In this document: one piece after another, positions 1 through 64,000 of the stretch
How the letters are laid out: every line of letters starts with the position of its first letter
How positions within the stretch are numbered: the stretch's first letter is position 1
DNA from: Synechococcus sp. UW140
GTDB lineage: Bacteria > Cyanobacteriota > Cyanobacteriia > PCC-6307 > Cyanobiaceae
Length of the DNA: 64,000 bases
Reading direction: 5' to 3'
Assembly (NCBI GenBank): GCA_945875915.1
Contig: CAMCMT010000007.1
Span: forward strand, 1 to 64,000
Translations under genes and position numbers: made by a program
The notes under the pieces: generated by a model
Seen by the model: only the letters and a program-made list of their open reading frames with translations
Databases searched by the model: none
Told to the model about the DNA's origin: nothing

Positions 1-1466
1 ACACCGATCTACAAAACTTCAGCGAATTACTCACTGTTGCTGCTGGAACCGTTGCAGCAGTCAACGATGGCGCTGCAACCTTTGCTGTGTCAGGTAACGC
101 CCTGGTAGGCCAAGTCCTCACCGTTGCTAAAACAACGGACGATCCTGATGGCAATGGCACCTTTACCTACCAGTGGCAATCATCAACCGATGGCAGCACC
201 TGGGGCACCATCGGCACCAATGCTGCCACCTATACCCTCACCGCTCTTGAGCAGAGCAAGCAGATCCGGGTTCGGGTCTCCTACACCGATCTACAAAACT
301 TCAGCGAATTACTCACTGTTGCTGCTGGAACCGTTGCAGCAGTCAACGATGGCGCTGCAACCTTTGCTGTTTCAGGTAACGCCCTGGTAGGTCAAGTCCT
401 CACCGTTGCTAAAACAACGGATGATCCGGATGGCAATGGCACCTTTACCTACCAGTGGCAATCCTCAACCGATGGCAGCACCTGGGGCACCATCGGCACC
501 AATACTGCCACCTATACCGTCGCTGCTCTTGAGCAGAGCAAGCAGATCCGGGTTCGGGTCTCCTACACCGATCTACAAAACTTCAGCGAATTACTCACTG
601 TTGCTGCTGGAACCGTTGCAGCAGTCAACGATGGCGCTGCATCCTTTGCTGTTTCAGGTAACGCCCTGGTAGGTCAAGTCCTCACCGTTGCGAAAACAGT
701 TGATGATCCGGATGGCAATGGCACCTTTACCTACCAGTGGCAATCATCAACGGATGGCAGCACCTGGGGCACAATAGGCACCAATACTGCCACCTATACC
801 CTCACCGCTCTTGAGCAGAGCAAGCAGGTCCGGGTTCGGGTCTCCTACACCGATCTACAAAACTTCAGCGAATTACTCACTGTTCCCGCCGGAACCGTTG
901 CAGCAGTCAACGATGGGGCGGCTACCTTTGCTGTTTCAGGTATCACCCAGGTAGGCCAAGTCCTTACCGTTGCTAAAACAACGGATGACCCGGATGGCAA
1001 TGGCGCCTTTGCTTACCAGTGGCAATCATCAACGAATGGCAGCACCTGGGTCAACATCGGCGCCAATGCTGCCACCTATACCCTTGCTGGCACAGAACAA
1101 GCAAAACAAATTCGTGTTCAGATTTCCTATACCGATGCCCAAAACTTCAGCGAATCACTCACTGTTGCGGCTGGAACCGTTGCAGCAGTCAACGATGGCG
1201 CTGCATCCTTTGCTGTGTCAGGTAACGCCCTGGTAGGCCAAGTCCTCACCGTTGCTAAAACAGCGGATGATCCTGATGGCAATGGCACCTTTACCTACCA
1301 GTGGCAATCATCAACGGATGGCAGCACCTGGGGCACCATCGGCACCAATGCTTCTACCTATACTCTCACCGCTCTTGAGCAGAGCAAGCAGATCCGGGTT
1401 CGGGTCTCCTACTCCGATCTACAAAACTTCAGCGAATTACTCACATTTGCTGCCGGAACCGTCCCT
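1..1466 (+). repeat. 282-bp in-frame tandem repeat array
   Basis: A 282-bp (94-codon) unit is repeated head to tail. Units start at 87, 369, 651, 933 and 1215, with a partial copy before 87 and a shortened last copy that ends near 1466. Units 1, 2, 3 and 5 are almost identical at the DNA level. The unit at 933-1214 is clearly more diverged (ITQVGQVL start, NGAFAYQW, AGTEQAKQ). This pattern suggests recent duplication or gene conversion, and the copy number could be wrong in a short-read assembly. Confidence 0.95.
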
Positions 1467-2933
1467 GTATACGAAGCTCGAGATCTTACTTACACTTCAA
1501 GCACAGGCCAAACAATGTCAGCCCGACTGGCAACTACTTCTGGTAGTTTCGATGGTGCTGTGGCCCTAAAACGACTGGAGACTGCCCCCAGCTATGCAGA
1601 GCAGAATGCAAAGCTCTCAATCGGCAAAACGGGTATCAATTTCTCGCTTAATCTAGATCCTGCTAGCAATAGTAAAACTGCCAAATTGGCAGTAGACTTA
1701 GCTCCTCTCCTTGATGGTGTCATTACCACTCAAAAGCGGCTTGCCTATTTTGTGTATAGCACTCCCGTCGGCCTGGCTGCGCCGATAGCGACGCCCTTCA
1801 CCTATGACCCGGTGAAGAAAGCAGGCGCCCGCTTCTATGACCTCGATGGCAATGGCTCCGCCGACACCGCCGATCTCCAGTTCGTTGATGGAGGCTATGG
1901 CGACAAGGATGGGGCGAAAAATGGCGTTGTTGTCGATCCTTCCACCGCCGGCGCCGTGGAGATGAACGCCATCTTTACGGCCTCGGCCAATAGCCTCACC
2001 GTTGGCGATCCCACCGACACCACCTCTCCTGCCTCCCTACTGGTGCGTGCCAGCCTGAGCTCACGCTCCAGCACGGTGAACCAGATCGGCTACGTTGCCC
2101 TCAATGCAACTGAATCGCTGAGCCTGAGCTACGACCTGGTCAAGGAGCGGGGAACCCTGTTGTTTGGCACTTTGTCAAACAACGATGTGCCAGACACCAC
2201 AAAGATGAGCTTCCAGCGGGACATCAACCTGATCAATGGTCAGAAGTTGATGTTCTTTGAAGTGGTGGACAACACCCTAGAAGCCCTGCTCAAGGGCGGC
2301 AGCCTCGACGCCAGCTTCCGCACCCTTGATGTCACCAAGCTGACTGACAGCAGCGCCACCGCAGCCAAGGGTGGCAGCAGCTTGAACCTTTTCTTGAGCA
2401 GCGGTGTGTCCGGACTTGGTGAGTTGATCTCCAGCCAGATGGGTGATGCACCTGTGTTTGACTTCAGTAGTCTTTCAGGCCAAACCCTCACCGGTGATGT
2501 GTTGATTGCCCGCGAGGCGTCCTACGACTCCACGATCGGCTTTTACAAACTGGAGCGCACTGATGGTGCCGTACGCGACAGCCTTACCAATAGTCTGGTC
2601 CTGCCCGGGCAGGTCGGGTATACAGCAGCCGCCTTGCGTAGTACCAACCTATTCAGCGGTTTTGGCAGCCTGGCCACCGCTAACCGCACAAACAAGACTG
2701 CGGACTTGGCGGCCTTTAAGGACGCTGGCCTACTGGCCCCCTTCGCCAGGGTGGCTAACACCGGCGAGACCTACTTCTCCTTCTCTGCTGCCAACAGCGA
2801 TGGCCTCAGTCATTTCCGGGTGCTTAGTTCAGGAGTTCTGGGCTTAGAGGACATTAAAGGCGGAGGCGACCGCGACTTTGATGACCTGATTATCGGCTTT
2901 AACTTCAAGCTAAGTACGGGCACATTGGCCTGA
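1..2933 (+). CDS. Large repeat protein with C-terminal DUF4114-like domain (5' end outside window)
   Basis: The frame is open from base 3, so the gene starts before the window. The visible part begins with near-identical 94-residue modules (QWQSSTDGSTW, IRVRVSYTD, TVAAVNDGAA) that look like beta-sandwich adhesin repeats. After about base 1466 the sequence is unique. It includes an EF-hand-like loop (DLDGNGSADTAD, near base 1840) and ends with GGGDRDFDDLIIGF, the signature I associate with DUF4114, a domain common at the C-terminus of exported cyanobacterial proteins. No RTX nonapeptides are seen. The protein is probably a surface or secreted adhesin exported by a type I system; that role is inferred from architecture. 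The stop codon is followed by about 600 bases without a clear gene. Confidence 0.8.
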   Translation, partial: TDLQNFSELLTVAAGTVAAVNDGAATFAVSGNALVGQVLTVAKTTDDPDGNGTFTYQWQSSTDGSTWGTIGTNAATYTLTALEQSKQIRVRVSYTDLQNFSELLTVAAGTVAAVNDGAATFAVSGNALVGQVLTVAKTTDDPDGNGTFTYQWQSSTDGSTWGTIGTNTATYTVAALEQSKQIRVRVSYTDLQNFSELLTVAAGTVAAVNDGAASFAVSGNALVGQVLTVAKTVDDPDGNGTFTYQWQSSTDGSTWGTIGTNTATYTLTALEQSKQVRVRVSYTDLQNFSELLTVPAGTVAAVNDGAATFAVSGITQVGQVLTVAKTTDDPDGNGAFAYQWQSSTNGSTWVNIGANAATYTLAGTEQAKQIRVQISYTDAQNFSESLTVAAGTVAAVNDGAASFAVSGNALVGQVLTVAKTADDPDGNGTFTYQWQSSTDGSTWGTIGTNASTYTLTALEQSKQIRVRVSYSDLQNFSELLTFAAGTVPVYEARDLTYTSSTGQTMSARLATTSGSFDGAVALKRLETAPSYAEQNAKLSIGKTGINFSLNLDPASNSKTAKLAVDLAPLLDGVITTQKRLAYFVYSTPVGLAAPIATPFTYDPVKKAGARFYDLDGNGSADTADLQFVDGGYGDKDGAKNGVVVDPSTAGAVEMNAIFTASANSLTVGDPTDTTSPASLLVRASLSSRSSTVNQIGYVALNATESLSLSYDLVKERGTLLFGTLSNNDVPDTTKMSFQRDINLINGQKLMFFEVVDNTLEALLKGGSLDASFRTLDVTKLTDSSATAAKGGSSLNLFLSSGVSGLGELISSQMGDAPVFDFSSLSGQTLTGDVLIAREASYDSTIGFYKLERTDGAVRDSLTNSLVLPGQVGYTAAALRSTNLFSGFGSLATANRTNKTADLAAFKDAGLLAPFARVANTGETYFSFSAANSDGLSHFRVLSSGVLGLEDIKGGGDRDFDDLIIGFNFKLSTGTLA

Positions 2934-3452
2934 TCGTTCAGTAAAATACGATATCTTTTATGTTTATGTAGCACACCCTGCTCGGCGCCTTTACAACTAA
3001 GGGGCCTCAACCGCCCTCGCTGCCGCTACCGCTGGTTGCTGACGGCTGGAATCTGCTCGCTGGCACGGGGGCCAGTCGCATCCAGGTCCGTACCTGCCCC
3101 AGGGCAGCAAGGAACACGATGCCGACTTCCCTGAAGCGCCTGGCCAATTCCCGGCCGAGCGGCATTGTCCGAGATGCCATGCGGACCTATGCCGGGATGC
3201 TGGCTTCAGTGCAGTGGCGCGACCTCCCGGTTTCCTTGGCGGGGGTGCTCAGCAATGGGGATGGCCTCAGGACCTGGGCGTGTTCTTGTTCCTAGCCGAC
3301 CTGCTGGCGTTGCGTGATCGCATGGCCTTGGCGCTGGTGCTGCCAGCCGAGCACCGCTAGCCGTCATGGGGGCACCGGCAGGAGGCGATCTAACGCAGTG
3401 ATCGGCTTCTGGATTGACGCTGGAGGTGTCGGAGAGAACAGGCTTTAACCAG
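2934..3452. other. Gene-poor spacer, possibly decayed coding sequence
   Basis: I recognise no gene in this stretch. A stop-free frame runs from about 3043 to 3360 on the plus strand without a start codon near its beginning. A 58-codon ATG frame begins at 3119 but resembles nothing I know. GC content stays high, so this could be eroded coding DNA. I cannot assign a function. Confidence 0.4.
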
Positions 3453-3509
3453 CCTGCTGGCCAGGCCTAGCCAGCAGGCCTAGGCTATGGACTTACAAGG
3501 CGTAAGTCC
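3453..3509. promoter_or_regulatory. Two inverted repeats before the toxin-antitoxin pair
   Basis: The first repeat is CCTGCTGGC (3453-3461) and GCCAGCAGG (3470-3478), a perfect 9-bp match with an 8-base spacer. The second is GGACTTAC (3489-3496) and GTAAGTCC (3502-3509), a perfect 8-bp match with a 5-base spacer, ending 20 bases before the antitoxin start. Antitoxins of this class usually repress their own operon through palindromes, so these are candidate operators; binding itself is inferred. No T-run follows either repeat. Confidence 0.5.
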
Positions 3510-3529
3510 GCCCGAATCGGGCCTGTGGC

Positions 3530-3868
3530 ATGACTGGTTCCCCCTATCGCGTCACCGCCGCGCAAATCGGCAACTCCTCCGGCCTGCGCCTACCGGCGGC
3601 CTTCTACCGGGACCATCCCCAGTTCCAGGGAGCACCCGGCCAGGTGGAAGTGCTAAGTGGCAACACCCTGCTGCTACGCCTTGAACCCCAGGTTCAAGCG
3701 GATACCGAGCTAGAGGACGAGTCGTTGCTTCTGGGCCTGTTCCTCGACTTCCTGACTCGCCAGGCGTTGATGGGAGACCCTGGGCCGCGCTCCTATACCG
3801 AGGCCATGGCCGCAGACGATGACGCGCTGCTGGCAGAAGTGGAGGTGGATGACATCGAACCGGCATGA
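3530..3868 (+). CDS. PrlF/MazE-like antitoxin of a type II toxin-antitoxin pair
   Basis: The protein has 112 residues. Residues 4-52 (YRVTAAQIGNSSGLRLPAAF, later GNTLLLRL) look like an AbrB-type swapped-hairpin DNA-binding fold. The acidic C-terminal half (ALLAEVEVDDIEPA) would fit the toxin-wrapping segment. The stop overlaps the toxin start in an ATGA, so the two are translationally coupled. The known partner of YhaV toxins is the AbrB-fold antitoxin PrlF, which fits. Two inverted repeats lie just upstream. The fold call is by pattern only; the identity of the neighbour makes it firmer. Confidence 0.75.
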   Translation: MTGSPYRVTAAQIGNSSGLRLPAAFYRDHPQFQGAPGQVEVLSGNTLLLRLEPQVQADTELEDESLLLGLFLDFLTRQALMGDPGPRSYTEAMAADDDALLAEVEVDDIEPA

Positions 3869-4323
3869 GTGCACCGCTAGTTCGCCATGGCTGGGAGATC
3901 GCCTTCCAGCCCCAGTTATTTGCCGCCCAGTACGACGAACTTAAAGCCGAGGTGCGGCGCCTAAAACTTGAACTTGATGCTCAGAGCTTTGTCCAGCACC
4001 CCAGGGTCAAACTGCTGGCAGCGGGGATGGCGGGGATCAAGGAGCAGATTGCCCTAGATCCCTACGCCAGCCGCTTTTCACTAAGCGGCCCTTTGCGGCG
4101 CTATGGCCGGCTGAAGGGGCTGGGACATCCCGATCGGTATCGCCTTTTCTTTCGGCCCTTTGAGGCCGAAAGGCGAAAATTACTGCTGATTCTCTGGCTC
4201 GGCTTTCCGCGCAAAGATGGCGATCGCAAGGATTGCTACGCCGTCTTCCAGCAGATGGTGCAGCGAGGGGATCTACCCCAGGACTGGGAGAGTTTAGAGG
4301 TGGAGATTAAGGGCACTAAATGA
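3865..4323 (+). CDS. yhaV: YhaV-family toxin (RelE-like ribonuclease)
   Basis: The 152-residue protein matches the YhaV family in length and in its conserved blocks: the N-terminal GWEIAFQP..F..QYDEL, then DRYRLFFRPF, LLLILWLGFPRKDGDRKDCYAVF and the end block RGDLPQDWESL. YhaV is a ribonuclease that cleaves mRNA and blocks translation until neutralised by PrlF. The gene appears intact, starts inside the antitoxin stop codon (ATGA) and is probably functional. The region looks accessory, consistent with horizontal spread of such modules. Confidence 0.85.
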   Translation: MSAPLVRHGWEIAFQPQLFAAQYDELKAEVRRLKLELDAQSFVQHPRVKLLAAGMAGIKEQIALDPYASRFSLSGPLRRYGRLKGLGHPDRYRLFFRPFEAERRKLLLILWLGFPRKDGDRKDCYAVFQQMVQRGDLPQDWESLEVEIKGTK

Positions 4324-4470
4324 GACCAGATTCTCATCAATCGTCAGTTTTCGTGGAATCAGGCCCAGCCAGCTCGGCGCCAACCCCAAGCCGTCCGCGC
4401 GCCGATTCACTTCATCCCCAGGGCAGCAATGGGCTTGCATCAAGGACCAGGCCCCATGGGGGACCATCCC

Positions 4471-5019
4471 CTAAGGGCTTGGCAAATAGGAAGAATTCTT
4501 GGCCGTCGGCACCACCAGGTGGGGGGAGCCGGCACAGAAGTCCTCATTTTTCATATAAACGGCTGATGTTGTGATCCCCGTGGCGTCCGCGCTCTGGATC
4601 GTCATAATCACGTCCAGCTTGCAGTAGTCGTTACTGCCCATTTTTCCTTTCCAATTAAAAGAAGCTTCTTTGCCTGGCTTGATTCCAGAGCCCAGATCAA
4701 AGTGCCAAATTTGCTTATAGCGGCCGTTGTAGCCCGCTGGAATAACAGGTGTTTTACAGCTCACCAGGTCATACTTGTCAACCAGGGCATCCGGATTTCC
4801 CTTGTTGGCAGCGGCAAAGGCCTCCTGGAAAGCGGCGGCCGTGTCGGCCACAATGCCTGGGCCAGCCTGCAATTTGCAGATCGTGGCGCCCGTTGTATTT
4901 TTAACAACAAAGGGATAATCGCCTGCAGCAAGCGCCCCTTGCAAAAGACCAACACCAACGGTTGCACCGGCGAAGACCAACTTCAGACAAGTCGACTTCA
5001 CTGTTGATTGATTAGGCAC
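4471..5019 (-). CDS. Secreted protein of unknown function
   Basis: The 182-residue product starts with GTG and carries a clear signal peptide (LVFAGATVGVGLLQGALA, cleavage expected near residue 31). The mature part has four cysteines (TICKLQ, LVSCKTP, DYCKLD, EDFCAGS), suggesting disulfides in the periplasm or outside. I do not recognise the family. It stands alone: the YhaV gene converges on it and selO lies downstream on the same strand after 150 bases more of spacer upstream of this gene. Confidence 0.6.
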   Translation of the reverse strand: MPNQSTVKSTCLKLVFAGATVGVGLLQGALAAGDYPFVVKNTTGATICKLQAGPGIVADTAAAFQEAFAAANKGNPDALVDKYDLVSCKTPVIPAGYNGRYKQIWHFDLGSGIKPGKEASFNWKGKMGSNDYCKLDVIMTIQSADATGITTSAVYMKNEDFCAGSPHLVVPTAKNSSYLPSP

Positions 5020-5172
5020 TAATTAGTTTTAGAGCGACACGAACGATCTTAGCAAAGGGGGCAGCCTTCTCAAGCAGAAACAAAGCATTCGGCGACTGCA
5101 CGCCCTACTGCCATTAGACCCGTTTAACCAAGCCAGGTTGGGGGCAAATACCCAATCTAAAGCCCCGAATAA

Positions 5173-6645
5173 TCAGGCTCGCCCCCGGGTCTGCTCCAGC
5201 CAATCCTCCAGCAGGCTCCAGTCATCGCGCTGGTCAATCGCCTCCCAGATCCGCTCAATCTCAGCGCGCACCGGGGTGACCGGCAGGTTCCAGCGGGCCA
5301 GGGTTGGGGCGATGGTTTTGGGCTGGGGCCAGGTCCGGCTCCAGGCCCACCAGGCATCCCGCCAGGCCAACCAGACGGCCCGGGGCGGGTCCGGCGCCCC
5401 GGGCACAAACGGCGCCAGGGCTTCCGCTTCCGCTGGTAAGCCAGCCAGGGCCACATGGCGCTCCAGGGAAGCGAAAAAGGAGCCGTAGGCCACCGGCCAG
5501 TCCACCAGCAACTGCAACGTCGGCAGGAGCAGATCCGGCAGCTCATCGCTGGCCAGCCAATCCTTGCCACCGGGTTCGGGCAACGCAGCGTCAAAGCCGA
5601 GCCGGCGCATCAGGCGGGAGCGGTAATGGGCGGTGTAGGCGGAACCGAAGCGCCCTAGCCGCTCCTCCAACTCCTGGCGCGGCCAGAGCATCGCCAGGGG
5701 CTCCTGCAGCAGGCGCAGGTTGTGGTGACAAATGCGTGGCTGCTGGCCGTAGGCATAAAGGGAGGTTTGGTCGAAATAGGCGGCGGTGAACCCTGGATCC
5801 CAGCTGTCTAAAAAGGCAAACGGTCCGTAATCAAAGCTCTCACCAGCCAGCGACATGTTGTCGGTATTGAGCACCCCATGGGTGAAGCCAGCCACCATCC
5901 ATTCGGCCGCCAGGCGGGCCACCCGCTCCACCAGTTCGCCATAGAGGGCCAGGCCCCGATCCTCCGCTTCGAGCCGATTGAGCTGGGGGTAATAGGTGGC
6001 CTGCACATGGCGCCACAGGCGCTCCAGTTGCTGGGGCTCACGCCGATGCAGCAGCCGTTCGCAGCTGCCAAAACGCAGGTGGGTGCGGGCCAGGCGCACC
6101 ATCACCGAACTGCGGGTGGGCGAGGGTTCATCGCCGCGCCAGAGGTCTTCGCCGGTTTCCACCAGGCTGAGGGTGCGGCTCGTGCTGACCCCCAAGCGAT
6201 GCAGGGCCTCCCCGGCAATGATCTCACGCACGCCACCTTTCAGCGTCAGTCGGCCATCGCCGCCCCGGCTCCAGGGGGTGGTGCCGCTGCCCTTGCTGCC
6301 CAGGTCCTGGAGATCGCCACAGATATCGCGCAGCTGGCCATAAAGGAAGCCGCGACCATCGCCGAGAAAGGGGTTGTAGGTGCCGAACTGGGTGCCGTGA
6401 TAACGCAGGGCCAACAGCGGCTGGCGCGCCTCGAAGCGGCCATAGGCCGCCTCAAAATCCCGATCCGCCACGGCGGCCGGATCGAGCCCCAACTGCTCCA
6501 GCAGGGCGTCATTGCGAAAGCGAAGCCGAGTCTGGGGGAAGGCTGCCGCTTCCACCCCATCCCAATAGGCATCGCCCAGACCTTCGATCGAGGGCTCAAA
6601 GGGCAAGGCCAGCAGGGGATTGGCGGCGCAATCGGCGGCAGACAT
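5173..6645 (-). CDS. selO: Protein adenylyltransferase SelO (YdiU/UPF0061)
   Basis: SelO is a kinase-fold enzyme that transfers AMP to protein hydroxyl groups. The 490-residue product has the family hallmarks: RYHGTQFGTYNPFLGDGRG, DLGSKGSGTTPWSRGGDGR, the lysine block LTLKGGVREI and GVLNTDNMSLAGESFDYGP with the metal-binding residues. The ATG at 6645 was chosen over a TTG ten codons upstream because the next residues (NPLLALPF..) match the usual start. No C-terminal CxxC pair, found in some bacterial SelO proteins, is present. Confidence 0.93.
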   Translation of the reverse strand: MSAADCAANPLLALPFEPSIEGLGDAYWDGVEAAAFPQTRLRFRNDALLEQLGLDPAAVADRDFEAAYGRFEARQPLLALRYHGTQFGTYNPFLGDGRGFLYGQLRDICGDLQDLGSKGSGTTPWSRGGDGRLTLKGGVREIIAGEALHRLGVSTSRTLSLVETGEDLWRGDEPSPTRSSVMVRLARTHLRFGSCERLLHRREPQQLERLWRHVQATYYPQLNRLEAEDRGLALYGELVERVARLAAEWMVAGFTHGVLNTDNMSLAGESFDYGPFAFLDSWDPGFTAAYFDQTSLYAYGQQPRICHHNLRLLQEPLAMLWPRQELEERLGRFGSAYTAHYRSRLMRRLGFDAALPEPGGKDWLASDELPDLLLPTLQLLVDWPVAYGSFFASLERHVALAGLPAEAEALAPFVPGAPDPPRAVWLAWRDAWWAWSRTWPQPKTIAPTLARWNLPVTPVRAEIERIWEAIDQRDDWSLLEDWLEQTRGRA

Positions 6646-6745
6646 CGGTAGGGGGCGGGGTCCAGGTGCCAGCAAAGGGCGTGAACCACCCCAGACCCCT
6701 TGACCCTAGGGAGAGCCGCGCCCAGCCAGGGTCACCGATTGGGTC

Positions 6746-6928
6746 GTGGCAGGATCAGGCTTCCTTGCCCATGGACGCGTGGCGAACAACAACGGCTCGG
6801 CGCGACCCGTCCTGGTCACCCTGCTGGTGGCCCTCGGTGTGGTGGGCGGCCTGGCCCTGCTGGCCTGGCTGGGCATCGTGATGCTCGATCTCAAGCACCT
6901 CAACACCGGTGGGTTCACGTTGCCTTGA
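6746..6928 (+). CDS. Small single-span membrane protein
   Basis: A 60-codon frame starts with GTG at 6746; a second GTG at 6779 would give 49 residues and is equally possible. It encodes one strong hydrophobic segment (VLVTLLVALGVVGGLALLAWLGIVML) with a short polar N-terminus and the tail DLKHLNTGGFTLP. It lies alone between selO and the MNT pair, transcribed away from selO. No family was recognised. Small proteins of this type are common in picocyanobacteria but poorly studied. Confidence 0.45.
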   Translation: MAGSGFLAHGRVANNNGSARPVLVTLLVALGVVGGLALLAWLGIVMLDLKHLNTGGFTLP

Positions 6929-7044
6929 CGTTGGCTGGGGGCACTCCCAACCGAATGACTCGGCTGCCCTAGGGATGAACTTCTATCCCCCGAGTTCCCA
7001 AGGGGCTGATCGAGGAACCTCTACGAACTTGCGACTTTTGGGGG

Positions 7045-7392
7045 TTAGGACCGATCGCCGCGGCTATAAAAAAGCGTCCCAACCCGCTGGATGTGATCAA
7101 TCAGCTCGGGAGACTGCAGGGACGATTGCAAGGAAAGATCAAAGCGCCAGGGCAAAAGGAGATCATCCAGGGCACCATCAAGTCGAGCCAGGGTGCGGGC
7201 ATCAAGGCCGTCTCCGGCAAGGGTGAGATCAATATCAGACCCGGGCCGGTGGCTGCCCAGGGCCCTAGATCCGTAGAGGGTTGCCGTCTCGATGGCCGGG
7301 AATGTGGCCAGCGCGTCTTTGATTTTCGCCACGGCGGCGGCAGGCAGACCGTGGCTGGCTGGGGTTGCCTGAGGAGTTGCCTGAACGGTCAC
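7045..7392 (-). CDS. MNT-type minimal nucleotidyltransferase
   Basis: The 115-residue protein holds the pol-beta nucleotidyltransferase core: LYGSRALGSHRPGSDIDLTL, with GS at 41-42 and the metal-binding Asp pair at 53 and 55; a third acidic residue is probably in RFDLSL. It starts with GTG, overlapping by GTGA the stop of the upstream HI0074-type frame, so the two were built as a coupled pair. MNT proteins pair with HEPN or HI0074-like partners, and several such pairs act as toxin-antitoxin modules in which MNT AMPylates the partner. Which role applies here is not shown by sequence. Confidence 0.8.
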   Translation of the reverse strand: MTVQATPQATPASHGLPAAAVAKIKDALATFPAIETATLYGSRALGSHRPGSDIDLTLAGDGLDARTLARLDGALDDLLLPWRFDLSLQSSLQSPELIDHIQRVGTLFYSRGDRS

Positions 7393-7807
7393 GGCCGGCG
7401 CTCCCAGTCCTGCAACTGCGTCTCCAGCCCCTGGAAGGCATCGATGTAACGGCTCACCACCGCTGTGACAATCTCCTGCACGGTGGCTTCGTCGTAGGTG
7501 TGGGGCTGAGGTTGCGGTGGCGGATCATCTCCATCCAGGCCTCGCCATCGCTGATCAGCCCTTGGGCGAAGGCTTCCCGGGTGGTATCGCGAGAGCCATA
7601 CAACTCCTCGATGCCCTGGGAGGCCAGAAAATCCTTGAGGGTTTTCCAACTGAGCTCATGGGTGAACTCAAAGGCCTGGATCAATCCCTGGCGCTCTAAA
7701 TCGCTGAGGGTGCGTTGGCCTGAGAGATCAACAGCCTCAACCAACCGCGCCAGGGCTCGGCGGAAATTGCTTGAGCGCTGGCGCCAGCGAACGTCATGAC
7801 CTGTCAT
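7389..7807 (-). pseudogene. HI0074-family MNT partner, frameshifted
   Basis: The N-terminal frame (7454-7807) encodes the family blocks LIQAFEFTHELSWKTLKDFL, DTTREAFAQGLISDGEAWMEMIRHRN and then runs into nonsense (PTPTTKPPCRRL). The expected continuation, PHTYDEATVQEIV...YIDAFQGL, is in another frame that ends at 7389. The switch maps to a C run on the coding strand (7502-7505, four C); a fifth C would restore RNLSPHTYDE. The downstream frame still overlaps the MNT start by GTGA. It could be a real one-base loss, a phase-variable tract or a sequencing error. Confidence 0.75.
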
Positions 7808-7816
7808 GGCTCCAGG

Positions 7817-8701
7817 TTAGGGGGCGGACCTCTGCGTGCCAGTGGTTTCGCCCTCGACACGCCTTACCAATTTGACAACAGAAATCTCCGGACGGCAATT
7901 AAAGCGCAAGCCATGCACATTACCTAGGCCGGCTGTCACATGAATCCAACGATTGCCATAGGCGCACAAACCCACAAGAAACGCCTTATCTTTGATGGGC
8001 GCAAACGGCGCCCCCAGGAGCGGCAGCCTAAATTGGCCGCCATGGGTGTGGCCAGACAGCATTAAATCCCAATTTAAGGCCCCAAGCTTGGCCTTGGAAT
8101 CGGGATTATGGGAGAGCAAGAGCTTGAGATCAGCGTTGGCAGTATTAAATGCCTCCTGAATCGCTTCCGGCTCACAATTACGAGCCCACAAATCGCCCAT
8201 ACCGCCAATCGCAATGGCCACTCCCCTGACATTGATCAGGGTCCAGTCGTTCTCTAGGTAGTGGATACCTGCCTCCTCCAGCAAACGCTTGATCGGCCCG
8301 GTTGTTGCGTAACCGGCCATGGCCTGGGCCCATGGGCCGCCGTCATGGTTGCCGGGGCAGGAGAGGGTGGGGGCTGCCTGGGGCAGCAACTTCAAGATCT
8401 CCAGAAAACGTTCATCGTCGATTCTGGTTGTGATGTAGTCACCAGTCAGCAAGATTAAATCTGGCTGCTCGTTGATAGCCCTTTGCAGCGAGCGCCTTAA
8501 ATAGCGCAAGGAGACCGCATCGGAATGGTGCAGGTCTGACAACTGCAGGATTGTGATCCCGTCCGCCTCGGCCGTTGGCGGCAACAGGGCCAAGGAGATG
8601 GTGGTTGTTTTGAGCCATCGGGGCTCCACAAACCTGGCATAGCCATAGGCCAGGGCCACGACAAGGCAAGGTCCGGCAAGAACAAGCAGCTCTGGGGACA
8701 C
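7817..8701 (-). CDS. YkuE-like metallophosphoesterase
   Basis: This 294-residue calcineurin-like phosphoesterase shows the metal-site motifs in order: LSDLHHSD, LLTGDYIT, CPGNHDGG, LLSHNPD and SGHTHGGQFRLP. The N-terminus has a hydrophobic segment (LLVLAGPCLVVALAYGYA), so it is probably membrane-anchored or exported. The layout is that of the YkuE/UDP-2,3-diacylglucosamine-like group, whose members often act on lipid or nucleotide phosphoesters; the substrate here is unknown. It starts with GTG, and its stop is 9 bases from the start of the frameshifted HI0074-type gene. Confidence 0.85.
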   Translation of the reverse strand: MSPELLVLAGPCLVVALAYGYARFVEPRWLKTTTISLALLPPTAEADGITILQLSDLHHSDAVSLRYLRRSLQRAINEQPDLILLTGDYITTRIDDERFLEILKLLPQAAPTLSCPGNHDGGPWAQAMAGYATTGPIKRLLEEAGIHYLENDWTLINVRGVAIAIGGMGDLWARNCEPEAIQEAFNTANADLKLLLSHNPDSKAKLGALNWDLMLSGHTHGGQFRLPLLGAPFAPIKDKAFLVGLCAYGNRWIHVTAGLGNVHGLRFNCRPEISVVKLVRRVEGETTGTQRSAP

Positions 8702-8777
8702 TTCTATCCAAGCGCAGAACTAGATTTTAGCGCTTTAACTGAACCCTGCCAGGACGTTGCACTTTTAGCGGTTGCTT

Positions 8778-9344
8778 TTATTGCCAAACGGTCCGTCCCC
8801 CCTGCCGACCGCAACCTTCGCCACTGCAGACCAGGGCGGACTTAAGATGGCTTGAGAGCGCAACGATTTTCGGGTTCGAGGGCATGGCCTTGAAGGCCCT
8901 TTGAACCACGAAGAAGTCCTGCTCCCCTTGGATGGCCTTAACCCAAGTGAATTCTGGCAAGCCAGTGCTGGGGTTTTTCAAACAAGACAGAAAAAAGACA
9001 GAAAAAGCATGGCCATACTCGTGACCACTTGCAATCGATACATGTCTAGACGTTGGGCAAAAGCCAAGCCAACGCCTCGACATACCAGCCTCCCATTGAG
9101 CTGGCGTTGCCTTCCCCAGTCCCATGAGGATCTGCGCCGTCAGCATTTCTCGCCAGCTGGATGTCGTCTCACCAGGGCCAACCCATTCAAAGAGCTTGAT
9201 CTCTCGGCCTTTGGACTTGGTCACCAAATGCAAGCCAGGCGGTATGGGCATCACCAGAGTGTCCGCCTGGGCCCCTGGGGCGGCCGCTCCAGAGGCCACC
9301 AACACAAGCACCCCAGGCAAGAGTCGAGTCAGAAGGTTATTCAT
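8778..9344 (-). CDS. Secreted protein of unknown function
   Basis: The ATG at 9344 gives 188 residues with a clear signal peptide (LLTRLLPGVLVLVASGAAAPGAQA, cleavage before DTLV). The same frame stays open about 480 bases further upstream into the 3' end of the rel gene, but that extension looks non-coding. The mature part includes TKSKGREIKLFEWVGPGET and two late cysteines (LVCSGEGCGRQ). I recognise no family. It lies alone downstream of rel on the same strand. Confidence 0.55.
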   Translation of the reverse strand: MNNLLTRLLPGVLVLVASGAAAPGAQADTLVMPIPPGLHLVTKSKGREIKLFEWVGPGETTSSWREMLTAQILMGLGKATPAQWEAGMSRRWLGFCPTSRHVSIASGHEYGHAFSVFFLSCLKNPSTGLPEFTWVKAIQGEQDFFVVQRAFKAMPSNPKIVALSSHLKSALVCSGEGCGRQGGRTVWQ

Positions 9345-9678
9345 GGAAGGATCAGCATGGCAGGACAAGTAAATGCAAGTAAAAGCCCAAGGTATTCGCC
9401 AAAAAGTATTTTCCAGGCTAGAAGCAGGCAGCCAAACCCCCGAAACAAGCCATCGGCAGCGATCAGACTGACGTGCAAACAAGACCCAACCCCAAGATTG
9501 GGGACCATTCGCAAAAGCCAAGGGACTGTCCCCAAAAAAACCAGCCAGCACCGCTTGATTAATCCAGCGCGATGTCAACCGATCCCTTTGTTGGCTGTTG
9601 CAATCTAGCCATAAAGGGCCCAAACTACAAACCAGCAAAGCCGACAAGCCAGAGCTGGGTTGGCTGATGCCAGGCCCC
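9345..9678. other. Spacer between rel and a secreted orphan
   Basis: This 334-base stretch has no gene I can support. It probably holds the end of the rel transcript and the promoter of the secreted protein, but no clear hairpin with T-run or promoter pair was found. Confidence 0.4.
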
Positions 9679-12207
<2,529 letters not shown>

Positions 12208-12310
12208 CCAAGCCCGCGGATGATTCCATCGTATGCATTTCGCGACACATTGTCAGCGCTGTGTGGGGCTGCCCATCCAAGCTTGGATCCTGTGCCCCTG
12301 GTTCAGTGCC

Positions 12311-12370
12311 ATGGCTTCCAGCGGAATGGCTTCCAGCGGATCGGCTTCTAGCGGATCGCCTGCCAGCGGA
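12311..12370 (+). repeat. 15-bp tandem repeat at the ABC gene start
   Basis: Four consecutive 15-bp units begin at 12311, 12326, 12341 and 12356. The first two are identical (ATGGCTTCCAGCGGA); the third and fourth drift (TCGGCTTCTAGCGGA, TCGCCTGCCAGCGGA). Each encodes (M/S)(A/P)(S/A)SG. Units 1 and 2 each supply an ATG, so copy-number slippage would change the number of start codons. Confidence 0.9.
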
Positions 12371-14065
12371 TCGCCCGCCGCCGCTCCGGCAACCACCCGG
12401 GGGCCGGCCCTGCCGATCCTGAATGTGCAGCAGCTGCTGGTGCACTACCCCGGTAGGGCCGTTGCCACCCTCAACGGCCTCGACCTAGTGCTCCACCCTG
12501 GCGAACGCCTGGCCCTGGTGGGGCCCTCGGGCTGTGGCAAAAGCACGGTCGCCCGGGCCGTGCTGCAGTTGCTTCCCCCCGGCAGTCGCTGCGAGGGCGG
12601 CCTGGAGCTGGCCGGCCAGGATCCGCGGCGGCTGGGTCAACGGGCCCTGCGGCGGCTGCGGGGCGGAGCCGTGGGCCTGGTGTTCCAGGACCCGATGACG
12701 CGGCTCAACCCCCTAATGACGATTGGGGAGCACCTGGCCGACACCCTCTCGGCCCACCAGGGGTTAGCCGCCAGCAATGAGCGCCCCAGCAATACCAGCT
12801 TGGGGCTCTTCAGCCGGGGCCCCCTGGGCCAGGGCCGGGCGATCCGGCGGCGGGCGGAGGCCCTGCTGGCCCGGGTCGGCATTGGCGCCGATCGCTACAC
12901 CAGCTATCCGCACGAGTTCAGTGGCGGCATGCGCCAACGGCTGGCGATCGCCCTGGCCATGGCGTTGCAACCGCCCCTGGTGATTGCCGATGAACCCACC
13001 ACCAGCCTGGATGTGGCGGTGGCCGGCCAGGTGATGGCCGAACTCACCAGCCTCTGCCAGGACAGCGGCAGCGCCCTGCTGCTGATTAGCCACGACCTCG
13101 CCCTGGCCGGCCGCTGGTGCGACCGCATCGCCGTGCTCGACCAGGGCCGGCTGGTGGAGGAAGCCCCCGCCTTGGAGCTGCTCACGCTGCCCCGCTCCGC
13201 CCTGGCCCAGCGGCTGGTGGCGGCGGCCCGGGCCCGCGAAGGCCAGGCCACGCCTCCCCCCCAGCAAGCACCCCTGCTGCTGGACATCGACCAGCTGCGC
13301 TGCTGGCATCCCGTCGCCTCCCTGCCCTGGCAGCAGCGCTGGCTCAAGGCCGTTGATGGCGTCAGCCTGCAGCTGCATCAGGGCGAAACAATCGGGCTGG
13401 TGGGCGCCTCCGGCTGCGGCAAGAGCACCCTCTGCCGCGCCCTGATCGGCCTGGCGCCGGTGCGGGGCGGCGCCGTGCGCCTCGAGGGCGTCGACCTGCT
13501 CGGCCTCCATGGCCGGCCCCTGCGACGGGCCCGGCGGCGCATCCAGATGGTGTTCCAGGACCCCCTGGCCTGCCTCAACCCCCTGATGCCCGTGGGCGAG
13601 GCGATCGCCGACCCCCTGCTGATCCATGGCCTAGCCCGCCGGCCGGCAGCCCGGTCCCGCGCCCGGGAGCTGCTGGCGGCCGTGGGCCTGAATCCACCTG
13701 AAGACTTTGAGCGGCGCCTGCCCCGCCAGCTCTCGGGCGGCCAGCAACAGCGCGTTGCCATCGCCCGGGCCCTGGTGCTGGAGCCCCAGGTGCTGCTCTG
13801 CGATGAGAGCGTCAGCATGCTCGATGCCGAAGTGCAGGCGGAGGTGTTGGCGTTGCTGCGCGATCTCCAAAGCCGCCTCGGCCTCGCCCTGCTCTTTGTG
13901 ACCCACGACCTGGTCGTGGCCAGTGGCTTCTGCCAGCGGGTGATCGTGCTTGAGGGCGGCCGGATCGTGGAGCAGGGCCCCGGCGACCAGCTGCTGGCCC
14001 ATCCCCAGGCCGCCATCACCCGCAGCCTGGTGGAGGCCTGCCCGCGGCTGCCTGCCCTCGCCTGA
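12311..14065 (+). CDS. Double-ATPase ABC transporter subunit (peptide/nickel type)
   Basis: The protein has two complete ATP-binding halves, as in DppD-DppF fusions or YejF. Half 1: GPSGCGKST, FSGGMRQRLAIALAM, LVIADEPTTSLD. Half 2: GASGCGKSTLCRALIG, LSGGQQQRVAIARAL, VLLCDESVSMLD. Such proteins power import of oligopeptides or similar solutes together with two permeases and a binding protein, none of which is nearby. The ATG at 12311 was chosen; an ATG at 12233 would add an unlikely 26 residues. The N-terminus is made of 15-bp repeats rich in Ser/Gly. Confidence 0.88.
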   Translation: MASSGMASSGSASSGSPASGSPAAAPATTRGPALPILNVQQLLVHYPGRAVATLNGLDLVLHPGERLALVGPSGCGKSTVARAVLQLLPPGSRCEGGLELAGQDPRRLGQRALRRLRGGAVGLVFQDPMTRLNPLMTIGEHLADTLSAHQGLAASNERPSNTSLGLFSRGPLGQGRAIRRRAEALLARVGIGADRYTSYPHEFSGGMRQRLAIALAMALQPPLVIADEPTTSLDVAVAGQVMAELTSLCQDSGSALLLISHDLALAGRWCDRIAVLDQGRLVEEAPALELLTLPRSALAQRLVAAARAREGQATPPPQQAPLLLDIDQLRCWHPVASLPWQQRWLKAVDGVSLQLHQGETIGLVGASGCGKSTLCRALIGLAPVRGGAVRLEGVDLLGLHGRPLRRARRRIQMVFQDPLACLNPLMPVGEAIADPLLIHGLARRPAARSRARELLAAVGLNPPEDFERRLPRQLSGGQQQRVAIARALVLEPQVLLCDESVSMLDAEVQAEVLALLRDLQSRLGLALLFVTHDLVVASGFCQRVIVLEGGRIVEQGPGDQLLAHPQAAITRSLVEACPRLPALA

Positions 14066-14083
14066 GGGGGCCGGCCCTAGGCC

Positions 14084-15034
14084 CTAGGCCAGCCGCCGCC
14101 GCAACACCGCCAGCAGGGCCTCAAACACCTCGGGCAGGGGCGCCTCAAACTGCATCCGTTCGCCCGTGATCGGGTGATCCAGCCCCAGGGCCACCGCGTG
14201 CAGGGCCTGGCCGCTGAGGGCAATCGGCAGCTTGCGGCAGCGGCTGTAGGTGGCATCACCCACGATCGGATGGCCGATGTGGGCGCAATGGACCCGGATC
14301 TGGTGGGTGCGGCCGGTGTCGAGCTTGAAGCGCATCAGCGAGTAATCACCGAGGCGCTCGATCAGGCGCCAGTGGGTGCAGGCGTGGCGACCCGTTTCAT
14401 CGGCCACCACCGCATATTTCTTGCGGTCGGCCGGATGGCGGCCGATGGCGCCCACCACCGTGCCCTGCTCCGCCGGCGGCACCCCATGGACCACGGCCAG
14501 GTATTGGCGCGAGGCGATGCGTTTTTGGATCTGCACCTGCAGCTTCACCAGGGCCTCCTGGCTCTTGGCCACCACGATGCAGCCGGTGGTGTCCTTATCG
14601 AGCCGGTGGACGATGCCGGGGCGCATCTCACCGCCGATGCCGGGCAGGTCGGGGCAATGGAACAGCAGGCCATTCACCAGGGTGCCGTCCTTATTCCCGG
14701 GGGCGGGGTGCACCGTGAGGCCGGCCGGCTTATTGAGCACGATCAGATGGCTGTCCTCAAACAGCACATCGAGGGGGATGTCCTGGGCCAGCAGGTAGGG
14801 CAGGGGCTCGGGTGGCGGCATCCACAGCTGCACCTCGTCGTGGAGCCGCAGGGGCGTCTTGGCCCGGCCGGTGACGCCATTGACGCGCACGTAGCCCGCA
14901 TCGATGAACTTCTGGATGCGGGCCCGGCTCTGCTCGGGCCGCTGGGCCACCAGCCAGCGGTCCAGCCGCATCGGCAGGGGCTTGGGGTAGTGGAGCGTCA
15001 GCAGCTCGCCTTCGCCTTCGCCAAAGGCACTCAT
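14084..15034 (-). CDS. rluD: 23S rRNA pseudouridine synthase RluD
   Basis: The 316-residue enzyme isomerises uridines in 23S rRNA (helix 69 in E. coli RluD). An S4 domain at about residues 20-80 (LDRWLVAQRPEQSRARIQKFI) precedes the catalytic block GIVHRLDKDTTG with the essential Asp, then the family motifs RQYLAVVHG and TGRTHQIRVHCAHIGHPIVGDATY. Its ATG overlaps the stop of the rbgA-type gene (ATGA), so the two are coupled and both serve large-subunit assembly. Confidence 0.93.
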   Translation of the reverse strand: MSAFGEGEGELLTLHYPKPLPMRLDRWLVAQRPEQSRARIQKFIDAGYVRVNGVTGRAKTPLRLHDEVQLWMPPPEPLPYLLAQDIPLDVLFEDSHLIVLNKPAGLTVHPAPGNKDGTLVNGLLFHCPDLPGIGGEMRPGIVHRLDKDTTGCIVVAKSQEALVKLQVQIQKRIASRQYLAVVHGVPPAEQGTVVGAIGRHPADRKKYAVVADETGRHACTHWRLIERLGDYSLMRFKLDTGRTHQIRVHCAHIGHPIVGDATYSRCRKLPIALSGQALHAVALGLDHPITGERMQFEAPLPEVFEALLAVLRRRLA

Positions 15035-16020
15035 GGGCTGGGGGGCAGCTCCAGGGCGATCGGCCCCAGCTGGGCGCGGCGGAAATCATCGAGCAGCCGC
15101 TGGGCCATGCGGCCCTCGTCGCCGCTGGTGTGGCGGCTGGCGGCCGCCTCCAGCCAGGCGTTCGGGTCCTGGGCGGCGATGCCATAACGGCGCTCCAGCA
15201 GGCCCGCCGCCACGCCGGCGCCAGCCACCGGCTCCAGCACGGCTAGCAAGCGCAGGAAGGCCAGGGCCACCGCCTCGCCCTCGTAGGCCGCCTGGCCGAT
15301 GTCATCGCAGAGGGCCAGGCGCAGGGCGGCGAGCTGGTCGTCGAGACGCGGCGGCAACACGCCGGGGGCATCGAGCAGGTCGAGGTCCTGGCCGAGGCGC
15401 ACCCAGCGCAGGCTGCGGGTGACGCCGGCCCGGCGGGCGCTATCCACCACCTTGCGCCGCACCAGCCGGTTGATCAGGGCCGATTTACCCACGTTGGGGA
15501 AGCCGAGCATCAGGGCCCGCACCGGCCGGGGTTTCATGCCGCGTCCAGCGCGGCGGGCATTGAGCTGCTCGCCAGCCCGAATCGCCGCCGTTTGCAATTG
15601 CTTCACGCCGGTGCCGACCTTGGCGTCACACCACCAGGGGGTCTGGCCGGCGGCGCGGAACCACTGGTCCCAGGCGTGGCGCGCTTCAGCGCTCACCATG
15701 TCGCGCCGGTTGATCACCAGCAGGTGCTGCTTGCCCTTGATCCAGCGCTGCAGGCGCGGGTGGCCGGTGGCCAGCGGGATGCGGGCGTCGCGCACCTCGA
15801 TCACCAGGTCCACCTTGGCCAGGTTTTCGGTGAGCGACTTCTCGGCCTTGGCGATGTGGCCGGGATACCACTGGATCGCCGGGGCGGCACTGCTCAATTG
15901 GGCGGCAGTGGTCAGTTGGCGCTCGTTGTCCAGTGGCGCTTCTGCGTTCAATTGCGCTTCAGCGTCCAATTGCGCTTCCCCAGTCAATTGCGCTTCCGCA
16001 GCGGCGGCGGCCTCGCTCAA
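15031..16020 (-). CDS. rbgA: Ribosome-assembly GTPase RbgA/YlqF
   Basis: This circularly permuted GTPase helps assemble the 50S subunit. Motifs appear in the permuted order: G4-like NRRDM, then G1 GFPNVGKSALIN, then G3 DAPG. The hallmark IQWYPGHIAKAEKSL marks the conserved start of the family. The frame begins with TTG overlapping the usp stop (TTGA). That start adds about 48 residues made largely of six imperfect 6-residue units (EAQLxx); with no ATG in this stretch the true start is uncertain. Confidence 0.9.
   Translation of the reverse strand: MSEAAAAAEAQLTGEAQLDAEAQLNAEAPLDNERQLTTAAQLSSAAPAIQWYPGHIAKAEKSLTENLAKVDLVIEVRDARIPLATGHPRLQRWIKGKQHLLVINRRDMVSAEARHAWDQWFRAAGQTPWWCDAKVGTGVKQLQTAAIRAGEQLNARRAGRGMKPRPVRALMLGFPNVGKSALINRLVRRKVVDSARRAGVTRSLRWVRLGQDLDLLDAPGVLPPRLDDQLAALRLALCDDIGQAAYEGEAVALAFLRLLAVLEPVAGAGVAAGLLERRYGIAAQDPNAWLEAAASRHTSGDEGRMAQRLLDDFRRAQLGPIALELPPSP
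15889..15996 (-). repeat. 18-bp tandem repeat in the RbgA N-terminus
   Basis: Six 18-bp units encode EAQLTG, EAQLDA, EAQLNA, EAPLDN, ERQLTT and AAQLSS (residues 9-44). Several carry the palindrome CAATTG, which encodes Gln-Leu with a TTG codon. The array lies wholly before the conserved domain. Confidence 0.85.
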
Positions 16021-16391
16021 GGCACCACCAACACGGGGCAGGGGGCCAGCTGGATCACCCGCGAGGCGGTGCTGGCCTCATCCGGCTCCAGGCTCAGGCC
16101 CCGGGTGCCCATCACGATCACATCGGCATTGATTTCATCAGCCACGTCGCAAATCACAAAGGCAGGCTTGCCCTCCCGTTCAATCACTTGGCACTCCATC
16201 CCCTCGGCCAAAAAACGCTTACGGGCATCCTCCAGCAAGGCCGCCACGGCGCCAGGGTCGTCCTGCTCGGGCTCCACCACCGAGAGCAGCACCAGCCGGC
16301 TTTGGTGGCGTTGGGCCAATTTCAAGGCGGTGGCAGCCGTTTCGGCGGCCTGGCGGCTGCGATCGATGGGGAAGAGAACGGTGTCGAACAT
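16017..16391 (-). CDS. Universal stress protein (UspA family)
   Basis: The ATG at 16391 gives 124 residues starting MFDTVLFPIDRS, the normal beginning of a one-domain Usp. The C-terminal block VIVMGTRGLSLEPDEASTASRVI fits the nucleotide-binding loop of ATP-binding Usp proteins. These are small cytosolic stress proteins without a defined reaction. It is the first gene of the usp-rbgA-rluD run, each joined by a 4-base overlap, and it diverges from pgk. Confidence 0.88.
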   Translation of the reverse strand: MFDTVLFPIDRSRQAAETAATALKLAQRHQSRLVLLSVVEPEQDDPGAVAALLEDARKRFLAEGMECQVIEREGKPAFVICDVADEINADVIVMGTRGLSLEPDEASTASRVIQLAPCPVLVVP

Positions 16392-16556
16392 GGTGACGAA
16401 GGGGACCGGCAAAAGCGGCCGGTCCTGCGCCGGCAGGTCCCGTACCCCCTTGTCTTAGCGCGGTCCCTGGCCGCTGGGCATGGGCTGGTGCCCGGGCTGG
16501 CCGATCGGGCAGCCGGGCCGCGGGTTAATCTCACCGCTCCTTAGCTCCCCGCACCC

Positions 16557-17762
16557 GTGGCAAAACGCTCTCTAGCCAGCTTGTCCGCCGATGAGCTCCG
16601 TGGCAAGCGGGTGCTGGTGCGGGTGGATTTCAACGTGCCCCTCGATGACGCCGGTGCGATCAGCGACGACACCCGGATCAAGGCGGCCCTACCCACCATC
16701 AACGACCTCACCTCCAAGGGCGCCAAGGTGATCCTGGCGGCCCACTTCGGCCGGCCCAAGGGCCAGGTGAACGAGGCGATGCGCCTCACCCCCGTGGCCG
16801 CCCGCCTCAGCGCCCTGCTGGGCGTGGCCGTGCCCAAAACCGAGAGCTGCATCGGCCCCGACGCCGAAGCCAAAGTGGCCGCCATGGCCAATGGCGACGT
16901 GCTGCTTCTTGAAAACGTGCGCTTCTTCGCCGAAGAAGAGAAAAACGAAAGCGACTTCGCCGCCGAACTGGCCAAGCTCGCCGATGTCTATGTCAACGAC
17001 GCCTTCGGCGCCGCCCACCGGGCCCACGCCTCCACCGAGGGCGTGACCGCCCACCTCAAGCCCTGCGTGGCCGGCCACCTGATGGAGAAGGAACTGCAGT
17101 ATCTGCAGGGCGCCATCGATGAGCCCAAGCGTCCCCTAGCGGCGATCGTGGGCGGCTCCAAGGTGAGCAGCAAGATCGGCGTGCTCGAAGCCCTAATCGA
17201 CAAGTGCGACAAGGTGCTGATCGGCGGCGGCATGATCTTCACCTTCTACAAAGCCCGCGGCCTTGCAGTGGGCAAGAGCCTGGTGGAAGAGGACAAGCTT
17301 GAACTGGCCAAGGAGCTGATGGCCAAGGCGGCCGCCAAGGGCGTGCAACTGCTGCTGCCCACCGATGTGGTGCTGGCCGATGCCTTCTCCCCCGATGCCA
17401 ATAGCCAAACCGTGGCGATCGATGCCATCCCCGACGGCTGGATGGGCCTCGACATCGGCCCCGACTCGATCAAGGCCTTCCAAGACGCCCTTGCCGACTG
17501 CAAGACCGTGATCTGGAACGGCCCCATGGGCGTGTTCGAGTTCGACAAATTCGCCGCCGGCACCAACGGCATTGCCTACACCCTGGCCGACCTGAGCGGC
17601 AAGGGCTGCTGCACGATCATCGGCGGCGGCGACTCCGTGGCTGCCGTGGAGAAGGTGGGCGTAGCCGAAAAGATGAGCCACATCTCCACCGGCGGCGGCG
17701 CCAGCCTGGAGCTGCTCGAAGGCAAGGTGCTGCCTGGCGTGGCCGCCCTCGACGAGGCCTGA
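16557..17762 (+). CDS. pgk: Phosphoglycerate kinase
   Basis: Pgk interconverts 1,3-bisphosphoglycerate and 3-phosphoglycerate with ATP/ADP and serves both glycolysis and the Calvin cycle. The 401-residue product starts with GTG and has the canonical [33 protein letters not shown] and the nucleotide loop [11 protein letters not shown]. Length and motifs are normal. A strong hairpin follows the stop codon. Confidence 0.97.
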
Positions 17763-17796
17763 TCTCAGGGGGGCTGAACAGCCGAATCTGGTGTGG

Positions 17797-17822
17797 GTTG
17801 GTCGCCCGATTCGGCGACCAAC
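17797..17822 (+). terminator. Hairpin after pgk
   Basis: Perfect 10-bp stem GTTGGTCGCC / GGCGACCAAC with the loop CGATTC, 35 bases after the pgk stop and before a convergent gene. There is no T-run, so it may protect the 3' end or end transcription weakly in both directions. Confidence 0.5.
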
Positions 17823-17851
17823 TATTCGCTCTAGTTCACGCCCCCAAAGAG

Positions 17852-18370
17852 TCAGAACGCACCAGGGGGAGGGCCGTCTTGACCCTTGTGCTGGGGTTTC
17901 CCGGCTGCTTCAGCACCGCGGCCGGGCGGCGGCGTGAGGGCAGGGAAACCAAAGCGCTGGCGGATCTTGAGCACCTGCTCCATGGTCTGGCGGCGGTCCT
18001 GTTTCCAGCTGGTGCGCTCTAGCTGCTGGCAGGCCTGGATCGCCGCCAGGGTGGTGGCCTGCTCATAGCACTGGCCAAAGCGCTTCAGGTCGACAAGGCG
18101 CTTCTCAAACAGCTGGCGCTGCATGTCTTGACGGGCCTGGATATAGGCCTTGCGCTTGGCCAGGCTGAGCTTGGCCATGGCGGCCGCCTCCCTCTTGAGC
18201 ATGGCTTCACGGGCCTCTTTGGAGGGTCCCTGGGGCGGATTGGGACGCTCGCTCCGGCCCTGGTCATCGCCCGGGGGTGGTCCGCTGGTTTGGGCGATCA
18301 CCGCCAGGGGGGAGCTTAGTAGGGCCACGAGCGCCAAGGGCAGGGCCCGCAGGGAGGAACGGAGGGCCAT
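17852..18370 (-). CDS. Exported helical protein of unknown function
   Basis: The ATG at 18370 gives 172 residues with a signal peptide (SLRALPLALVALLSSPLAVIAQ). The mature part is charged and helix-prone (EAREAMLKREAAAMAKLSLAKRKAY), contains two Cys (QCYEQ, QACQQL) and ends in a Pro/Gly-rich tail. It resembles short periplasmic helical proteins found in picocyanobacteria, but I recognise no named family. It converges on pgk. Confidence 0.55.
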   Translation of the reverse strand: MALRSSLRALPLALVALLSSPLAVIAQTSGPPPGDDQGRSERPNPPQGPSKEAREAMLKREAAAMAKLSLAKRKAYIQARQDMQRQLFEKRLVDLKRFGQCYEQATTLAAIQACQQLERTSWKQDRRQTMEQVLKIRQRFGFPALTPPPGRGAEAAGKPQHKGQDGPPPGAF

Positions 18371-18502
18371 ATGGGGATCTTGCGGCGGATAGGGACTGGC
18401 CCATCCTGACCACGATGGGGACTCCAGATGTGACTGGGCCGCCCCCAAGCTGTGACGGAATCGGACTGCGCCAGGCCAGCGGTGGCGGCTGCAGAAACCG
18501 GC

Positions 18503-19270
18503 TTAGGGAGCCAGGGCTGCCTTGTCTGCCACCACCCGCACCCGCTTCGTGGCGGTAACGATGCCATCGGGATGGACCAGCAGCACCGCCCAGGTTTGGG
18601 AGCCGGGATCCCTGGGGGCCTGCACCGTCTTGAAGATGCCACCGCCGCCGAGGGCCTCAAGCTGGAGCTCGGGCATGGCGGACTGGAGCAGCTGGCTTGG
18701 GGCCACCGCCGCCACCGCTCCGGCTAGAACCGCCCCATCAAGGGGCTCATCCACGACCACATCGAGGTCGTAACGCTGGCCAGTGAGCACCGCATCGGGC
18801 AGCACCAGGGTTACGGCCAGATCCTTGGAGCCGCTGCGCACCAGGGAGCTTTCGCGAATCACGTCCTGGCCGTTGAAGCGATCGCCATGGCTGTGCAGCG
18901 CCACCCGTTCATTGGCGACCATGCGATAGCGGGTTGGGCCCTCCTGGCGGCTGCCGCTCACGCTGATCTCCAGGGTGGGCCTGCCGTCGTTCAGGGGGGT
19001 GCCAGGGGCCACCTGCCAGCGCAGATCGGGAAAGCGCTCCCGCAGGGCGGCGCGGCGAGCCTCGAGCTCGGCTGGGGCGAAACCAGGGCCGGGCTCAAAC
19101 ACCGCGGCCAAGCTGGTCGGCGCTGGGTCGTTGAGGGCGGCCTCAAGGGCCGCCGGGGAAGGGGCCGCCGGGGAAGGGGCCACCGGGGAGGGGGCCGCCC
19201 CCAGGGGTGCACCCACCAGCAGGCAAGCCAGCGCCATTAAGGCGGGCAGGAGCGGGCGGAGCGGAACCAT
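18503..19270 (-). CDS. Exported protein of unknown function
   Basis: The ATG at 19270 gives 255 residues with a signal peptide (LLPALMALACLLVGAPLGA) followed by three 5-residue units (SPVAP, SPAAP, SPAAL) encoded by a 15-bp DNA repeat at 19149-19193. The body is probably beta-rich (TLEISVSG, LAVTLVLPDAVL, RYDLDVVVDEPLDG, WAVLLVHPDGIVTATKRVRVV). Function is unknown. It diverges from murG and precedes another exported orphan on the same strand. Confidence 0.6.
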   Translation of the reverse strand: MVPLRPLLPALMALACLLVGAPLGAAPSPVAPSPAAPSPAALEAALNDPAPTSLAAVFEPGPGFAPAELEARRAALRERFPDLRWQVAPGTPLNDGRPTLEISVSGSRQEGPTRYRMVANERVALHSHGDRFNGQDVIRESSLVRSGSKDLAVTLVLPDAVLTGQRYDLDVVVDEPLDGAVLAGAVAAVAPSQLLQSAMPELQLEALGGGGIFKTVQAPRDPGSQTWAVLLVHPDGIVTATKRVRVVADKAALAP

Positions 19271-19335
19271 GAACAAGCACCCAGGCCAGCTTTTAAGTTA
19301 GGGCCGCCCGGCTTGGGCGCCAGGCCCTGCTGCAG

Positions 19336-20454
19336 ATGTCCATGACCCGGCTCCTGATCGCCGCCAGCGGAACCGGGGGCCACCTCTTCCCCGCCCTGGC
19401 CGTGGCCGAGGCCCTGCCGCCCGACTGGTCGATCCAGTGGCTCGGGGTGCCGGACCGGCTGGAACGGGAGCTGGTCCCCAGCCGCTTTCCTTTGCACACG
19501 ATCCGGGCCGGCGGCCTCCAGGGCCGGGGCCTCAAAAAACTGTGGCAACTGCTGCGCCTGCTGGCCGCCACCGGCACGGTGCGCCGCCTGATTCGCCGCG
19601 AAGGGGTGGATCTGGTGTTCAGCACCGGCGGCTACATCGCCGCCCCGGCGATCCTGGCGGCCCGCTGGTGCGGCATTCCCGTGGTGTTGCACGACTCCAA
19701 CGCCGTACCGGGCCGGGTAACCCGGCTGCTGGGACGCCTCTGCAGCCAGGTGGCCCTGGGCCTGCCCCAGGCCGCTGGCCAGCTGCGGGGCTGCCAGCCG
19801 GTCATCACCGGTACTCCCGTGCGGCAAGCCTTCCTGGAGCCCGCCCCCCTGCCGGCCTGGGTGCCCGCCGGCAGGGGGCCCCTGCTGCTGGTGATGGGCG
19901 GCAGCCAGGGGGCGGTGGGACTCAACCGCATGGTGCGCCCCCTGCTGCCCCGCTTGCTAGCGGCCGGTTGCCGGGTGGTGCACCTCAGCGGCAGCAACGA
20001 TGGCGCGTCGGGCCAGTTCCAGCACCCGGGCTACGTGGATTTGCCCTTCAGCCATGAAGTGGCAGGGCTGCTGCAGCACGTCGACCTGGTGATCAGCCGG
20101 GCCGGGGCCGGCAGCCTCAGCGAACTGGCCATGGCTGGCACCCCGGCGATCCTGGTGCCCTTCCCCGCCGCGGCCGACGGCCACCAGGAGGCCAACGCCG
20201 CCGCGGCCGCTGCGGTGGGGGCGGCGGTGATCGTGTTGCAACACCCCCCGGGCGAACCGGCCCTAGAGCGGGCGATCTGGCGCCTGCTCGGCCCCCGGCT
20301 GCGCCAGGTGGAGGCCGGCGGGGAACCGGCGGACGGGGGGCGCAGCCTCGATCCCCTGCTGGAGCTGCGGCTGGGCATGGGGCGCCTGGCCCAGCGGCAC
20401 GCCGACCGGCACCTGGCCCAGCTGCTGCAAGGGCTGGTCGGGGCCAGGGAGTGA
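19336..20454 (+). CDS. murG: UDP-GlcNAc:lipid I N-acetylglucosaminyltransferase
   Basis: MurG adds GlcNAc to lipid I to make lipid II on the inner face of the cell membrane. The 372-residue protein has the N-terminal glycine loop [47 protein letters not shown], the second loop [10 protein letters not shown] and the nucleotide-sugar block [25 protein letters not shown]. An in-frame ATG two codons downstream is an alternative start. Confidence 0.95.
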
Positions 20455-20475
20455 TCCCAGCCAGGGCACAGGGCC

Positions 20476-21585
20476 CTAGCCCAGTTCCCGCTTCAGGGCC
20501 CGCAGCAGCCGCAGGTTGCCGCGCCGGTCCTGCAGGCCAATGCGCAACCAGCTGGCATCGAGGCCGATAAAGGAGCGGCAATCGCGCAGCAGGATCCGGT
20601 GACGCGTCTCGAGGGCTAGGCGCAGGGGCGCCAGCGACCAGGGCTGCCCTTCCCGCTCACCGCGCACCAGCAGAAAATTGGCCGCCGAGGGCAGGGGCAC
20701 CAGCCCAGGCAATGCGGCCAGCCGCTGGCCCAACCAGGGGCCTTCCGATCCCACCCAGGCCTGCACCCGGCGAATCCAGCGACCCTGTTCCAGCGCGATT
20801 TCGCCCACGGCCCCGGCCAGGCTGTTCACGGGCCAGGGGTCACGCCAGGCGGCCCAGCGGGCCAGGCGCTGGGGAGCGGCCACGGCGTAGCCGAGGCGCA
20901 GGCCGGCGATCGCAAACAACTTGGTGAGGCTGCGGATCACCACCAAATTCGGATGGCGGGCCACCAGGGGAACCAGCGATTGGGCCTCACCGCCGGGCAC
21001 CACCGACAGGAAGGCCTCATCACAGATCACCAGGGCGAAGCGCTCGAGCAGGGGCTCGAGGCTGGCGCGGCTCCAGAGCTGGCCGGTGGGGTTGTGGGGG
21101 TTGGTGATCCAGAGGGCCCCAGCCCCCAGGCCCTCCTGCCCAGTCCCGCCGGAGCCGGGCGGGAAGGCCTGGGGGCCTGGGCCAGGCCACTGCAACGGCA
21201 AGGACCAGTCGCGCCAGACCCCTCCCCAGCAGGCCAGGGCCCGCTGGTAATCGGCGAAGCCCGGCGCGGGCAGCAGGCTGCAGCCGGCAGCGGCGGCGTC
21301 CCGGGCCGCCCAGGTGAACAATTCAGCGGCGCCATTGCCGGGCAGGAGCTGGTCGGGATCAAGGCCGTGGTGGTGGGCCAGGGCCCGGCGCAGGCTGGTG
21401 TGGTCCCGGTCGGGGTAGGGGCGCAGGGGCGCCGCCAGCAGGGCCGCCCGCAGGGCCAAAGGCGGGCCGAAGGGCACCAGGGAGGCGCTGGCGTCAAGGA
21501 TCTGGCCGGGCCGGCAGCCGAGTCGCTCGGCCGCCTGGGCCAGGTTGCCGCCATGGCGGGCGGGCTCGCCCGCGGATCCCGTCAT
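20476..21585 (-). CDS. PLP aminotransferase fold, CobD/CobC-like threonine-phosphate decarboxylase
   Basis: This 369-residue class I/II aminotransferase-fold protein starts RHGGNLAQAAERLG...ILDASASLVPFGPP, the pattern of the CobD/CobC group that makes (R)-1-amino-2-propanol phosphate for the cobalamin side chain. The PLP lysine is in IRSLTKLFAIAGLRLGYAV, preceded by ICDEAFLS. HisC-type histidinol-phosphate aminotransferase is the alternative, but the N-terminal block favours the cobalamin enzyme. Cobalamin or pseudocobalamin synthesis is normal for picocyanobacteria. The ATG at 21585 was preferred to a TTG three codons upstream. Confidence 0.8.
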   Translation of the reverse strand: MTGSAGEPARHGGNLAQAAERLGCRPGQILDASASLVPFGPPLALRAALLAAPLRPYPDRDHTSLRRALAHHHGLDPDQLLPGNGAAELFTWAARDAAAAGCSLLPAPGFADYQRALACWGGVWRDWSLPLQWPGPGPQAFPPGSGGTGQEGLGAGALWITNPHNPTGQLWSRASLEPLLERFALVICDEAFLSVVPGGEAQSLVPLVARHPNLVVIRSLTKLFAIAGLRLGYAVAAPQRLARWAAWRDPWPVNSLAGAVGEIALEQGRWIRRVQAWVGSEGPWLGQRLAALPGLVPLPSAANFLLVRGEREGQPWSLAPLRLALETRHRILLRDCRSFIGLDASWLRIGLQDRRGNLRLLRALKRELG

Positions 21586-21663
21586 TGGCGCCAATGGGTG
21601 AGCGGCCTAGGCAAGGGGCTTGAACGCAGGACTTGCCTAGCCTGGACCGGATTGCGCCCGAGC

Positions 21664-22572
21664 ATGGGTTCCCTCCACCAGGTCCTCACCCAGATCAACG
21701 GCGTCCTGCTTGGTAAACACAACCAGGTGAGACTGGCGGTGACTTGCCTAGTGGCGGGCGGCCACCTGCTGATCGAGGACTTCCCAGGCGTCGGTAAAAC
21801 CACCCTGGCCGAGGCCCTGGCCCGCAGTTTCGGCCTCGCCTTTCGCCGCGTCCACTTCACCAGCGACCTGCTGCCCGCCGACCTCAGCGGCCTGCGCCTG
21901 TTCGACCAACAGCTGGGCCAGTTCCGCTTCGAGCCCGGGCCCCTATTCAGCCAGGTGTTATTGGCCGATGAGATCAACCGGGCCAGCCCCCGCTGCCAGA
22001 GCGCCCTGCTCGAAGCGATGGCCGCCGGCCGGGTCAGCGTCGATGGCACCAGCCACGAGCTGCCCAAGCCCTTCTGCGTGATCGCCACCCAGAACGGCCT
22101 CGACCAGGCCGGCACCTCGCCCCTGCCCGAATCCCAGCTAGACCGCTTTGCCATGCGCCTCAGCCTCGGCTTCCCGCCCCGCCAGGCCGAAGCGGCCCTG
22201 CTGGCCGGAAAGGCCACAGCCCTAGACGGCCTCGCGGCCGTGATCGCAGCCGAGGAGCTGGTGGAACTGCAGCAGCAGGCCAGCCGGGTGGCCTGCGAGC
22301 CGCCCCTGCTCGACTACGTGCTCGACCTGCTGGCCGCCAGCCGCCAGGGGGGCCTCGCTACCGGCACACCCCTCTCGCCCCGGGCAGGCTGTGGCCTGGT
22401 CGCCGCAGCCCAGGCCTGGGCCCTACTCGAGGAGCGCAGCTACGTGGTTCCAGCCGATGTCCAGGCGGTGTTCGCGGCGGTGGCGGAACACCGGCTCGAT
22501 GGCGGCAGGCCGGCCCAGGATCCGGGGGGCTACAGCCGCCAACTGCTCGCCGCCGTGGAAGCGATCCGTTGA
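21664..22572 (+). CDS. MoxR-family AAA ATPase
   Basis: The ATG at 21664 gives 302 residues with Walker A FPGVGKTTLAEALA, Walker B VLLADEINRASPRCQSALLEAM, sensor FCVIATQNGLDQAGTSPLPESQLDRF and the C-terminal lid domain. MoxR ATPases act as chaperones, usually with VWA or DUF58 partners. Here the DUF58 gene follows with a TTGA overlap and a transglutaminase gene after that, the classic three-gene layout. The client process is unknown. Confidence 0.92.
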   Translation: MGSLHQVLTQINGVLLGKHNQVRLAVTCLVAGGHLLIEDFPGVGKTTLAEALARSFGLAFRRVHFTSDLLPADLSGLRLFDQQLGQFRFEPGPLFSQVLLADEINRASPRCQSALLEAMAAGRVSVDGTSHELPKPFCVIATQNGLDQAGTSPLPESQLDRFAMRLSLGFPPRQAEAALLAGKATALDGLAAVIAAEELVELQQQASRVACEPPLLDYVLDLLAASRQGGLATGTPLSPRAGCGLVAAAQAWALLEERSYVVPADVQAVFAAVAEHRLDGGRPAQDPGGYSRQLLAAVEAIR

Positions 22573-23558
22573 ATGGCCAGCGCCCTGGCCCCCCTAGGCC
22601 CGCCCCTGAACCCTTGAGGGAGCCGTTTCCAGACCGCCTGATCCGGCGGCACGGCGGCGCCAGCCACCGGCTCGGCCTGCGGACGCTTTACATCCTGCCG
22701 AGCGGCTTTGGCTGGCTCTGGCTCCTGAGTTGCGGCGTGCTGTTCATCCTGGGGGTCCAGGGCAGCAGCCACGGGGCCTTGCTGCTGGCCTACCTGGGCC
22801 TGGGCCTGTTCCTGCTGGCGCCCTACCTCACCCAGTTCAACCTGCAGGGACTCGAACTGCGCTGTGGCAGTCCCGCGCCAGGCTTTGCCGGTGAGGTGCT
22901 CCCCTATCCAGTGCATGCCATCAGCCGCGACCAACGGCTGGCTTTAGGCGCCCGCTTCCGCCGCTGCGAGGGCGACCTGGCCTGGAACGGCAGCCTGGAG
23001 CCGGGCCAGCAGTGGCTGGCCGTGCCCTGGCGCCCCAGCCAGCGGGGCCTGCAAACCCCCGGGCGCCTGCGGCTGCAATCCAGCGCCCCATTGGGATTAT
23101 TCGTGTGCTGGACCCTCTGGGATCCGCCGGCTCCCCAGCTCGTTTACCCAGCCCGGCGGCCCGGGCCCGTGCTGGAGCTGGATCGGCCCCAACCCCGGGA
23201 GCGGCACCAGGCCGAAAGCGGCCCAGACGCCCAGGCCGGCGGCAGCGACCATTGGCGCGAACTGACCCCCCACCGGCCCGAGGAGGGGCTCGCCCGCCTG
23301 GCCTGGAAGCAACTGGCCCGCAGCGGCGAGCGCTACGCCAAACGCTTCGCCGATCCCCAGCCCCGCCCCCACCTGCTGGCGCCAGACCCCGCCGTACCCC
23401 GGGAGCGGGCCCTGGAACATCTGAGCGCCCGCATCTGGCAGCTGGCGGCCAGCGGTGAGAGCTACGGCTTGGTGCTCGGCAACCAGACGGTTCCCGCCGG
23501 CGCCGGATCGGCCCAGCTAGAGCGCTGCCTGGCGGCCCTGGCCCTGGCACCGCCGTGA
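22569..23558 (+). CDS. DUF58-domain membrane protein
   Basis: The 329-residue product has two adjacent hydrophobic segments near the N-terminus (FGWLWLLSCGVLFILGV and LLLAYLGLGLFLLAPYL) and a large cytosolic part with the DUF58 region (WRELTPHRPEEGLARLAWKQLARSGERYAKRF). DUF58 proteins are partners of MoxR ATPases and have a VWA-like fold. It starts with TTG inside the moxR stop (TTGA), and its own stop overlaps the next start (GTGA). Confidence 0.82.
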   Translation: MNGQRPGPPRPAPEPLREPFPDRLIRRHGGASHRLGLRTLYILPSGFGWLWLLSCGVLFILGVQGSSHGALLLAYLGLGLFLLAPYLTQFNLQGLELRCGSPAPGFAGEVLPYPVHAISRDQRLALGARFRRCEGDLAWNGSLEPGQQWLAVPWRPSQRGLQTPGRLRLQSSAPLGLFVCWTLWDPPAPQLVYPARRPGPVLELDRPQPRERHQAESGPDAQAGGSDHWRELTPHRPEEGLARLAWKQLARSGERYAKRFADPQPRPHLLAPDPAVPRERALEHLSARIWQLAASGESYGLVLGNQTVPAGAGSAQLERCLAALALAPP

Positions 23559-25411
23559 TCGAACCCCTCGCCCGCCGCCTACAGATCCTCAGCCTCAGCC
23601 TGCTGGCTCTGCAATTGCTGGGCAGCGATTGGGCCAGCCCGCTCTGCTGGGGCAGCCTCACCTTGGTGGTGATGGCCAGCCTCAAGGTGCGCAATGCCCG
23701 CCTCCAGGCCGACCTGCGCCGGGCCGCCCTGGCCCAATTGATTGCCCTTGGGGTTCTAGCGGGTCTGAACCCCAACCTGGGGCCGGGCCTGGTGCAGGCC
23801 GCCACGGGCCTGGTGCTGGTCGCCGCCCTGCTGGCCCAGGAAAGCGGCGGCGGCGGCAACCTGCACCAGATCCTCAACCGCAGTGTGCAGCTGCTGGTGG
23901 TCTGCCTGCCCCTGTTGGTGCTGCTGTTTCTGTTCGTACCGCGCCTAGGGCCCCTCTGGCCCCAGGCCGAGCTGGGGCGGGGCCGAACCGGCCTCTCAGA
24001 GCAACTCGATCCGGGCGCGATTGCCCAACTGGCCTTGGACCCCTCGCCAGCCCTCCGGATCAGCCCAGCCCAGGAGCAGGACCTGCCCCCAGCCGACCAG
24101 CGCTACTGGCGTGTACGCGTGCTCGATCGCTTCGATGGCCAGCGCTGGCGCGCCGCCCCAGCCCAGGGCCCGGCCCAAGCCTGGGCGCCGCCCGCACCAG
24201 CCCAACCGGGCTCAGCCCAGCAACTCTGGCTGGTAGAACCCTCGCCCCTCAGCGCCCTGCCCTGGGGCGGCAGCGGCGTGCCCCTCAACCCCCAAATCAC
24301 CAGCACCGCGAAGGGCGAGCTGCTGGGTCCCTGGCAGACCAGGGAGCGCCGCAGCTACGGGCTGACCGCCAGCAACCAGCCCCCCGCCTGGCAACGGCAG
24401 CTCCCCGCTCGCTCCGACCTGGACTTCGCCGCCGGCAGCAACCCCAAGCTGGAGGCCCTGGCCGATGGCTGGCGCCAACAGCTCGCGCCGGCCCAGCGGC
24501 TGGCCGCGGCCCAGGCCCTATTCCAGGGGCAGCCCTTCCGCTACACGCTCCAACCCCCGCCCCTGGGCGACGTGGCCCCCCTGGATCAATTTCTGTTTGC
24601 CAGCCGGGCCGGCTTCTGCGAGCACTTCGCCAGCGCCTTCTCAGCGCTGATGCGGGCGGCCGCAGTGCCGGCCCGGGTGGTGGTGGGCTATCAGGGGGGC
24701 AGCTGGGTGCCGGCCAACCTCTGGGGACGCGGCTACCTGGAAGTGCTCCAGCAGGACGCCCATGCCTGGAGTGAGGTGTGGCTGGCCGATCAGGGCTGGG
24801 TGCGCATCGATCCCACCGCCTGGGTGGCCCCGGCCCGCATCCAAGCCGGACTGCGCTCGGGCCTGGCGGGCCAGTGGGCCGACCTGGGCCTACTGAGCCA
24901 AGGCCTGCCCTGGCTACGGCCCCTGACCCGCGGCTGGACCAACCTCGACCTGGCCTGGAGCCAGCTGCTCAATTATGACCAAAGCGGCCAGGACGCACTG
25001 ATGGGCCGCTGGCTGGGGCCGTTCCGCAGCTGGCAGGGGCTGGTGCTGGTGCTGGGCCTGGCCCTGGCCCTGGCCTTGGCCGTTTGGATCCTGGGCCTGT
25101 TGGGCCCAACCCCCCGCCAGGAGCAGCAGCGGCGCCGGCTCGATCGCAGCCTCAGCCGCCTGGCCCCCTTCAACCTGGTGCCCCAGCCGGGAGAAAGCTT
25201 GCCGACCTTCTGCCAGCGGGCCGCGGCCCAGCTGCCCGAGCTGGCTAGGGGCCTAGAGCACCTGCAAAGCAGTTATGAGCGGTTGCGCTTCGCCCCCCGG
25301 GGCCGGGAGCGCGCCAGGGCTCTTGAGCTGGCCCGGAGCCTGGGGGCAGCGGATCGCGAGCTGGCTGCCGCCGCCAGACGGCTAGGGCGCCGGCCGGTAG
25401 AACGGTCGTAA
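23555..25411 (+). CDS. TgpA-like membrane transglutaminase
   Basis: The 618-residue protein has several N-terminal membrane spans (DUF3488-type), a periplasmic transglutaminase core and a late membrane span (LVLVLGLALALALAVWILGLL) before a cytosolic DUF4129-like tail. The likely catalytic triad is Cys355 (RAGFCEHF), His403 (DAHAWSEVW) and Asp419 (RIDPTAW). It starts with GTG overlapping the DUF58 stop. Known relatives act as transglutaminases or proteases in the periplasm; the substrate here is unknown. Confidence 0.88.
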   Translation: MIEPLARRLQILSLSLLALQLLGSDWASPLCWGSLTLVVMASLKVRNARLQADLRRAALAQLIALGVLAGLNPNLGPGLVQAATGLVLVAALLAQESGGGGNLHQILNRSVQLLVVCLPLLVLLFLFVPRLGPLWPQAELGRGRTGLSEQLDPGAIAQLALDPSPALRISPAQEQDLPPADQRYWRVRVLDRFDGQRWRAAPAQGPAQAWAPPAPAQPGSAQQLWLVEPSPLSALPWGGSGVPLNPQITSTAKGELLGPWQTRERRSYGLTASNQPPAWQRQLPARSDLDFAAGSNPKLEALADGWRQQLAPAQRLAAAQALFQGQPFRYTLQPPPLGDVAPLDQFLFASRAGFCEHFASAFSALMRAAAVPARVVVGYQGGSWVPANLWGRGYLEVLQQDAHAWSEVWLADQGWVRIDPTAWVAPARIQAGLRSGLAGQWADLGLLSQGLPWLRPLTRGWTNLDLAWSQLLNYDQSGQDALMGRWLGPFRSWQGLVLVLGLALALALAVWILGLLGPTPRQEQQRRRLDRSLSRLAPFNLVPQPGESLPTFCQRAAAQLPELARGLEHLQSSYERLRFAPRGRERARALELARSLGAADRELAAAARRLGRRPVERS

Positions 25412-25425
25412 TCGCTGGAGCCCCC

Positions 25426-26265
25426 ATGTCGCTGCCGCGCCTGCTGCCCCAGCCGACCGGCCTACGCCAAGGCGCCCTGACCCTAGCTGCCCTGCTGGGG
25501 CTGGCTGCCCTAGCTGGTGCCCCAGCCTCGGCCGCCGATCCAGCCCAGGTGCTGCGCCTGCTCGATCGCCGCGGCTGCCCCGGCTGCGCCCTCGAGGATG
25601 CCGACCTGGTCCATGCCGACCTCAAGGGCGCCAACCTGCGCCAGGCCAAGCTGCAGCGGGCCAACCTCAGTGGCTCCCAACTTGATGGCGCCAACCTCAC
25701 GGGCGCCGACCTGAGCTTCACCAGCCTGGCCGGAGCTTCCCTGCGCGGCGCCGACCTGCGCGGCGCCCTGCTGCTGGGCACGGACCTGCGCGAGGCCAAC
25801 CTGGCCGGCGCCCTGCTCGATCGCCAGGGCCTGGCCCAGAGCCACTGGCAGCAGGCCCGGGGCCTGGAGCTGGGCCTGCTCGGCTATGGGGCCCTGCATA
25901 ACGCCGGTGTGGCCGAGGCCAACCAGGGCCGCTATCCCCAGGCCGAACAGTTCTTCGGCGAAGCGATCCGCCAATTACCCGCTGCGGCGATCAGCTGGAT
26001 CGCCCGCGGCATCGCCCGCACGGAACAGGGCAAAACCACCCTGGCCGCCCAGGATTTTGGCTACGCCAGTGTTCTTTATGAGCGCATGGGCGATCTAATC
26101 GAGGCCGCGGAGCTCAAAAAGGCGTCGGAGCTGCTACTAGAAGATCCCAAAGCCCCCAAAAAATCAGGTAACGGCATCGGCTCCCAACTGATGGGTGGGG
26201 CGATGGCCGCCTTCCAGTTCCTGGCGCCCCTGGCCGCCAAGGCCCTTGCGCCGCTGGGGATCTGA
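25426..26265 (+). CDS. Exported pentapeptide-repeat protein with TPR
   Basis: The 279-residue protein has a signal peptide (LTLAALLGLAALAGAPASA), then about 18 pentapeptide repeats of A(D/N)LxX type at residues 55-145, then a TPR pair (LHNAGVAEANQGRYPQAEQFFGEAI and the following helices). It ends in a hydrophobic, Ala-rich tail (AAFQFLAPLAAKALAPLG). A CPGCALED motif at residues 50-57 puts two cysteines directly before the beta-helix. Such proteins occur in the cyanobacterial thylakoid lumen or periplasm. It starts 14 bases after the transglutaminase stop and may be in that operon. Confidence 0.78.
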   Translation: MSLPRLLPQPTGLRQGALTLAALLGLAALAGAPASAADPAQVLRLLDRRGCPGCALEDADLVHADLKGANLRQAKLQRANLSGSQLDGANLTGADLSFTSLAGASLRGADLRGALLLGTDLREANLAGALLDRQGLAQSHWQQARGLELGLLGYGALHNAGVAEANQGRYPQAEQFFGEAIRQLPAAAISWIARGIARTEQGKTTLAAQDFGYASVLYERMGDLIEAAELKKASELLLEDPKAPKKSGNGIGSQLMGGAMAAFQFLAPLAAKALAPLGI

Positions 26266-26358
26266 GCCAGGCCCCACCAGACCCCCAGACCGAAGCAGTA
26301 CCCAAGATTCCAGCGGTAAGGCCCGGTGCGAAGACTTACGCCACCAATTTAACGAGGA

Positions 26359-28839
26359 TCAAAGACCACCTTGGCCGGACCCCATCATCTGCCTTGACTC
26401 GGCGCTAGCTGGCTGGTAGCCGTAGCCATAGGAACCACCATCAGAATCATTGATGATGCGAGGAGTCACCATGATCACTAATTCACGCTTTTCTCGAGCA
26501 CTCCCTGAACTGCGAAAGAACTGACCAATAAGGGGCAGATCCCCAAGAATTGGCCATTTGGTGGAAGCTTGGGCGTTGAGGTCAGAAATCACCCCAGTTA
26601 GAATGAGAGTTTGCCCGTCGCGCACCCGTACCGACCCAGTGTCGAGGCGCCTTACACTGAGGATATTGATCGGTCCACAACCCACCACATTTTGAGTAGA
26701 TGTGGTGGCCGAAATTGCAGGGGAAAGGTTAAAGGTTACATAGCCATTGTCATCAATCTTTAAGACCCTGGCCCCAAATATTAAACCTGAAGTCCCGAAA
26801 GAAGGGGTACAGGTAATCACATTAGAACCCGTGCCAGATCCCCCTGAACTTGACGCGCTATAGCTTACAATCACCTGGCTTCCAACAGTAACAAACGATT
26901 CATTGGCACGTTCACGGCCGATTGAAGCCTGACCCAAAATAGCTCCGCCGGACTGGACAGATCCGACTCCAGCAGAAGCGCCTCCAGTGATGCTATCAGG
27001 ATTATCCGTCAATATCAAAGTAGGCGAAGCGAGCAACTTCGTAGACGATGAAGTGATAGCAGCATTAAGCAAATTATAAAAATTATTAGCATCATATGCG
27101 GCGCCTGGATTAATGGGCGCAGGGGAAAGAGGATCTACGACTACTTGAGATGTGGTCGTTATTGGAGTCAACGCTCCGGTAACTGGGTTAACGAACAAAG
27201 TGGTTTCCGAAACTGTTCCATAGACTGGCTTAGCGGTACTAGCCCCACCGGTAATAGTAGAGAACTGTCCCGCCGGCTGCGCACTTGTCGGAGGAAGCCT
27301 ATCCCCCCAGGCCCCGATTAATTTGCCATTATCATTGACAATAAAATTATTACCATATCTAAACGCAAAGCTATTGCTTACTGTAAGATCATTTTGCAAG
27401 TTAATATCTAAAATTCTCACCGAGAGGGCCACTTGCCGCTGACGTAGATCCAGCTGACGCAGGTAATTCTCGGCTACGGCGATCACCAGGGGGTCGCCGA
27501 TCAGGGTGATCGTCTGTAGGCGGGAATCGGTGGTGCCGGTGAGGCCCTTTAGGGGGCCGGTGGTGGCCCCGTAGGTTTCCGTGGTGGTGATCCGCTGGGT
27601 TTCCGTTTGGGTGGTAGTGGTGCCGCCAGCCACCTGGTTACCCTGGGCCGTGCCCGTTTGGGTGGCATTGGTGATCACGGACACTTTTGTGATCGAGGCC
27701 CCCAGGCTGGCAAGGTAATCAGCAGCAGAACTGGCTGAAGCCTGGTTAAGGCGATACACCTTCGAGAGCTGGGTGCCGAAGATCTGGCCCAGCACATTTG
27801 GTCCGGCAACAATCAAATTGCCCTCCAGCCTGGCCTGGAGTCCTGCGCTCAACAGCACAGAATTAATCGCTCGGCTGTAATTTTCGCCGCGAAAAGAGAT
27901 CGACACGGGTGCACCCTGGGTCGAGGCGGCCTCGAGGGGTTTGCCGTCCTTGTCGGTACCAGCAACAAAGACAAAGCCGTAGCCGCCCGTCTCGGCTAAG
28001 GCCATCAGCACATCCCGGGCCGGAGCATTGCGCATCGTCATCGACACGGCTGGGCCATTAACCCGAAGGAAGCCGCGATTGCGCAACACCATGCTGCCCA
28101 CGGCCATGTCACCCAAGGGCGGCGCCACCGCCCGGGGCTGCAGGGCCGGGGCATAGGTGGCCTGGGGCACCGTGCCGGGGTTGCGCAGATCGGCCCGGGC
28201 GCTCTGGCTGCTGGGCTGGGGCACGGTGCTGAAGCTGATCACCAGGTTGCGGCCATCGGCGCCGATCACGGGCCGGGCCAGGGGTAGCCCCGGCAGGGGA
28301 ACCACCTGAATCTGATAGGTCGAGCCGCTGCCTTGCAGGCTGATCGACTGGATCCCCGCCTCTGGCAGGGAGATGTTTTGGGCCCCGTAGCGCAACACCG
28401 CTGGGCTGGTGGTGGTCAGCTGGCCGGCCCAGCTATTGCCATTGCGGCCCTGCTGCAACACCGGCGTTGCTCCGGTGCCCTCGATCACCACATCCACGCC
28501 GCCCGCCTGACGCCGCAAACTGAGATGCAGGGAAGCAACGCCCTGGGGAACCGGCTGGGCCCCTGGTCCGGGCTGGCTCGCGGCCACCGGGGTGGTGGCG
28601 GCTGCCTGCTGGGAACTGGGGACAGCAGCCCGCAATGGAATTGCCGCGATGGGCAGGGTGATCGCAGTGACCAGGACAGCAGCTAAGGATCCCCGCGCCT
28701 GGGGGGAGGACAGGCCAGCTGTTCCGACCCAGTTCAGCCAGCGACTGGGACGACGTTGAATCACGCGAGCAGCACCATCATCCTGGGCGCAGCGTATGGG
28801 GACGCAGCCGCGGCGGCTAGGGCTAAAGGGCAAGTTCAT
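26359..28839 (-). CDS. pilQ: Type IV pilus secretin PilQ
   Basis: PilQ forms the outer-membrane pore for type IV pili, which give motility and DNA uptake. The 826-residue protein has an N-terminal hydrophobic segment, AMIN-like beta repeats (LRRQAGGVDVVIEGTG), secretin N modules (SMTMRNAPARDVLMALAETGG) and the C-terminal secretin with VRDGQTLILTGVISDLNAQASTKWPILGDLPLIGQFFR. Its start overlaps the pilO stop (ATGA). The middle part, 26,900-27,400, is more A+T-rich than its flanks, which may mark a variable segment. Confidence 0.93.
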   Translation of the reverse strand: MNLPFSPSRRGCVPIRCAQDDGAARVIQRRPSRWLNWVGTAGLSSPQARGSLAAVLVTAITLPIAAIPLRAAVPSSQQAAATTPVAASQPGPGAQPVPQGVASLHLSLRRQAGGVDVVIEGTGATPVLQQGRNGNSWAGQLTTTSPAVLRYGAQNISLPEAGIQSISLQGSGSTYQIQVVPLPGLPLARPVIGADGRNLVISFSTVPQPSSQSARADLRNPGTVPQATYAPALQPRAVAPPLGDMAVGSMVLRNRGFLRVNGPAVSMTMRNAPARDVLMALAETGGYGFVFVAGTDKDGKPLEAASTQGAPVSISFRGENYSRAINSVLLSAGLQARLEGNLIVAGPNVLGQIFGTQLSKVYRLNQASASSAADYLASLGASITKVSVITNATQTGTAQGNQVAGGTTTTQTETQRITTTETYGATTGPLKGLTGTTDSRLQTITLIGDPLVIAVAENYLRQLDLRQRQVALSVRILDINLQNDLTVSNSFAFRYGNNFIVNDNGKLIGAWGDRLPPTSAQPAGQFSTITGGASTAKPVYGTVSETTLFVNPVTGALTPITTTSQVVVDPLSPAPINPGAAYDANNFYNLLNAAITSSSTKLLASPTLILTDNPDSITGGASAGVGSVQSGGAILGQASIGRERANESFVTVGSQVIVSYSASSSGGSGTGSNVITCTPSFGTSGLIFGARVLKIDDNGYVTFNLSPAISATTSTQNVVGCGPINILSVRRLDTGSVRVRDGQTLILTGVISDLNAQASTKWPILGDLPLIGQFFRSSGSAREKRELVIMVTPRIINDSDGGSYGYGYQPASAESRQMMGSGQGGL

Positions 28840-29546
28840 GACCTGGCTGGTGTCGGTGGCTGGGGGGCGGATGCGGCAGCCTGTTTGGAATACACGCTCA
28901 AATTGAGCTTCAGGGTTGTCGAGCCCTGGGCACCAGCGCTCGGGCCGGCCGGGGCAGCACCTGCCCCCTGTTTGAGGCTGAGATCGCTCTGAACCACCAA
29001 CAAACTCAGCGCTTCTAGGCGGCGCAGGAAGGTCAACAGGTTGGGAGCGGGTCCATGGGCGGTGATCAGCAGGGAGGTTTTTTGCAGCCCCGGAGCCAGC
29101 AGGGGGTCGCGCACCTCGGGCGCTTTTTGAGCAGCTGGGGGTGCCGCGGCTGGGGTCGGGACGCCCGTTTGGTTCGGTTCATAGCTATCTAGTTGCACGC
29201 CGCTGCGGCTGGCCTCTGCCCCGATCTGGGCCATAAAGGTGGAGATATCGCCACTGCCGGCAATCAACGACATCAGCTTGGATTGCAGCCGCTGGGCCTC
29301 AAGATGGCGCCGCTCGGCCCGCTCGATCTTGCGTCGAAACTGGGGAACGCTCTGGGCCAGGGCCGTGAGCCGGCTCACTTGGGCCCGATCCTCCTGAAGC
29401 TTGTTCCAACTGGGCAACACCACAAACAGACCCGTGCCCAGGGCCACCAAACCGCCCACCAAGGCAGGCACCCCCCAGAGCACCCGTTCCCTAGTCAACA
29501 CAAGCTCAAGCCAGGTCTTGGGCTCCTGGGCCTGGAGGTTGGTCAT
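28836..29546 (-). CDS. pilO: Type IV pilus assembly protein PilO
   Basis: This 236-residue inner-membrane protein of the pilus alignment complex has one N-terminal membrane span (VLWGVPALVGGLVALGTGLFVVLP), a coiled-coil segment (KLQEDRAQVSRLTALAQ...RRKIERAERRHLEAQ) and a C-terminal ferredoxin-like domain. It lies between pilN and pilQ with 4-base overlaps on both sides. A Pro/Ala-rich linker (GVPTPAAAPPAAQKAP) interrupts the periplasmic part. Identity rests on position and architecture more than on sharp motifs. Confidence 0.85.
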   Translation of the reverse strand: MTNLQAQEPKTWLELVLTRERVLWGVPALVGGLVALGTGLFVVLPSWNKLQEDRAQVSRLTALAQSVPQFRRKIERAERRHLEAQRLQSKLMSLIAGSGDISTFMAQIGAEASRSGVQLDSYEPNQTGVPTPAAAPPAAQKAPEVRDPLLAPGLQKTSLLITAHGPAPNLLTFLRRLEALSLLVVQSDLSLKQGAGAAPAGPSAGAQGSTTLKLNLSVYSKQAAASAPQPPTPARS

Positions 29547-30241
29547 TGCAGCACCCCTGCGGCCTGGAGGATCTCCAGGCGCCTGGCCATGCCGCTGGCC
29601 CCCAGCCGTTGCAGTTGCTTGAGTTTGGCCATGGGGTCCAGGGTCTTGAAACTGCTGGCCAGTTCAAAACTGACCTGGCCAGGGGCCACTCCAGCCGTGC
29701 CCGCCTCACGGCTGACCTTGACAACCTTGACGGAATCCGGCTGGAACATGGGCGAATAGGCCAGCTGCAGCTGCAGGGCATTGATGCGCTGGAAGGCGCC
29801 CGGATCATTGCCGCCACCCTTCAGGGAGAAGACCGGTCCCACAACTGAGGCGTCCTTAAGCTCCACGCCACTGGGGGCCAGCTGGAACAGGTTGGCGACC
29901 AGGGCGGAACCGGATGACACGCTCACCAGCCCATTCGCCAACCCCTGGTTACTGGCCTCCAGGGTCTTGGCCCCTGCCAGGGCGCCCTTGAGTTGCCCAT
30001 CTAGGGCCTGGACCCTGGTGGGCAAAGCAGTCAGCTGGGACATTTTGGCAGCGACCTGGGAATCCCAATACCCCAGGGCAAGTTGCAGTCCCAGGGCAGG
30101 TAAGAGCAGGGCACCTCCGAAAAGCCCTCCCACCAGCATCAACTGCCAGGCCGGCTTGGTTCTGGACGGGTCGCCGGGCAAGCCGACCTCAAGGCGGCGC
30201 TGCCGCAACAAATCGACGGGGCCCTGGAACAGGCTGGTCAT
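29543..30241 (-). CDS. pilN: Type IV pilus assembly protein PilN
   Basis: The ATG at 30241 overlaps the pilM stop (ATGA) and gives 232 residues: a short cytosolic start that would bind PilM (MTSLFQGPVDLLRQRRLEVGL), one membrane span (LMLVGGLFGGALLLPALGLQLAL) and a periplasmic coiled coil and beta domain (VQALDGQLKGALAGAKTLEA). PilN and PilO form the membrane ring between PilM and the secretin. No pilP gene follows, as is usual in cyanobacteria. Confidence 0.85.
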   Translation of the reverse strand: MTSLFQGPVDLLRQRRLEVGLPGDPSRTKPAWQLMLVGGLFGGALLLPALGLQLALGYWDSQVAAKMSQLTALPTRVQALDGQLKGALAGAKTLEASNQGLANGLVSVSSGSALVANLFQLAPSGVELKDASVVGPVFSLKGGGNDPGAFQRINALQLQLAYSPMFQPDSVKVVKVSREAGTAGVAPGQVSFELASSFKTLDPMAKLKQLQRLGASGMARRLEILQAAGVLQ

Positions 30242-31230
30242 CGGTAGGCCTCCACCAGGGCCAGCCCCAGGAGCCGCAGCAACTCCACCCCGGCCGGGAT
30301 GGCCCCCTCCTCGGCGATCTGCGGTTCCGCTGGACCCGCCAGCCAGCCCAGGGCGAGGGGATCGGCCACCACCAGCTCCCAAGCCGGTAGGAGTTGCCTC
30401 AGGGGCTCCACCACCGCCTCGGCCAAGGCGGCCTGGGAGCCATGCAGCACGAGCTGAACCGAGGTCACGCCCCGCTCCTGTTGGCGCCAGTAGTCAACCG
30501 ATCGCCGCAGCTCGTCGGCCAGCAGCTCGATTCCAGCCAGGGAGCCAGCCAACCGCCGCCCATAGACCGGAATCCCCCGTTGCACTAACAGGAGATGGCC
30601 ACTGTCCTTCGAGAGTTCGAGCACGGCCACCACCTGGCCCTCCGGTGCCTCGTTCAGCACGGGCTCCAGGGCCCGCAGCACGCAAACCTGGCCCGCCTCC
30701 AGGCCATCGAGGCTGAGGCCAGCGGTGGCAACGGTGTCAATCCAGCCCTGCAATAACGCCTTGCGCACCGCAATCACCAGGGAGCTGGGCGCAGTCGCGC
30801 CGGCGGCCGGCTCTAGGCGAATCACGCGCAGATCGGCCGACTGGATCGGCAGGCGGAAGCCGGCCTCCCGGCCCCGCTCGATCAACAGGCGACGAGGATC
30901 CTCGGGCCAATCGGGCCCAGGCCATTGCACCAGGTGCCACTCGGATGCCAGCTCCGGCAGTACTGCCGCCACCCGGGCTGCGGCAAAACCCCGTTCCACC
31001 AGCAAGTCGCCGATGAAATCGGCCAGGGCCTCGGTCCGCACCGGGATGCCCTGCTCACAGGTACCAGCCGGCAAGGGAACCCGCTCGAGCCACTTGACGG
31101 TGGGGATTGGGCCCCGACGGTGCAAGGCCAGCAGGGTCACAAAGTGATCGTCCAGCTCAAGCAGTACCTGTGATGGAAACAACCAGGTTTGGAGCGGAAT
31201 CAGGCGATCAACGACTCCCGCAAACACCAA
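30238..31230 (-). CDS. pilM: Type IV pilus assembly ATPase-fold protein PilM
   Basis: The 330-residue cytosolic protein has the actin-like fold of PilM (VAAVLPELASEWHLVQWPG, VVAVLELSKDSGHLLLVQRGIPVYGRRL, LLADELRRSVDYWRQQ). Start is TTG at 31230 or GTG at 31227; neither is decisive. It opens the pilMNOQ run, starting 38 bases after the pyrD stop, so pilus genes may share the rnhA-pyrD promoter. Confidence 0.85.
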   Translation of the reverse strand: MVFAGVVDRLIPLQTWLFPSQVLLELDDHFVTLLALHRRGPIPTVKWLERVPLPAGTCEQGIPVRTEALADFIGDLLVERGFAAARVAAVLPELASEWHLVQWPGPDWPEDPRRLLIERGREAGFRLPIQSADLRVIRLEPAAGATAPSSLVIAVRKALLQGWIDTVATAGLSLDGLEAGQVCVLRALEPVLNEAPEGQVVAVLELSKDSGHLLLVQRGIPVYGRRLAGSLAGIELLADELRRSVDYWRQQERGVTSVQLVLHGSQAALAEAVVEPLRQLLPAWELVVADPLALGWLAGPAEPQIAEEGAIPAGVELLRLLGLALVEAYR

Positions 31231-31268
31231 GAGCGACGACCAACAAGTTGCTGCAGATTATCGGCTGT

Positions 31269-32456
31269 TTAGCGCCAAGTCACGCCACTGCCGACCGCTT
31301 CGCCGATGGAGCGGAACCCATGGCGATCTAGCTGGGTCAGCAACCCCTCCAGGATCGCCGGCACTAGGGCCGGGCCGCCATAGATCCAACCGGTGTACAG
31401 CTGAATTAGGCAGGCCCCCGCCGTGATCCGCTCCCAGGCCGCCTGGGGGGAATCGATGCCACCCACGCCAATCAGGGGCAGGGCAGGGCCCGCCGTCGCC
31501 CGCAGCCGCCGAATCACCTCCAGGGCCCGGTGCCGCAGGGGCGCCCCACTCAATCCGCCCGCTTCTTCCGCCAGGGTGCGGCTGGTCTGGGCCAGGCGGC
31601 GCCCCTCCAGTCCAAAGCGATCCAGGCTGGTATTCACCGCAATCACGCCTGCTAGGCCCTCCTCGTAGGCGAGGCGGGCAATGCCATCAATGGCCTCGTC
31701 CTCCAGGTCGGGGGCGATCTTGACCAGCAGGGGCGGACAGGCCGGCAGCCGCCGCAGCCGTTCCACCAGCCGGCGCAACGGGACCTCCCCCTGCAGCTCC
31801 CGCAGCCCCGGCGTGTTCGGCGAACTGACGTTAATGACGGCGTAATCGGCCAGGGGAGCCAGCAACTCCAGGGAGGAGGCGTAGTCGTCCGCGGCCAGCT
31901 CCAGGGGGGTCGCCTTGGATTTGCCCAGGTTCAGGCCCAACACCGCCGGCCGCTGGCCTGGCGGCTCCAGGGCCTGCCGTTCCAGCGACCGCAGCACCGC
32001 CTGGGCGCCGATGTTGTTGAAGCCCATGCGGTTGAGGGCCGCCCGCTCTGCCGCCAGCCGGAACAGGCGCGGCCTGGGATTGCCAGCCTGGGCCTGCCAG
32101 GTGATCGTGCCCAGTTCGGCAAAGCCAAAACCGAACTGGTGCCAGATGCCGGCGGCCACGCCGTTCTTGTCAAAGCCGGCGGCCAGGCCGACCGGATTGG
32201 CAAAGCGGCAGCCAAACAGGCTCTGCTCCAGGCGCAGATCGCGCCGCTGCAGCTCGGCCCCCAGGCCGGCCAAACTGCCGGACACCAGGGGCCAGTGGCG
32301 CCTCAGGGAGGCCTGGCCCAGGGCCGCCAAGGTCAGCTGGCTGAGCTGCTCGGCATCGGCGCCGTCATCACGGCTGAGCAGGGGGCCCACCCACTGGCTG
32401 TAGAGGCCAGCGGTGCTGGTGGCAACCGCTGCTCCCGCCGGGTTTGGCACGGCCAT
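31269..32456 (-). CDS. pyrD: Dihydroorotate dehydrogenase (quinone)
   Basis: The 395-residue enzyme oxidises dihydroorotate to orotate in pyrimidine synthesis, passing electrons to quinones. It is a class 2 enzyme: [72 protein letters not shown] (the family lysine block), VNTSLDRF and [31 protein letters not shown]. It starts 4 bases after the rnhA stop and probably forms an operon with it. Confidence 0.95.
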
Positions 32457-32460
32457 GGCC

Positions 32461-33342
32461 TCAGGTCCCGGGGATCATTGGTTCCGATCCTGCCGCGTCA
32501 CGCTCCAGGCGCCAGCGACCATCGGCATCGGGCAGCACCCTCCAATCCCGCCAGGTCCAGGCGGTGGCCTTCTCGGCCAGCTGCTTCATCGGCACTTGCA
32601 CCAACTGGGCCAGTTCCACCAGGCTGAGGGAGTATCCCCCCGCCGCCAGGCGGTCAGCCAACTCCAGGCGGCTGAGTAGCTGGCCCAGGGCTACTGGTGC
32701 CGCCTCAGGGACGGGTTCGGCGCCAACCGGGCTGGCCTGCCCTGGGCTGCTCTCAACCGCAAGCACCGTTTGGCTGGCCCGCACCTTGGGCCGCAAGCCA
32801 ACCTCCGCAGCTGCGCTGGGCGAAAGACCTGGAACGGGTCCCGCCTGGGGGCTGGCCTGGGCCAGGGCGGGCCGCCCCCCCTTGGCAAAGGCCACCGCAA
32901 TCGCATCACAGCGATCGTTGTCGGGATCACCGCTATGGCCTTTCACATAGCTGAACGGCACCCCCGCCAAACGGGCCCGATCGAGGGCCTCCCACAGCTC
33001 CCGGTTCAGCACCGGTGAGCCGGACGCGGTGCGCCAGCCCTTGCGTTTCCAGCCCGCCATCCACTTGGAGAAGCCATCGATCACATAGCGGCTATCGGTG
33101 CGGATCGTCAGGCTGGGGTGGCAAGGCAGATCCTTGAGGCACTCCAGCAGCACAAGGGCCGCCTTGAGCTCCATACGGTTATTGGTGGTGGCCGGGTCGG
33201 CCGCCCCGAATTCCTGGACGCTCCCGTCCTCAAAGCGCAGCAAGCTGCCCCAGCCCCCCGGGCCGGGGTTGCCGCTGCAGGCCCCATCGCAGGCCGCGGC
33301 CACCACCCGGGGCGGGGACTGGTCAGGGGTCACTGGGCCCAT
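32461..33342 (-). CDS. rnhA: Ribonuclease HI with extra C-terminal domain
   Basis: The ATG at 33342 gives 293 residues. Residues 15-165 are a complete RNase HI domain: [16 protein letters not shown] (first Asp), [10 protein letters not shown] (Glu), [14 protein letters not shown] (Asp) and [17 protein letters not shown] (His and last Asp). It cuts RNA in RNA-DNA hybrids. After a low-complexity linker comes a conserved-looking domain of about 70 residues ([46 protein letters not shown]) of winged-helix appearance, not present in E. coli RNase HI. Confidence 0.92.
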
Positions 33343-33395
33343 CGAGCAGGGTCTGGTACAAAGCGTGTCTAGAGCGTCGTTGAGGAGCCTTCCCC

Positions 33396-34100
33396 ATGCA
33401 GCGAACTTACCTCCCATGGCTGGGCCTGACGGCCCTGGCGGCAGGCGCCAGTGTCAGCCTGCTTCCCCAGGTCCTCGCCGGCGATCTGTTCAGCAGCCAG
33501 CCGCTCGACAACAGCCGCTTTGCCGTGCTGGCGAAGCCTGTGGGCCGCAGCGACTGGACCCTCCTGGTGCTTGAGCAGCTGGCGCCCTTGCCCCGTTGCT
33601 GGGGCAGCCGCGCCGATGGGCTGGTGGACCCGGCCCTGAACCGCTTCGACTACACCGGCATCTGCAGCCGTTACCTCGATAGCAATGGCTATTCGCTGCG
33701 GGTGGGCCAGAGCGACTTGGGCGGCAGCTACCGGTTGCGGCTGAAACAACAGGGCACCAGCCTGGAGCTGCTGGCCATGAACCCGAACGAGGCCACCGAA
33801 CTGGTCGTGGGCAAGGGTCGCCTCAGCCGGCGCGACCGCGATGGTTTCGTTGCCCTGCAACTGGAACCAGGCTGGGAACTGCAGCGCCGCCTCTATGGCC
33901 AGCAGGCCTTGAGCCACGTGTATTTTGCCAACGCCACCCCGCTGGCCCGCCTGCTTGCCAGTAGTGCGCTGGCGCCGGGTTACCCAGCAGGTGGCGCCTC
34001 CAGCCTGTCTCCGCCCCATGCCTCCCTACCAGGCTCCCAGGGGGGGCGGAGCGCCGGCGAAGGTCCGATCCCCCTGCAGGTGATTCCGTTCAAGCCGTGA
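33396..34100 (+). CDS. DUF3747 exported protein
   Basis: The 234-residue protein has a signal peptide ([24 protein letters not shown]) followed by the cyanobacterial DUF3747 region ([31 protein letters not shown]....[22 protein letters not shown]). Function is unknown; the family is restricted to cyanobacteria as far as I know. It diverges from rnhA, and the probable Yfr2 RNA follows on the same strand. Confidence 0.75.
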
Positions 34101-34180
34101 GGCACCCAGGCCCCCGCCGGACAGTTGCCACAGCGGCCTAGGACCAGCCCAACCCCCATTACCGACCCCTTAAGGTTGTT

Positions 34181-34283
34181 GGGTGTGAGGAGTGCAGAAC
34201 GACTTTTCGGGGTCGAAACGAGGACAGACTCCCGAAAACCGTTCCTAACTCAAAGCCCCTGCCTTCGGCGGGGCTTTTTTTTT
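34181..34283 (+). ncRNA. yfr2: Probable Yfr2-family small RNA
   Basis: The approximately 103-base segment contains GTGTGAGGAGT (34183-34193), the exact complement of ACUCCUCACAC, the ultraconserved motif of the cyanobacterial sRNA Yfr1. Yfr2-family RNAs are known for such a Yfr1-complementary element. Downstream is a hairpin-rich body (CGACTTTTCGGGGTCG at 34200-34215, GAAACGAGGA, CTCCCGAAAA) and a strong terminator ending at 34283. There is no open frame. The 5' end is an estimate based on a possible -10 (TAAGGT, 34171-34176). Confidence 0.7.
34252..34283 (+). terminator. Intrinsic terminator of the small RNA
   Basis: Stem AAAGCCCC (34252-34259) / GGGGCTTT (34270-34277), with an additional inner GCC-TTC-GGC pairing, followed by an unbroken run of nine T. 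This is a strong rho-independent terminator on the plus strand. Confidence 0.92.
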
Positions 34284-34322
34284 GTCCGTCATACCTCCCC
34301 CAGGCCGGCCGGCAACGCGCAG

Positions 34323-34357
34323 AAAAAAGGGCCAGCCCCGCAGCGCAGGACTGGCCC
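34323..34357 (-). terminator. Intrinsic terminator of the rpl operon
   Basis: On the minus strand, stem GGGCCAG (34357-34351) / CTGGCCC (34335-34329) is followed by six T (34328-34323), 68 bases past the rplL stop. It lies back to back with the small-RNA terminator. Confidence 0.88.
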
Positions 34358-34424
34358 CCATGGCCACAAGGGTGGGATTGGGGCTGGCGAGGGACCCGGG
34401 GGACCCTTCACCAGCTCGCCAGGC

Positions 34425-34808
34425 TCACTTGATGGTGACTTTGCCGCCGACGTCTTCGACGGCCTTCTTGATGGCCTCGGCATCGGCCTTGGACACGCCT
34501 TCCTTGATGGGGGTAGGAGCGCCTTCCACCAGGGCCTTGGCTTCGCCCAGGCCGAGGCCGGTGACTTCGCGCACGGCCTTGAGGACCTTGATCTTGGCAG
34601 CCGCATCGAAACCATCAAGGATGGCGTCGAATTCGGTCTGCTCTTCAACGGCTTCAGCGGCGGCGGCAGGAGCCGCCGCCATCATGACGCCGGCGGATGC
34701 GGCAGCGGACACACCGAAAGCCTCTTCGATCTGCTTGACAAGCTCGGAAGCCTCAAGCAGCGAAAGGGTTTTCAGTGATTCGAGAATCTCGTCAGTTTTA
34801 GTAGACAT
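34425..34808 (-). CDS. rplL: Ribosomal protein bL12 (L7/L12)
   Basis: The 127-residue protein forms the ribosomal stalk that recruits translation factors. It has the N-terminal dimerisation helix ([21 protein letters not shown]), an Ala-rich hinge ([10 protein letters not shown]) and the C-terminal domain ([34 protein letters not shown]). It is the last gene of the secE-nusG-rplK-rplA-rplJ-rplL run and is followed by a terminator. Confidence 0.98.
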
Positions 34809-34896
34809 GGTTGGGAATCAGCAACAGATCTGTTGGGTGAACAGTTGGATCGGTGGAGCTCAGTGGAATCACAATCTGCATACGCAGAGGGCGATC

Positions 34897-35424
34897 TCAG
34901 CTGCCTTCGCCTTCGGCGTGCTGCTTGAGCGCCCGAGCAAGACCGGATGGAACTTCGTTGATGCCCACTGCAACCTTGGTGGCCACGGCATTGATCGCAC
35001 CGGCGATCTGGGCCATGAGCACCTCCTTGGAGGGCAGATCCCCGATGGCCTGAATGTCTTTGAGCGAAAGGAGTTTGCCTTCGAAAAGGCCCCCTTTCAC
35101 ATCCGACTTCTTCGTGTCCTTCTGGAAGGACTGAATGGCCTTCACCGCACTGCCGACATCGCCCTTAACAAGGACGAAGGCATTGGTACCGGTGAGCAGG
35201 GAATCGAGTTCCGACCAGGCGCTGTTGCCATCAATGGCCCGACGCATCAAGGTGTTTTTAGTCACCTTGCATGTGCCGTTGCTGGGCTGCAGGCGAACCC
35301 GCAGATCAGACATTTCCTTGATGGAGAGACCCTTGAAATCAAGGACCACCGCCAGTTCGGCCTCACCGAGGAGCCCCTTGAGCTCTTCGACGATCTGTTG
35401 CTTGTTCTCCAGCGTGCGGCCCAT
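34897..35424 (-). CDS. rplJ: Ribosomal protein uL10
   Basis: The ATG at 35424 gives 175 residues starting [19 protein letters not shown], the normal L10 beginning; the frame is open nine codons further upstream. L10 anchors the L7/L12 dimers to the 50S subunit through its C-terminal helix ([13 protein letters not shown]). It is preceded by a long leader and followed after 88 bases by rplL. Confidence 0.97.
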
Positions 35425-35706
35425 AGGAAGTGGAACGGATCGGGGGAACAAGCCGGGAACGCGGCCCCAGAAAACAAAGCGTTCCCTAAGGAACCCGTTG
35501 TCGAGGCCGCCTATCGTTCCGTCCGTTCCGGGGCAAAGCCCCGATCGGGTCCAAAAGTCTTGCGAGCACCTCGGCAGGACTTATGACCTTGGCAACCCTG
35601 AAATCAGGGACACCCAGCTCACCTGCTGTCTTGGGTAGGGCGCGTGCCCTCTGGCTTTCGCCAGTAGGTCAACTTACAACATGGGGGTCGGACCCCCTAA
35701 ACGAGG
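35425..35706 (-). promoter_or_regulatory. Structured leader of rplJ-rplL (L10 leader-like)
   Basis: A terminator closes the rplKA part upstream, so rplJL needs its own transcript, which would have a 5' leader of up to 280 bases. It contains strong hairpins, such as CGGGGC (35529-35534) / GCCCCG (35538-35543) with a 3-base loop and CTGGC (35652-35656) / GCCAG with a TTTC loop. In many bacteria the L10-L12 complex binds such a leader to repress translation. The match to the known leader fold was not computed. Confidence 0.5.
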
Positions 35707-35736
35707 AAAAAAGAGGGGGCAGCATGGGCCCCCCTC
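35707..35736 (-). terminator. Terminator between rplA and rplJ
   Basis: On the minus strand GAGGGGG (35736-35730) and CCCCCTC (35719-35713) form a perfect 7-bp stem, followed by six T (35712-35707). It starts 5 bases after the rplA stop and would separate rplKA from rplJL, perhaps as partial readthrough. Confidence 0.85.
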
Positions 35737-35741
35737 GGGCC

Positions 35742-36449
<708 letters not shown>

Positions 36450-36542
36450 GGCGGGAACGGGGTGCGGGCGACCGGAGGGGTCTCCCCCGAATGGGGTGAA
36501 TGGGGAACGGATCAGCCTTGGTCTGGCAGCGACTCACCAATC

Positions 36543-36615
36543 AGCTTTGGCTTGGGAGCTTTTGGCTGGAAAGCTTTTGGCTGGAGAGGTTTGGACGGCG
36601 CAGGTTTGGGCTGGA
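36543..36615. repeat. Degenerate 15-bp tandem repeat in the rplK-rplA spacer
   Basis: Five units start near 36543, 36557, 36572, 36587 and 36602. The second and third share AGCTTTTGGCTGG exactly; the others are AGCTTTGGCTTGG and AGGTTTGG variants. The array is untranslated in the rpl transcript. Other arrays of 15 or 18 bp occur in this window, but with unrelated sequence. Confidence 0.8.
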
Positions 36616-36672
36616 TGACTAGGGCGGGATCGAGACAGCGGCCCAAGGAGCCCCTGGTTCGGTGCCGGCGCT

Positions 36673-37098
36673 TTAGTCGTTGACTGCGACGCCCATATTG
36701 CGGGCCGTGCCGGCAATGATGCGCATGGCGGCATCAACTGTGGTGCAGTTGAGGTCGGGCAGCTTGGTTTTGGCGATCTCTTCGAGCTGGGCCTGGCTGA
36801 TAGCACCCACGGCTCCCTTGGCGGAAGTGGGGGCACCCTTCTCAATACCGGCGGCCTTGGAAATCAGCACGGACGCGGGGGGCGTCTTGGTGATAAAGGT
36901 GAAGCTGCGATCTTCGTAAACGGAGATCTCAACGGGGATCACATAGCCAGCTTTCTCTTGAGTACGGGCGTTGTACTCCTTACAAAAGGCCATGATGTTG
37001 ACCCCGTGCTGACCGAGGGCAGGGCCCACCGGTGGTGCGGGGTTGGCTTTGCCGGCATTGAGCGCCAGCTTAATAATGGCAACGACTTTCTTGGCCAT
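36673..37098 (-). CDS. rplK: Ribosomal protein uL11
   Basis: The 141-residue protein binds the GTPase centre of 23S rRNA. It has [35 protein letters not shown] at the N-terminus and [27 protein letters not shown] at the RNA-binding C-terminus. It follows nusG after a 162-base spacer. Confidence 0.98.
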
Positions 37099-37227
37099 CG
37101 GCAGTGTTACGGGACAGGACTCCCCAGCGGGAGTGCGGATCGGACCTCCCAGGGCTGGGAGCTGCGGATCGCCAGCCCGGAAGGACTGGCGCTGGGGCGA
37201 AGCACCCGGTGGGGGTGAATCGCCAAG

Positions 37228-37252
37228 GGCCGCCCTCCGCAGGGAGGCGGCC
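37228..37252 (-). other. Hairpin between nusG and rplK
   Basis: GGCCGCC-CTCC and GGAG-GCGGCC pair with one bulged base just after the nusG stop. There is no T-run, so it is more likely an RNA-stabilising or processing structure than a terminator. Confidence 0.4.
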
Positions 37253-37260
37253 GCTGCGGA

Positions 37261-37968
37261 TCAGCTCTGTTTGCTGATCTGGGAAAACTCGAGTTCCACC
37301 GGGGTTTCCCGGCCAAAGATCGAGAGCAGGGCCTTGAGCTTGCTGCGTTCCCCCGACACTTCAATCACTTCGCCTTGGAAGTCCTTAAACGGACCAGCGG
37401 TGACCAGGATCTGATCACCTTCGGTGAGATCCACCTTCACCACGGCCTTCTTCTCGGCGGCGCGGCGGAAGATGCGATCCACCTCTTGGCGAGTGAGGGG
37501 GCGTGGTTTGATATTGCCCCGCGCCCTGCCGGTGACGCGCCGTTCTTCCTGGCCCACGAAGTTGATCACGTTCGGGGTGCTGCGCACCGCCATCATCGTG
37601 TCCTCATCGAGGATCATCCGCACGAGCACATAGCCCGGAAATACCTTTTCTTCGATGGATTGGCGGCTGCCGTCCTTCTTGACCTTTACCGCCGGGGTCT
37701 GGGGAATCTCGATCTCCAGGATGCGGCTGTCGACGCCCAGGGTGACCGCCCGCTGCTCCAGGGTGGCCTTCACTTTTTTCTCGCAGCTGGAGGCCACCTG
37801 CACCGCATACCAGCGGGCCACCAGGGGCCGGGTCTCCTCACCAGCACTATCCGATGGGGCGCCCAGGTCGAGCACCACAGCAGTAGCCGGGGTAAGCGCT
37901 TCGTCCTCGACCAGCCCGGGGGCGGCGGCGAAGGCCGGATCGGCGGTGGCGAAATCGACGTCAGACAC
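37261..37968 (-). CDS. nusG: Transcription elongation/antitermination factor NusG
   Basis: The 235-residue protein starts with GTG, has an N-terminal acidic extension of about 50 residues (usual in cyanobacteria), then the NGN domain (RWYAVQVASSCEKKVKATLEQRA, KVFPGYVLVRM, VRSTPNVINFVG) and the KOW domain (EGDQILVTAGPFKDFQGEVIEVSGERSKLKALLSIFGRETPVELEF). NusG binds RNA polymerase and couples it to the ribosome or Rho. It follows secE by 20 bases. Confidence 0.97.
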   Translation of the reverse strand: MSDVDFATADPAFAAAPGLVEDEALTPATAVVLDLGAPSDSAGEETRPLVARWYAVQVASSCEKKVKATLEQRAVTLGVDSRILEIEIPQTPAVKVKKDGSRQSIEEKVFPGYVLVRMILDEDTMMAVRSTPNVINFVGQEERRVTGRARGNIKPRPLTRQEVDRIFRRAAEKKAVVKVDLTEGDQILVTAGPFKDFQGEVIEVSGERSKLKALLSIFGRETPVELEFSQISKQS

Positions 37969-37988
37969 GGGAGTTGGGAAAGGAGGAT

Positions 37989-38270
37989 TCAGCGGAAGAT
38001 CTGGCTGGCGGCCCAGCCGTAAAAGCGACTGACGGCGGCAATAGCAAAGGCGGAGACCGTCACCATCAAAATCACCGCCACCGATTCACTGAAGAGCTGC
38101 TGGCGACTGGGCCACACGACCTTGCCCAGCTCTGCCAGGGTCGACGCGACGAAACCGTCATCAGCCTCCTCGGCCCCCTCGCCATCGCTGGCCGTGGCCA
38201 AGGCAGCAACCCCCTCTGCCTGGGGCAGGGAGTCGTCCGGGGCCTGGGGTGAGGGAGAGCGCTGATCCAC
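37989..38270 (-). CDS. secE: Preprotein translocase subunit SecE
   Basis: This 93-residue protein has a variable acidic N-terminus and the family end: LAELGKVVWPSRQQLFSESVAVILMVTVSAFAIAAVSRF, one membrane span. SecE clamps SecY in the Sec translocon. The order secE-nusG-rplK is universal in bacteria and supports the call. Confidence 0.95.
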   Translation of the reverse strand: MDQRSPSPQAPDDSLPQAEGVAALATASDGEGAEEADDGFVASTLAELGKVVWPSRQQLFSESVAVILMVTVSAFAIAAVSRFYGWAASQIFR

Positions 38271-38318
38271 GGCAGGGGGTCACACCGGTGAGGGTTGACA
38301 CACCGGCAAACAATCACC

Positions 38319-41300
38319 CTACCGGATCTGGTTCCCACCCCCCTCAAACCCGCCTCCTCGCCCATCGAGGGGTTCCTCCCCGGCCGGCGGCTGGGGTTCG
38401 ACCAGGGGTGTGAACAGCAGGGGCTCTAGGCCCTGCTCGTCGCCGGGGGCCCCACTCACCCGCACCCCCCAGAAGCCCCTGTAGCGCTCCTCCAGCAGCT
38501 CAGTGGCCAGGGGATTCTCCAGGCTGCGACGCAGCAGGCGCCGCAGGGGGCGGGCCCCGTATTCGGGCTCGTAGCCCTGGCGGGCCAGGCGGCCAACCAC
38601 GGCCTCGTCCACTTGCAACACCAGCTGCTGCTCCAGGAGCAAGGCCGCCAGTTCGGCCAGCTGCAGGTGCACGATCCGGGCCAGGTCCTCGGGCCGCAGG
38701 GGCCGAAAGCGGATCACCTCATCAATCCGGTTGAGCAGCTCCGGGCGGAACTGCTGGGCTAAGGCCCGGTCCACCGCCTCGCCCAGGGCTGCATCGCGCT
38801 CGGCCAGTTCCTCGGGGGTGGCGCGGGCGCCACTGGCGGCCCGGGCGCTGTCCAAGATCGCCCGGCTAGCCAGGTTGCTGGTCATCACCACCACCGTGTG
38901 GCGGAAATCAACCGTGCGCCCCTGGGAATCGCTCAGGCGGCCGTCATCGAGCACCTGCAACAGGATGTTGAACACATCAGGGTGGGCCTTCTCCACCTCA
39001 TCGAGCAGCAACACCGCATAGGGCCGGCGCCGCACCGCCTCGGTGAGCTGGCCGCCCTCCTCGTAGCCCACATAGCCGGGGGGGGCCCCCAGCAACCGGG
39101 CCACGGCATTGCGCTCCATGAATTCGCTCATGTCGAGCCGCACCAGGGCCTCCTCCTCATCGAAGAGGGCCGCGGCCAGGGCCTTGGCCAGTTCCGTTTT
39201 GCCCACGCCCGTGGGGCCAAGGAACAGGAACGACCCCACCGGCCGGCGCGGATCCTTCATGCCGGCCCGGGCGCGGCGAATCGCCGCCGCCGCCGCCGCC
39301 ACCGCCTCAGGCTGGCCGATCACCCGTTCGGCGAGGCGCTGCTCCAGCTCCAGCAGTTTCTGGCGTTCGCCCGCCAGCAACCTCTGCACCGGGATGCCCG
39401 TCCAGCGGGCCACCACATCGGCAATGTCATCGGCCTCCACCTGCTCGCGCAACAGGGACAGGCCCCTGGCCCGATCGGCCTGCAGCTCCTGCTCCAGGTC
39501 CTGGCGCCGTTGCTGCACCCCATGGAGCTGGCCATATTCGAGCCGGGCCGCCTCCTCCAGGTCGCCATCGCGCTCCGCCTCGGCGATCGCCTGGCGCAGC
39601 TCGCCGTCATCGGCCAGCAGTTGGCGCCATTCGGCCTGCTGGGCCCGCTCCGCCTGCCAGCGCTGCTGCAGGTCCTGGAGGGTTTCGATCGCAAGCTGGC
39701 GCCGCTCCTGGAGCTGGAGGCGCTCCGCCATCGGCGCTGCCTCGGCCGCCAGCAGGGCCAGCTCCACCCGCCGCAGCTCGGCTTCGGCCTCCTCCACCAA
39801 CCGGGGCTTGGAGGTGGCCTCCATCTTCAACTGGGCGGCGGCCTCATCGATCAGGTCGATGGCCGAATCGGGCAGGCAGCGGTCGCTGATGTAGCGGTCG
39901 GCCAGCTGGGTGGCGGCCACCACCGCCCCATCGGTGATCGTGACGCCATGGTGGAGCTCGTAGCGCTCCTTGAGGCCGCGCAAGATCTGGGTGCTCTCCT
40001 CCCGGCCCGGCTCCTTGATCAGCACCTGCTGAAAGCGGCGGTTCAGGGCCGGATCCTTCTCCACGGTGCGGCGATAGTCCTCCGCGGTGGTGGCGCCGAT
40101 GCAGCGCAGATCGCCCCGGGCCAGCACCGGCTTGAGGATGCTGCCCGCGTCGGCGCTGGAGCGGTCGCTGCTGACGACCGTGTGCAACTCATCAATAAAC
40201 AGGATCACGCCGGCGCCACTTTCGGTGGCCTCGCTGGCCGCCACCTCCATCAATACACTGCGCAGCCGTTCCTCAAACTGGCCGCGAAACTTGGCGCCGG
40301 CGATCAGGGCCCCCAGGTCGAGGGCGATCAGCCGCTGGCCCTTGAGCGAATCGGGCACCTCACCGGCCACGATCCGCTGGGCCAGCAATTCGGCGATCGC
40401 CGTTTTGCCGACGCCGGGCTCACCAATCAACACCGGATTGTTCTTGCCCCGGCGCGACAACACCTGGATCAGGCGACGGATTTCGGTGTCGCGGCCGATC
40501 ACCGGATCAAGCTCGCCGGCGCGGGCCGCGGCGGTGAGGTCGCGGCCGTAGGCCTCGAGGGCGCCGGGTTCGTGCTCCAGGCGCAGGCCAGGCCCTTCGC
40601 CAGGTTCCGCCACCGCAGCGGGGCCTGGGGCCTGGGAGCTGGCCGATGGGCGAACCAGGGTTCCGCCGCCCAAACGACCCGCCTCAGCGGCCCCGCCCCC
40701 TTCAGGAGCATCAATCCAATCATCGGTAGGCCGGCGGCCCCGCTCCAGGGTTGACCCGGACTCCGGACGTCGACCCGACTCCATGGGCCGAGGGGGCGCA
40801 GCTGGCTGGGATGCCGCCCGCTGGGGAGTGGCCTGGGGCCCCTGCCGCTCACTGGCACCGCCGACGCTGCGCAGCTGGCGCAGCAGCAGCTCTTCGCTCA
40901 GACCCTCGGCGGCCAGCAGGGAGGCGCCGCAACGGGGCTCATCAAGCAGGGCCAGCAGCAGGTGGGGCCCATCGAGCCAGCGGGAGCCCCAGCTGGCCCG
41001 GCGCCGGTCGGCCGCTTCCAGCAGGTCCTCGAGGGCATCACCAACGAACAGCTGGGCGCCGGAGCTGCTGGGCTGGTCAGCGCAGAAGGCATCGAGCCGA
41101 TCTAGCAGGCGCTCAGGCTGCAGCGGCAAGGGATCGACCCAGGCGCCGTAGCGCGGATCACTGAACAACACCTGCATCAGGTGTTCCACATCCATCTGGC
41201 CATGGCGCCAGCGTCGGGCCTGGTCCTGGCTGGCGAGCAGCAGCTCCCAGGCCGCCTCACTGAAGCGATCCGGCTCGGCGGTGAGGCTGCCCCGCCCCGG

Positions 41301-41354
41301 ATCGGCGCCGGGGCTATCAGCGGGGTTGCCAGCGGAAGTCAGTCCTGAATTCAT
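38319..41354 (-). CDS. clpB: ClpB-type AAA+ chaperone (second-type, ClpB2-like)
   Basis: The 1011-residue protein has a diverged N-domain ([16 protein letters not shown]), a Pro/Ser/Gly-rich linker near 165-260, NBD1 ([26 protein letters not shown]), a coiled-coil middle domain ([27 protein letters not shown]) and NBD2 ([29 protein letters not shown]). The middle domain marks it as a ClpB disaggregase rather than ClpC or ClpX; no ClpP-binding tripeptide is evident. It is longer than the usual 870-residue ClpB because of the linker and a C-terminal tail. Cyanobacteria usually have two clpB genes; the linker and location next to secE suggest the non-heat-shock copy. Confidence 0.9.
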
Positions 41355-41411
41355 TGGCCCTGCGAGTGCTGAAGCCGTTGCCGTGCTGGAGCCCGTCCCT
41401 GCGCCATGGGA

Positions 41412-41813
41412 TCAGGTTGCATGGGCGCGGGAGGCGAGCTGGATCAACTCCAGCTTGTAGCCATCGGGATCTTCCACGAAGGCGATCACCGTGCCCCCCT
41501 CACTCATCGGCCCCGGTTCGCGCACCACCTTGCCCCCCTTGCTGCGGATCGCTTCGCAGGTGCCCACGATGTCGTCGACACCGATGGCGATATGGCCGTA
41601 GGCCGTGCCCAGGTCATAGCTGCTGGTGTCCCAGTTGTGGGTGAGCTCAATCACGGCCGTGTCGGCCTCCTTGCCGTAGCCCAAAAAGGCCAGGGTGAAA
41701 CGGCCGCCTGGGTAATCACGGCGGCGCAACAACGCCATGCCCATCACTTCGGTGTAAAAGCTGAGGGACCGCTCCAGATCCGTAATCCGCAGCATGGTGT
41801 GGAGCAGACGCAT
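41412..41813 (-). CDS. gloA: Lactoylglutathione lyase (glyoxalase I)
   Basis: Glyoxalase I converts the methylglyoxal-glutathione hemithioacetal to S-lactoylglutathione. The ATG at 41813 gives 133 residues starting [26 protein letters not shown]. Metal ligands appear as His5, Glu in VIELTHNWD, His in [10 protein letters not shown] and Glu in YKLELIQL. The frame is open further upstream but only this start matches the family. Confidence 0.93.
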
Positions 41814-41918
41814 GGGGCTGGCCGTTAAGGGTGCTTCCATTCTGTCCAGCCGTCTGCCTGCAGGCACCGCCCCTTCAGTGCCAACCAGCACAAATGGTCA
41901 GAGGGGGGCGGCCCATAG

Positions 41919-43244
<1,326 letters not shown>

Positions 43245-43354
43245 GCGCCCAGGGGATCACCCGGGTCAACCCCGGTATCGAGTGCATCAGGACCCGGCGA
43301 AAACGCCAAACTCCCAATCTTCGAAGTCTCAAGTCGCCCGATCGAGCTGAGCCG

Positions 43355-45055
43355 TCAGGTCGCCGGGGAATCGGGGCCAGCGGGGGCCTGGGCCCCGGGC
43401 AATTTGTCTAAGCGCAGATCGCGCTTCAGCCGGCCCTGCAACTTCAGCCAGCCCAGGCCCACCGGCAGGCCTGCCACCAGGGGGATCGCCGCTAGGGCTG
43501 GCCGGGTGCTGGCGCCAAGTAGGGCCGCCGCCACGGCCAGGGCGCCAAGCAGAAAGGATTGGCCAGTCCCCTGCTGGGCCACGGCCAGACGACGCAGCAG
43601 CCGGTCGGTTTCACCGGCTCGGATCTGCACCTGCAGGTCGCCCTGCTCAATGCGCGCCAGGCTTTCCTCGAGGCGGCGCGGAATCCCCAGGGCACGGCTG
43701 CCCACCTCGGCCGCCTGGCGACCCAGCTGGTTGATCAGGTCATTGGGGCCACTGCCGCTTGCGGTCATCAGGGGAAGCAGGTAGGGGCGGGCGATGGCAA
43801 TCAGGCTAAAGCCGGGATCGAGGCTGCGGCCCACCCCCTCGAAGGTGGAGAGGGCCCGCATCACGAAGATCAGCTCCGAGGGCAGGCGAAAGGGCTGCCC
43901 ATACACCAGGTCGTAGAGATCCCCCGACAACTTGGCCAGCACGTTGGAATCGAACGGGGGCGTGAGGGCATCGGTGAGCATCACCCGCACCAGCCGCCGC
44001 ACCGGCCCCGGATCAATGCCCGTGGCGATCACTCCGGCCGCCTGCAACTCGCTCACCAGGCCACCGGCATCGCGGGCGGCGGCGGCGGTCACCATCCGTC
44101 CCAGGCGGCTGCGCAGCCGCTGGGAGATCTGGCCCATCATGCCGAAGTCGTAGTAAATCAGAGCTCCATCGCGGGCCACAGCCAGGTTTCCCGGGTGGGG
44201 ATCGGCGTGGAAGAAGCCGAAGCGCACCAACTGCTGGAGGTAACTGGCCGCCCCCTTTTCTGCCACGGCCGCCGGGTCAATGCCGGCCTCAATCAGGGCC
44301 TGGCGGTCGGTGATTTTGATGCCGGGCACGTAATCGAGGCAAAGCACCCGCCGGCTGGTGAGCTCCCACACCACCCCCGGGATGCGGATGCCGCGGTCCT
44401 CGAGGAATTGCTGGCGGAACCGGGCCGCATGTTCGGCTTCCAGGCGGAAATCCAGCTCCCGCAGCAGCACCCGCCGGCATTCCTGGGCAATCGACACCCA
44501 GTCGCGGCCCTGGCCCCAACGGGGATGGCGCTGCAAGACGGCGGCGATCTGCTGCAACACCTCCAGGTCGAGACGGAACAGGCGCTCGAGGCCAGGCCGC
44601 TGGATCTTGAACACCACCTGGCGGCCGCTACGCAGGCTGGCGCGGTGCACCTGGGCCAGGCTGGCGGCCCCGAGGGGGCTCTCCTCCAGGTCCACCACCT
44701 CAACGCAGCGTTCGCCCAGCTCCTGCTCGAGCAACTGCTGGGCCACCGCAAACGGGAAGGCGGGCACCTGGTCCTGCAGCCGGGCTAGTTCCTCCACATA
44801 GCCGGCCGGCAACACATCCGGCCGGGCCGAGAGGAGTTGCCCGAGCTTGATAAAGGCCGATCCCAAGCCCAACAACTCACCTGTGAGCCAATGGGCCCGC
44901 CGTTGCTGGCGGGCGGCCCGGCGCTCCGGAGTGACACCGCCGCGGTAGGTCCAATCGGCGCCATCGGCCCAGAGGCCAGCCAGCAAGCGCAGCATCGACA
45001 GCCAGATGCGTAAGGAGCGCCGGACGCTGCGCAGCCCCCCCAGCAGGCGCGCCAT
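43355..45055 (-). CDS. ABC1/UbiB-family atypical kinase
   Basis: The 566-residue protein has the ABC1 hallmarks: GSAFIKLGQLLSARPDVLPAGYVEELARLQDQVPAF (KxGQ), LGAASLAQVHRA, VVFKIQRPG and GFFHADPHPGNLAV, and a C-terminal hydrophobic pair (LLGALAVAAALLGA, AAIPLVAGLPVGLG). UbiB-type proteins have ATPase/kinase activity and support quinone and tocopherol metabolism; cyanobacteria and plastids have several. It is the downstream partner of a small conserved-looking gene, overlapped by its stop (TGATG). Confidence 0.9.
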   Translation of the reverse strand: MARLLGGLRSVRRSLRIWLSMLRLLAGLWADGADWTYRGGVTPERRAARQQRRAHWLTGELLGLGSAFIKLGQLLSARPDVLPAGYVEELARLQDQVPAFPFAVAQQLLEQELGERCVEVVDLEESPLGAASLAQVHRASLRSGRQVVFKIQRPGLERLFRLDLEVLQQIAAVLQRHPRWGQGRDWVSIAQECRRVLLRELDFRLEAEHAARFRQQFLEDRGIRIPGVVWELTSRRVLCLDYVPGIKITDRQALIEAGIDPAAVAEKGAASYLQQLVRFGFFHADPHPGNLAVARDGALIYYDFGMMGQISQRLRSRLGRMVTAAAARDAGGLVSELQAAGVIATGIDPGPVRRLVRVMLTDALTPPFDSNVLAKLSGDLYDLVYGQPFRLPSELIFVMRALSTFEGVGRSLDPGFSLIAIARPYLLPLMTASGSGPNDLINQLGRQAAEVGSRALGIPRRLEESLARIEQGDLQVQIRAGETDRLLRRLAVAQQGTGQSFLLGALAVAAALLGASTRPALAAIPLVAGLPVGLGWLKLQGRLKRDLRLDKLPGAQAPAGPDSPAT

Positions 45056-45411
45056 CAGGAGCGGTCCTCAAGCTGGCGCGCCATGGCGGCCACCTGGGCC
45101 CGCAGCTGGTCGATCTGGTCCTGGGGATCGGCTAAGGGCTGGGTGGCACTGGGGCTGGGAACCCAGGAGCCAGCCTGGCTATCGGCTGACCAGGTTGGGG
45201 GCCCGGGAGTTTGCGAAGCAGCTTCTCCGTGATCGAGGCGATCGGCCTCCAGCTCCACCTCCTCAACGAACAACTGCCATTCGCGACTCAGCCGCCCGGG
45301 GGCATCCTGGGCCATCAGGGCCAGCTCGGCGGCCGCATCGGCCAGGCCGCTACCGAGGCGCACCACCAGGCGATTGAGCGCGGCCTGAATTAAGGACTGG
45401 GGCGCAGGCAT
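45055..45411 (-). CDS. Small protein co-transcribed with the ABC1 kinase
   Basis: The ATG at 45411 gives 118 residues: helix-rich start (LIQAALNRLVVRLGSGLADAAAELALMAQDA), a helix EWQLFVEEVELEADRLD, a Pro/Ser linker and an end coiled coil (DQIDQLRAQVAAMARQLEDRS). No family name was recognised. The stop overlaps the ABC1 start, so a joint function is plausible. The frame is open upstream, but only the part from 45411 looks coding. Confidence 0.65.
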   Translation of the reverse strand: MPAPQSLIQAALNRLVVRLGSGLADAAAELALMAQDAPGRLSREWQLFVEEVELEADRLDHGEAASQTPGPPTWSADSQAGSWVPSPSATQPLADPQDQIDQLRAQVAAMARQLEDRS

Positions 45412-45457
45412 GGGAGGCCGGCCAGGCAAGGCAAAAGGCTGCTGAAACTGTGGCAGA

Positions 45458-45925
45458 TCAGGGCCGGCTGCCGGGGCTCGCAGGCGGAGCCGCTGGCAGG
45501 AAGGGGGCGCTGGGGGCTGTCGGCGCCGCAGGCAGGTCCGGTGCGCTCGGGGGCTCTTCCTGGTCGGCCCCCGGGCCAGGGGCCGGCTCCAGGGGAGCAA
45601 GGCCCCCATCCGGAAACATGGAAGCCTCCTTGGCCTCGGCCCCAGCCCTGGCGGCCTCCTCAGCCTGCAGGCGCTGCTGGTCGAGGGATTCCAGATCGGC
45701 AAGGATCGACTCGCTGCTGGAGCCGAACCGCAACCTCAGGCTCTCCAGGCTGGACCCCGGGAACGGCTGTACATCAAAATTGCGACCGAAACGCACCAGT
45801 TCGCCCACCTGCAGGTTGAACAGGCGCTGGCTCACCCCGTAGCCCAGGCCAAAGCAGACGCCCACTACAAGCGGCCCCATCCAGGGGCGAGGGCGCCGCT
45901 GGGGCGCTGGTGCGGCCTTAGCCAT
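45458..45925 (-). CDS. Single-span membrane protein with acidic tail
   Basis: The ATG at 45925 gives 155 residues: a basic start (KAAPAPQRRPRPW), one membrane span (MGPLVVGVCFGLGYGVSQRLF), a helix-rich part (SILADLESLDQQRLQAEEAARAG) and a Pro/Ala tail. The block LVRFGRNFDVQPFPGSSLESLRLRFG is likely conserved in picocyanobacteria. Function is unknown. Confidence 0.6.
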   Translation of the reverse strand: MAKAAPAPQRRPRPWMGPLVVGVCFGLGYGVSQRLFNLQVGELVRFGRNFDVQPFPGSSLESLRLRFGSSSESILADLESLDQQRLQAEEAARAGAEAKEASMFPDGGLAPLEPAPGPGADQEEPPSAPDLPAAPTAPSAPFLPAAPPASPGSRP

Positions 45926-46140
45926 CCCTTCCCTAGCGATCGGTCCGGGCATCCTGCCAGGGGTATGGGGTCTTGGGTTGCCCAGCCCTGGGGCGGCCGG
46001 CCCCCCACAAGCCGTTAAACGGCCCCAATCCACCGGTTGGACCCTGGCAAAGCAGCCTGGATCAAGGCACTGCCCCAAGCAGAAAGTAACAGCACAGAAG
46101 CCAGCTTAAAGGGCCGTCATTAAGGCCTTGAAGCCATTTC

Positions 46141-47370
46141 TTAAGTCGTGTAATCGGCGTTAATACGAATATATTGATCCGAGAGATCACAGCCCCAGGC
46201 GCGGCCCTGGCCAGGGCCGGTGCCGACGCCCAGGCGAATCAGCACGGTGTCATCCTGCAGATAGGCGGCGGCGGCCCGATCCCGGATGTAGCCGGAGGCG
46301 GCAAGACGATCGAAGGGCAAGGGTTGGCCGGCGGCCATCAGTTGGTGGTCCCCCAGCCAGAGGGCCACGGCGCCGGGATCGAAAACCACCCCTGAGCGGC
46401 CGGCAGCCGCCAGGATCCGGCCCCAATTGGGGTCGCGGCCATGGATGGCGCATTTCACCAGGGACGAGCCACAGATCGTGCGGGCGATGGCACGGGAATC
46501 GGCATCCGTGGCAGCACCCTCGACCTGCACCTCGATCAGGCAGGTGGCGCCTTCGCCGTCGCGGGCGATCGCCCGGCCCAGCCAACTCGCCACCTGGGTG
46601 AGGCCGGCCTCAAGGGAGTCAAAATGCTCGGGGTTTAGGGGCTCTCCGGCTGCAAAGGCCAGGAAACAATCGTTGGTGCTGGTGTCTCCGTCCACCGTGA
46701 TCGCATTGAAAGAGCGATCAACCGCCCGCTTCACCATCGCCTGCCAAACCGCGGCGGGCACCCCCGCATCGCAGCTGAGCATGGCCAGCATCGTCGCCAT
46801 GGCGGGGTGGATCATGCCCGATCCCTTGGCCATGCCGCCGATGCGCACCACCTGCCCGCCCAGGTTGGCCTCAAGAGCGAGTTGTTTGTCGACCAGATCG
46901 GTGGTGAGGATCGCCCGGGCTGCGCCATCGCCCCCCTTGGGGCTGAGGGCGGCCACCAGGGGATCGAGCCCCGCCAGCAGGATCTCCATCGGGATCGGCA
47001 CGCCAATCACGCCGGTGGAGCAGATCAGCACCTCGTCGTCATCAAGCCCTAATCGCTGGGCCAGGGAGCCCGTGGCCCGCAGGCTGTCGACCAGGCCGCG
47101 GTCGCCCGTACAGGCATTGGCCTGGCCGGAATTAGTCAGCACGGCCCGGGCCCGGCCGCCAGTCGCGGCCAACCGGTCGGCGCAGAGGTCAACGCAGGCC
47201 GCCCGCACGACACTGGTGGTGAAGGTGCCGGCGCACACCGCCCCTGGTGGGGCCACCACTAGGGAAAGATCGGCTTTGCCCGAGGCCTTCAAGCCGGCCG
47301 TGATCCCGGCGGCCAGGAAACCTTTGGGGGCAGTGACGCCGCCGGGGGTGGGGTGCCAGGGATGGGTCAA
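46141..47370 (-). CDS. argJ: Bifunctional ornithine acetyltransferase/N-acetylglutamate synthase
   Basis: ArgJ recycles acetyl groups in arginine synthesis. The 409-residue precursor self-cleaves before the Thr in HPAMATMLAML; the block TVDGDTSTNDCFLAFA and the C-terminal NDQY-like end (SDQYIRINADYTT) are typical. It starts with TTG (THPWHPTPGGVTAPKGF) because no closer ATG fits. Divergent coaE lies 60 bases away. Confidence 0.95.
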   Translation of the reverse strand: MTHPWHPTPGGVTAPKGFLAAGITAGLKASGKADLSLVVAPPGAVCAGTFTTSVVRAACVDLCADRLAATGGRARAVLTNSGQANACTGDRGLVDSLRATGSLAQRLGLDDDEVLICSTGVIGVPIPMEILLAGLDPLVAALSPKGGDGAARAILTTDLVDKQLALEANLGGQVVRIGGMAKGSGMIHPAMATMLAMLSCDAGVPAAVWQAMVKRAVDRSFNAITVDGDTSTNDCFLAFAAGEPLNPEHFDSLEAGLTQVASWLGRAIARDGEGATCLIEVQVEGAATDADSRAIARTICGSSLVKCAIHGRDPNWGRILAAAGRSGVVFDPGAVALWLGDHQLMAAGQPLPFDRLAASGYIRDRAAAAYLQDDTVLIRLGVGTGPGQGRAWGCDLSDQYIRINADYTT

Positions 47371-47429
47371 GAGGCGCCTCTGCTGCGACCCTGAGCATCG
47401 GACAGACCCGCCTCCACCGGCACCCGCCC

Positions 47430-48101
47430 ATGGCTGACTTACCGCGCTGGCCAGGCCCCCAACGGCGCATCGGCCTCACCGGCGGCATCGCCACCGGCAA
47501 AAGCAGCGCCGGCCACTGGCTGGCCACCGTGGCGGGACTCCCCGTGCTGGATGCCGATCTCTACGCCCGTGAAGCCCTGGCACCCGGCTCGCCTGGGGCC
47601 AAGGCCGTGCTGGAGCGCTACGGCGCGGCAATGGGAGATCCGTCTAGAGCCGGCGAAGCCGCGATGGTGCTCGATCGCTCCGCCCTCGGGCGCATCGTCT
47701 TCAACGACCCAGCCGAGCGCCTCTGGCTGGAGCAGCTGGTCCATCCCCTAGTGCGCGCCCGCATCGACCTGCAGCTGGCCGCCCGGACGGATGCGCCGGT
47801 GGTGGTGCTGATGGTGCCCCTGTTGTTTGAGGCGAGGCTCACGGGGCTTTGCAGCGAGGTCTGGCTGGTGGACTGCGATGAAGACCAGCAGCTCCAACGG
47901 CTGATCGCCCGCGATCACTGCAGCAAAGCCGAAGCGCGGGCCCGCATCGCCGCCCAATGGCCCTTGGTACGGAAGCGGCCCCTGGCCGATGCCCTGGTCA
48001 GCAACCGGGGCGAAGCGGGGCAATGGGTTGAAACCCTTCAAGACCTACTGGACAACGGCAGCCCAGGAGCGCTTCGGCCAACGAGGAACGCCCAGTCCTG
48101 A
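47430..48101 (+). CDS. coaE: Dephospho-CoA kinase
   Basis: CoaE phosphorylates dephospho-CoA in the last step of CoA synthesis. The 223-residue protein has the P-loop GGIATGKSSAG, DADLYAREALAPGSPG, LVHPLVRARI, VLMVPLLFEARL, VDCDEDQQLQRLIARD and the end block VSNRGEAGQW. It converges on gatB. Confidence 0.95.
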   Translation: MADLPRWPGPQRRIGLTGGIATGKSSAGHWLATVAGLPVLDADLYAREALAPGSPGAKAVLERYGAAMGDPSRAGEAAMVLDRSALGRIVFNDPAERLWLEQLVHPLVRARIDLQLAARTDAPVVVLMVPLLFEARLTGLCSEVWLVDCDEDQQLQRLIARDHCSKAEARARIAAQWPLVRKRPLADALVSNRGEAGQWVETLQDLLDNGSPGALRPTRNAQS

Positions 48102-48177
48102 GCTCCAGATCAATCAGCCCTCCGCTGCAGGTTGAGGGCCCAGACCCGTTCAACCTTCAGCGCCAGAGTGGTCGACT

Positions 48178-49689
48178 TCAACCCTTGAGCTTCTCAATCA
48201 AAATCTGGTTGGCCAGCTTGGGATCCGCCTTGCCACCCGTTTGCTTCATCAGCTGGCCCACAAAGAAGCCCTGCAATTTAGTTTTTCCGCCCCGGAAGGC
48301 TTCCACCTCGGCGGGATGGGCCGCGAGCAGCTTGTCCACGATCGTTGTAATCGTGGCCGGATCGCTGATCATGCCTAGGCCCTGGGCCTCAACGATCGCC
48401 TTGGGAGAGCCGCCCTGGGCCAACAACTCGGGCAACAGGTCTTTAGCGATTTTGCCGCTGATCACGCCCCCATCGATCAGTTGCACCAACTCAGCAAGTT
48501 GCTCGGGCTGCAGCGGCAATTCCGCGATTGAAAGCCGATTGGCGTTCACATGGGCCGCAATGTCACCCGTCACCCAATTGGACACGGTCTTTGCATCGGC
48601 GCCGGCTGCTACGGCCGCCTCAAAGTATTCAGCCATGGCCCGCTCATCGGTCAGCACCCGGGCGTCATAGATGGAGAGCCCCAGTTGCTCGGCGTAGCGA
48701 TGGCGTTTGGCGGCGGGCAGCTCCGGCAATTCGGAGCGCCAACCCTCGCGCTGCTCGGCTCCCACTTCGATTGGCCCCAAATCCGGATCGGGGAAGTAGC
48801 GGTAATCGCTGGCCCCTTCCTTGCTGCGCATGCTCTTGGTGAGCTGCTTGCCCTCATCCCAGAGCCGGGTTTCCTGCACCACCGGCTCGCCAGCCTCATA
48901 GGCCTTGATCTGGCGATGAATCTCGTAATCGCAGGCCTTCTGAATTGCCGAAAAGGAGTTCATGTTCTTAATTTCCACCTTCGTACCGAAGGTGGCATCA
49001 GGACCACGACGCACCGAAATATTGACGTCACAGCGCAGGGAGCCTTCCTGCATGTTGCCATCACTCACGCCTAAATAACGCATGATCCGGCGAATTTCGG
49101 AGGCATATTCGGCCGCCTCCCGACCCGTGCGCAGATCGGGCTTGCTAACGATCTCAGCGAGGGCGACACCAGCGCGGTTGTAATCCACTAGGGAATGGGT
49201 GCTGCCGGCCAGGCGATCGCTGCCGGCATGCACCAGCTTTCCGGCGTCTTCCTCCATATGCAGCCGCTCAATGCCAATGGTTTTGAGGTAGGTGTCTTTA
49301 CCTTTCTCGGCTACTTCAACCTCAATCCAACCGTTCTCTGCGATCGGCTCATCGAATTGAGAGATCTGGTAGTTCTTAGGAAGATCGGGGTAAAAATACT
49401 GCTTACGATCAAACTTACTATGTTCAGCAATATGCAGATTGAGGGCTAGCGCCGCCTTAACCGCATACTCCAACACCTTCCGATTCAACACCGGCAGGGT
49501 GCCGGGCAGCCCGCAAACAACCGGATCGATGTGGGTATTGGGATCATCGCCGAAGGCCGTGGAGGCCGACGTGAAAATCTTGCTGTTCGTGCCCAGCTGC
49601 ACGTGGGTCTCAAGGCCGATCACGGCTTCCCAAGGAAGCAGCTCACCGCTGCTGGGGGTCGTTTTAACTGCTGCGCTGGTCGAGGCCAT
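48178..49689 (-). CDS. gatB: Asp-tRNA(Asn)/Glu-tRNA(Gln) amidotransferase subunit B
   Basis: GatB is part of GatCAB, which converts Glu-tRNA(Gln) to Gln-tRNA(Gln). The 503-residue protein has WEAVIGLETHVQLGT, YFYPDLPKNYQISQFD, LHMEEDAGKLVH, VDYNRAGVALAEIVSKPD, QEGSLRCDVNISVR, EIKNMNSFSAIQKACDYEI and a GatB/YqeY C-terminal domain. Length is normal. Confidence 0.97.
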   Translation of the reverse strand: MASTSAAVKTTPSSGELLPWEAVIGLETHVQLGTNSKIFTSASTAFGDDPNTHIDPVVCGLPGTLPVLNRKVLEYAVKAALALNLHIAEHSKFDRKQYFYPDLPKNYQISQFDEPIAENGWIEVEVAEKGKDTYLKTIGIERLHMEEDAGKLVHAGSDRLAGSTHSLVDYNRAGVALAEIVSKPDLRTGREAAEYASEIRRIMRYLGVSDGNMQEGSLRCDVNISVRRGPDATFGTKVEIKNMNSFSAIQKACDYEIHRQIKAYEAGEPVVQETRLWDEGKQLTKSMRSKEGASDYRYFPDPDLGPIEVGAEQREGWRSELPELPAAKRHRYAEQLGLSIYDARVLTDERAMAEYFEAAVAAGADAKTVSNWVTGDIAAHVNANRLSIAELPLQPEQLAELVQLIDGGVISGKIAKDLLPELLAQGGSPKAIVEAQGLGMISDPATITTIVDKLLAAHPAEVEAFRGGKTKLQGFFVGQLMKQTGGKADPKLANQILIEKLKG

Positions 49690-49809
49690 AACCCTGCTCT
49701 CCCTGGTCCTGTGCGTACAGCGATCCTATGGGTCCCTCCCACCGTTCCCAAGCCTTGGCCAAACCAGGGCCGGCCCAACGGTACGGCCCCCATTGGATAG
49801 GTTGACCCC

Positions 49810-50937
49810 ATGGCCACCTCCACCGAACCAATCCTGATCCTGGGTGGCGGCCTGATGGGTTTAGCCGTCGCCCACCAACTGGCGCGCCGGGGTCAAGCCG
49901 TGCTCGTGCTGAGCCGACGCCGCAACGAGGCCGCCGGTTTTGTGGCCGCCGGCATGCTCGCCCCCCATGCGGAGGGACTCTCAGGCGCCCTCCTGCAACT
50001 GGGCCAAGCCAGCTTGGCCCTGGTCCCAGCCTGGGTAACCCAAATCGAAACAGACAGCGGCCTGAGCTGTGGGCTGAGAAACTGCGGCATCGTCGTCCCC
50101 TTCCGAACCCCGGAGGAACGGGACAGCTACCCGACGGCGTCCTGGGGCACAAGCCTGGATCGCCAGGGCCTACAAGGCGAAGTGCCAGGCATAGCCGCTA
50201 CTTGGCAGGCAGGACTGCTGTTCACCCAGGACGGCCAGATTGACAACCGTCGCCAACTGATGCGGGCCCTAGAGCGGGCCTGCACACGCCTGGGCGTGCA
50301 GTTCCAGGAAGGCAGCGAGGTGCAGAAACTGATCAAGGGCCCAAGCGGCAAACTCCAAGGCGTGCGCCTGGTCACCGCAGAAGGCGACGCCCTCAGCCTG
50401 ACCTGCTGCCAAGCCGTACTTGCGGGCGGAGCCTGGAGTGGCCAGCTGCTGCCCGAGTTGCCGGTCTTCCCTGTCAAGGGCCAGATGCTCTCCCTCCAAG
50501 CCCCCAAAGGGGCCCTGGAACGGGTGGTATTCGGACCCGGCACCTACCTGGTGCCACGGGAAGACGGGCTGCTGGTCGTGGGGGCCACAAGCGAACCGGA
50601 AGCGGGCTTTGGGGAAGGCCTGACCCCAAACGGGCAACGAAGCCTGCAAGAAGGCATCGGCTCCCTACTGCCGGCCGCCAGTCAGTGGCCACCGATGGAA
50701 CGCTGGTGGGGCTTCCGGCCCTGCACCCCCGATGGGGGACCTCTGCTTGGAAGTAGTGCCATCCCAGGGCTATGGCTGGCCACAGGCCACCACCGCAACG
50801 GAGTTCTGCTAGCCGCAATCACAGCAGAGCTGCTCTGCCAACAAATCAATCCAGGGTCAGCGGAAAATCCGGAATCAAGCGAAGCAGCGCTAAGACTGCT
50901 GAACCAGTTCCGTTGGAGCCGATTCCAGCAGGCCTGA
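49810..50937 (+). CDS. thiO: Glycine oxidase ThiO-like FAD enzyme
   Basis: The 375-residue D-amino-acid-oxidase-fold protein begins with the FAD loop ILGGGLMGLAVAHQLARRG and has AAGFVAAGMLAPHAEG, LTCCQAVLAGGAWSGQLL, PVKGQMLSL, GATSEPEAGFGEGLTPNG and the end block PGLWLATGHHRNGVLLAAITAELL. ThiO oxidises glycine to dehydroglycine for thiazole synthesis in thiamine formation. A related FAD oxidase is possible, but the GHHRNGVLLAP-like block fits ThiO well. Confidence 0.88.
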   Translation: MATSTEPILILGGGLMGLAVAHQLARRGQAVLVLSRRRNEAAGFVAAGMLAPHAEGLSGALLQLGQASLALVPAWVTQIETDSGLSCGLRNCGIVVPFRTPEERDSYPTASWGTSLDRQGLQGEVPGIAATWQAGLLFTQDGQIDNRRQLMRALERACTRLGVQFQEGSEVQKLIKGPSGKLQGVRLVTAEGDALSLTCCQAVLAGGAWSGQLLPELPVFPVKGQMLSLQAPKGALERVVFGPGTYLVPREDGLLVVGATSEPEAGFGEGLTPNGQRSLQEGIGSLLPAASQWPPMERWWGFRPCTPDGGPLLGSSAIPGLWLATGHHRNGVLLAAITAELLCQQINPGSAENPESSEAALRLLNQFRWSRFQQA

Positions 50938-50981
50938 TCCGTTAGGGCGATTCAGGCGCAGTCAAAGGCCCCGACCAAAAC

Positions 50982-51440
50982 TCAGGCCTCAACGCGCCAG
51001 GCCTGGTCTGCAGGCGACCAATCGCCCAGCTCGGAAGGCTGGAACCACAAACCAATCTCGAAGGCGGCAGTCTCGGGAGCATCGGAACCGTGGATCACGT
51101 TGCGGCCGATGTTGACGGCCAAATCACCACGAATCGTGCCGGGCTCCGCCTCTAGGGGTTTGGTGGCACCAATCAGCTTGCGGGCACTGGCGATCACGCC
51201 ATCGCCTTCCCAAACCATGGCCACCACTGGACCACTGGTGATGAAATCCACCAAACCCGCGAAAAAGGGACGCTCGCTGTGGACCCCGTAGTGGCTTTCA
51301 GCCAAGGCCCGGCTAGGTGTGAGCTGCTTCAGGCCAACGAGCTTGAAACCCTTACGTTCAAAACGCCCCAAGATCTCGCCCACAAGGCCCCTTTGCACGC
51401 CATCGGGCTTGATGGCAATAAAGCTGCGTTCAACGGCCAT
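50982..51440 (-). CDS. ndk: Nucleoside diphosphate kinase
   Basis: The 152-residue enzyme balances NTP pools by phosphate transfer through a His. It has [20 protein letters not shown], the [18 protein letters not shown] block and [16 protein letters not shown] with the active His. The length is standard. It is divergent from speA. Confidence 0.97.
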
Positions 51441-51625
51441 GGAAGCGGCAAGAAGGTGAATCCATCGTCAGGGGCCGCCCTGCCCCTTGGCAAGCAAGAA
51501 AGCGACTCAGATAACTAGGGGGCTCCAATCGGCCTTGAAATCGGCATGAAGGCCGGGGAAAACGGCGTTGATGCGTGGGAAGCCAGCCCGCCTCCCTAGA
51601 GTCCAGCCCATCGAGGAACAAGCCA

Positions 51626-53626
51626 ATGGCCCTGCCAACTGCAATTCCGTCGCCTTCCAACCCAACGGTCGAAGGGAGGAGCTGGTCAGGGGCAGCCAGC
51701 GCTGCCCTCTATGGCGTCAACAAATGGGGCGAACCCTATTTCTCAGTGAACGAGTTAGGCCACATAGAAGTCAAGCCAAAGGGCGAACGGGGTCCTACCA
51801 TAGACCTAGTGGAGCTAGTCGAAGGATTGCAAGGGCGCAATCTCTCATTGCCCTTACTCATTCGATTCGACAATATTCTTGAAGACCGCCTAGACCATCT
51901 CCACCAGGCGTTTGCTCAAGCCATAAAGGCCTATGACTATCCGGGCCATTATCAGGGCGTGTTTCCGGTTAAATGCAATCAGCAGCGCCATGTCGTCGAG
52001 CAACTTATCGAAAGTGGGCGCCGCTGGAACTTTGGCCTTGAAGCCGGCAGCAAAGCAGAATTGCTGATTGCCCTTTCCCTACTGAACGACCCAAAAGCCC
52101 TGCTGATCTGCAACGGCTACAAGGACAAACGCTACATAGAAACAGCCATCCTGGCAAGGCGGCTGGGGAGACAACCTGTGGTTGTGATTGAGCAGCCTGA
52201 TGAGGTGGAACGCATCATTTCAGCAAGCAAGGAACTAGGAGCAGCCCCCTTAATTGGCATTCGGGCAAAACTGTCGGCCAGGAGTACCGGCCGTTGGGGA
52301 AGCTCGGTGGGAGACAAGGCAAAGTTTGGACTCGCCGTCCCTGATATTCTCGCCACAGTTGAAGCCCTACGGAACGCCAACCTCTTAACAGAATTAAAGC
52401 TGCTGCACTTCCATGTGGGCAGCCAAATAAACGACATCGCCGTACTCAAAGATGCACTTCAAGAAGCGGGCCAAATCTATGCCGCACTTTGCAAATTAGG
52501 AGCCCCGATGGGCTACCTCGATGTCGGCGGCGGTCTCGGAGTCGACTACGACGGCAGCCGCACAGCAACCGCAGCCTCAAAGAACTACTCACTACAAAAC
52601 TACGCCAATGACGTCGTTGCCACCGTGCGGGAGAGCTGTGAACCCTGGGGCATCACCGTGCCAACGCTCGTTAGTGAGAGTGGACGGGCCATTGCCAGTC
52701 ATTTCAGCGTGCTTGTCTTTGATATTTTGGGAACGGGAACCGTGCCTAGGGGCATTCCAAACCCTACGGACTCAGAACCGTTAACGGTTAGAAATTTACG
52801 CTTTACCCTTGAAAGCCTAATTGAACATGAGAGCAAACCAGAGCAACCAGCAGGCGAACCTAGCAAGGATCAACGCAAACTCGAAAAACTGCAGGAAGCC
52901 TGGAATGACGCCATCAAATTCAAGGAGGATGCCCTAGCTGCGTTCCGCCTGGGCTACCTAAGCCTCACCGATAGGGCTGTGGCCGAACAACTCACTTGGG
53001 CGTGCGCGGATCGCATCGCAAGACAATTGCCCCAAACTGGGGTTCCCGAAGAGTTGAAAGCCCTACGATCAGCCCTAGCCAAGACCTATTACGCCAACCT
53101 TTCCATTTTTCGATCCGCTCCAGACACCTGGGCGATCGATCAACTCTTCCCGGTAATGCCGATCCATCGACTGAATGAACGTCCAAACGAACTCGGCAGC
53201 TTCGCAGATCTTACCTGTGATTCCGACGGTAAGTTGGAACGATTTGTTAATAGTGGTAAAATAAAGACACTGCTAGAATTGCATGAATTCACGCCAGGTC
53301 AACCCTATTGGATAGGTATGTTTCTTGCCGGCGCCTATCAGGAGGTCATGGGAAACCTACACAACTTATTTGGCAGTACAAACGCAGTCAACATAAGAAT
53401 CAATGAAAACGGAGAATACCAGCTTGACCATGTTGTCAAAGGAGACACCAATGCCCAAGTTCTCGAAGCCATGGAACATAATCCCAGTGAACTACTGGAA
53501 CGGCTTCGCGTAGCCAGCGAAACGGCTATTCAGAGCGGACAGCTGAATATTCAAGACGCCAGCAGGCTGATGGATCACCTGGAAAGCAGCCTAAGGCAAA
53601 CAACGTATCTCACCAATAAGCCATGA
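51626..53626 (+). CDS. speA: Biosynthetic arginine decarboxylase
   Basis: SpeA makes agmatine from arginine on the way to polyamines, using PLP. The ATG at 51626, nine bases after a good GAGGA site, gives 666 residues. The PLP lysine is Lys116 (GVFPVKCNQQ); other blocks are NFGLEAGSKAELLIAL, FHVGSQI, YLDVGGGLGVDYDGSR and VSESGRAIASHFSVLVFDI. Codon use is noticeably more A+T-rich than in the genes to its left, the first sign of the compositional shift that continues to the window end. Confidence 0.95.
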   Translation: MALPTAIPSPSNPTVEGRSWSGAASAALYGVNKWGEPYFSVNELGHIEVKPKGERGPTIDLVELVEGLQGRNLSLPLLIRFDNILEDRLDHLHQAFAQAIKAYDYPGHYQGVFPVKCNQQRHVVEQLIESGRRWNFGLEAGSKAELLIALSLLNDPKALLICNGYKDKRYIETAILARRLGRQPVVVIEQPDEVERIISASKELGAAPLIGIRAKLSARSTGRWGSSVGDKAKFGLAVPDILATVEALRNANLLTELKLLHFHVGSQINDIAVLKDALQEAGQIYAALCKLGAPMGYLDVGGGLGVDYDGSRTATAASKNYSLQNYANDVVATVRESCEPWGITVPTLVSESGRAIASHFSVLVFDILGTGTVPRGIPNPTDSEPLTVRNLRFTLESLIEHESKPEQPAGEPSKDQRKLEKLQEAWNDAIKFKEDALAAFRLGYLSLTDRAVAEQLTWACADRIARQLPQTGVPEELKALRSALAKTYYANLSIFRSAPDTWAIDQLFPVMPIHRLNERPNELGSFADLTCDSDGKLERFVNSGKIKTLLELHEFTPGQPYWIGMFLAGAYQEVMGNLHNLFGSTNAVNIRINENGEYQLDHVVKGDTNAQVLEAMEHNPSELLERLRVASETAIQSGQLNIQDASRLMDHLESSLRQTTYLTNKP

Positions 53627-53655
53627 TCGGAAGCGCAACCAAGTCAACTACACAA

Positions 53656-54291
53656 TTAATTATGGAGTGGCCTTGGCGCGAAAATCATCGCAACACCCGC
53701 CAACAGTTGCAGTAAGAAGATCTGCTCAAGTCCATGGGCGCCCATACCCATAAAGGTCAAGGTAAATGCGGGGTTGAAAATGCCAACTGAATCAGCAAAG
53801 CCAAGGAACAACAAGGAAGTGAGTCCAGAACCAACCACAAAACCGGACAAGGGCCTAGCTTCCGGACAAATCCGTCCCTCATCACTCCAGGCATGGATCA
53901 ACCACAAAAATACCAAACTCATCAAGATTTCGACAAGTGTTGCCCTAGAGGTGAAGGGGCCAGACGGCGCAGTAAAGGGACGGACGTGAAAGCCAAACCA
54001 GATGCCTACGAGCTGGGCAGATACATACCCCAAAAAGCCAACAAGATTGGACCAAAAAGAAGATGGATTGGCCAAAGTATTCTGGCCAAAGAACATCAAG
54101 CTGACGGAAGGATTAAGGTGGGCCCCGCTAGTTCTGCCAAAGAGATGAATCAGAAATACCAGAGCCAACCCAATCGAAAGAAAGGTAGTAAAATCGGGGA
54201 CATCACGCAAAGCGAATGAGGTAACAACTGCATAGGCGAGAAAAAAGCTGCCGATCAGCTCCAGTCCCATCCGCTCTGGCAGACTGCGCAT
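53656..54291 (-). CDS. Aquaporin-like channel (MIP family), atypical
   Basis: The 211-residue protein has six predicted hydrophobic segments. The first pore loop reads SGAHLNPSVS (NPS at 60-62, a variant of NPA); the second reads FNPAFTL (NPA at 173-175). The Arg that normally follows the second NPA is replaced by Phe, so the selectivity filter must differ from classical water or glycerol channels. It starts 10 bases after the beta-rich protein's stop and is probably co-transcribed with it. It converges on speA. Confidence 0.8.
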   Translation of the reverse strand: MRSLPERMGLELIGSFFLAYAVVTSFALRDVPDFTTFLSIGLALVFLIHLFGRTSGAHLNPSVSLMFFGQNTLANPSSFWSNLVGFLGYVSAQLVGIWFGFHVRPFTAPSGPFTSRATLVEILMSLVFLWLIHAWSDEGRICPEARPLSGFVVGSGLTSLLFLGFADSVGIFNPAFTLTFMGMGAHGLEQIFLLQLLAGVAMIFAPRPLHN

Positions 54292-54301
54292 GGATCAAAT
54301 T

Positions 54302-55870
54302 TCAGACAGGGCTCACACTATAGGCTCCCGTTATTACGTCTGCAAAAAACCGATAAGGACCTGTGTGGATAGCCGTAAAGCTTAAGGCAGGAGGATTCCC
54401 ATGGGAGGTCAACTGGCCAAATCGCTTGAGCGAGCTCACAGTCACATCTCCAGGGTTTGGCTGGGAGCCGATAAAATCGGTGCCATAGCAATCAAGCTCA
54501 TAATCAGCGAACACCATTTGCCAAGGAGTTCGATTGCCAAGATACTTATAGGTATAAGTTTCACCAGCCTTCAACAGCACACAACGCTGAAACCGTCCAC
54601 CACCAATCAGCTCCATCAGGTTTGCAGGGGATTCCGGATCCCATGCCTTCAGGGGTTCGGGGAAATTACCCACGAGTGAAAGCTCATGTAACTCGGTAGT
54701 TGGCGTTAATGTGCCTCCACCCGAAACAACCTCTATCGCGAAGCTATCATCATTCAAGTGATAATGAAAAAGCAGGCGACTATCAACATCAAGTTCAAAA
54801 TAAATATTCCATTCTTGAGGCTTACCATGCCAAGCCACACCCTTAAGAAGTTGGCCCGGCTGCTTCGGATCATAGTCAAGCCAGCAACCAAATCCCATCG
54901 TATCAAGGAAAAGCTCAGAAGCAATACCAAAATTAATACAATGCTTCCCCGCCTTAACATCAAGCTCTAACTGCAAATTCTCTGGTGAAGTAACCGGCAA
55001 AAGGGTTCTACCTGCTACCGTCGGATCGAACTGATTATCAGCATGGACAGTGCCAAGAAGCTGCATTGATGACCTAATATTGAGTAATTCTGGATCAGCG
55101 CCTGCCAAGGCCTTAACCTCAATATGGGGAGATTCAGGTGTGCTATCAAGCACAAAACGAAAAATGCCGTCCTCATTGACTTTAATGGTGCAGCCGGAAT
55201 GCATTGAAGAGCCATGGCTGCTACCGAAACCGGTGCCGCGAACCAAACGCCCGGTGCCATCATTCAAAGCCGAAAAGCCATAATCCTCTTGGCCATCGGC
55301 TGAAATCAAAAACTGATAGACACCATCCGCCCTAAAGTCAATTCCACCGTTAGCCCTAAGCGGTACGTCGAGGAACCATTTGCCTGGAGAAACATTAATA
55401 AAAGAACGCCCGGGCCGCCTGCACAAAAACTTGTCAAACATGGACAAGTCATCCCAGACAAAGCCATTCAATTCATACCCGTTAAATTCAACAACTGGCT
55501 GGACAGTAGCAGCCGGGTCGGAAACGATGCCCAAGGGCACGAGTTGCAACTGCATCGTTTCACTATCAAAACGAAAAAGAATTTCCGTATCCATAAGAAT
55601 CTTGAAATTAATGTTGGCACAGCTTTTGCCGTCCCCATCCTCAACAAGGGTCCAAGTTAACGACGCCCCATCGACTGTCGAACATTTTAAATGACGATGC
55701 GAGTTGTGATTAATAACAAGCCGACACGAAAAGTGGCCAGTATGCTCAGGTCCCTTGGGCCCTTCTAAAAAAACACTGCGTTCCCAGGAAGAAACCCCCA
55801 CACGCTTAAAATCTTGGTCGGAAATGAAAGGATTCCAACGCCAACGTCGTGCCGTTAGGTTGCCAATCAT
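54302..55870 (-). CDS. Beta-rich repeat protein, possibly glucan-binding
   Basis: The ATG at 55870 gives 522 residues (the frame is open 57 codons further, without coding character). There is no signal peptide or membrane span, so it is likely cytosolic. At least three segments share a pattern of short beta strands and aromatic residues ending G-x-Y/F-x-F: GVYQFLISADGQEDYGF, GIFRFVLDSTPESPHIEV and GPYRFFADVITGAYSV. The block SLVGNFPEPLKAWDP recalls CBM48/AMPK-type sugar-binding domains (x-GxF..W). Placement next to a debranching enzyme makes glucan binding a fair guess, not a proof. Confidence 0.55.
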   Translation of the reverse strand: MIGNLTARRWRWNPFISDQDFKRVGVSSWERSVFLEGPKGPEHTGHFSCRLVINHNSHRHLKCSTVDGASLTWTLVEDGDGKSCANINFKILMDTEILFRFDSETMQLQLVPLGIVSDPAATVQPVVEFNGYELNGFVWDDLSMFDKFLCRRPGRSFINVSPGKWFLDVPLRANGGIDFRADGVYQFLISADGQEDYGFSALNDGTGRLVRGTGFGSSHGSSMHSGCTIKVNEDGIFRFVLDSTPESPHIEVKALAGADPELLNIRSSMQLLGTVHADNQFDPTVAGRTLLPVTSPENLQLELDVKAGKHCINFGIASELFLDTMGFGCWLDYDPKQPGQLLKGVAWHGKPQEWNIYFELDVDSRLLFHYHLNDDSFAIEVVSGGGTLTPTTELHELSLVGNFPEPLKAWDPESPANLMELIGGGRFQRCVLLKAGETYTYKYLGNRTPWQMVFADYELDCYGTDFIGSQPNPGDVTVSSLKRFGQLTSHGNPPALSFTAIHTGPYRFFADVITGAYSVSPV

Positions 55871-56292
55871 TGAGATCGACTCAATGACGCTAGAACCAAC
55901 ATGGTTGCTGGTAAGCAAGGGGAGTGACTGAACCACAATTCCGAGAACACTGATCGAGGTATGTTTAGCGCCTTCGTGCTGCCGTTGGCAATGATCAATA
56001 CAGAAATGTAGCGAAAGGCACAAATCCCCAAACAAAGCCAAAACTTATGTTGAAAACCTCACAATAAGAATAATTACAATCAAAGCAATTGAAGAGGGGC
56101 AGTGATCAAAATAGAAAATATTAAAACTCCTTAGCAGGGGTTTCACTGGAAACCGTTGCGGTTTCGCAAAAAATGGAGTAAGTTAGTAGGGACCAACTAT
56201 GATCTCTAAGCTGAATGTAAATGGAGTTTAAAAGGTTAAGAACTGGTTTGTAAAATATTAAAAAAACTTAAACCATCCCAACCATTTCAAAA
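55871..56292. promoter_or_regulatory. Divergent control region with palindrome
   Basis: This A+T-rich region separates the beta-rich protein from the debranching enzyme. It holds a perfect inverted repeat GAAACCG-TTG-CGGTTTC (56149-56165). On the plus strand a weak promoter pair may be TTTAAA (56227-56232) and TAAAAT (56251-56256), 18 bp apart, 36 bases before the ATG. The repeat is a plausible operator for a LacI-type or other dimeric regulator controlling both sides. Confidence 0.45.
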
Positions 56293-58473
56293 ATGACTTC
56301 AACAATCAACAGTTTTGCGATTTCCCCTAAAGGGCGTCCGCTTTCACCTGAAGGTGGTGCAACAAGGACATACACGGGTTCACCGCACCCATTTGGTGCG
56401 ACTGTTGATGACGAAGGAGTAAATTTTGCGATATATAGCGCAAACGCAACAGCTATTCAATTGCTTCTTTTCAATAACCCAAGCGATCTAGAGCCATCGC
56501 AAGTTATCGATCTAAGCCCCATTACAAACAAAAGTTTTTATATTTGGCATGTCTATGTACAAGGATTGAAGCCAGGGACTGGTTATGCGTACCGCGTTGA
56601 CGGTCCCAATGAACCTTGGAATGGCCACCGCTTCAATCCAGCCAAAGTATTGGTAGATCCTTACTCTAAAGGAAATTCGCTTGCCCTATGGGAAAGGGGA
56701 GCAGCCTGTGGCACTGAGGACAATCTCCACAAGAGCATGCGGAGTGTTGTTATTGATACTAGGGGCTATGACTGGGAAGGTGACATGCCGCTAAGGCGGC
56801 CCATGGCTGAATCAATAATTTATGAAATGCATGTGGCCGGTTTTACAAAAAGTCCGTCAAGTGGCGTGCAGCACCCAGGCACCTTCAAGGGTCTGATTGA
56901 AAAAATCCCCTATCTACAAGAAATCGGCATAACCGCAGTCGAGCTTTTGCCAGTATTTAGCTTTGATCACACAGATATCTTGCGTGTTCATGAAGGTAAC
57001 CCCCTAGTAAACTATTGGGGATACAGCACGATGGGCTATTTTGCTCCCCATCAAGGCTATTGCACTGACCCAGAATCCGGCCTACATGTTCAAGAGTTCA
57101 GGGACATGGTCAAGGCCCTACACAAGGCAGGTATAGAAGTAATCCTCGATGTTGTATTTAACCACACCGACGAGGGCAATCACCAAGGACCAATGTTCTC
57201 GTTCAAGGGATTGGATAATAGCACCTATTATTACTTGACTGGTAAGGATGGATCAAAGGAGTTTTACTACGATTATACAGGCTGTGGCAACACCTTTAAT
57301 TGTAATCACCCAATCGGAGAAAAATTAATTCTAGATTGCTTACGATTCTGGGTTCAAGAGATGCACGTGGACGGCTTCCGCTTTGATGAAGGGTCTGTGC
57401 TAACTCGTGGTGAAGATGGGACACCCTTAGAACATCCGCCCGTAATTTGGTCGATTGAACTTGACGATGTGCTTGGATCCAGTAAGGTAATCGCAGAAGC
57501 CTGGGATGCGGCAGGTCTGTACCAAATTGGCTACTTCCCCGGAGCACGCTGGGCAGAATGGAACGGTAAATACCGTGATTCAATTCGGCAATTTGTGAAA
57601 GGTGACCCTGGCGTAATCCAGCAAGTTGCAACAAGACTTACTGGTAGCGCAGACCTATACCAATGGCGCCACCACGAGCCAGTAAATAGCGTTAATTTCA
57701 TAACTGCCCATGATGGCTTTACACTCTACGACCTGTGCGCATACAATGAAAAGCACAACTGGGCAAATGGTGAAGGCAACAATGATGGAGTGAACGACAA
57801 CATTAGCTGGAACTGTGGAGCAGAGGGCGATACCGACAACGAATCGATTGAGGCTCTAAGGAGGAAACAGGTCAAGAACCTGGGAGTTCTTCTAATGTGC
57901 TCCCTAGGAGTGCCCATGATCGTCGGAGGTGATGAACACGCCCGTTCTCAAAAAGGGAACAACAACACGTATTGCCAAGACAATGCCCTTAACTGGTATG
58001 ACTGGGATGCTATTCAAACACCAGAATCAAAAGAGATGATTCGATTTTGGTCAATGCTCAACAAAAAACGCAGCAACTTCATAAACCACTTCAAAGGCAA
58101 ATATTTTACAGATAAAGTAAGCCGATTTGGTGTTCCTGAGATTTCATGGCATGGCACCCAACTCAACCAACCCAATTGGGATGATCCAGGCGCCCGCTGC
58201 CTAGCGATGACCTTCGGGGATACCGCAGAAGACACAGATGGACTCGATAATATCCATGTCATGATGAACATGTATTGGGAACCTCTAAAATTTGATATCC
58301 CTCATTATGAAGGATTAAGCTGGCGTCGGACCATTGATACATCTCTTCAATCACCCAATGACATTACAATTCCAGAAGAAGCGCCAATGATCAACGATTC
58401 AGGATATATCGTTAATGACCGCAGCATCGTGGTGCTAACAACTCGGGCATCGATCCAAGGAGGTTCAGCATGA
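56293..58473 (+). CDS. glgX: Isoamylase-type glucan debranching enzyme (GH13_11, GlgX-like)
   Basis: The 726-residue enzyme cleaves alpha-1,6 branches in glycogen. An N-terminal CBM48 (GSPHPFGATVDDEGVNFAIYSANA) precedes the GH13 barrel: LPVFSFD, GYSTMGYFAPHQGY, VILDVVFNHTDEGN, nucleophile Asp365 in VDGFRFDEGSVL, acid Glu402 in VIAEAWDAAG and Asp474 in ITAHDGFTLYDL. The residue after the nucleophile is Glu where Leu is usual in the family. A C-terminal beta domain closes the protein. It heads the run of genes toward the window end; Slr1857 in the Synechocystis icfG cluster is, as I recall, of the same type. Confidence 0.93.
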   Translation: MTSTINSFAISPKGRPLSPEGGATRTYTGSPHPFGATVDDEGVNFAIYSANATAIQLLLFNNPSDLEPSQVIDLSPITNKSFYIWHVYVQGLKPGTGYAYRVDGPNEPWNGHRFNPAKVLVDPYSKGNSLALWERGAACGTEDNLHKSMRSVVIDTRGYDWEGDMPLRRPMAESIIYEMHVAGFTKSPSSGVQHPGTFKGLIEKIPYLQEIGITAVELLPVFSFDHTDILRVHEGNPLVNYWGYSTMGYFAPHQGYCTDPESGLHVQEFRDMVKALHKAGIEVILDVVFNHTDEGNHQGPMFSFKGLDNSTYYYLTGKDGSKEFYYDYTGCGNTFNCNHPIGEKLILDCLRFWVQEMHVDGFRFDEGSVLTRGEDGTPLEHPPVIWSIELDDVLGSSKVIAEAWDAAGLYQIGYFPGARWAEWNGKYRDSIRQFVKGDPGVIQQVATRLTGSADLYQWRHHEPVNSVNFITAHDGFTLYDLCAYNEKHNWANGEGNNDGVNDNISWNCGAEGDTDNESIEALRRKQVKNLGVLLMCSLGVPMIVGGDEHARSQKGNNNTYCQDNALNWYDWDAIQTPESKEMIRFWSMLNKKRSNFINHFKGKYFTDKVSRFGVPEISWHGTQLNQPNWDDPGARCLAMTFGDTAEDTDGLDNIHVMMNMYWEPLKFDIPHYEGLSWRRTIDTSLQSPNDITIPEEAPMINDSGYIVNDRSIVVLTTRASIQGGSA

Positions 58474-58562
58474 AACTATGACATGATGCAAGCGTCATGC
58501 GAGACGCCGGAAAATAGCGTAATTCAAGATCAAAGCAAAGACACCATCCATTTAACAAAACA

Positions 58563-60716
58563 ATGACTGGCACCCTAGACTTCAGCTTCTCCGACCTAAT
58601 CGCAGGCTACATTCGCAAAGTAGATTTTCCCGAAGTATTCGATTCTCAGGGTTTTATTGAGCTAGAAACCTCAGATGGTCGCACGTTTACAGTTAAGATT
58701 ACTTATGCTTGTTACGCTGAACTAGTTAGAAACCTGGGAGAGGGATTCCAAGTTGCCCCAGGATTAAAAGAGACTCTAAACGTCGGCAGATTTATTCACG
58801 CCTATGGTATCTTCTATCCAGAAGCAGATAGGCTGAAATTTGAAGCTAAGCACATTCTGCTGTTTGGCAGAGATGCAGATAAACTTCGCTTTGAAGAGCA
58901 AGATTGGTGGGTTCGTCAAATTCAACAGCTACTGAATTTCTACTTAGAAAAGCAGTTCAAAGTACAAGAAGGTAAAGCCATTGATTTCCGCAACTTCAGA
59001 ACAGATCTGAGTTCGGAAGGTGACAAGCAAGACGGTGTGCAAAACCTAGACACCGTTTCGCGTCTAATCTATGGCTTCGCCACCGCCTATATGATGACAG
59101 GCGACGAGCGAGCCTTGGAAGCCGCGACCAAAGGCACCGAGTATATGCAAAGGCATTTCCGGCACCGTGATAGCACAGAAGGGATTACCTATTGGTACAG
59201 CCAGATTGACATCCAAGGAGATGGCAGTCTGCGTAAGTACATGGGATCAACTGCCGGCGGCGACGAAGGTGGTAATGCAATCCCTTGCTACGAACAAATT
59301 TATGCGTTGGCAGGCCCAACCCAAACCTATCGTCTGACCGGTACAAAAAATATCCTTGTAGACATTCAAGACACGATTTCGTTCCTGAATCGTTATTACA
59401 AGGATCATGGCCCCTATGGCGGCTACTACTCGCACATCGATCCAGTTACATTTGATCCCAAGGCAGAATCCCTGGGTGTTAATAGGGCCAAGAAAAACTG
59501 GAACTCCGTCGGTGACCACGCACCTGCCTATCTAATCAACCTCTACCTGGCAACTGAAAAGCAAGAGTATTCCGATTTCCTGGAAAACACTTTTGACACT
59601 ATTTGTGAATACTTCCCGGATTACGGCTACAGCCCATTCATGAACGAGAAGTTCTTTGATGATTGGAGCCACGATCTAACGTGGGGTATTCATCAAGCTC
59701 GCTGTGTTGTGGGGCACAACCTAAAGGTTGCTTGGAACCTTACCAGGATGCAAAGCCTCAAACCGAAAGAAAGCTATAAAACCTTTGCCCATCAAATTGC
59801 TGACGCCATTCCAGCCGCTGGTTGTGATAACCAGCGTGGTGGCTGGTACGACATGATGGAGCGGACGCGCAAAGATGGCGAAGAAACCAATCGCCTTGTT
59901 TGGCATGACCGCAAAGCATGGTGGCAGCAAGAACAAGGCATTCTTGCCTACTACATCATGGCCGGTGTCTATAACGATAATGATGATTATTTGCGTTTTG
60001 CCCGGGAAGGTTCAGGTTTCTACAATGGCTGGTTCCTAGATTATGAGCAAGGTGGCATCTACTTCAACGTACTTGCTAACGGACAACCCTACGCACTCGG
60101 AAGCGAGCGCGGCAAAGGGAGTCACTCAATGGCTGGTTACCATTCCTTTGAACTTTGCTTCTTGGCAGCGGTCTATACCAACCTCCTGGTTAACCGCCAT
60201 CCCATGGACTTCTTCTTCAGCCCAGAACCTGGTGCCTGGGAAGACAATATCCTGAGGGTTACGCCTGATCTTCTACCCGCAGGTAGTGTCGAACTTAGTG
60301 AGGTGTGGATTAACGGCAAGAACTACGAAAACTTCAATCGCGAAAAGCTTTACGTAACCCTTCCCGAATCAGACACAACCCTAAAGGTACGTGTTCGCAT
60401 CACCCCTGCAGGGCTAGGATTCGACACAGATTTGCTTTCCTTCGAAGGTGGAATTGCTACCTTCGCCCTGTCTGGCGAACTAATCACTTCAAGGCTGCGA
60501 GATCTGAAGGAAGAAGTTGAAAAACTTCCCAACCTTAAGGGTCTTGTCCTTGACATGACAAATCTGAAGGCCATTAGTGGCACAGGCTGGAACTATCTCC
60601 TCTTCACCAAGCAACGGGCTGGCGCTAGCTTTACAGTCAAGCTGACGAATCTGTCAGATGCTGTTAAGAAGTCATTGGTCGAGGCGGAACTTGATGAGGA
60701 GTTCACACTGGGCTGA
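58563..60716 (+). CDS. AGE-family sugar epimerase/isomerase fused to a STAS domain
   Basis: The 717-residue protein has three parts. Residues 1-130 form a beta-rich module of OB-fold look (GFIELETSDGRTFTVKITY, FIHAYGIFYPEADR). Residues 130-570 are an (alpha/alpha)6 domain of the N-acylglucosamine/cellobiose 2-epimerase type: SVGDHAPAYLINLYLAT, GHNLKVAWNL with His385, and WWQQEQGILAYYI (W453, W454, E457). Residues 634-717 are a STAS domain (FALSGELITSRLRDLKEEVE, VLDMTNLKAISGTGWNYLLF), the fold of SpoIIAA anti-sigma antagonists. The usual phospho-Ser position reads Gly673, flanked by Ser672 and Thr674. The substrate sugar is unknown. Confidence 0.85.
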   Translation: MTGTLDFSFSDLIAGYIRKVDFPEVFDSQGFIELETSDGRTFTVKITYACYAELVRNLGEGFQVAPGLKETLNVGRFIHAYGIFYPEADRLKFEAKHILLFGRDADKLRFEEQDWWVRQIQQLLNFYLEKQFKVQEGKAIDFRNFRTDLSSEGDKQDGVQNLDTVSRLIYGFATAYMMTGDERALEAATKGTEYMQRHFRHRDSTEGITYWYSQIDIQGDGSLRKYMGSTAGGDEGGNAIPCYEQIYALAGPTQTYRLTGTKNILVDIQDTISFLNRYYKDHGPYGGYYSHIDPVTFDPKAESLGVNRAKKNWNSVGDHAPAYLINLYLATEKQEYSDFLENTFDTICEYFPDYGYSPFMNEKFFDDWSHDLTWGIHQARCVVGHNLKVAWNLTRMQSLKPKESYKTFAHQIADAIPAAGCDNQRGGWYDMMERTRKDGEETNRLVWHDRKAWWQQEQGILAYYIMAGVYNDNDDYLRFAREGSGFYNGWFLDYEQGGIYFNVLANGQPYALGSERGKGSHSMAGYHSFELCFLAAVYTNLLVNRHPMDFFFSPEPGAWEDNILRVTPDLLPAGSVELSEVWINGKNYENFNREKLYVTLPESDTTLKVRVRITPAGLGFDTDLLSFEGGIATFALSGELITSRLRDLKEEVEKLPNLKGLVLDMTNLKAISGTGWNYLLFTKQRAGASFTVKLTNLSDAVKKSLVEAELDEEFTLG

Positions 60717-60730
60717 CAAGCCAACAATCA

Positions 60731-60763
60731 AGCTATGATGGCATCACCACGCCATCAATAGCT
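60731..60763 (+). promoter_or_regulatory. Inverted repeat at the oxygenase gene start
   Basis: AGCTATGATGGC (60731-60742) pairs with GCCATCAATAGCT (60751-60763) with one bulge and an 8-base loop. The 3' arm runs into the TTG start codon, so the RNA hairpin would hide the start region. No Shine-Dalgarno sequence is evident. Confidence 0.6.
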
Positions 60764-62259
60764 TGACCGCAACTTCATTCATTCAAAAGGGAGTAGATGC
60801 GGCAACGCAAGGGAACCTGACGGAAGCAGAAAACTGCTTCCGTCAGGCCTTTTTATTGTCAAAGAAAGAACACGCTAGATTCAATATTGGTGCAGCAAAC
60901 TTGATCCGCTTACTGCATCAGCAAAAAAAGAATCAAGAAGTAGTAATAATAGCCGAAGAACTTGGCACGGAGCAAATGATCAAGTTGCCTCAGATCTGTA
61001 TTCTAATGGCGGCAGAGTCGGCACTTAAAACCGGCGAAAACAGAGTAAGTGCAAGCCTATATAAAAACTTATACGCCCAATACCCACAAGAAAAGGGAGT
61101 CGTACTGGGCTTTAGTCAAGCAACAATGCTACTTGGGGAACTAGACAAAGCCGACAGGATACTCCGAAATTACACTCAAACAAACGGAGCAGATACAGAG
61201 ATCGAAACTAATCTGGCTGTGATTGCATTGGAAAAAGGGAATTTAAGAGAAGCGGAAGAACACTACCGCAAGGCCAGCAGCTTAGCGCCCAAAACATTTG
61301 TAGTCCATTATAATTTGGGAAAATACTTGCAAATGCATGGCGACTTGGATGAGGCCATGGATGAATTAAATACCTGCTTAGAGATCGTACCAAGTGCTGT
61401 CGAAGCAATGATCGCTAAAGCAGAAACTCTAAGAAGCAAAGGGCAAGAAGAAGAATCGCAAAAGCTCTATATCAAAGCGATGAATAGAAATGCCTTGAAT
61501 AAGGAACAAGTGATCGCCATTGTTAAACCTATCCTCGCCAATGCCATTGAAAAAGCCGACATAGAAACATGTAGGCAGTATCTGGTTAATATTTCAGATA
61601 AAATCCGGTCTGATTTTCGCTTAAAGACGATCATCTATGACCTACCAGAAGACCTTCAAAATGAATTTGGCGGTGGAGCTGACTTGTATGATCCAAGAAA
61701 ACTAGTATTGACCAAAAATTTCATAAATGATAGGGGGTATTTGGAAAGAATCAAAGAAGAAGTACTATCTCAGAAAAGCCTGATAAAAGATCGACCAGAT
61801 AAACCAACTAGAGGTGGAAAACAAAGCCACGAAATCATGGAAACAAGTACCAATGAATTGAAAAATCTAGGACGAGATCTTGAGAGCGAATTAACTAACT
61901 ACGCAAACAATATGCCAGCTTCAATCAGACCCCCAGCCAATTCCAAATTCAGAATTAGTGGTTGGGCTGTCAGTTTAGAATCAGGCGGACATCAACTACG
62001 CCATAGCCATCCGGAAGCGGTTGCGAGTGGAGTTATCTATTTATCAATACCTGCGGATATGAATTTGAGTGATGATAACAAACAAGGTTCTCTCTATTTT
62101 TCAAGCGGAGCGGGAAAGGCAGAAGGGCAATCAATGCATGTAATGGCGACCACGGGCAAACTAGTTATGTTTCCATCCTACATGCCACATGAAACAATTC
62201 CCTTTAGGTCAACACAAGAAAGGGTTTGCCTTGCTGTCAACCTGATCAAAGTCAAATGA
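60763..62259 (+). CDS. TPR protein with C-terminal 2OG-Fe(II) oxygenase domain
   Basis: The 498-residue frame starts with TTG. Residues 5-270 are TPR-like helical repeats (ATQGNLTEAENCFRQAFLLS, LGKYLQMHGDLDEAMDELNTCLEI). The C-terminal 90 residues fit the 2OG-FeII_Oxy_5 family: HQLRHSHPEAVASGVIYLSIP (His414, His416), LVMFPSYMPHETIPF (His476) and Arg487 in ERVCLAVN. Such enzymes hydroxylate proteins or small molecules using 2-oxoglutarate, a carbon/nitrogen signal in cyanobacteria. The substrate is unknown. An intrinsic-terminator-like hairpin lies within the first 30 codons. The start codon is uncertain. Confidence 0.82.
   Translation: MTATSFIQKGVDAATQGNLTEAENCFRQAFLLSKKEHARFNIGAANLIRLLHQQKKNQEVVIIAEELGTEQMIKLPQICILMAAESALKTGENRVSASLYKNLYAQYPQEKGVVLGFSQATMLLGELDKADRILRNYTQTNGADTEIETNLAVIALEKGNLREAEEHYRKASSLAPKTFVVHYNLGKYLQMHGDLDEAMDELNTCLEIVPSAVEAMIAKAETLRSKGQEEESQKLYIKAMNRNALNKEQVIAIVKPILANAIEKADIETCRQYLVNISDKIRSDFRLKTIIYDLPEDLQNEFGGGADLYDPRKLVLTKNFINDRGYLERIKEEVLSQKSLIKDRPDKPTRGGKQSHEIMETSTNELKNLGRDLESELTNYANNMPASIRPPANSKFRISGWAVSLESGGHQLRHSHPEAVASGVIYLSIPADMNLSDDNKQGSLYFSSGAGKAEGQSMHVMATTGKLVMFPSYMPHETIPFRSTQERVCLAVNLIKVK
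60816..60856 (+). terminator. Terminator-like hairpin inside the oxygenase gene
   Basis: CCTGACGGAAGCAG (60816-60829) and CTGCTTCCGTCAGG (60834-60847) match perfectly over 14 bp with an AAAA loop, followed by CC and TTTTTATT. This is a textbook rho-independent terminator, but it lies within codons 18-31 of the TPR-oxygenase frame (GNLTEAENCFRQAFLL). The coding there is convincing TPR sequence, so both functions seem to overlap. Confidence 0.8.
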
Positions 62260-62521
62260 AGATTGTGCTCATCATGTAAAGGGGATCAACAAGCAAGTTT
62301 GGGCAAAAGTACAAACTAGATGGCATTAATTAATAGGAGGTCGCTGGCGGCGCTAAAAGACCAAGGGAGTGGTCAAAGCCAGGTAGGTACCTAGCTCAGG
62401 GAAGGGGTCACGGAATCATCATCGGATCAAGAAAAAAGGACATCCAGGCCAAAATCAGGTATGATGAGCGGATGGTGCGCGGGCCTGCTGCGCATTAAAA
62501 GTCACTCTTAATTTCCTATCC
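62260..62521 (+). promoter_or_regulatory. Spacer with possible promoter before the DJ-1 gene
   Basis: A -10-like TATGAT lies at 62460-62465, 57 bases before the ATG, followed by a 5-bp hairpin TGCGC (62476-62480) / GCGCA (62490-62494). No clear -35 was seen. The 262-base gap suggests the DJ-1 gene and the next gene can be expressed apart from the upstream genes. Confidence 0.35.
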
Positions 62522-63379
62522 ATGGCCAAAAAGATCCTGACTGTTATTTCGGAATGGGGCTATTGGGGCGAAGAATTTGTCGGACCTTACGATGTATTAG
62601 TCAAGGCTGGCTATGAGCTAGAATTCATGACTGCTTACGGTCGCAAGCCGCCTGCCTTACCTCCGAGTATGGAGGAAGGTTACATGGACCCACCACTGAA
62701 CAAATCAGTAACCGATGCCCACTTCGCTAAGAGAACAACAGAAGTCAATAGTTCAGATCTACTTGCAAATCCAATCAACCTGGCAGATCAGTTGCCACTG
62801 ATGCCTTATTTTAATGGGCCAAGTTTTGGCCTTGAATTGGCTAAATACAATGATCTAAAAGAAGAGTTCTGGAAAAAATTTGTTGATCCCTACGAAGCCC
62901 TTCTGCTTCCCGGTGGCAGCGGCCCGATGGCAGATATGGTTAACAACGAACGCCTTCACACCCTGATTCTTGGCTTCTTAAACAGGGGCAAGCTGATCGC
63001 TGCTGAATGCTACTGCGTCACCTGCTTGGCATTCGCCCGTGATTGGACTGATCGCAAGAGCATCATTGATGGCAAACATGTTACGGGTCACGCACGTGAA
63101 TATGACTATAAAGAAAATACAGGATTCGCCCAAATGTATGATTTTAATGGCGATCCGATGAACACAACAGCCAATTTTGGCCCTCCCTTCTATCCGCTAG
63201 AGTATATTTTACGTGACGCCGTGGGACCTAATGGTCAATACCATGGCGGTGTTGGACACACCATTTCAACAATCCTTGACTATCCGTTCTTAACGGGAAG
63301 GTCAACCCAAGATTCAACCCTTGTGGGTGAGCTGATCATCAAGGTTCTCGAAGAGGGCCTCACTCGGTACGGCTGGTAA
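62522..63379 (+). CDS. DJ-1/PfpI superfamily protein
   Basis: The 285-residue protein has the class I amidotransferase-like fold of Hsp31/DJ-1: ILTVISEWGYWGEEFVGPYDVLVKAGYELEFMT with an acid at residues 17-18, ALLLPGGSGPMADM, and the nucleophile elbow IAAECYCVTCLAF with Cys163. Hsp31-type proteins usually have Cys-His at the elbow; here it is Cys-Tyr, followed by two more Cys. Relatives act as glyoxalase III, chaperones or hydratases. Its place next to sugar enzymes fits an aldehyde or carbonyl-handling role, by inference. Confidence 0.82.
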   Translation: MAKKILTVISEWGYWGEEFVGPYDVLVKAGYELEFMTAYGRKPPALPPSMEEGYMDPPLNKSVTDAHFAKRTTEVNSSDLLANPINLADQLPLMPYFNGPSFGLELAKYNDLKEEFWKKFVDPYEALLLPGGSGPMADMVNNERLHTLILGFLNRGKLIAAECYCVTCLAFARDWTDRKSIIDGKHVTGHAREYDYKENTGFAQMYDFNGDPMNTTANFGPPFYPLEYILRDAVGPNGQYHGGVGHTISTILDYPFLTGRSTQDSTLVGELIIKVLEEGLTRYGW

Positions 63380-63425
63380 TACCAAAGATGATCGCCAAAA
63401 CAAATTTTAAAATTGTGAGGATTCC

Positions 63426-64000
63426 ATGAGAGGCCACGAAGCAATCATTCGCCAATTTTTGGCAAATGGTATTGATCACATGTTTGGCAATCCAGGTACA
63501 GTTGAACAGGGATTTCTAGACGCTTTGGCAGATGTGCCAGAAATGAAATATATTCTTACTCTTCAAGAATCTATTGCTGTTCTATGTGCTGATGGCTATG
63601 CCAGAAGCACACTTAAGCCCGCCCTTGTGCAGATTCATTCATCGCCAGGTCTTGGCAATGCAATCGGTAACCTGTATCAGGCCAAAAAGGGGAATGCTCC
63701 TCTTGTAGTGATTGGCGGAGATGCTGGGATTAAATATCAAGCAATGGATGCCCAAATGGCAGCTGACCTGGTCGCAATGGCCGAGCCAGTGACCAAATGG
63801 TCTGCCATGGTTCAACATCCATCCAGCCTGCTTAGGATGGTTAGAAGGGCCATTAAGGTTGCAAGTACTCCCCCATGTGGGCCAGTTTACTTGTGCTTGC
63901 CTGAAGACATGCTTGATGCCGAAATAACAGAGGAAATTTATCCTGCTCATATTCCAAGCTATGACATTCACCCAACCCAAGACAATCTATCTGAATGTGC
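63426..64000 (+). CDS. ThDP-dependent enzyme, N-terminal part (cut by window edge)
   Basis: The frame starts at an ATG after a good GAGGA site and is open to the window end (191 codons). It is the PYR domain of a thiamine-diphosphate enzyme: FLANGIDHMFGNPGTVEQGF, the cofactor Glu48 in TLQESIAVLCADGYAR and PALVQIHSSPGLGNAIGNLYQA. The sequence is closer to benzoylformate decarboxylase/acetolactate synthase-like enzymes than to transketolases. The substrate cannot be judged from this part. The start is 46 bases after the DJ-1 stop, so co-transcription is likely. Confidence 0.85.
   Translation, partial: MRGHEAIIRQFLANGIDHMFGNPGTVEQGFLDALADVPEMKYILTLQESIAVLCADGYARSTLKPALVQIHSSPGLGNAIGNLYQAKKGNAPLVVIGGDAGIKYQAMDAQMAADLVAMAEPVTKWSAMVQHPSSLLRMVRRAIKVASTPPCGPVYLCLPEDMLDAEITEEIYPAHIPSYDIHPTQDNLSEC

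Follow-up and report, generated by a model that had tools for sequence, protein, structure and literature searches.

The window (the whole stretch of DNA that was analysed, 64,000 nucleotides of Synechococcus sp. UW140) ends in a rearranged relative of the icfG carbon-control cluster, in which the sugar-epimerase-like AGE protein has absorbed a STAS domain and which has lost its kinase, its phosphatase and the usual site of phosphorylation. The region is probably a low-GC accessory island with two linked modules, the first of which would be a derivative of the icfG core, of a fused type, without its phosphorylation switch. By co-occurrence counts the grouping of the genes exceeds chance. GC content is about 45-48% across the island, which begins close to window base 53,000 and ends around contig base 78,000, and 60-72% outside it. 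All seven genes that a preliminary description had recognized here were confirmed; they are given below with the genes that follow.

53656..54291, minus strand: MIP (aquaporin-like) channel (Pfam MIP, E 3.6e-8)
about 54302..55870, minus strand: beta-repeat protein, no Pfam family over cut-off
56293..58473, plus strand: GlgX isoamylase-type debranching enzyme (TIGR02100, 705.5 bits, cut-off 640.9)
58563..60716, plus strand: AGE-STAS fusion in a single open frame (PF07221 and PF01740 over cut-off)
58563..60446, plus strand: AGE part of the fusion, AGE-fold (sugar 2-epimerase/isomerase-like)
60447..60713, plus strand: C-terminal STAS part of the fusion, STAS2-like, with Gly at the phosphoacceptor position (Pfam STAS over cut-off)
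60763..62259, plus strand: TPR repeats joined to a 2OG-Fe(II) oxygenase (PF13759, E 5.9e-20)
62522..63379, plus strand: DJ-1/ThiJ-like protein, first gene of the satellite operon (PF17124 and PF01965)
63426 to contig base 65150 (the window ends at 64000), plus strand: ThDP enzyme, benzoylformate decarboxylase-like
beyond base 64000: SnoaL, SnoaL, VOC, Nif11, SnoaL, Gfo/Idh, GMC and P450 genes

The GlgX and AGE-STAS core

GlgX opens the core run and lies upstream of AGE-STAS in all 38 full-flank fused loci, meaning those with at least 6 kb on either side. A second GlgX of the same genome, on another contig (C27), is 40% identical to the island copy, and in the GlgX tree the copies of the fused and of the separate design part at 100/100. 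Relatives of the AGE-STAS protein that are likewise fused, of about 709-754 aa, were found in picocyanobacteria, Nostocales, other cyanobacteria and two Bacteroidota contigs. Because such relatives exist in several groups, a local frameshift can be dismissed as the source of the fusion. Literature searches turned up no account of an AGE-STAS fusion, nor of the gene set of the island.

Ahead of the AGE domain the protein has an N-terminal beta domain about 100 residues long. As a PDB search with the single AGE-STAS sequence gave no true match, a profile was used instead. The predicted structure (pLDDT 85) contains the (alpha/alpha)6-barrel AGE fold. A structure search with the full-length model, in which the matches were all taken up by the AGE domain, returned D-mannose isomerase 5x32 at Z 36.1 and 2-epimerases at Z 32-34. 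Residues R167, H319, H385 and H527 are invariant, H527 being placed by motif only, and two acidic positions that are Glu in relatives are occupied by A322 and K388. This replacement of AGE-family acidic residues makes epimerase activity uncertain. The TPR-2OG gene follows AGE-STAS only in picocyanobacterial fused loci; its residues H414, H416, H476 and R487 are kept in 8/8.

Two designs of the locus

Comparison of 89 loci revealed two related designs. The icfG-type, or separate, design consists of AGE, STAS1, GlgX, STAS2, an RsbW kinase and a PP2C phosphatase, whereas the fused design, as in the window, has GlgX and then AGE joined to STAS. The separate design occurs well outside cyanobacteria: the full set was present in contigs of Cyanobacteriota, Thermodesulfobacteriota, Pseudomonadota, Acidobacteriota, Deinococcota and Actinomycetota, often accompanied by the DJ-1/ThDP/SnoaL/VOC satellite. 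With contigs of six phyla carrying the set, the icfG cluster seems not to be confined to cyanobacteria. Among the 299 genomes of the source's taxonomic order AGE is present in 21, and unfused icfG-type clusters occur in nine. The icfG system is therefore not absent from picocyanobacteria.

The two designs differ in their signalling partners. In the separate loci (n=32) RsbW was found in 28, PP2C in 24 and a second STAS in 31, whereas none of the three was found in any of the 38 full-flank fused loci. The preliminary description had proposed a glucan pathway controlled by partner switching, with a kinase and a phosphatase to be looked for past base 64000. When the contig was read to its end, neither an RsbW kinase nor a PP2C was present. 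The homology of the core to the icfG set (an AGE gene beside GlgX, with a STAS2-type domain), its different arrangement (GlgX first, then AGE fused to STAS) and the retention of the genes together in many genomes, seen in the locus survey and in the co-occurrence counts, all stood up; control by partner switching was not supported. Two findings had been named as counting jointly against the proposal, scattered genes and missing partners: the kinase and phosphatase partners are indeed missing, but the genes do stay together elsewhere.

The STAS tail and its phosphoacceptor site

The acceptor column was set on the first Ser of DSSG, which is equivalent to SpoIIAA Ser58, and published work on Ssr1600 Ser59 agrees with this placement. 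A Ser occupies it in 72/72 separate STAS1/STAS2 proteins and in 0/18 picocyanobacterial fusions, which have Asp (15), Asn (2) or Gly (1, the protein of the window). Ser or Thr is kept by 20/29 other cyanobacterial fusions, so that only in picocyanobacteria is the site lost throughout. Since the local RsbW and PP2C and the acceptor Ser are all missing, a pathway controlled by partner switching is unlikely here. In the STAS tree the fused STAS domains form one clade (100/100) that groups with STAS2 (Slr1859-type), away from the STAS that adjoins AGE. The STAS2-AGE fusion points to direct contact between a STAS2-type signalling protein and a sugar enzyme.

We infer the substrate, the order of the steps and the role of the tail as follows. 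The first module (GlgX, AGE-STAS and TPR-2OG) would derive from the icfG core. In it GlgX would remove the branches of glycogen, after which the enzyme with the AGE fold may act as an epimerase or isomerase on the glucose or maltooligosaccharide set free. The tail would be a descendant of STAS2 that phosphorylation no longer switches, and its present function is probably that of a fixed domain for docking or oligomerisation. A more specific reading, possible but rather unlikely, is that STAS2, the anti-anti-sigma-type protein of the six-gene switch, became attached to its metabolic neighbour and was then frozen, with Asp as a phosphomimetic in most picocyanobacteria, so that the enzyme is held permanently in one signalling state. 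The icfG cluster plays a role in growth on inorganic carbon and glucose; to our knowledge, the targets of its switch are known in part, and the AGE and GlgX genes beside it have been little studied. If the frozen STAS2 is real, the switch would act at least partly on AGE/GlgX themselves and not on sigma factors only.

The satellite operon and its neighbours

The satellite operon (DJ-1, ThDP enzyme, SnoaL, SnoaL and VOC) recurs beside both designs. The DJ-1-like protein has C163 and E18 in 26/26 relatives. The best solved relatives of the ThDP enzyme are benzoylformate decarboxylases (2.6e-56), and the part of it inside the window scores below the NCBIfam equivalog cut-offs. The beta-repeat protein, confined to genomes with AGE and DJ-1, has four repeats of about 130 residues according to profile comparison. 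Its start codon is uncertain, the open frame extending to 56041, and its AF2 model (pLDDT 43) was too poor for a structure search. Its relatives show weak similarity to X25/CBM20 starch-binding domains (X25 in 6/7 scanned, at best 26.9 bits with a cut-off of 27). The MIP channel is a loosely linked member; VOC is followed in one locus (L110) by a copy 39% identical to it, and in Nostoc loci by unlike MIP channels.

The second module would consist of the satellite operon with the GMC oxidoreductase and the beta-repeat protein, as co-inherited carbonyl/oxidative enzymes that most likely process a sugar-derived product further. It is improbable that the modules are instead unrelated accessory operons that travel together in one island. 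The two lie on separate contigs in one genome (G054), and within reach of the full-flank fused loci DJ-1 was found in 11/38 and ThDP in 13/38. However, satellite genes adjoin the core in contigs of cyanobacteria, Thermodesulfobacteriota, Pseudomonadota, Verrucomicrobiota, Nitrospirota, Actinomycetota and Bacteroidota, and all ten genomes of the order (10/299) that have the satellite are among the 21 with AGE.

Downstream, the Nif11 leader-type protein scores over the TIGR03798 cut-off. The Nif11, Gfo/Idh and P450 genes are not conserved beside the core in the compared loci. The possibility of an anhydrofructose or 3-keto-sugar pathway was dropped, as no glucan lyase was noticed and Gfo/Idh is among the genes not conserved there. 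Nif11 (as a precursor), P450, GMC, SnoaL, the ThDP enzyme and the 2OG enzyme could also belong to a cluster that makes a small molecule or a modified peptide, to which GlgX and AGE supply sugar. This is quite improbable: Nif11, Gfo/Idh and P450 lack conservation beside the core, the Nif11 protein has no clear core peptide, and neither a peptide-modifying synthetase nor an NRPS/PKS or a transporter was noticed next to the island.

Kinase and phosphatase genes elsewhere in the genome

RsbW and PP2C are still encoded elsewhere in all genomes, and control in trans is therefore possible. In the genome of the window RsbW is located only on another contig (C29) and the single PP2C on a third (C10), between argH and ftsY. 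Genome-wide, fused carriers have one PP2C and separate carriers two to five; exactly one is also found in 19/20 relatives without the cluster. It is quite improbable that the fused STAS is phosphorylated by the sole RsbW and reset by the sole PP2C, at a Thr or some other residue close to the normal position. In favour of this, one lone STAS also lies elsewhere in the genome, Thr directly follows the acceptor position in 15/18 picocyanobacterial fusions, including that of the window, and a single kinase in Synechocystis acts on several STAS proteins encoded elsewhere (PMC12329169). Against it, genomes that lack the cluster have RsbW and PP2C just as well, the acceptor residue itself is replaced throughout the 18, and local partners are lacking at every full-flank fused locus.

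Comparison with known systems

With the AGE superfamily (mannose isomerase, glucose/cellobiose 2-epimerases and GlcNAc 2-epimerase) the island protein shares the (alpha/alpha)6 fold (Z 32-36, on the predicted model) and the conserved Arg and His positions. It differs in its low identity (about 15-18%), its additional N-terminal beta domain and C-terminal STAS, and the Ala and Lys at two family Glu positions. Benzoylformate decarboxylase, the nearest solved relative of the satellite ThDP enzyme, differs from it in that the latter has the fixed company of DJ-1, SnoaL and VOC genes.

The comparison with the icfG cluster of Synechocystis PCC 6803 (slr1852-slr1862) was made by published annotation (PMC8670252, PMC12329169, PMC3564720) and not by sequence. 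Both have an AGE-family protein, a GlgX2-type debranching enzyme and a STAS2-type domain, and DJ-1, CMD and SnoaL neighbours occur in several relatives. In the island STAS is fused to AGE and GlgX lies upstream, whereas it lies downstream in the icfG cluster; the RsbW kinase, PP2C, STAS1 and the acceptor serine are lacking, and the TPR-2OG and DJ-1/ThDP/SnoaL/VOC genes are added. The fused design offers a natural switch-less version of the icfG cluster, and so a test of what its enzymes do when the regulatory switch is missing.

Gene content and base composition of the cluster

All seven genes listed for an icfG-like set in the preliminary description were recovered by domain searches within 53,656-64,000, each with the domains claimed for it. 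The contig, of which the window is the start, is 81,906 bases long (whole genome, 2.62 Mb); the relatives found mark the genome as picocyanobacterial. The cluster extends beyond the window end at base 64,000 with the following features (contig positions):

to 65,150, remainder of the ThDP enzyme
65,192, SnoaL
65,651, second SnoaL
66,052, VOC
66543-66884 of contig C7 (14544-14885 of the compared locus L002), Nif11-type protein, leader-type
67,282, third SnoaL
68,596, minus strand, Gfo/Idh
about 71,060-72,850, GMC oxidoreductase
76,156, P450

The Nif11 leader-type protein lies amid the SnoaL genes without an obvious core peptide; the Nostoc locus L040 carries a Nif11-SnoaL fusion.

The GC content is about 45-48% across most of the cluster stretch compared with 60-72% in most of the surrounding DNA, so that the stretch looks like an acquired island. 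The low-GC island runs from about 52500 of the window to about 78000 of contig C7, with speA on one side and a mazG-like gene on the other. Two congeneric genomes (G285 and G294) had no match to the AGE protein, and in most other high-GC hosts the GC content of GlgX and AGE is also below that of the flanks. A second GlgX, 40% identical to the cluster copy, is present elsewhere in the genome. This suggests that the cluster copy is accessory.

Two designs and the loss of the local switch parts

In the order, 21 of 299 genomes carry AGE relatives; the genome collection holds them at 74 loci. Locus maps and extended regions show two kinds of arrangement. The separate class runs AGE, STAS1, GlgX, STAS2, RsbW and PP2C, and ahead of AGE there are often SnoaL genes, CMD and a DJ-1 of a second type. 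In the fused class GlgX is followed by AGE-STAS.

Among loci with at least 6 kb of sequence on each side, RsbW, PP2C and another STAS were each found at 0/38 fused loci and at 28/32, 24/32 and 31/32 separate loci, respectively, using profiles made from these same loci, with Pfam backing limited to the own genome, four Nostocales genomes and 41 members of the order. In the four Nostocales genomes the Pfam searches revealed no RsbW or PP2C inside the cluster; such genes are present elsewhere. The fused loci have lost the local parts of the switch.

As a check on a possible partner-switch-controlled glucan pathway, the preliminary description proposed to look beyond base 64,000 for kinase and phosphatase partners. 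Neither PP2C, RsbW nor a lone STAS was detected in the cluster or the remainder of its contig. The own genome has one SpoIIE-type PP2C (contig C10, between argH and ftsY), one RsbW-type ATPase (C29) and one lone STAS (C3), and it is possible that the fused STAS is controlled in trans by the remaining RsbW. Among the 41 genomes compared, exactly one PP2C was counted in every fused-gene carrier and in 19/20 relatives without AGE, and two to five in carriers of a separate-type cluster. RsbW counts in genomes of the order showed the same trend with a weaker contrast.

In picocyanobacterial fused loci the TPR-2OG gene comes next after AGE-STAS. A perfect 14-base-pair hairpin with a T-rich run (window 60816-60847) lies within the start of its reading frame; in the relatives L029 and L030 terminator-like hairpins lie directly ahead of this gene and not inside. 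A second TPR-2OG oxygenase-like gene of the own genome is located near the PP2C gene on contig C10 (L004 15473). In Nostocales fused loci AGE-STAS is trailed by a response-regulator/thioredoxin-reductase-like flavoprotein fusion and a cNMP-binding histidine kinase, which suggests that redox control replaced the partner switch there. Besides L038 (12562-15638), about 25 further cyanobacterial fused loci had the regulator/reductase fusion and histidine kinase behind AGE-STAS. Eight Nostocales loci, L044 (4443-7103) among them, encode a large putative GH63-like glucosidase of about 886 aa between the SnoaL/VOC/MIP genes and GlgX, a further hint of glucan processing.

Origin of the fusion and the STAS phosphoacceptor

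In the STAS tree the fused domains form one clade (100/100) that joins STAS2, not STAS1, with modest support at the joining fork (80/84); picocyanobacterial STAS2 lies on the opposite side from this clade. A 100/100 branch divides the GlgX of fused loci from that of separate loci. The AGE tree unites the cyanobacterial fused proteins in a single clade (93/97) and leaves the two Bacteroidota fused proteins apart, weakly placed; many relatives are metagenome bins, so that individual contigs may be assigned to the wrong phylum (e.g. Bacteroidota, Actinomycetota).

The serine matching SpoIIAA Ser58, taken as the phosphoacceptor position, is kept in STAS1 (40/40) and STAS2 (32/32). At this position the 18 picocyanobacterial fused loci have Asp (15), Asn (2) or Gly (1), the Gly being that of the window; 29 other cyanobacterial fused loci have Thr (13), Ser (7), Ala (7), Asp (1) or Asn (1), and both Bacteroidota fused contigs have Ala. 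Since the STAS tree places the fused proteins in a single clade, this variation is a relaxation inside one lineage and does not amount to many independent tests. Replacement of Ser59 and Ser60 by Asp in Synechocystis Ssr1600 abolishes binding to the kinase Slr1861 (PMC12329169); by analogy, Asp at the acceptor may keep the fused STAS in the released state.

The AGE-fold enzyme and the satellite operon

A single-sequence search of the PDB with the AGE part found no relative; a profile search matched AGE-family enzymes. The AGE-STAS model superposed on D-mannose isomerase (Z 36.1) and on the 2-epimerases acting on glucose and cellobiose (Z 32-34). R167, H319, H385 and H527 are invariant across 35 sequences, and two acidic AGE-family positions are replaced (A322, K388). 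As the fold and the invariant Arg and His residues are combined with these replacements, the window AGE is, judged by sequence and model, a divergent AGE subfamily.

DJ-1, a ThDP enzyme (nearest to benzoylformate decarboxylase), SnoaL1, SnoaL2 and VOC recur next to both designs in several phyla, often with GMC and, in picocyanobacteria, also with the beta-repeat protein. The DJ-1 gene is co-inherited with AGE: it occurs in 10/299 genomes of the order, all within the 21 carrying AGE (hypergeometric 2.6e-13, relatedness ignored). Genome G054 carries the satellite as a self-contained run away from the contig of the core (GMC, beta-repeat, DJ-1, ThDP, SnoaL1, SnoaL2, VOC). The neighbours of this lone run (L138, G054:C21, 4885-17469) are a response-regulator/reductase gene and a PP2C gene.

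The beta-repeat protein was present in 5/390 genomes of the class, each with AGE and DJ-1. Its four segments each span about 130 residues; the first and third are clearly similar by profile comparison, and the last is weakly similar to starch-binding domains. Glucan binding, as guessed in the preliminary description, is possible.

Proposed pathway and comparison with the icfG operon

The comparisons show gene content, homology, co-inheritance and the loss of the switch parts; substrate, step order and the role of the STAS tail we infer as follows. GlgX would open up the branches of the glucan store, and a sugar set free would be isomerised by the AGE enzyme. The satellite enzymes would then take a carbonyl compound derived from sugar through further steps. 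In this reading the STAS tail is a remnant of the STAS2 protein that would now serve as a fixed contact domain.

Annotation published for the Synechocystis icfG operon lists Slr1853 (CMD), Slr1855 (AGE), Slr1856 (STAS), Slr1857 (GlgX), Slr1859 (STAS), Slr1860 (IcfG) and Slr1861 (kinase) (PMC8670252, PMC12329169, PMC3564720). Its gene order, known here from this published annotation, agrees with that of the separate class.
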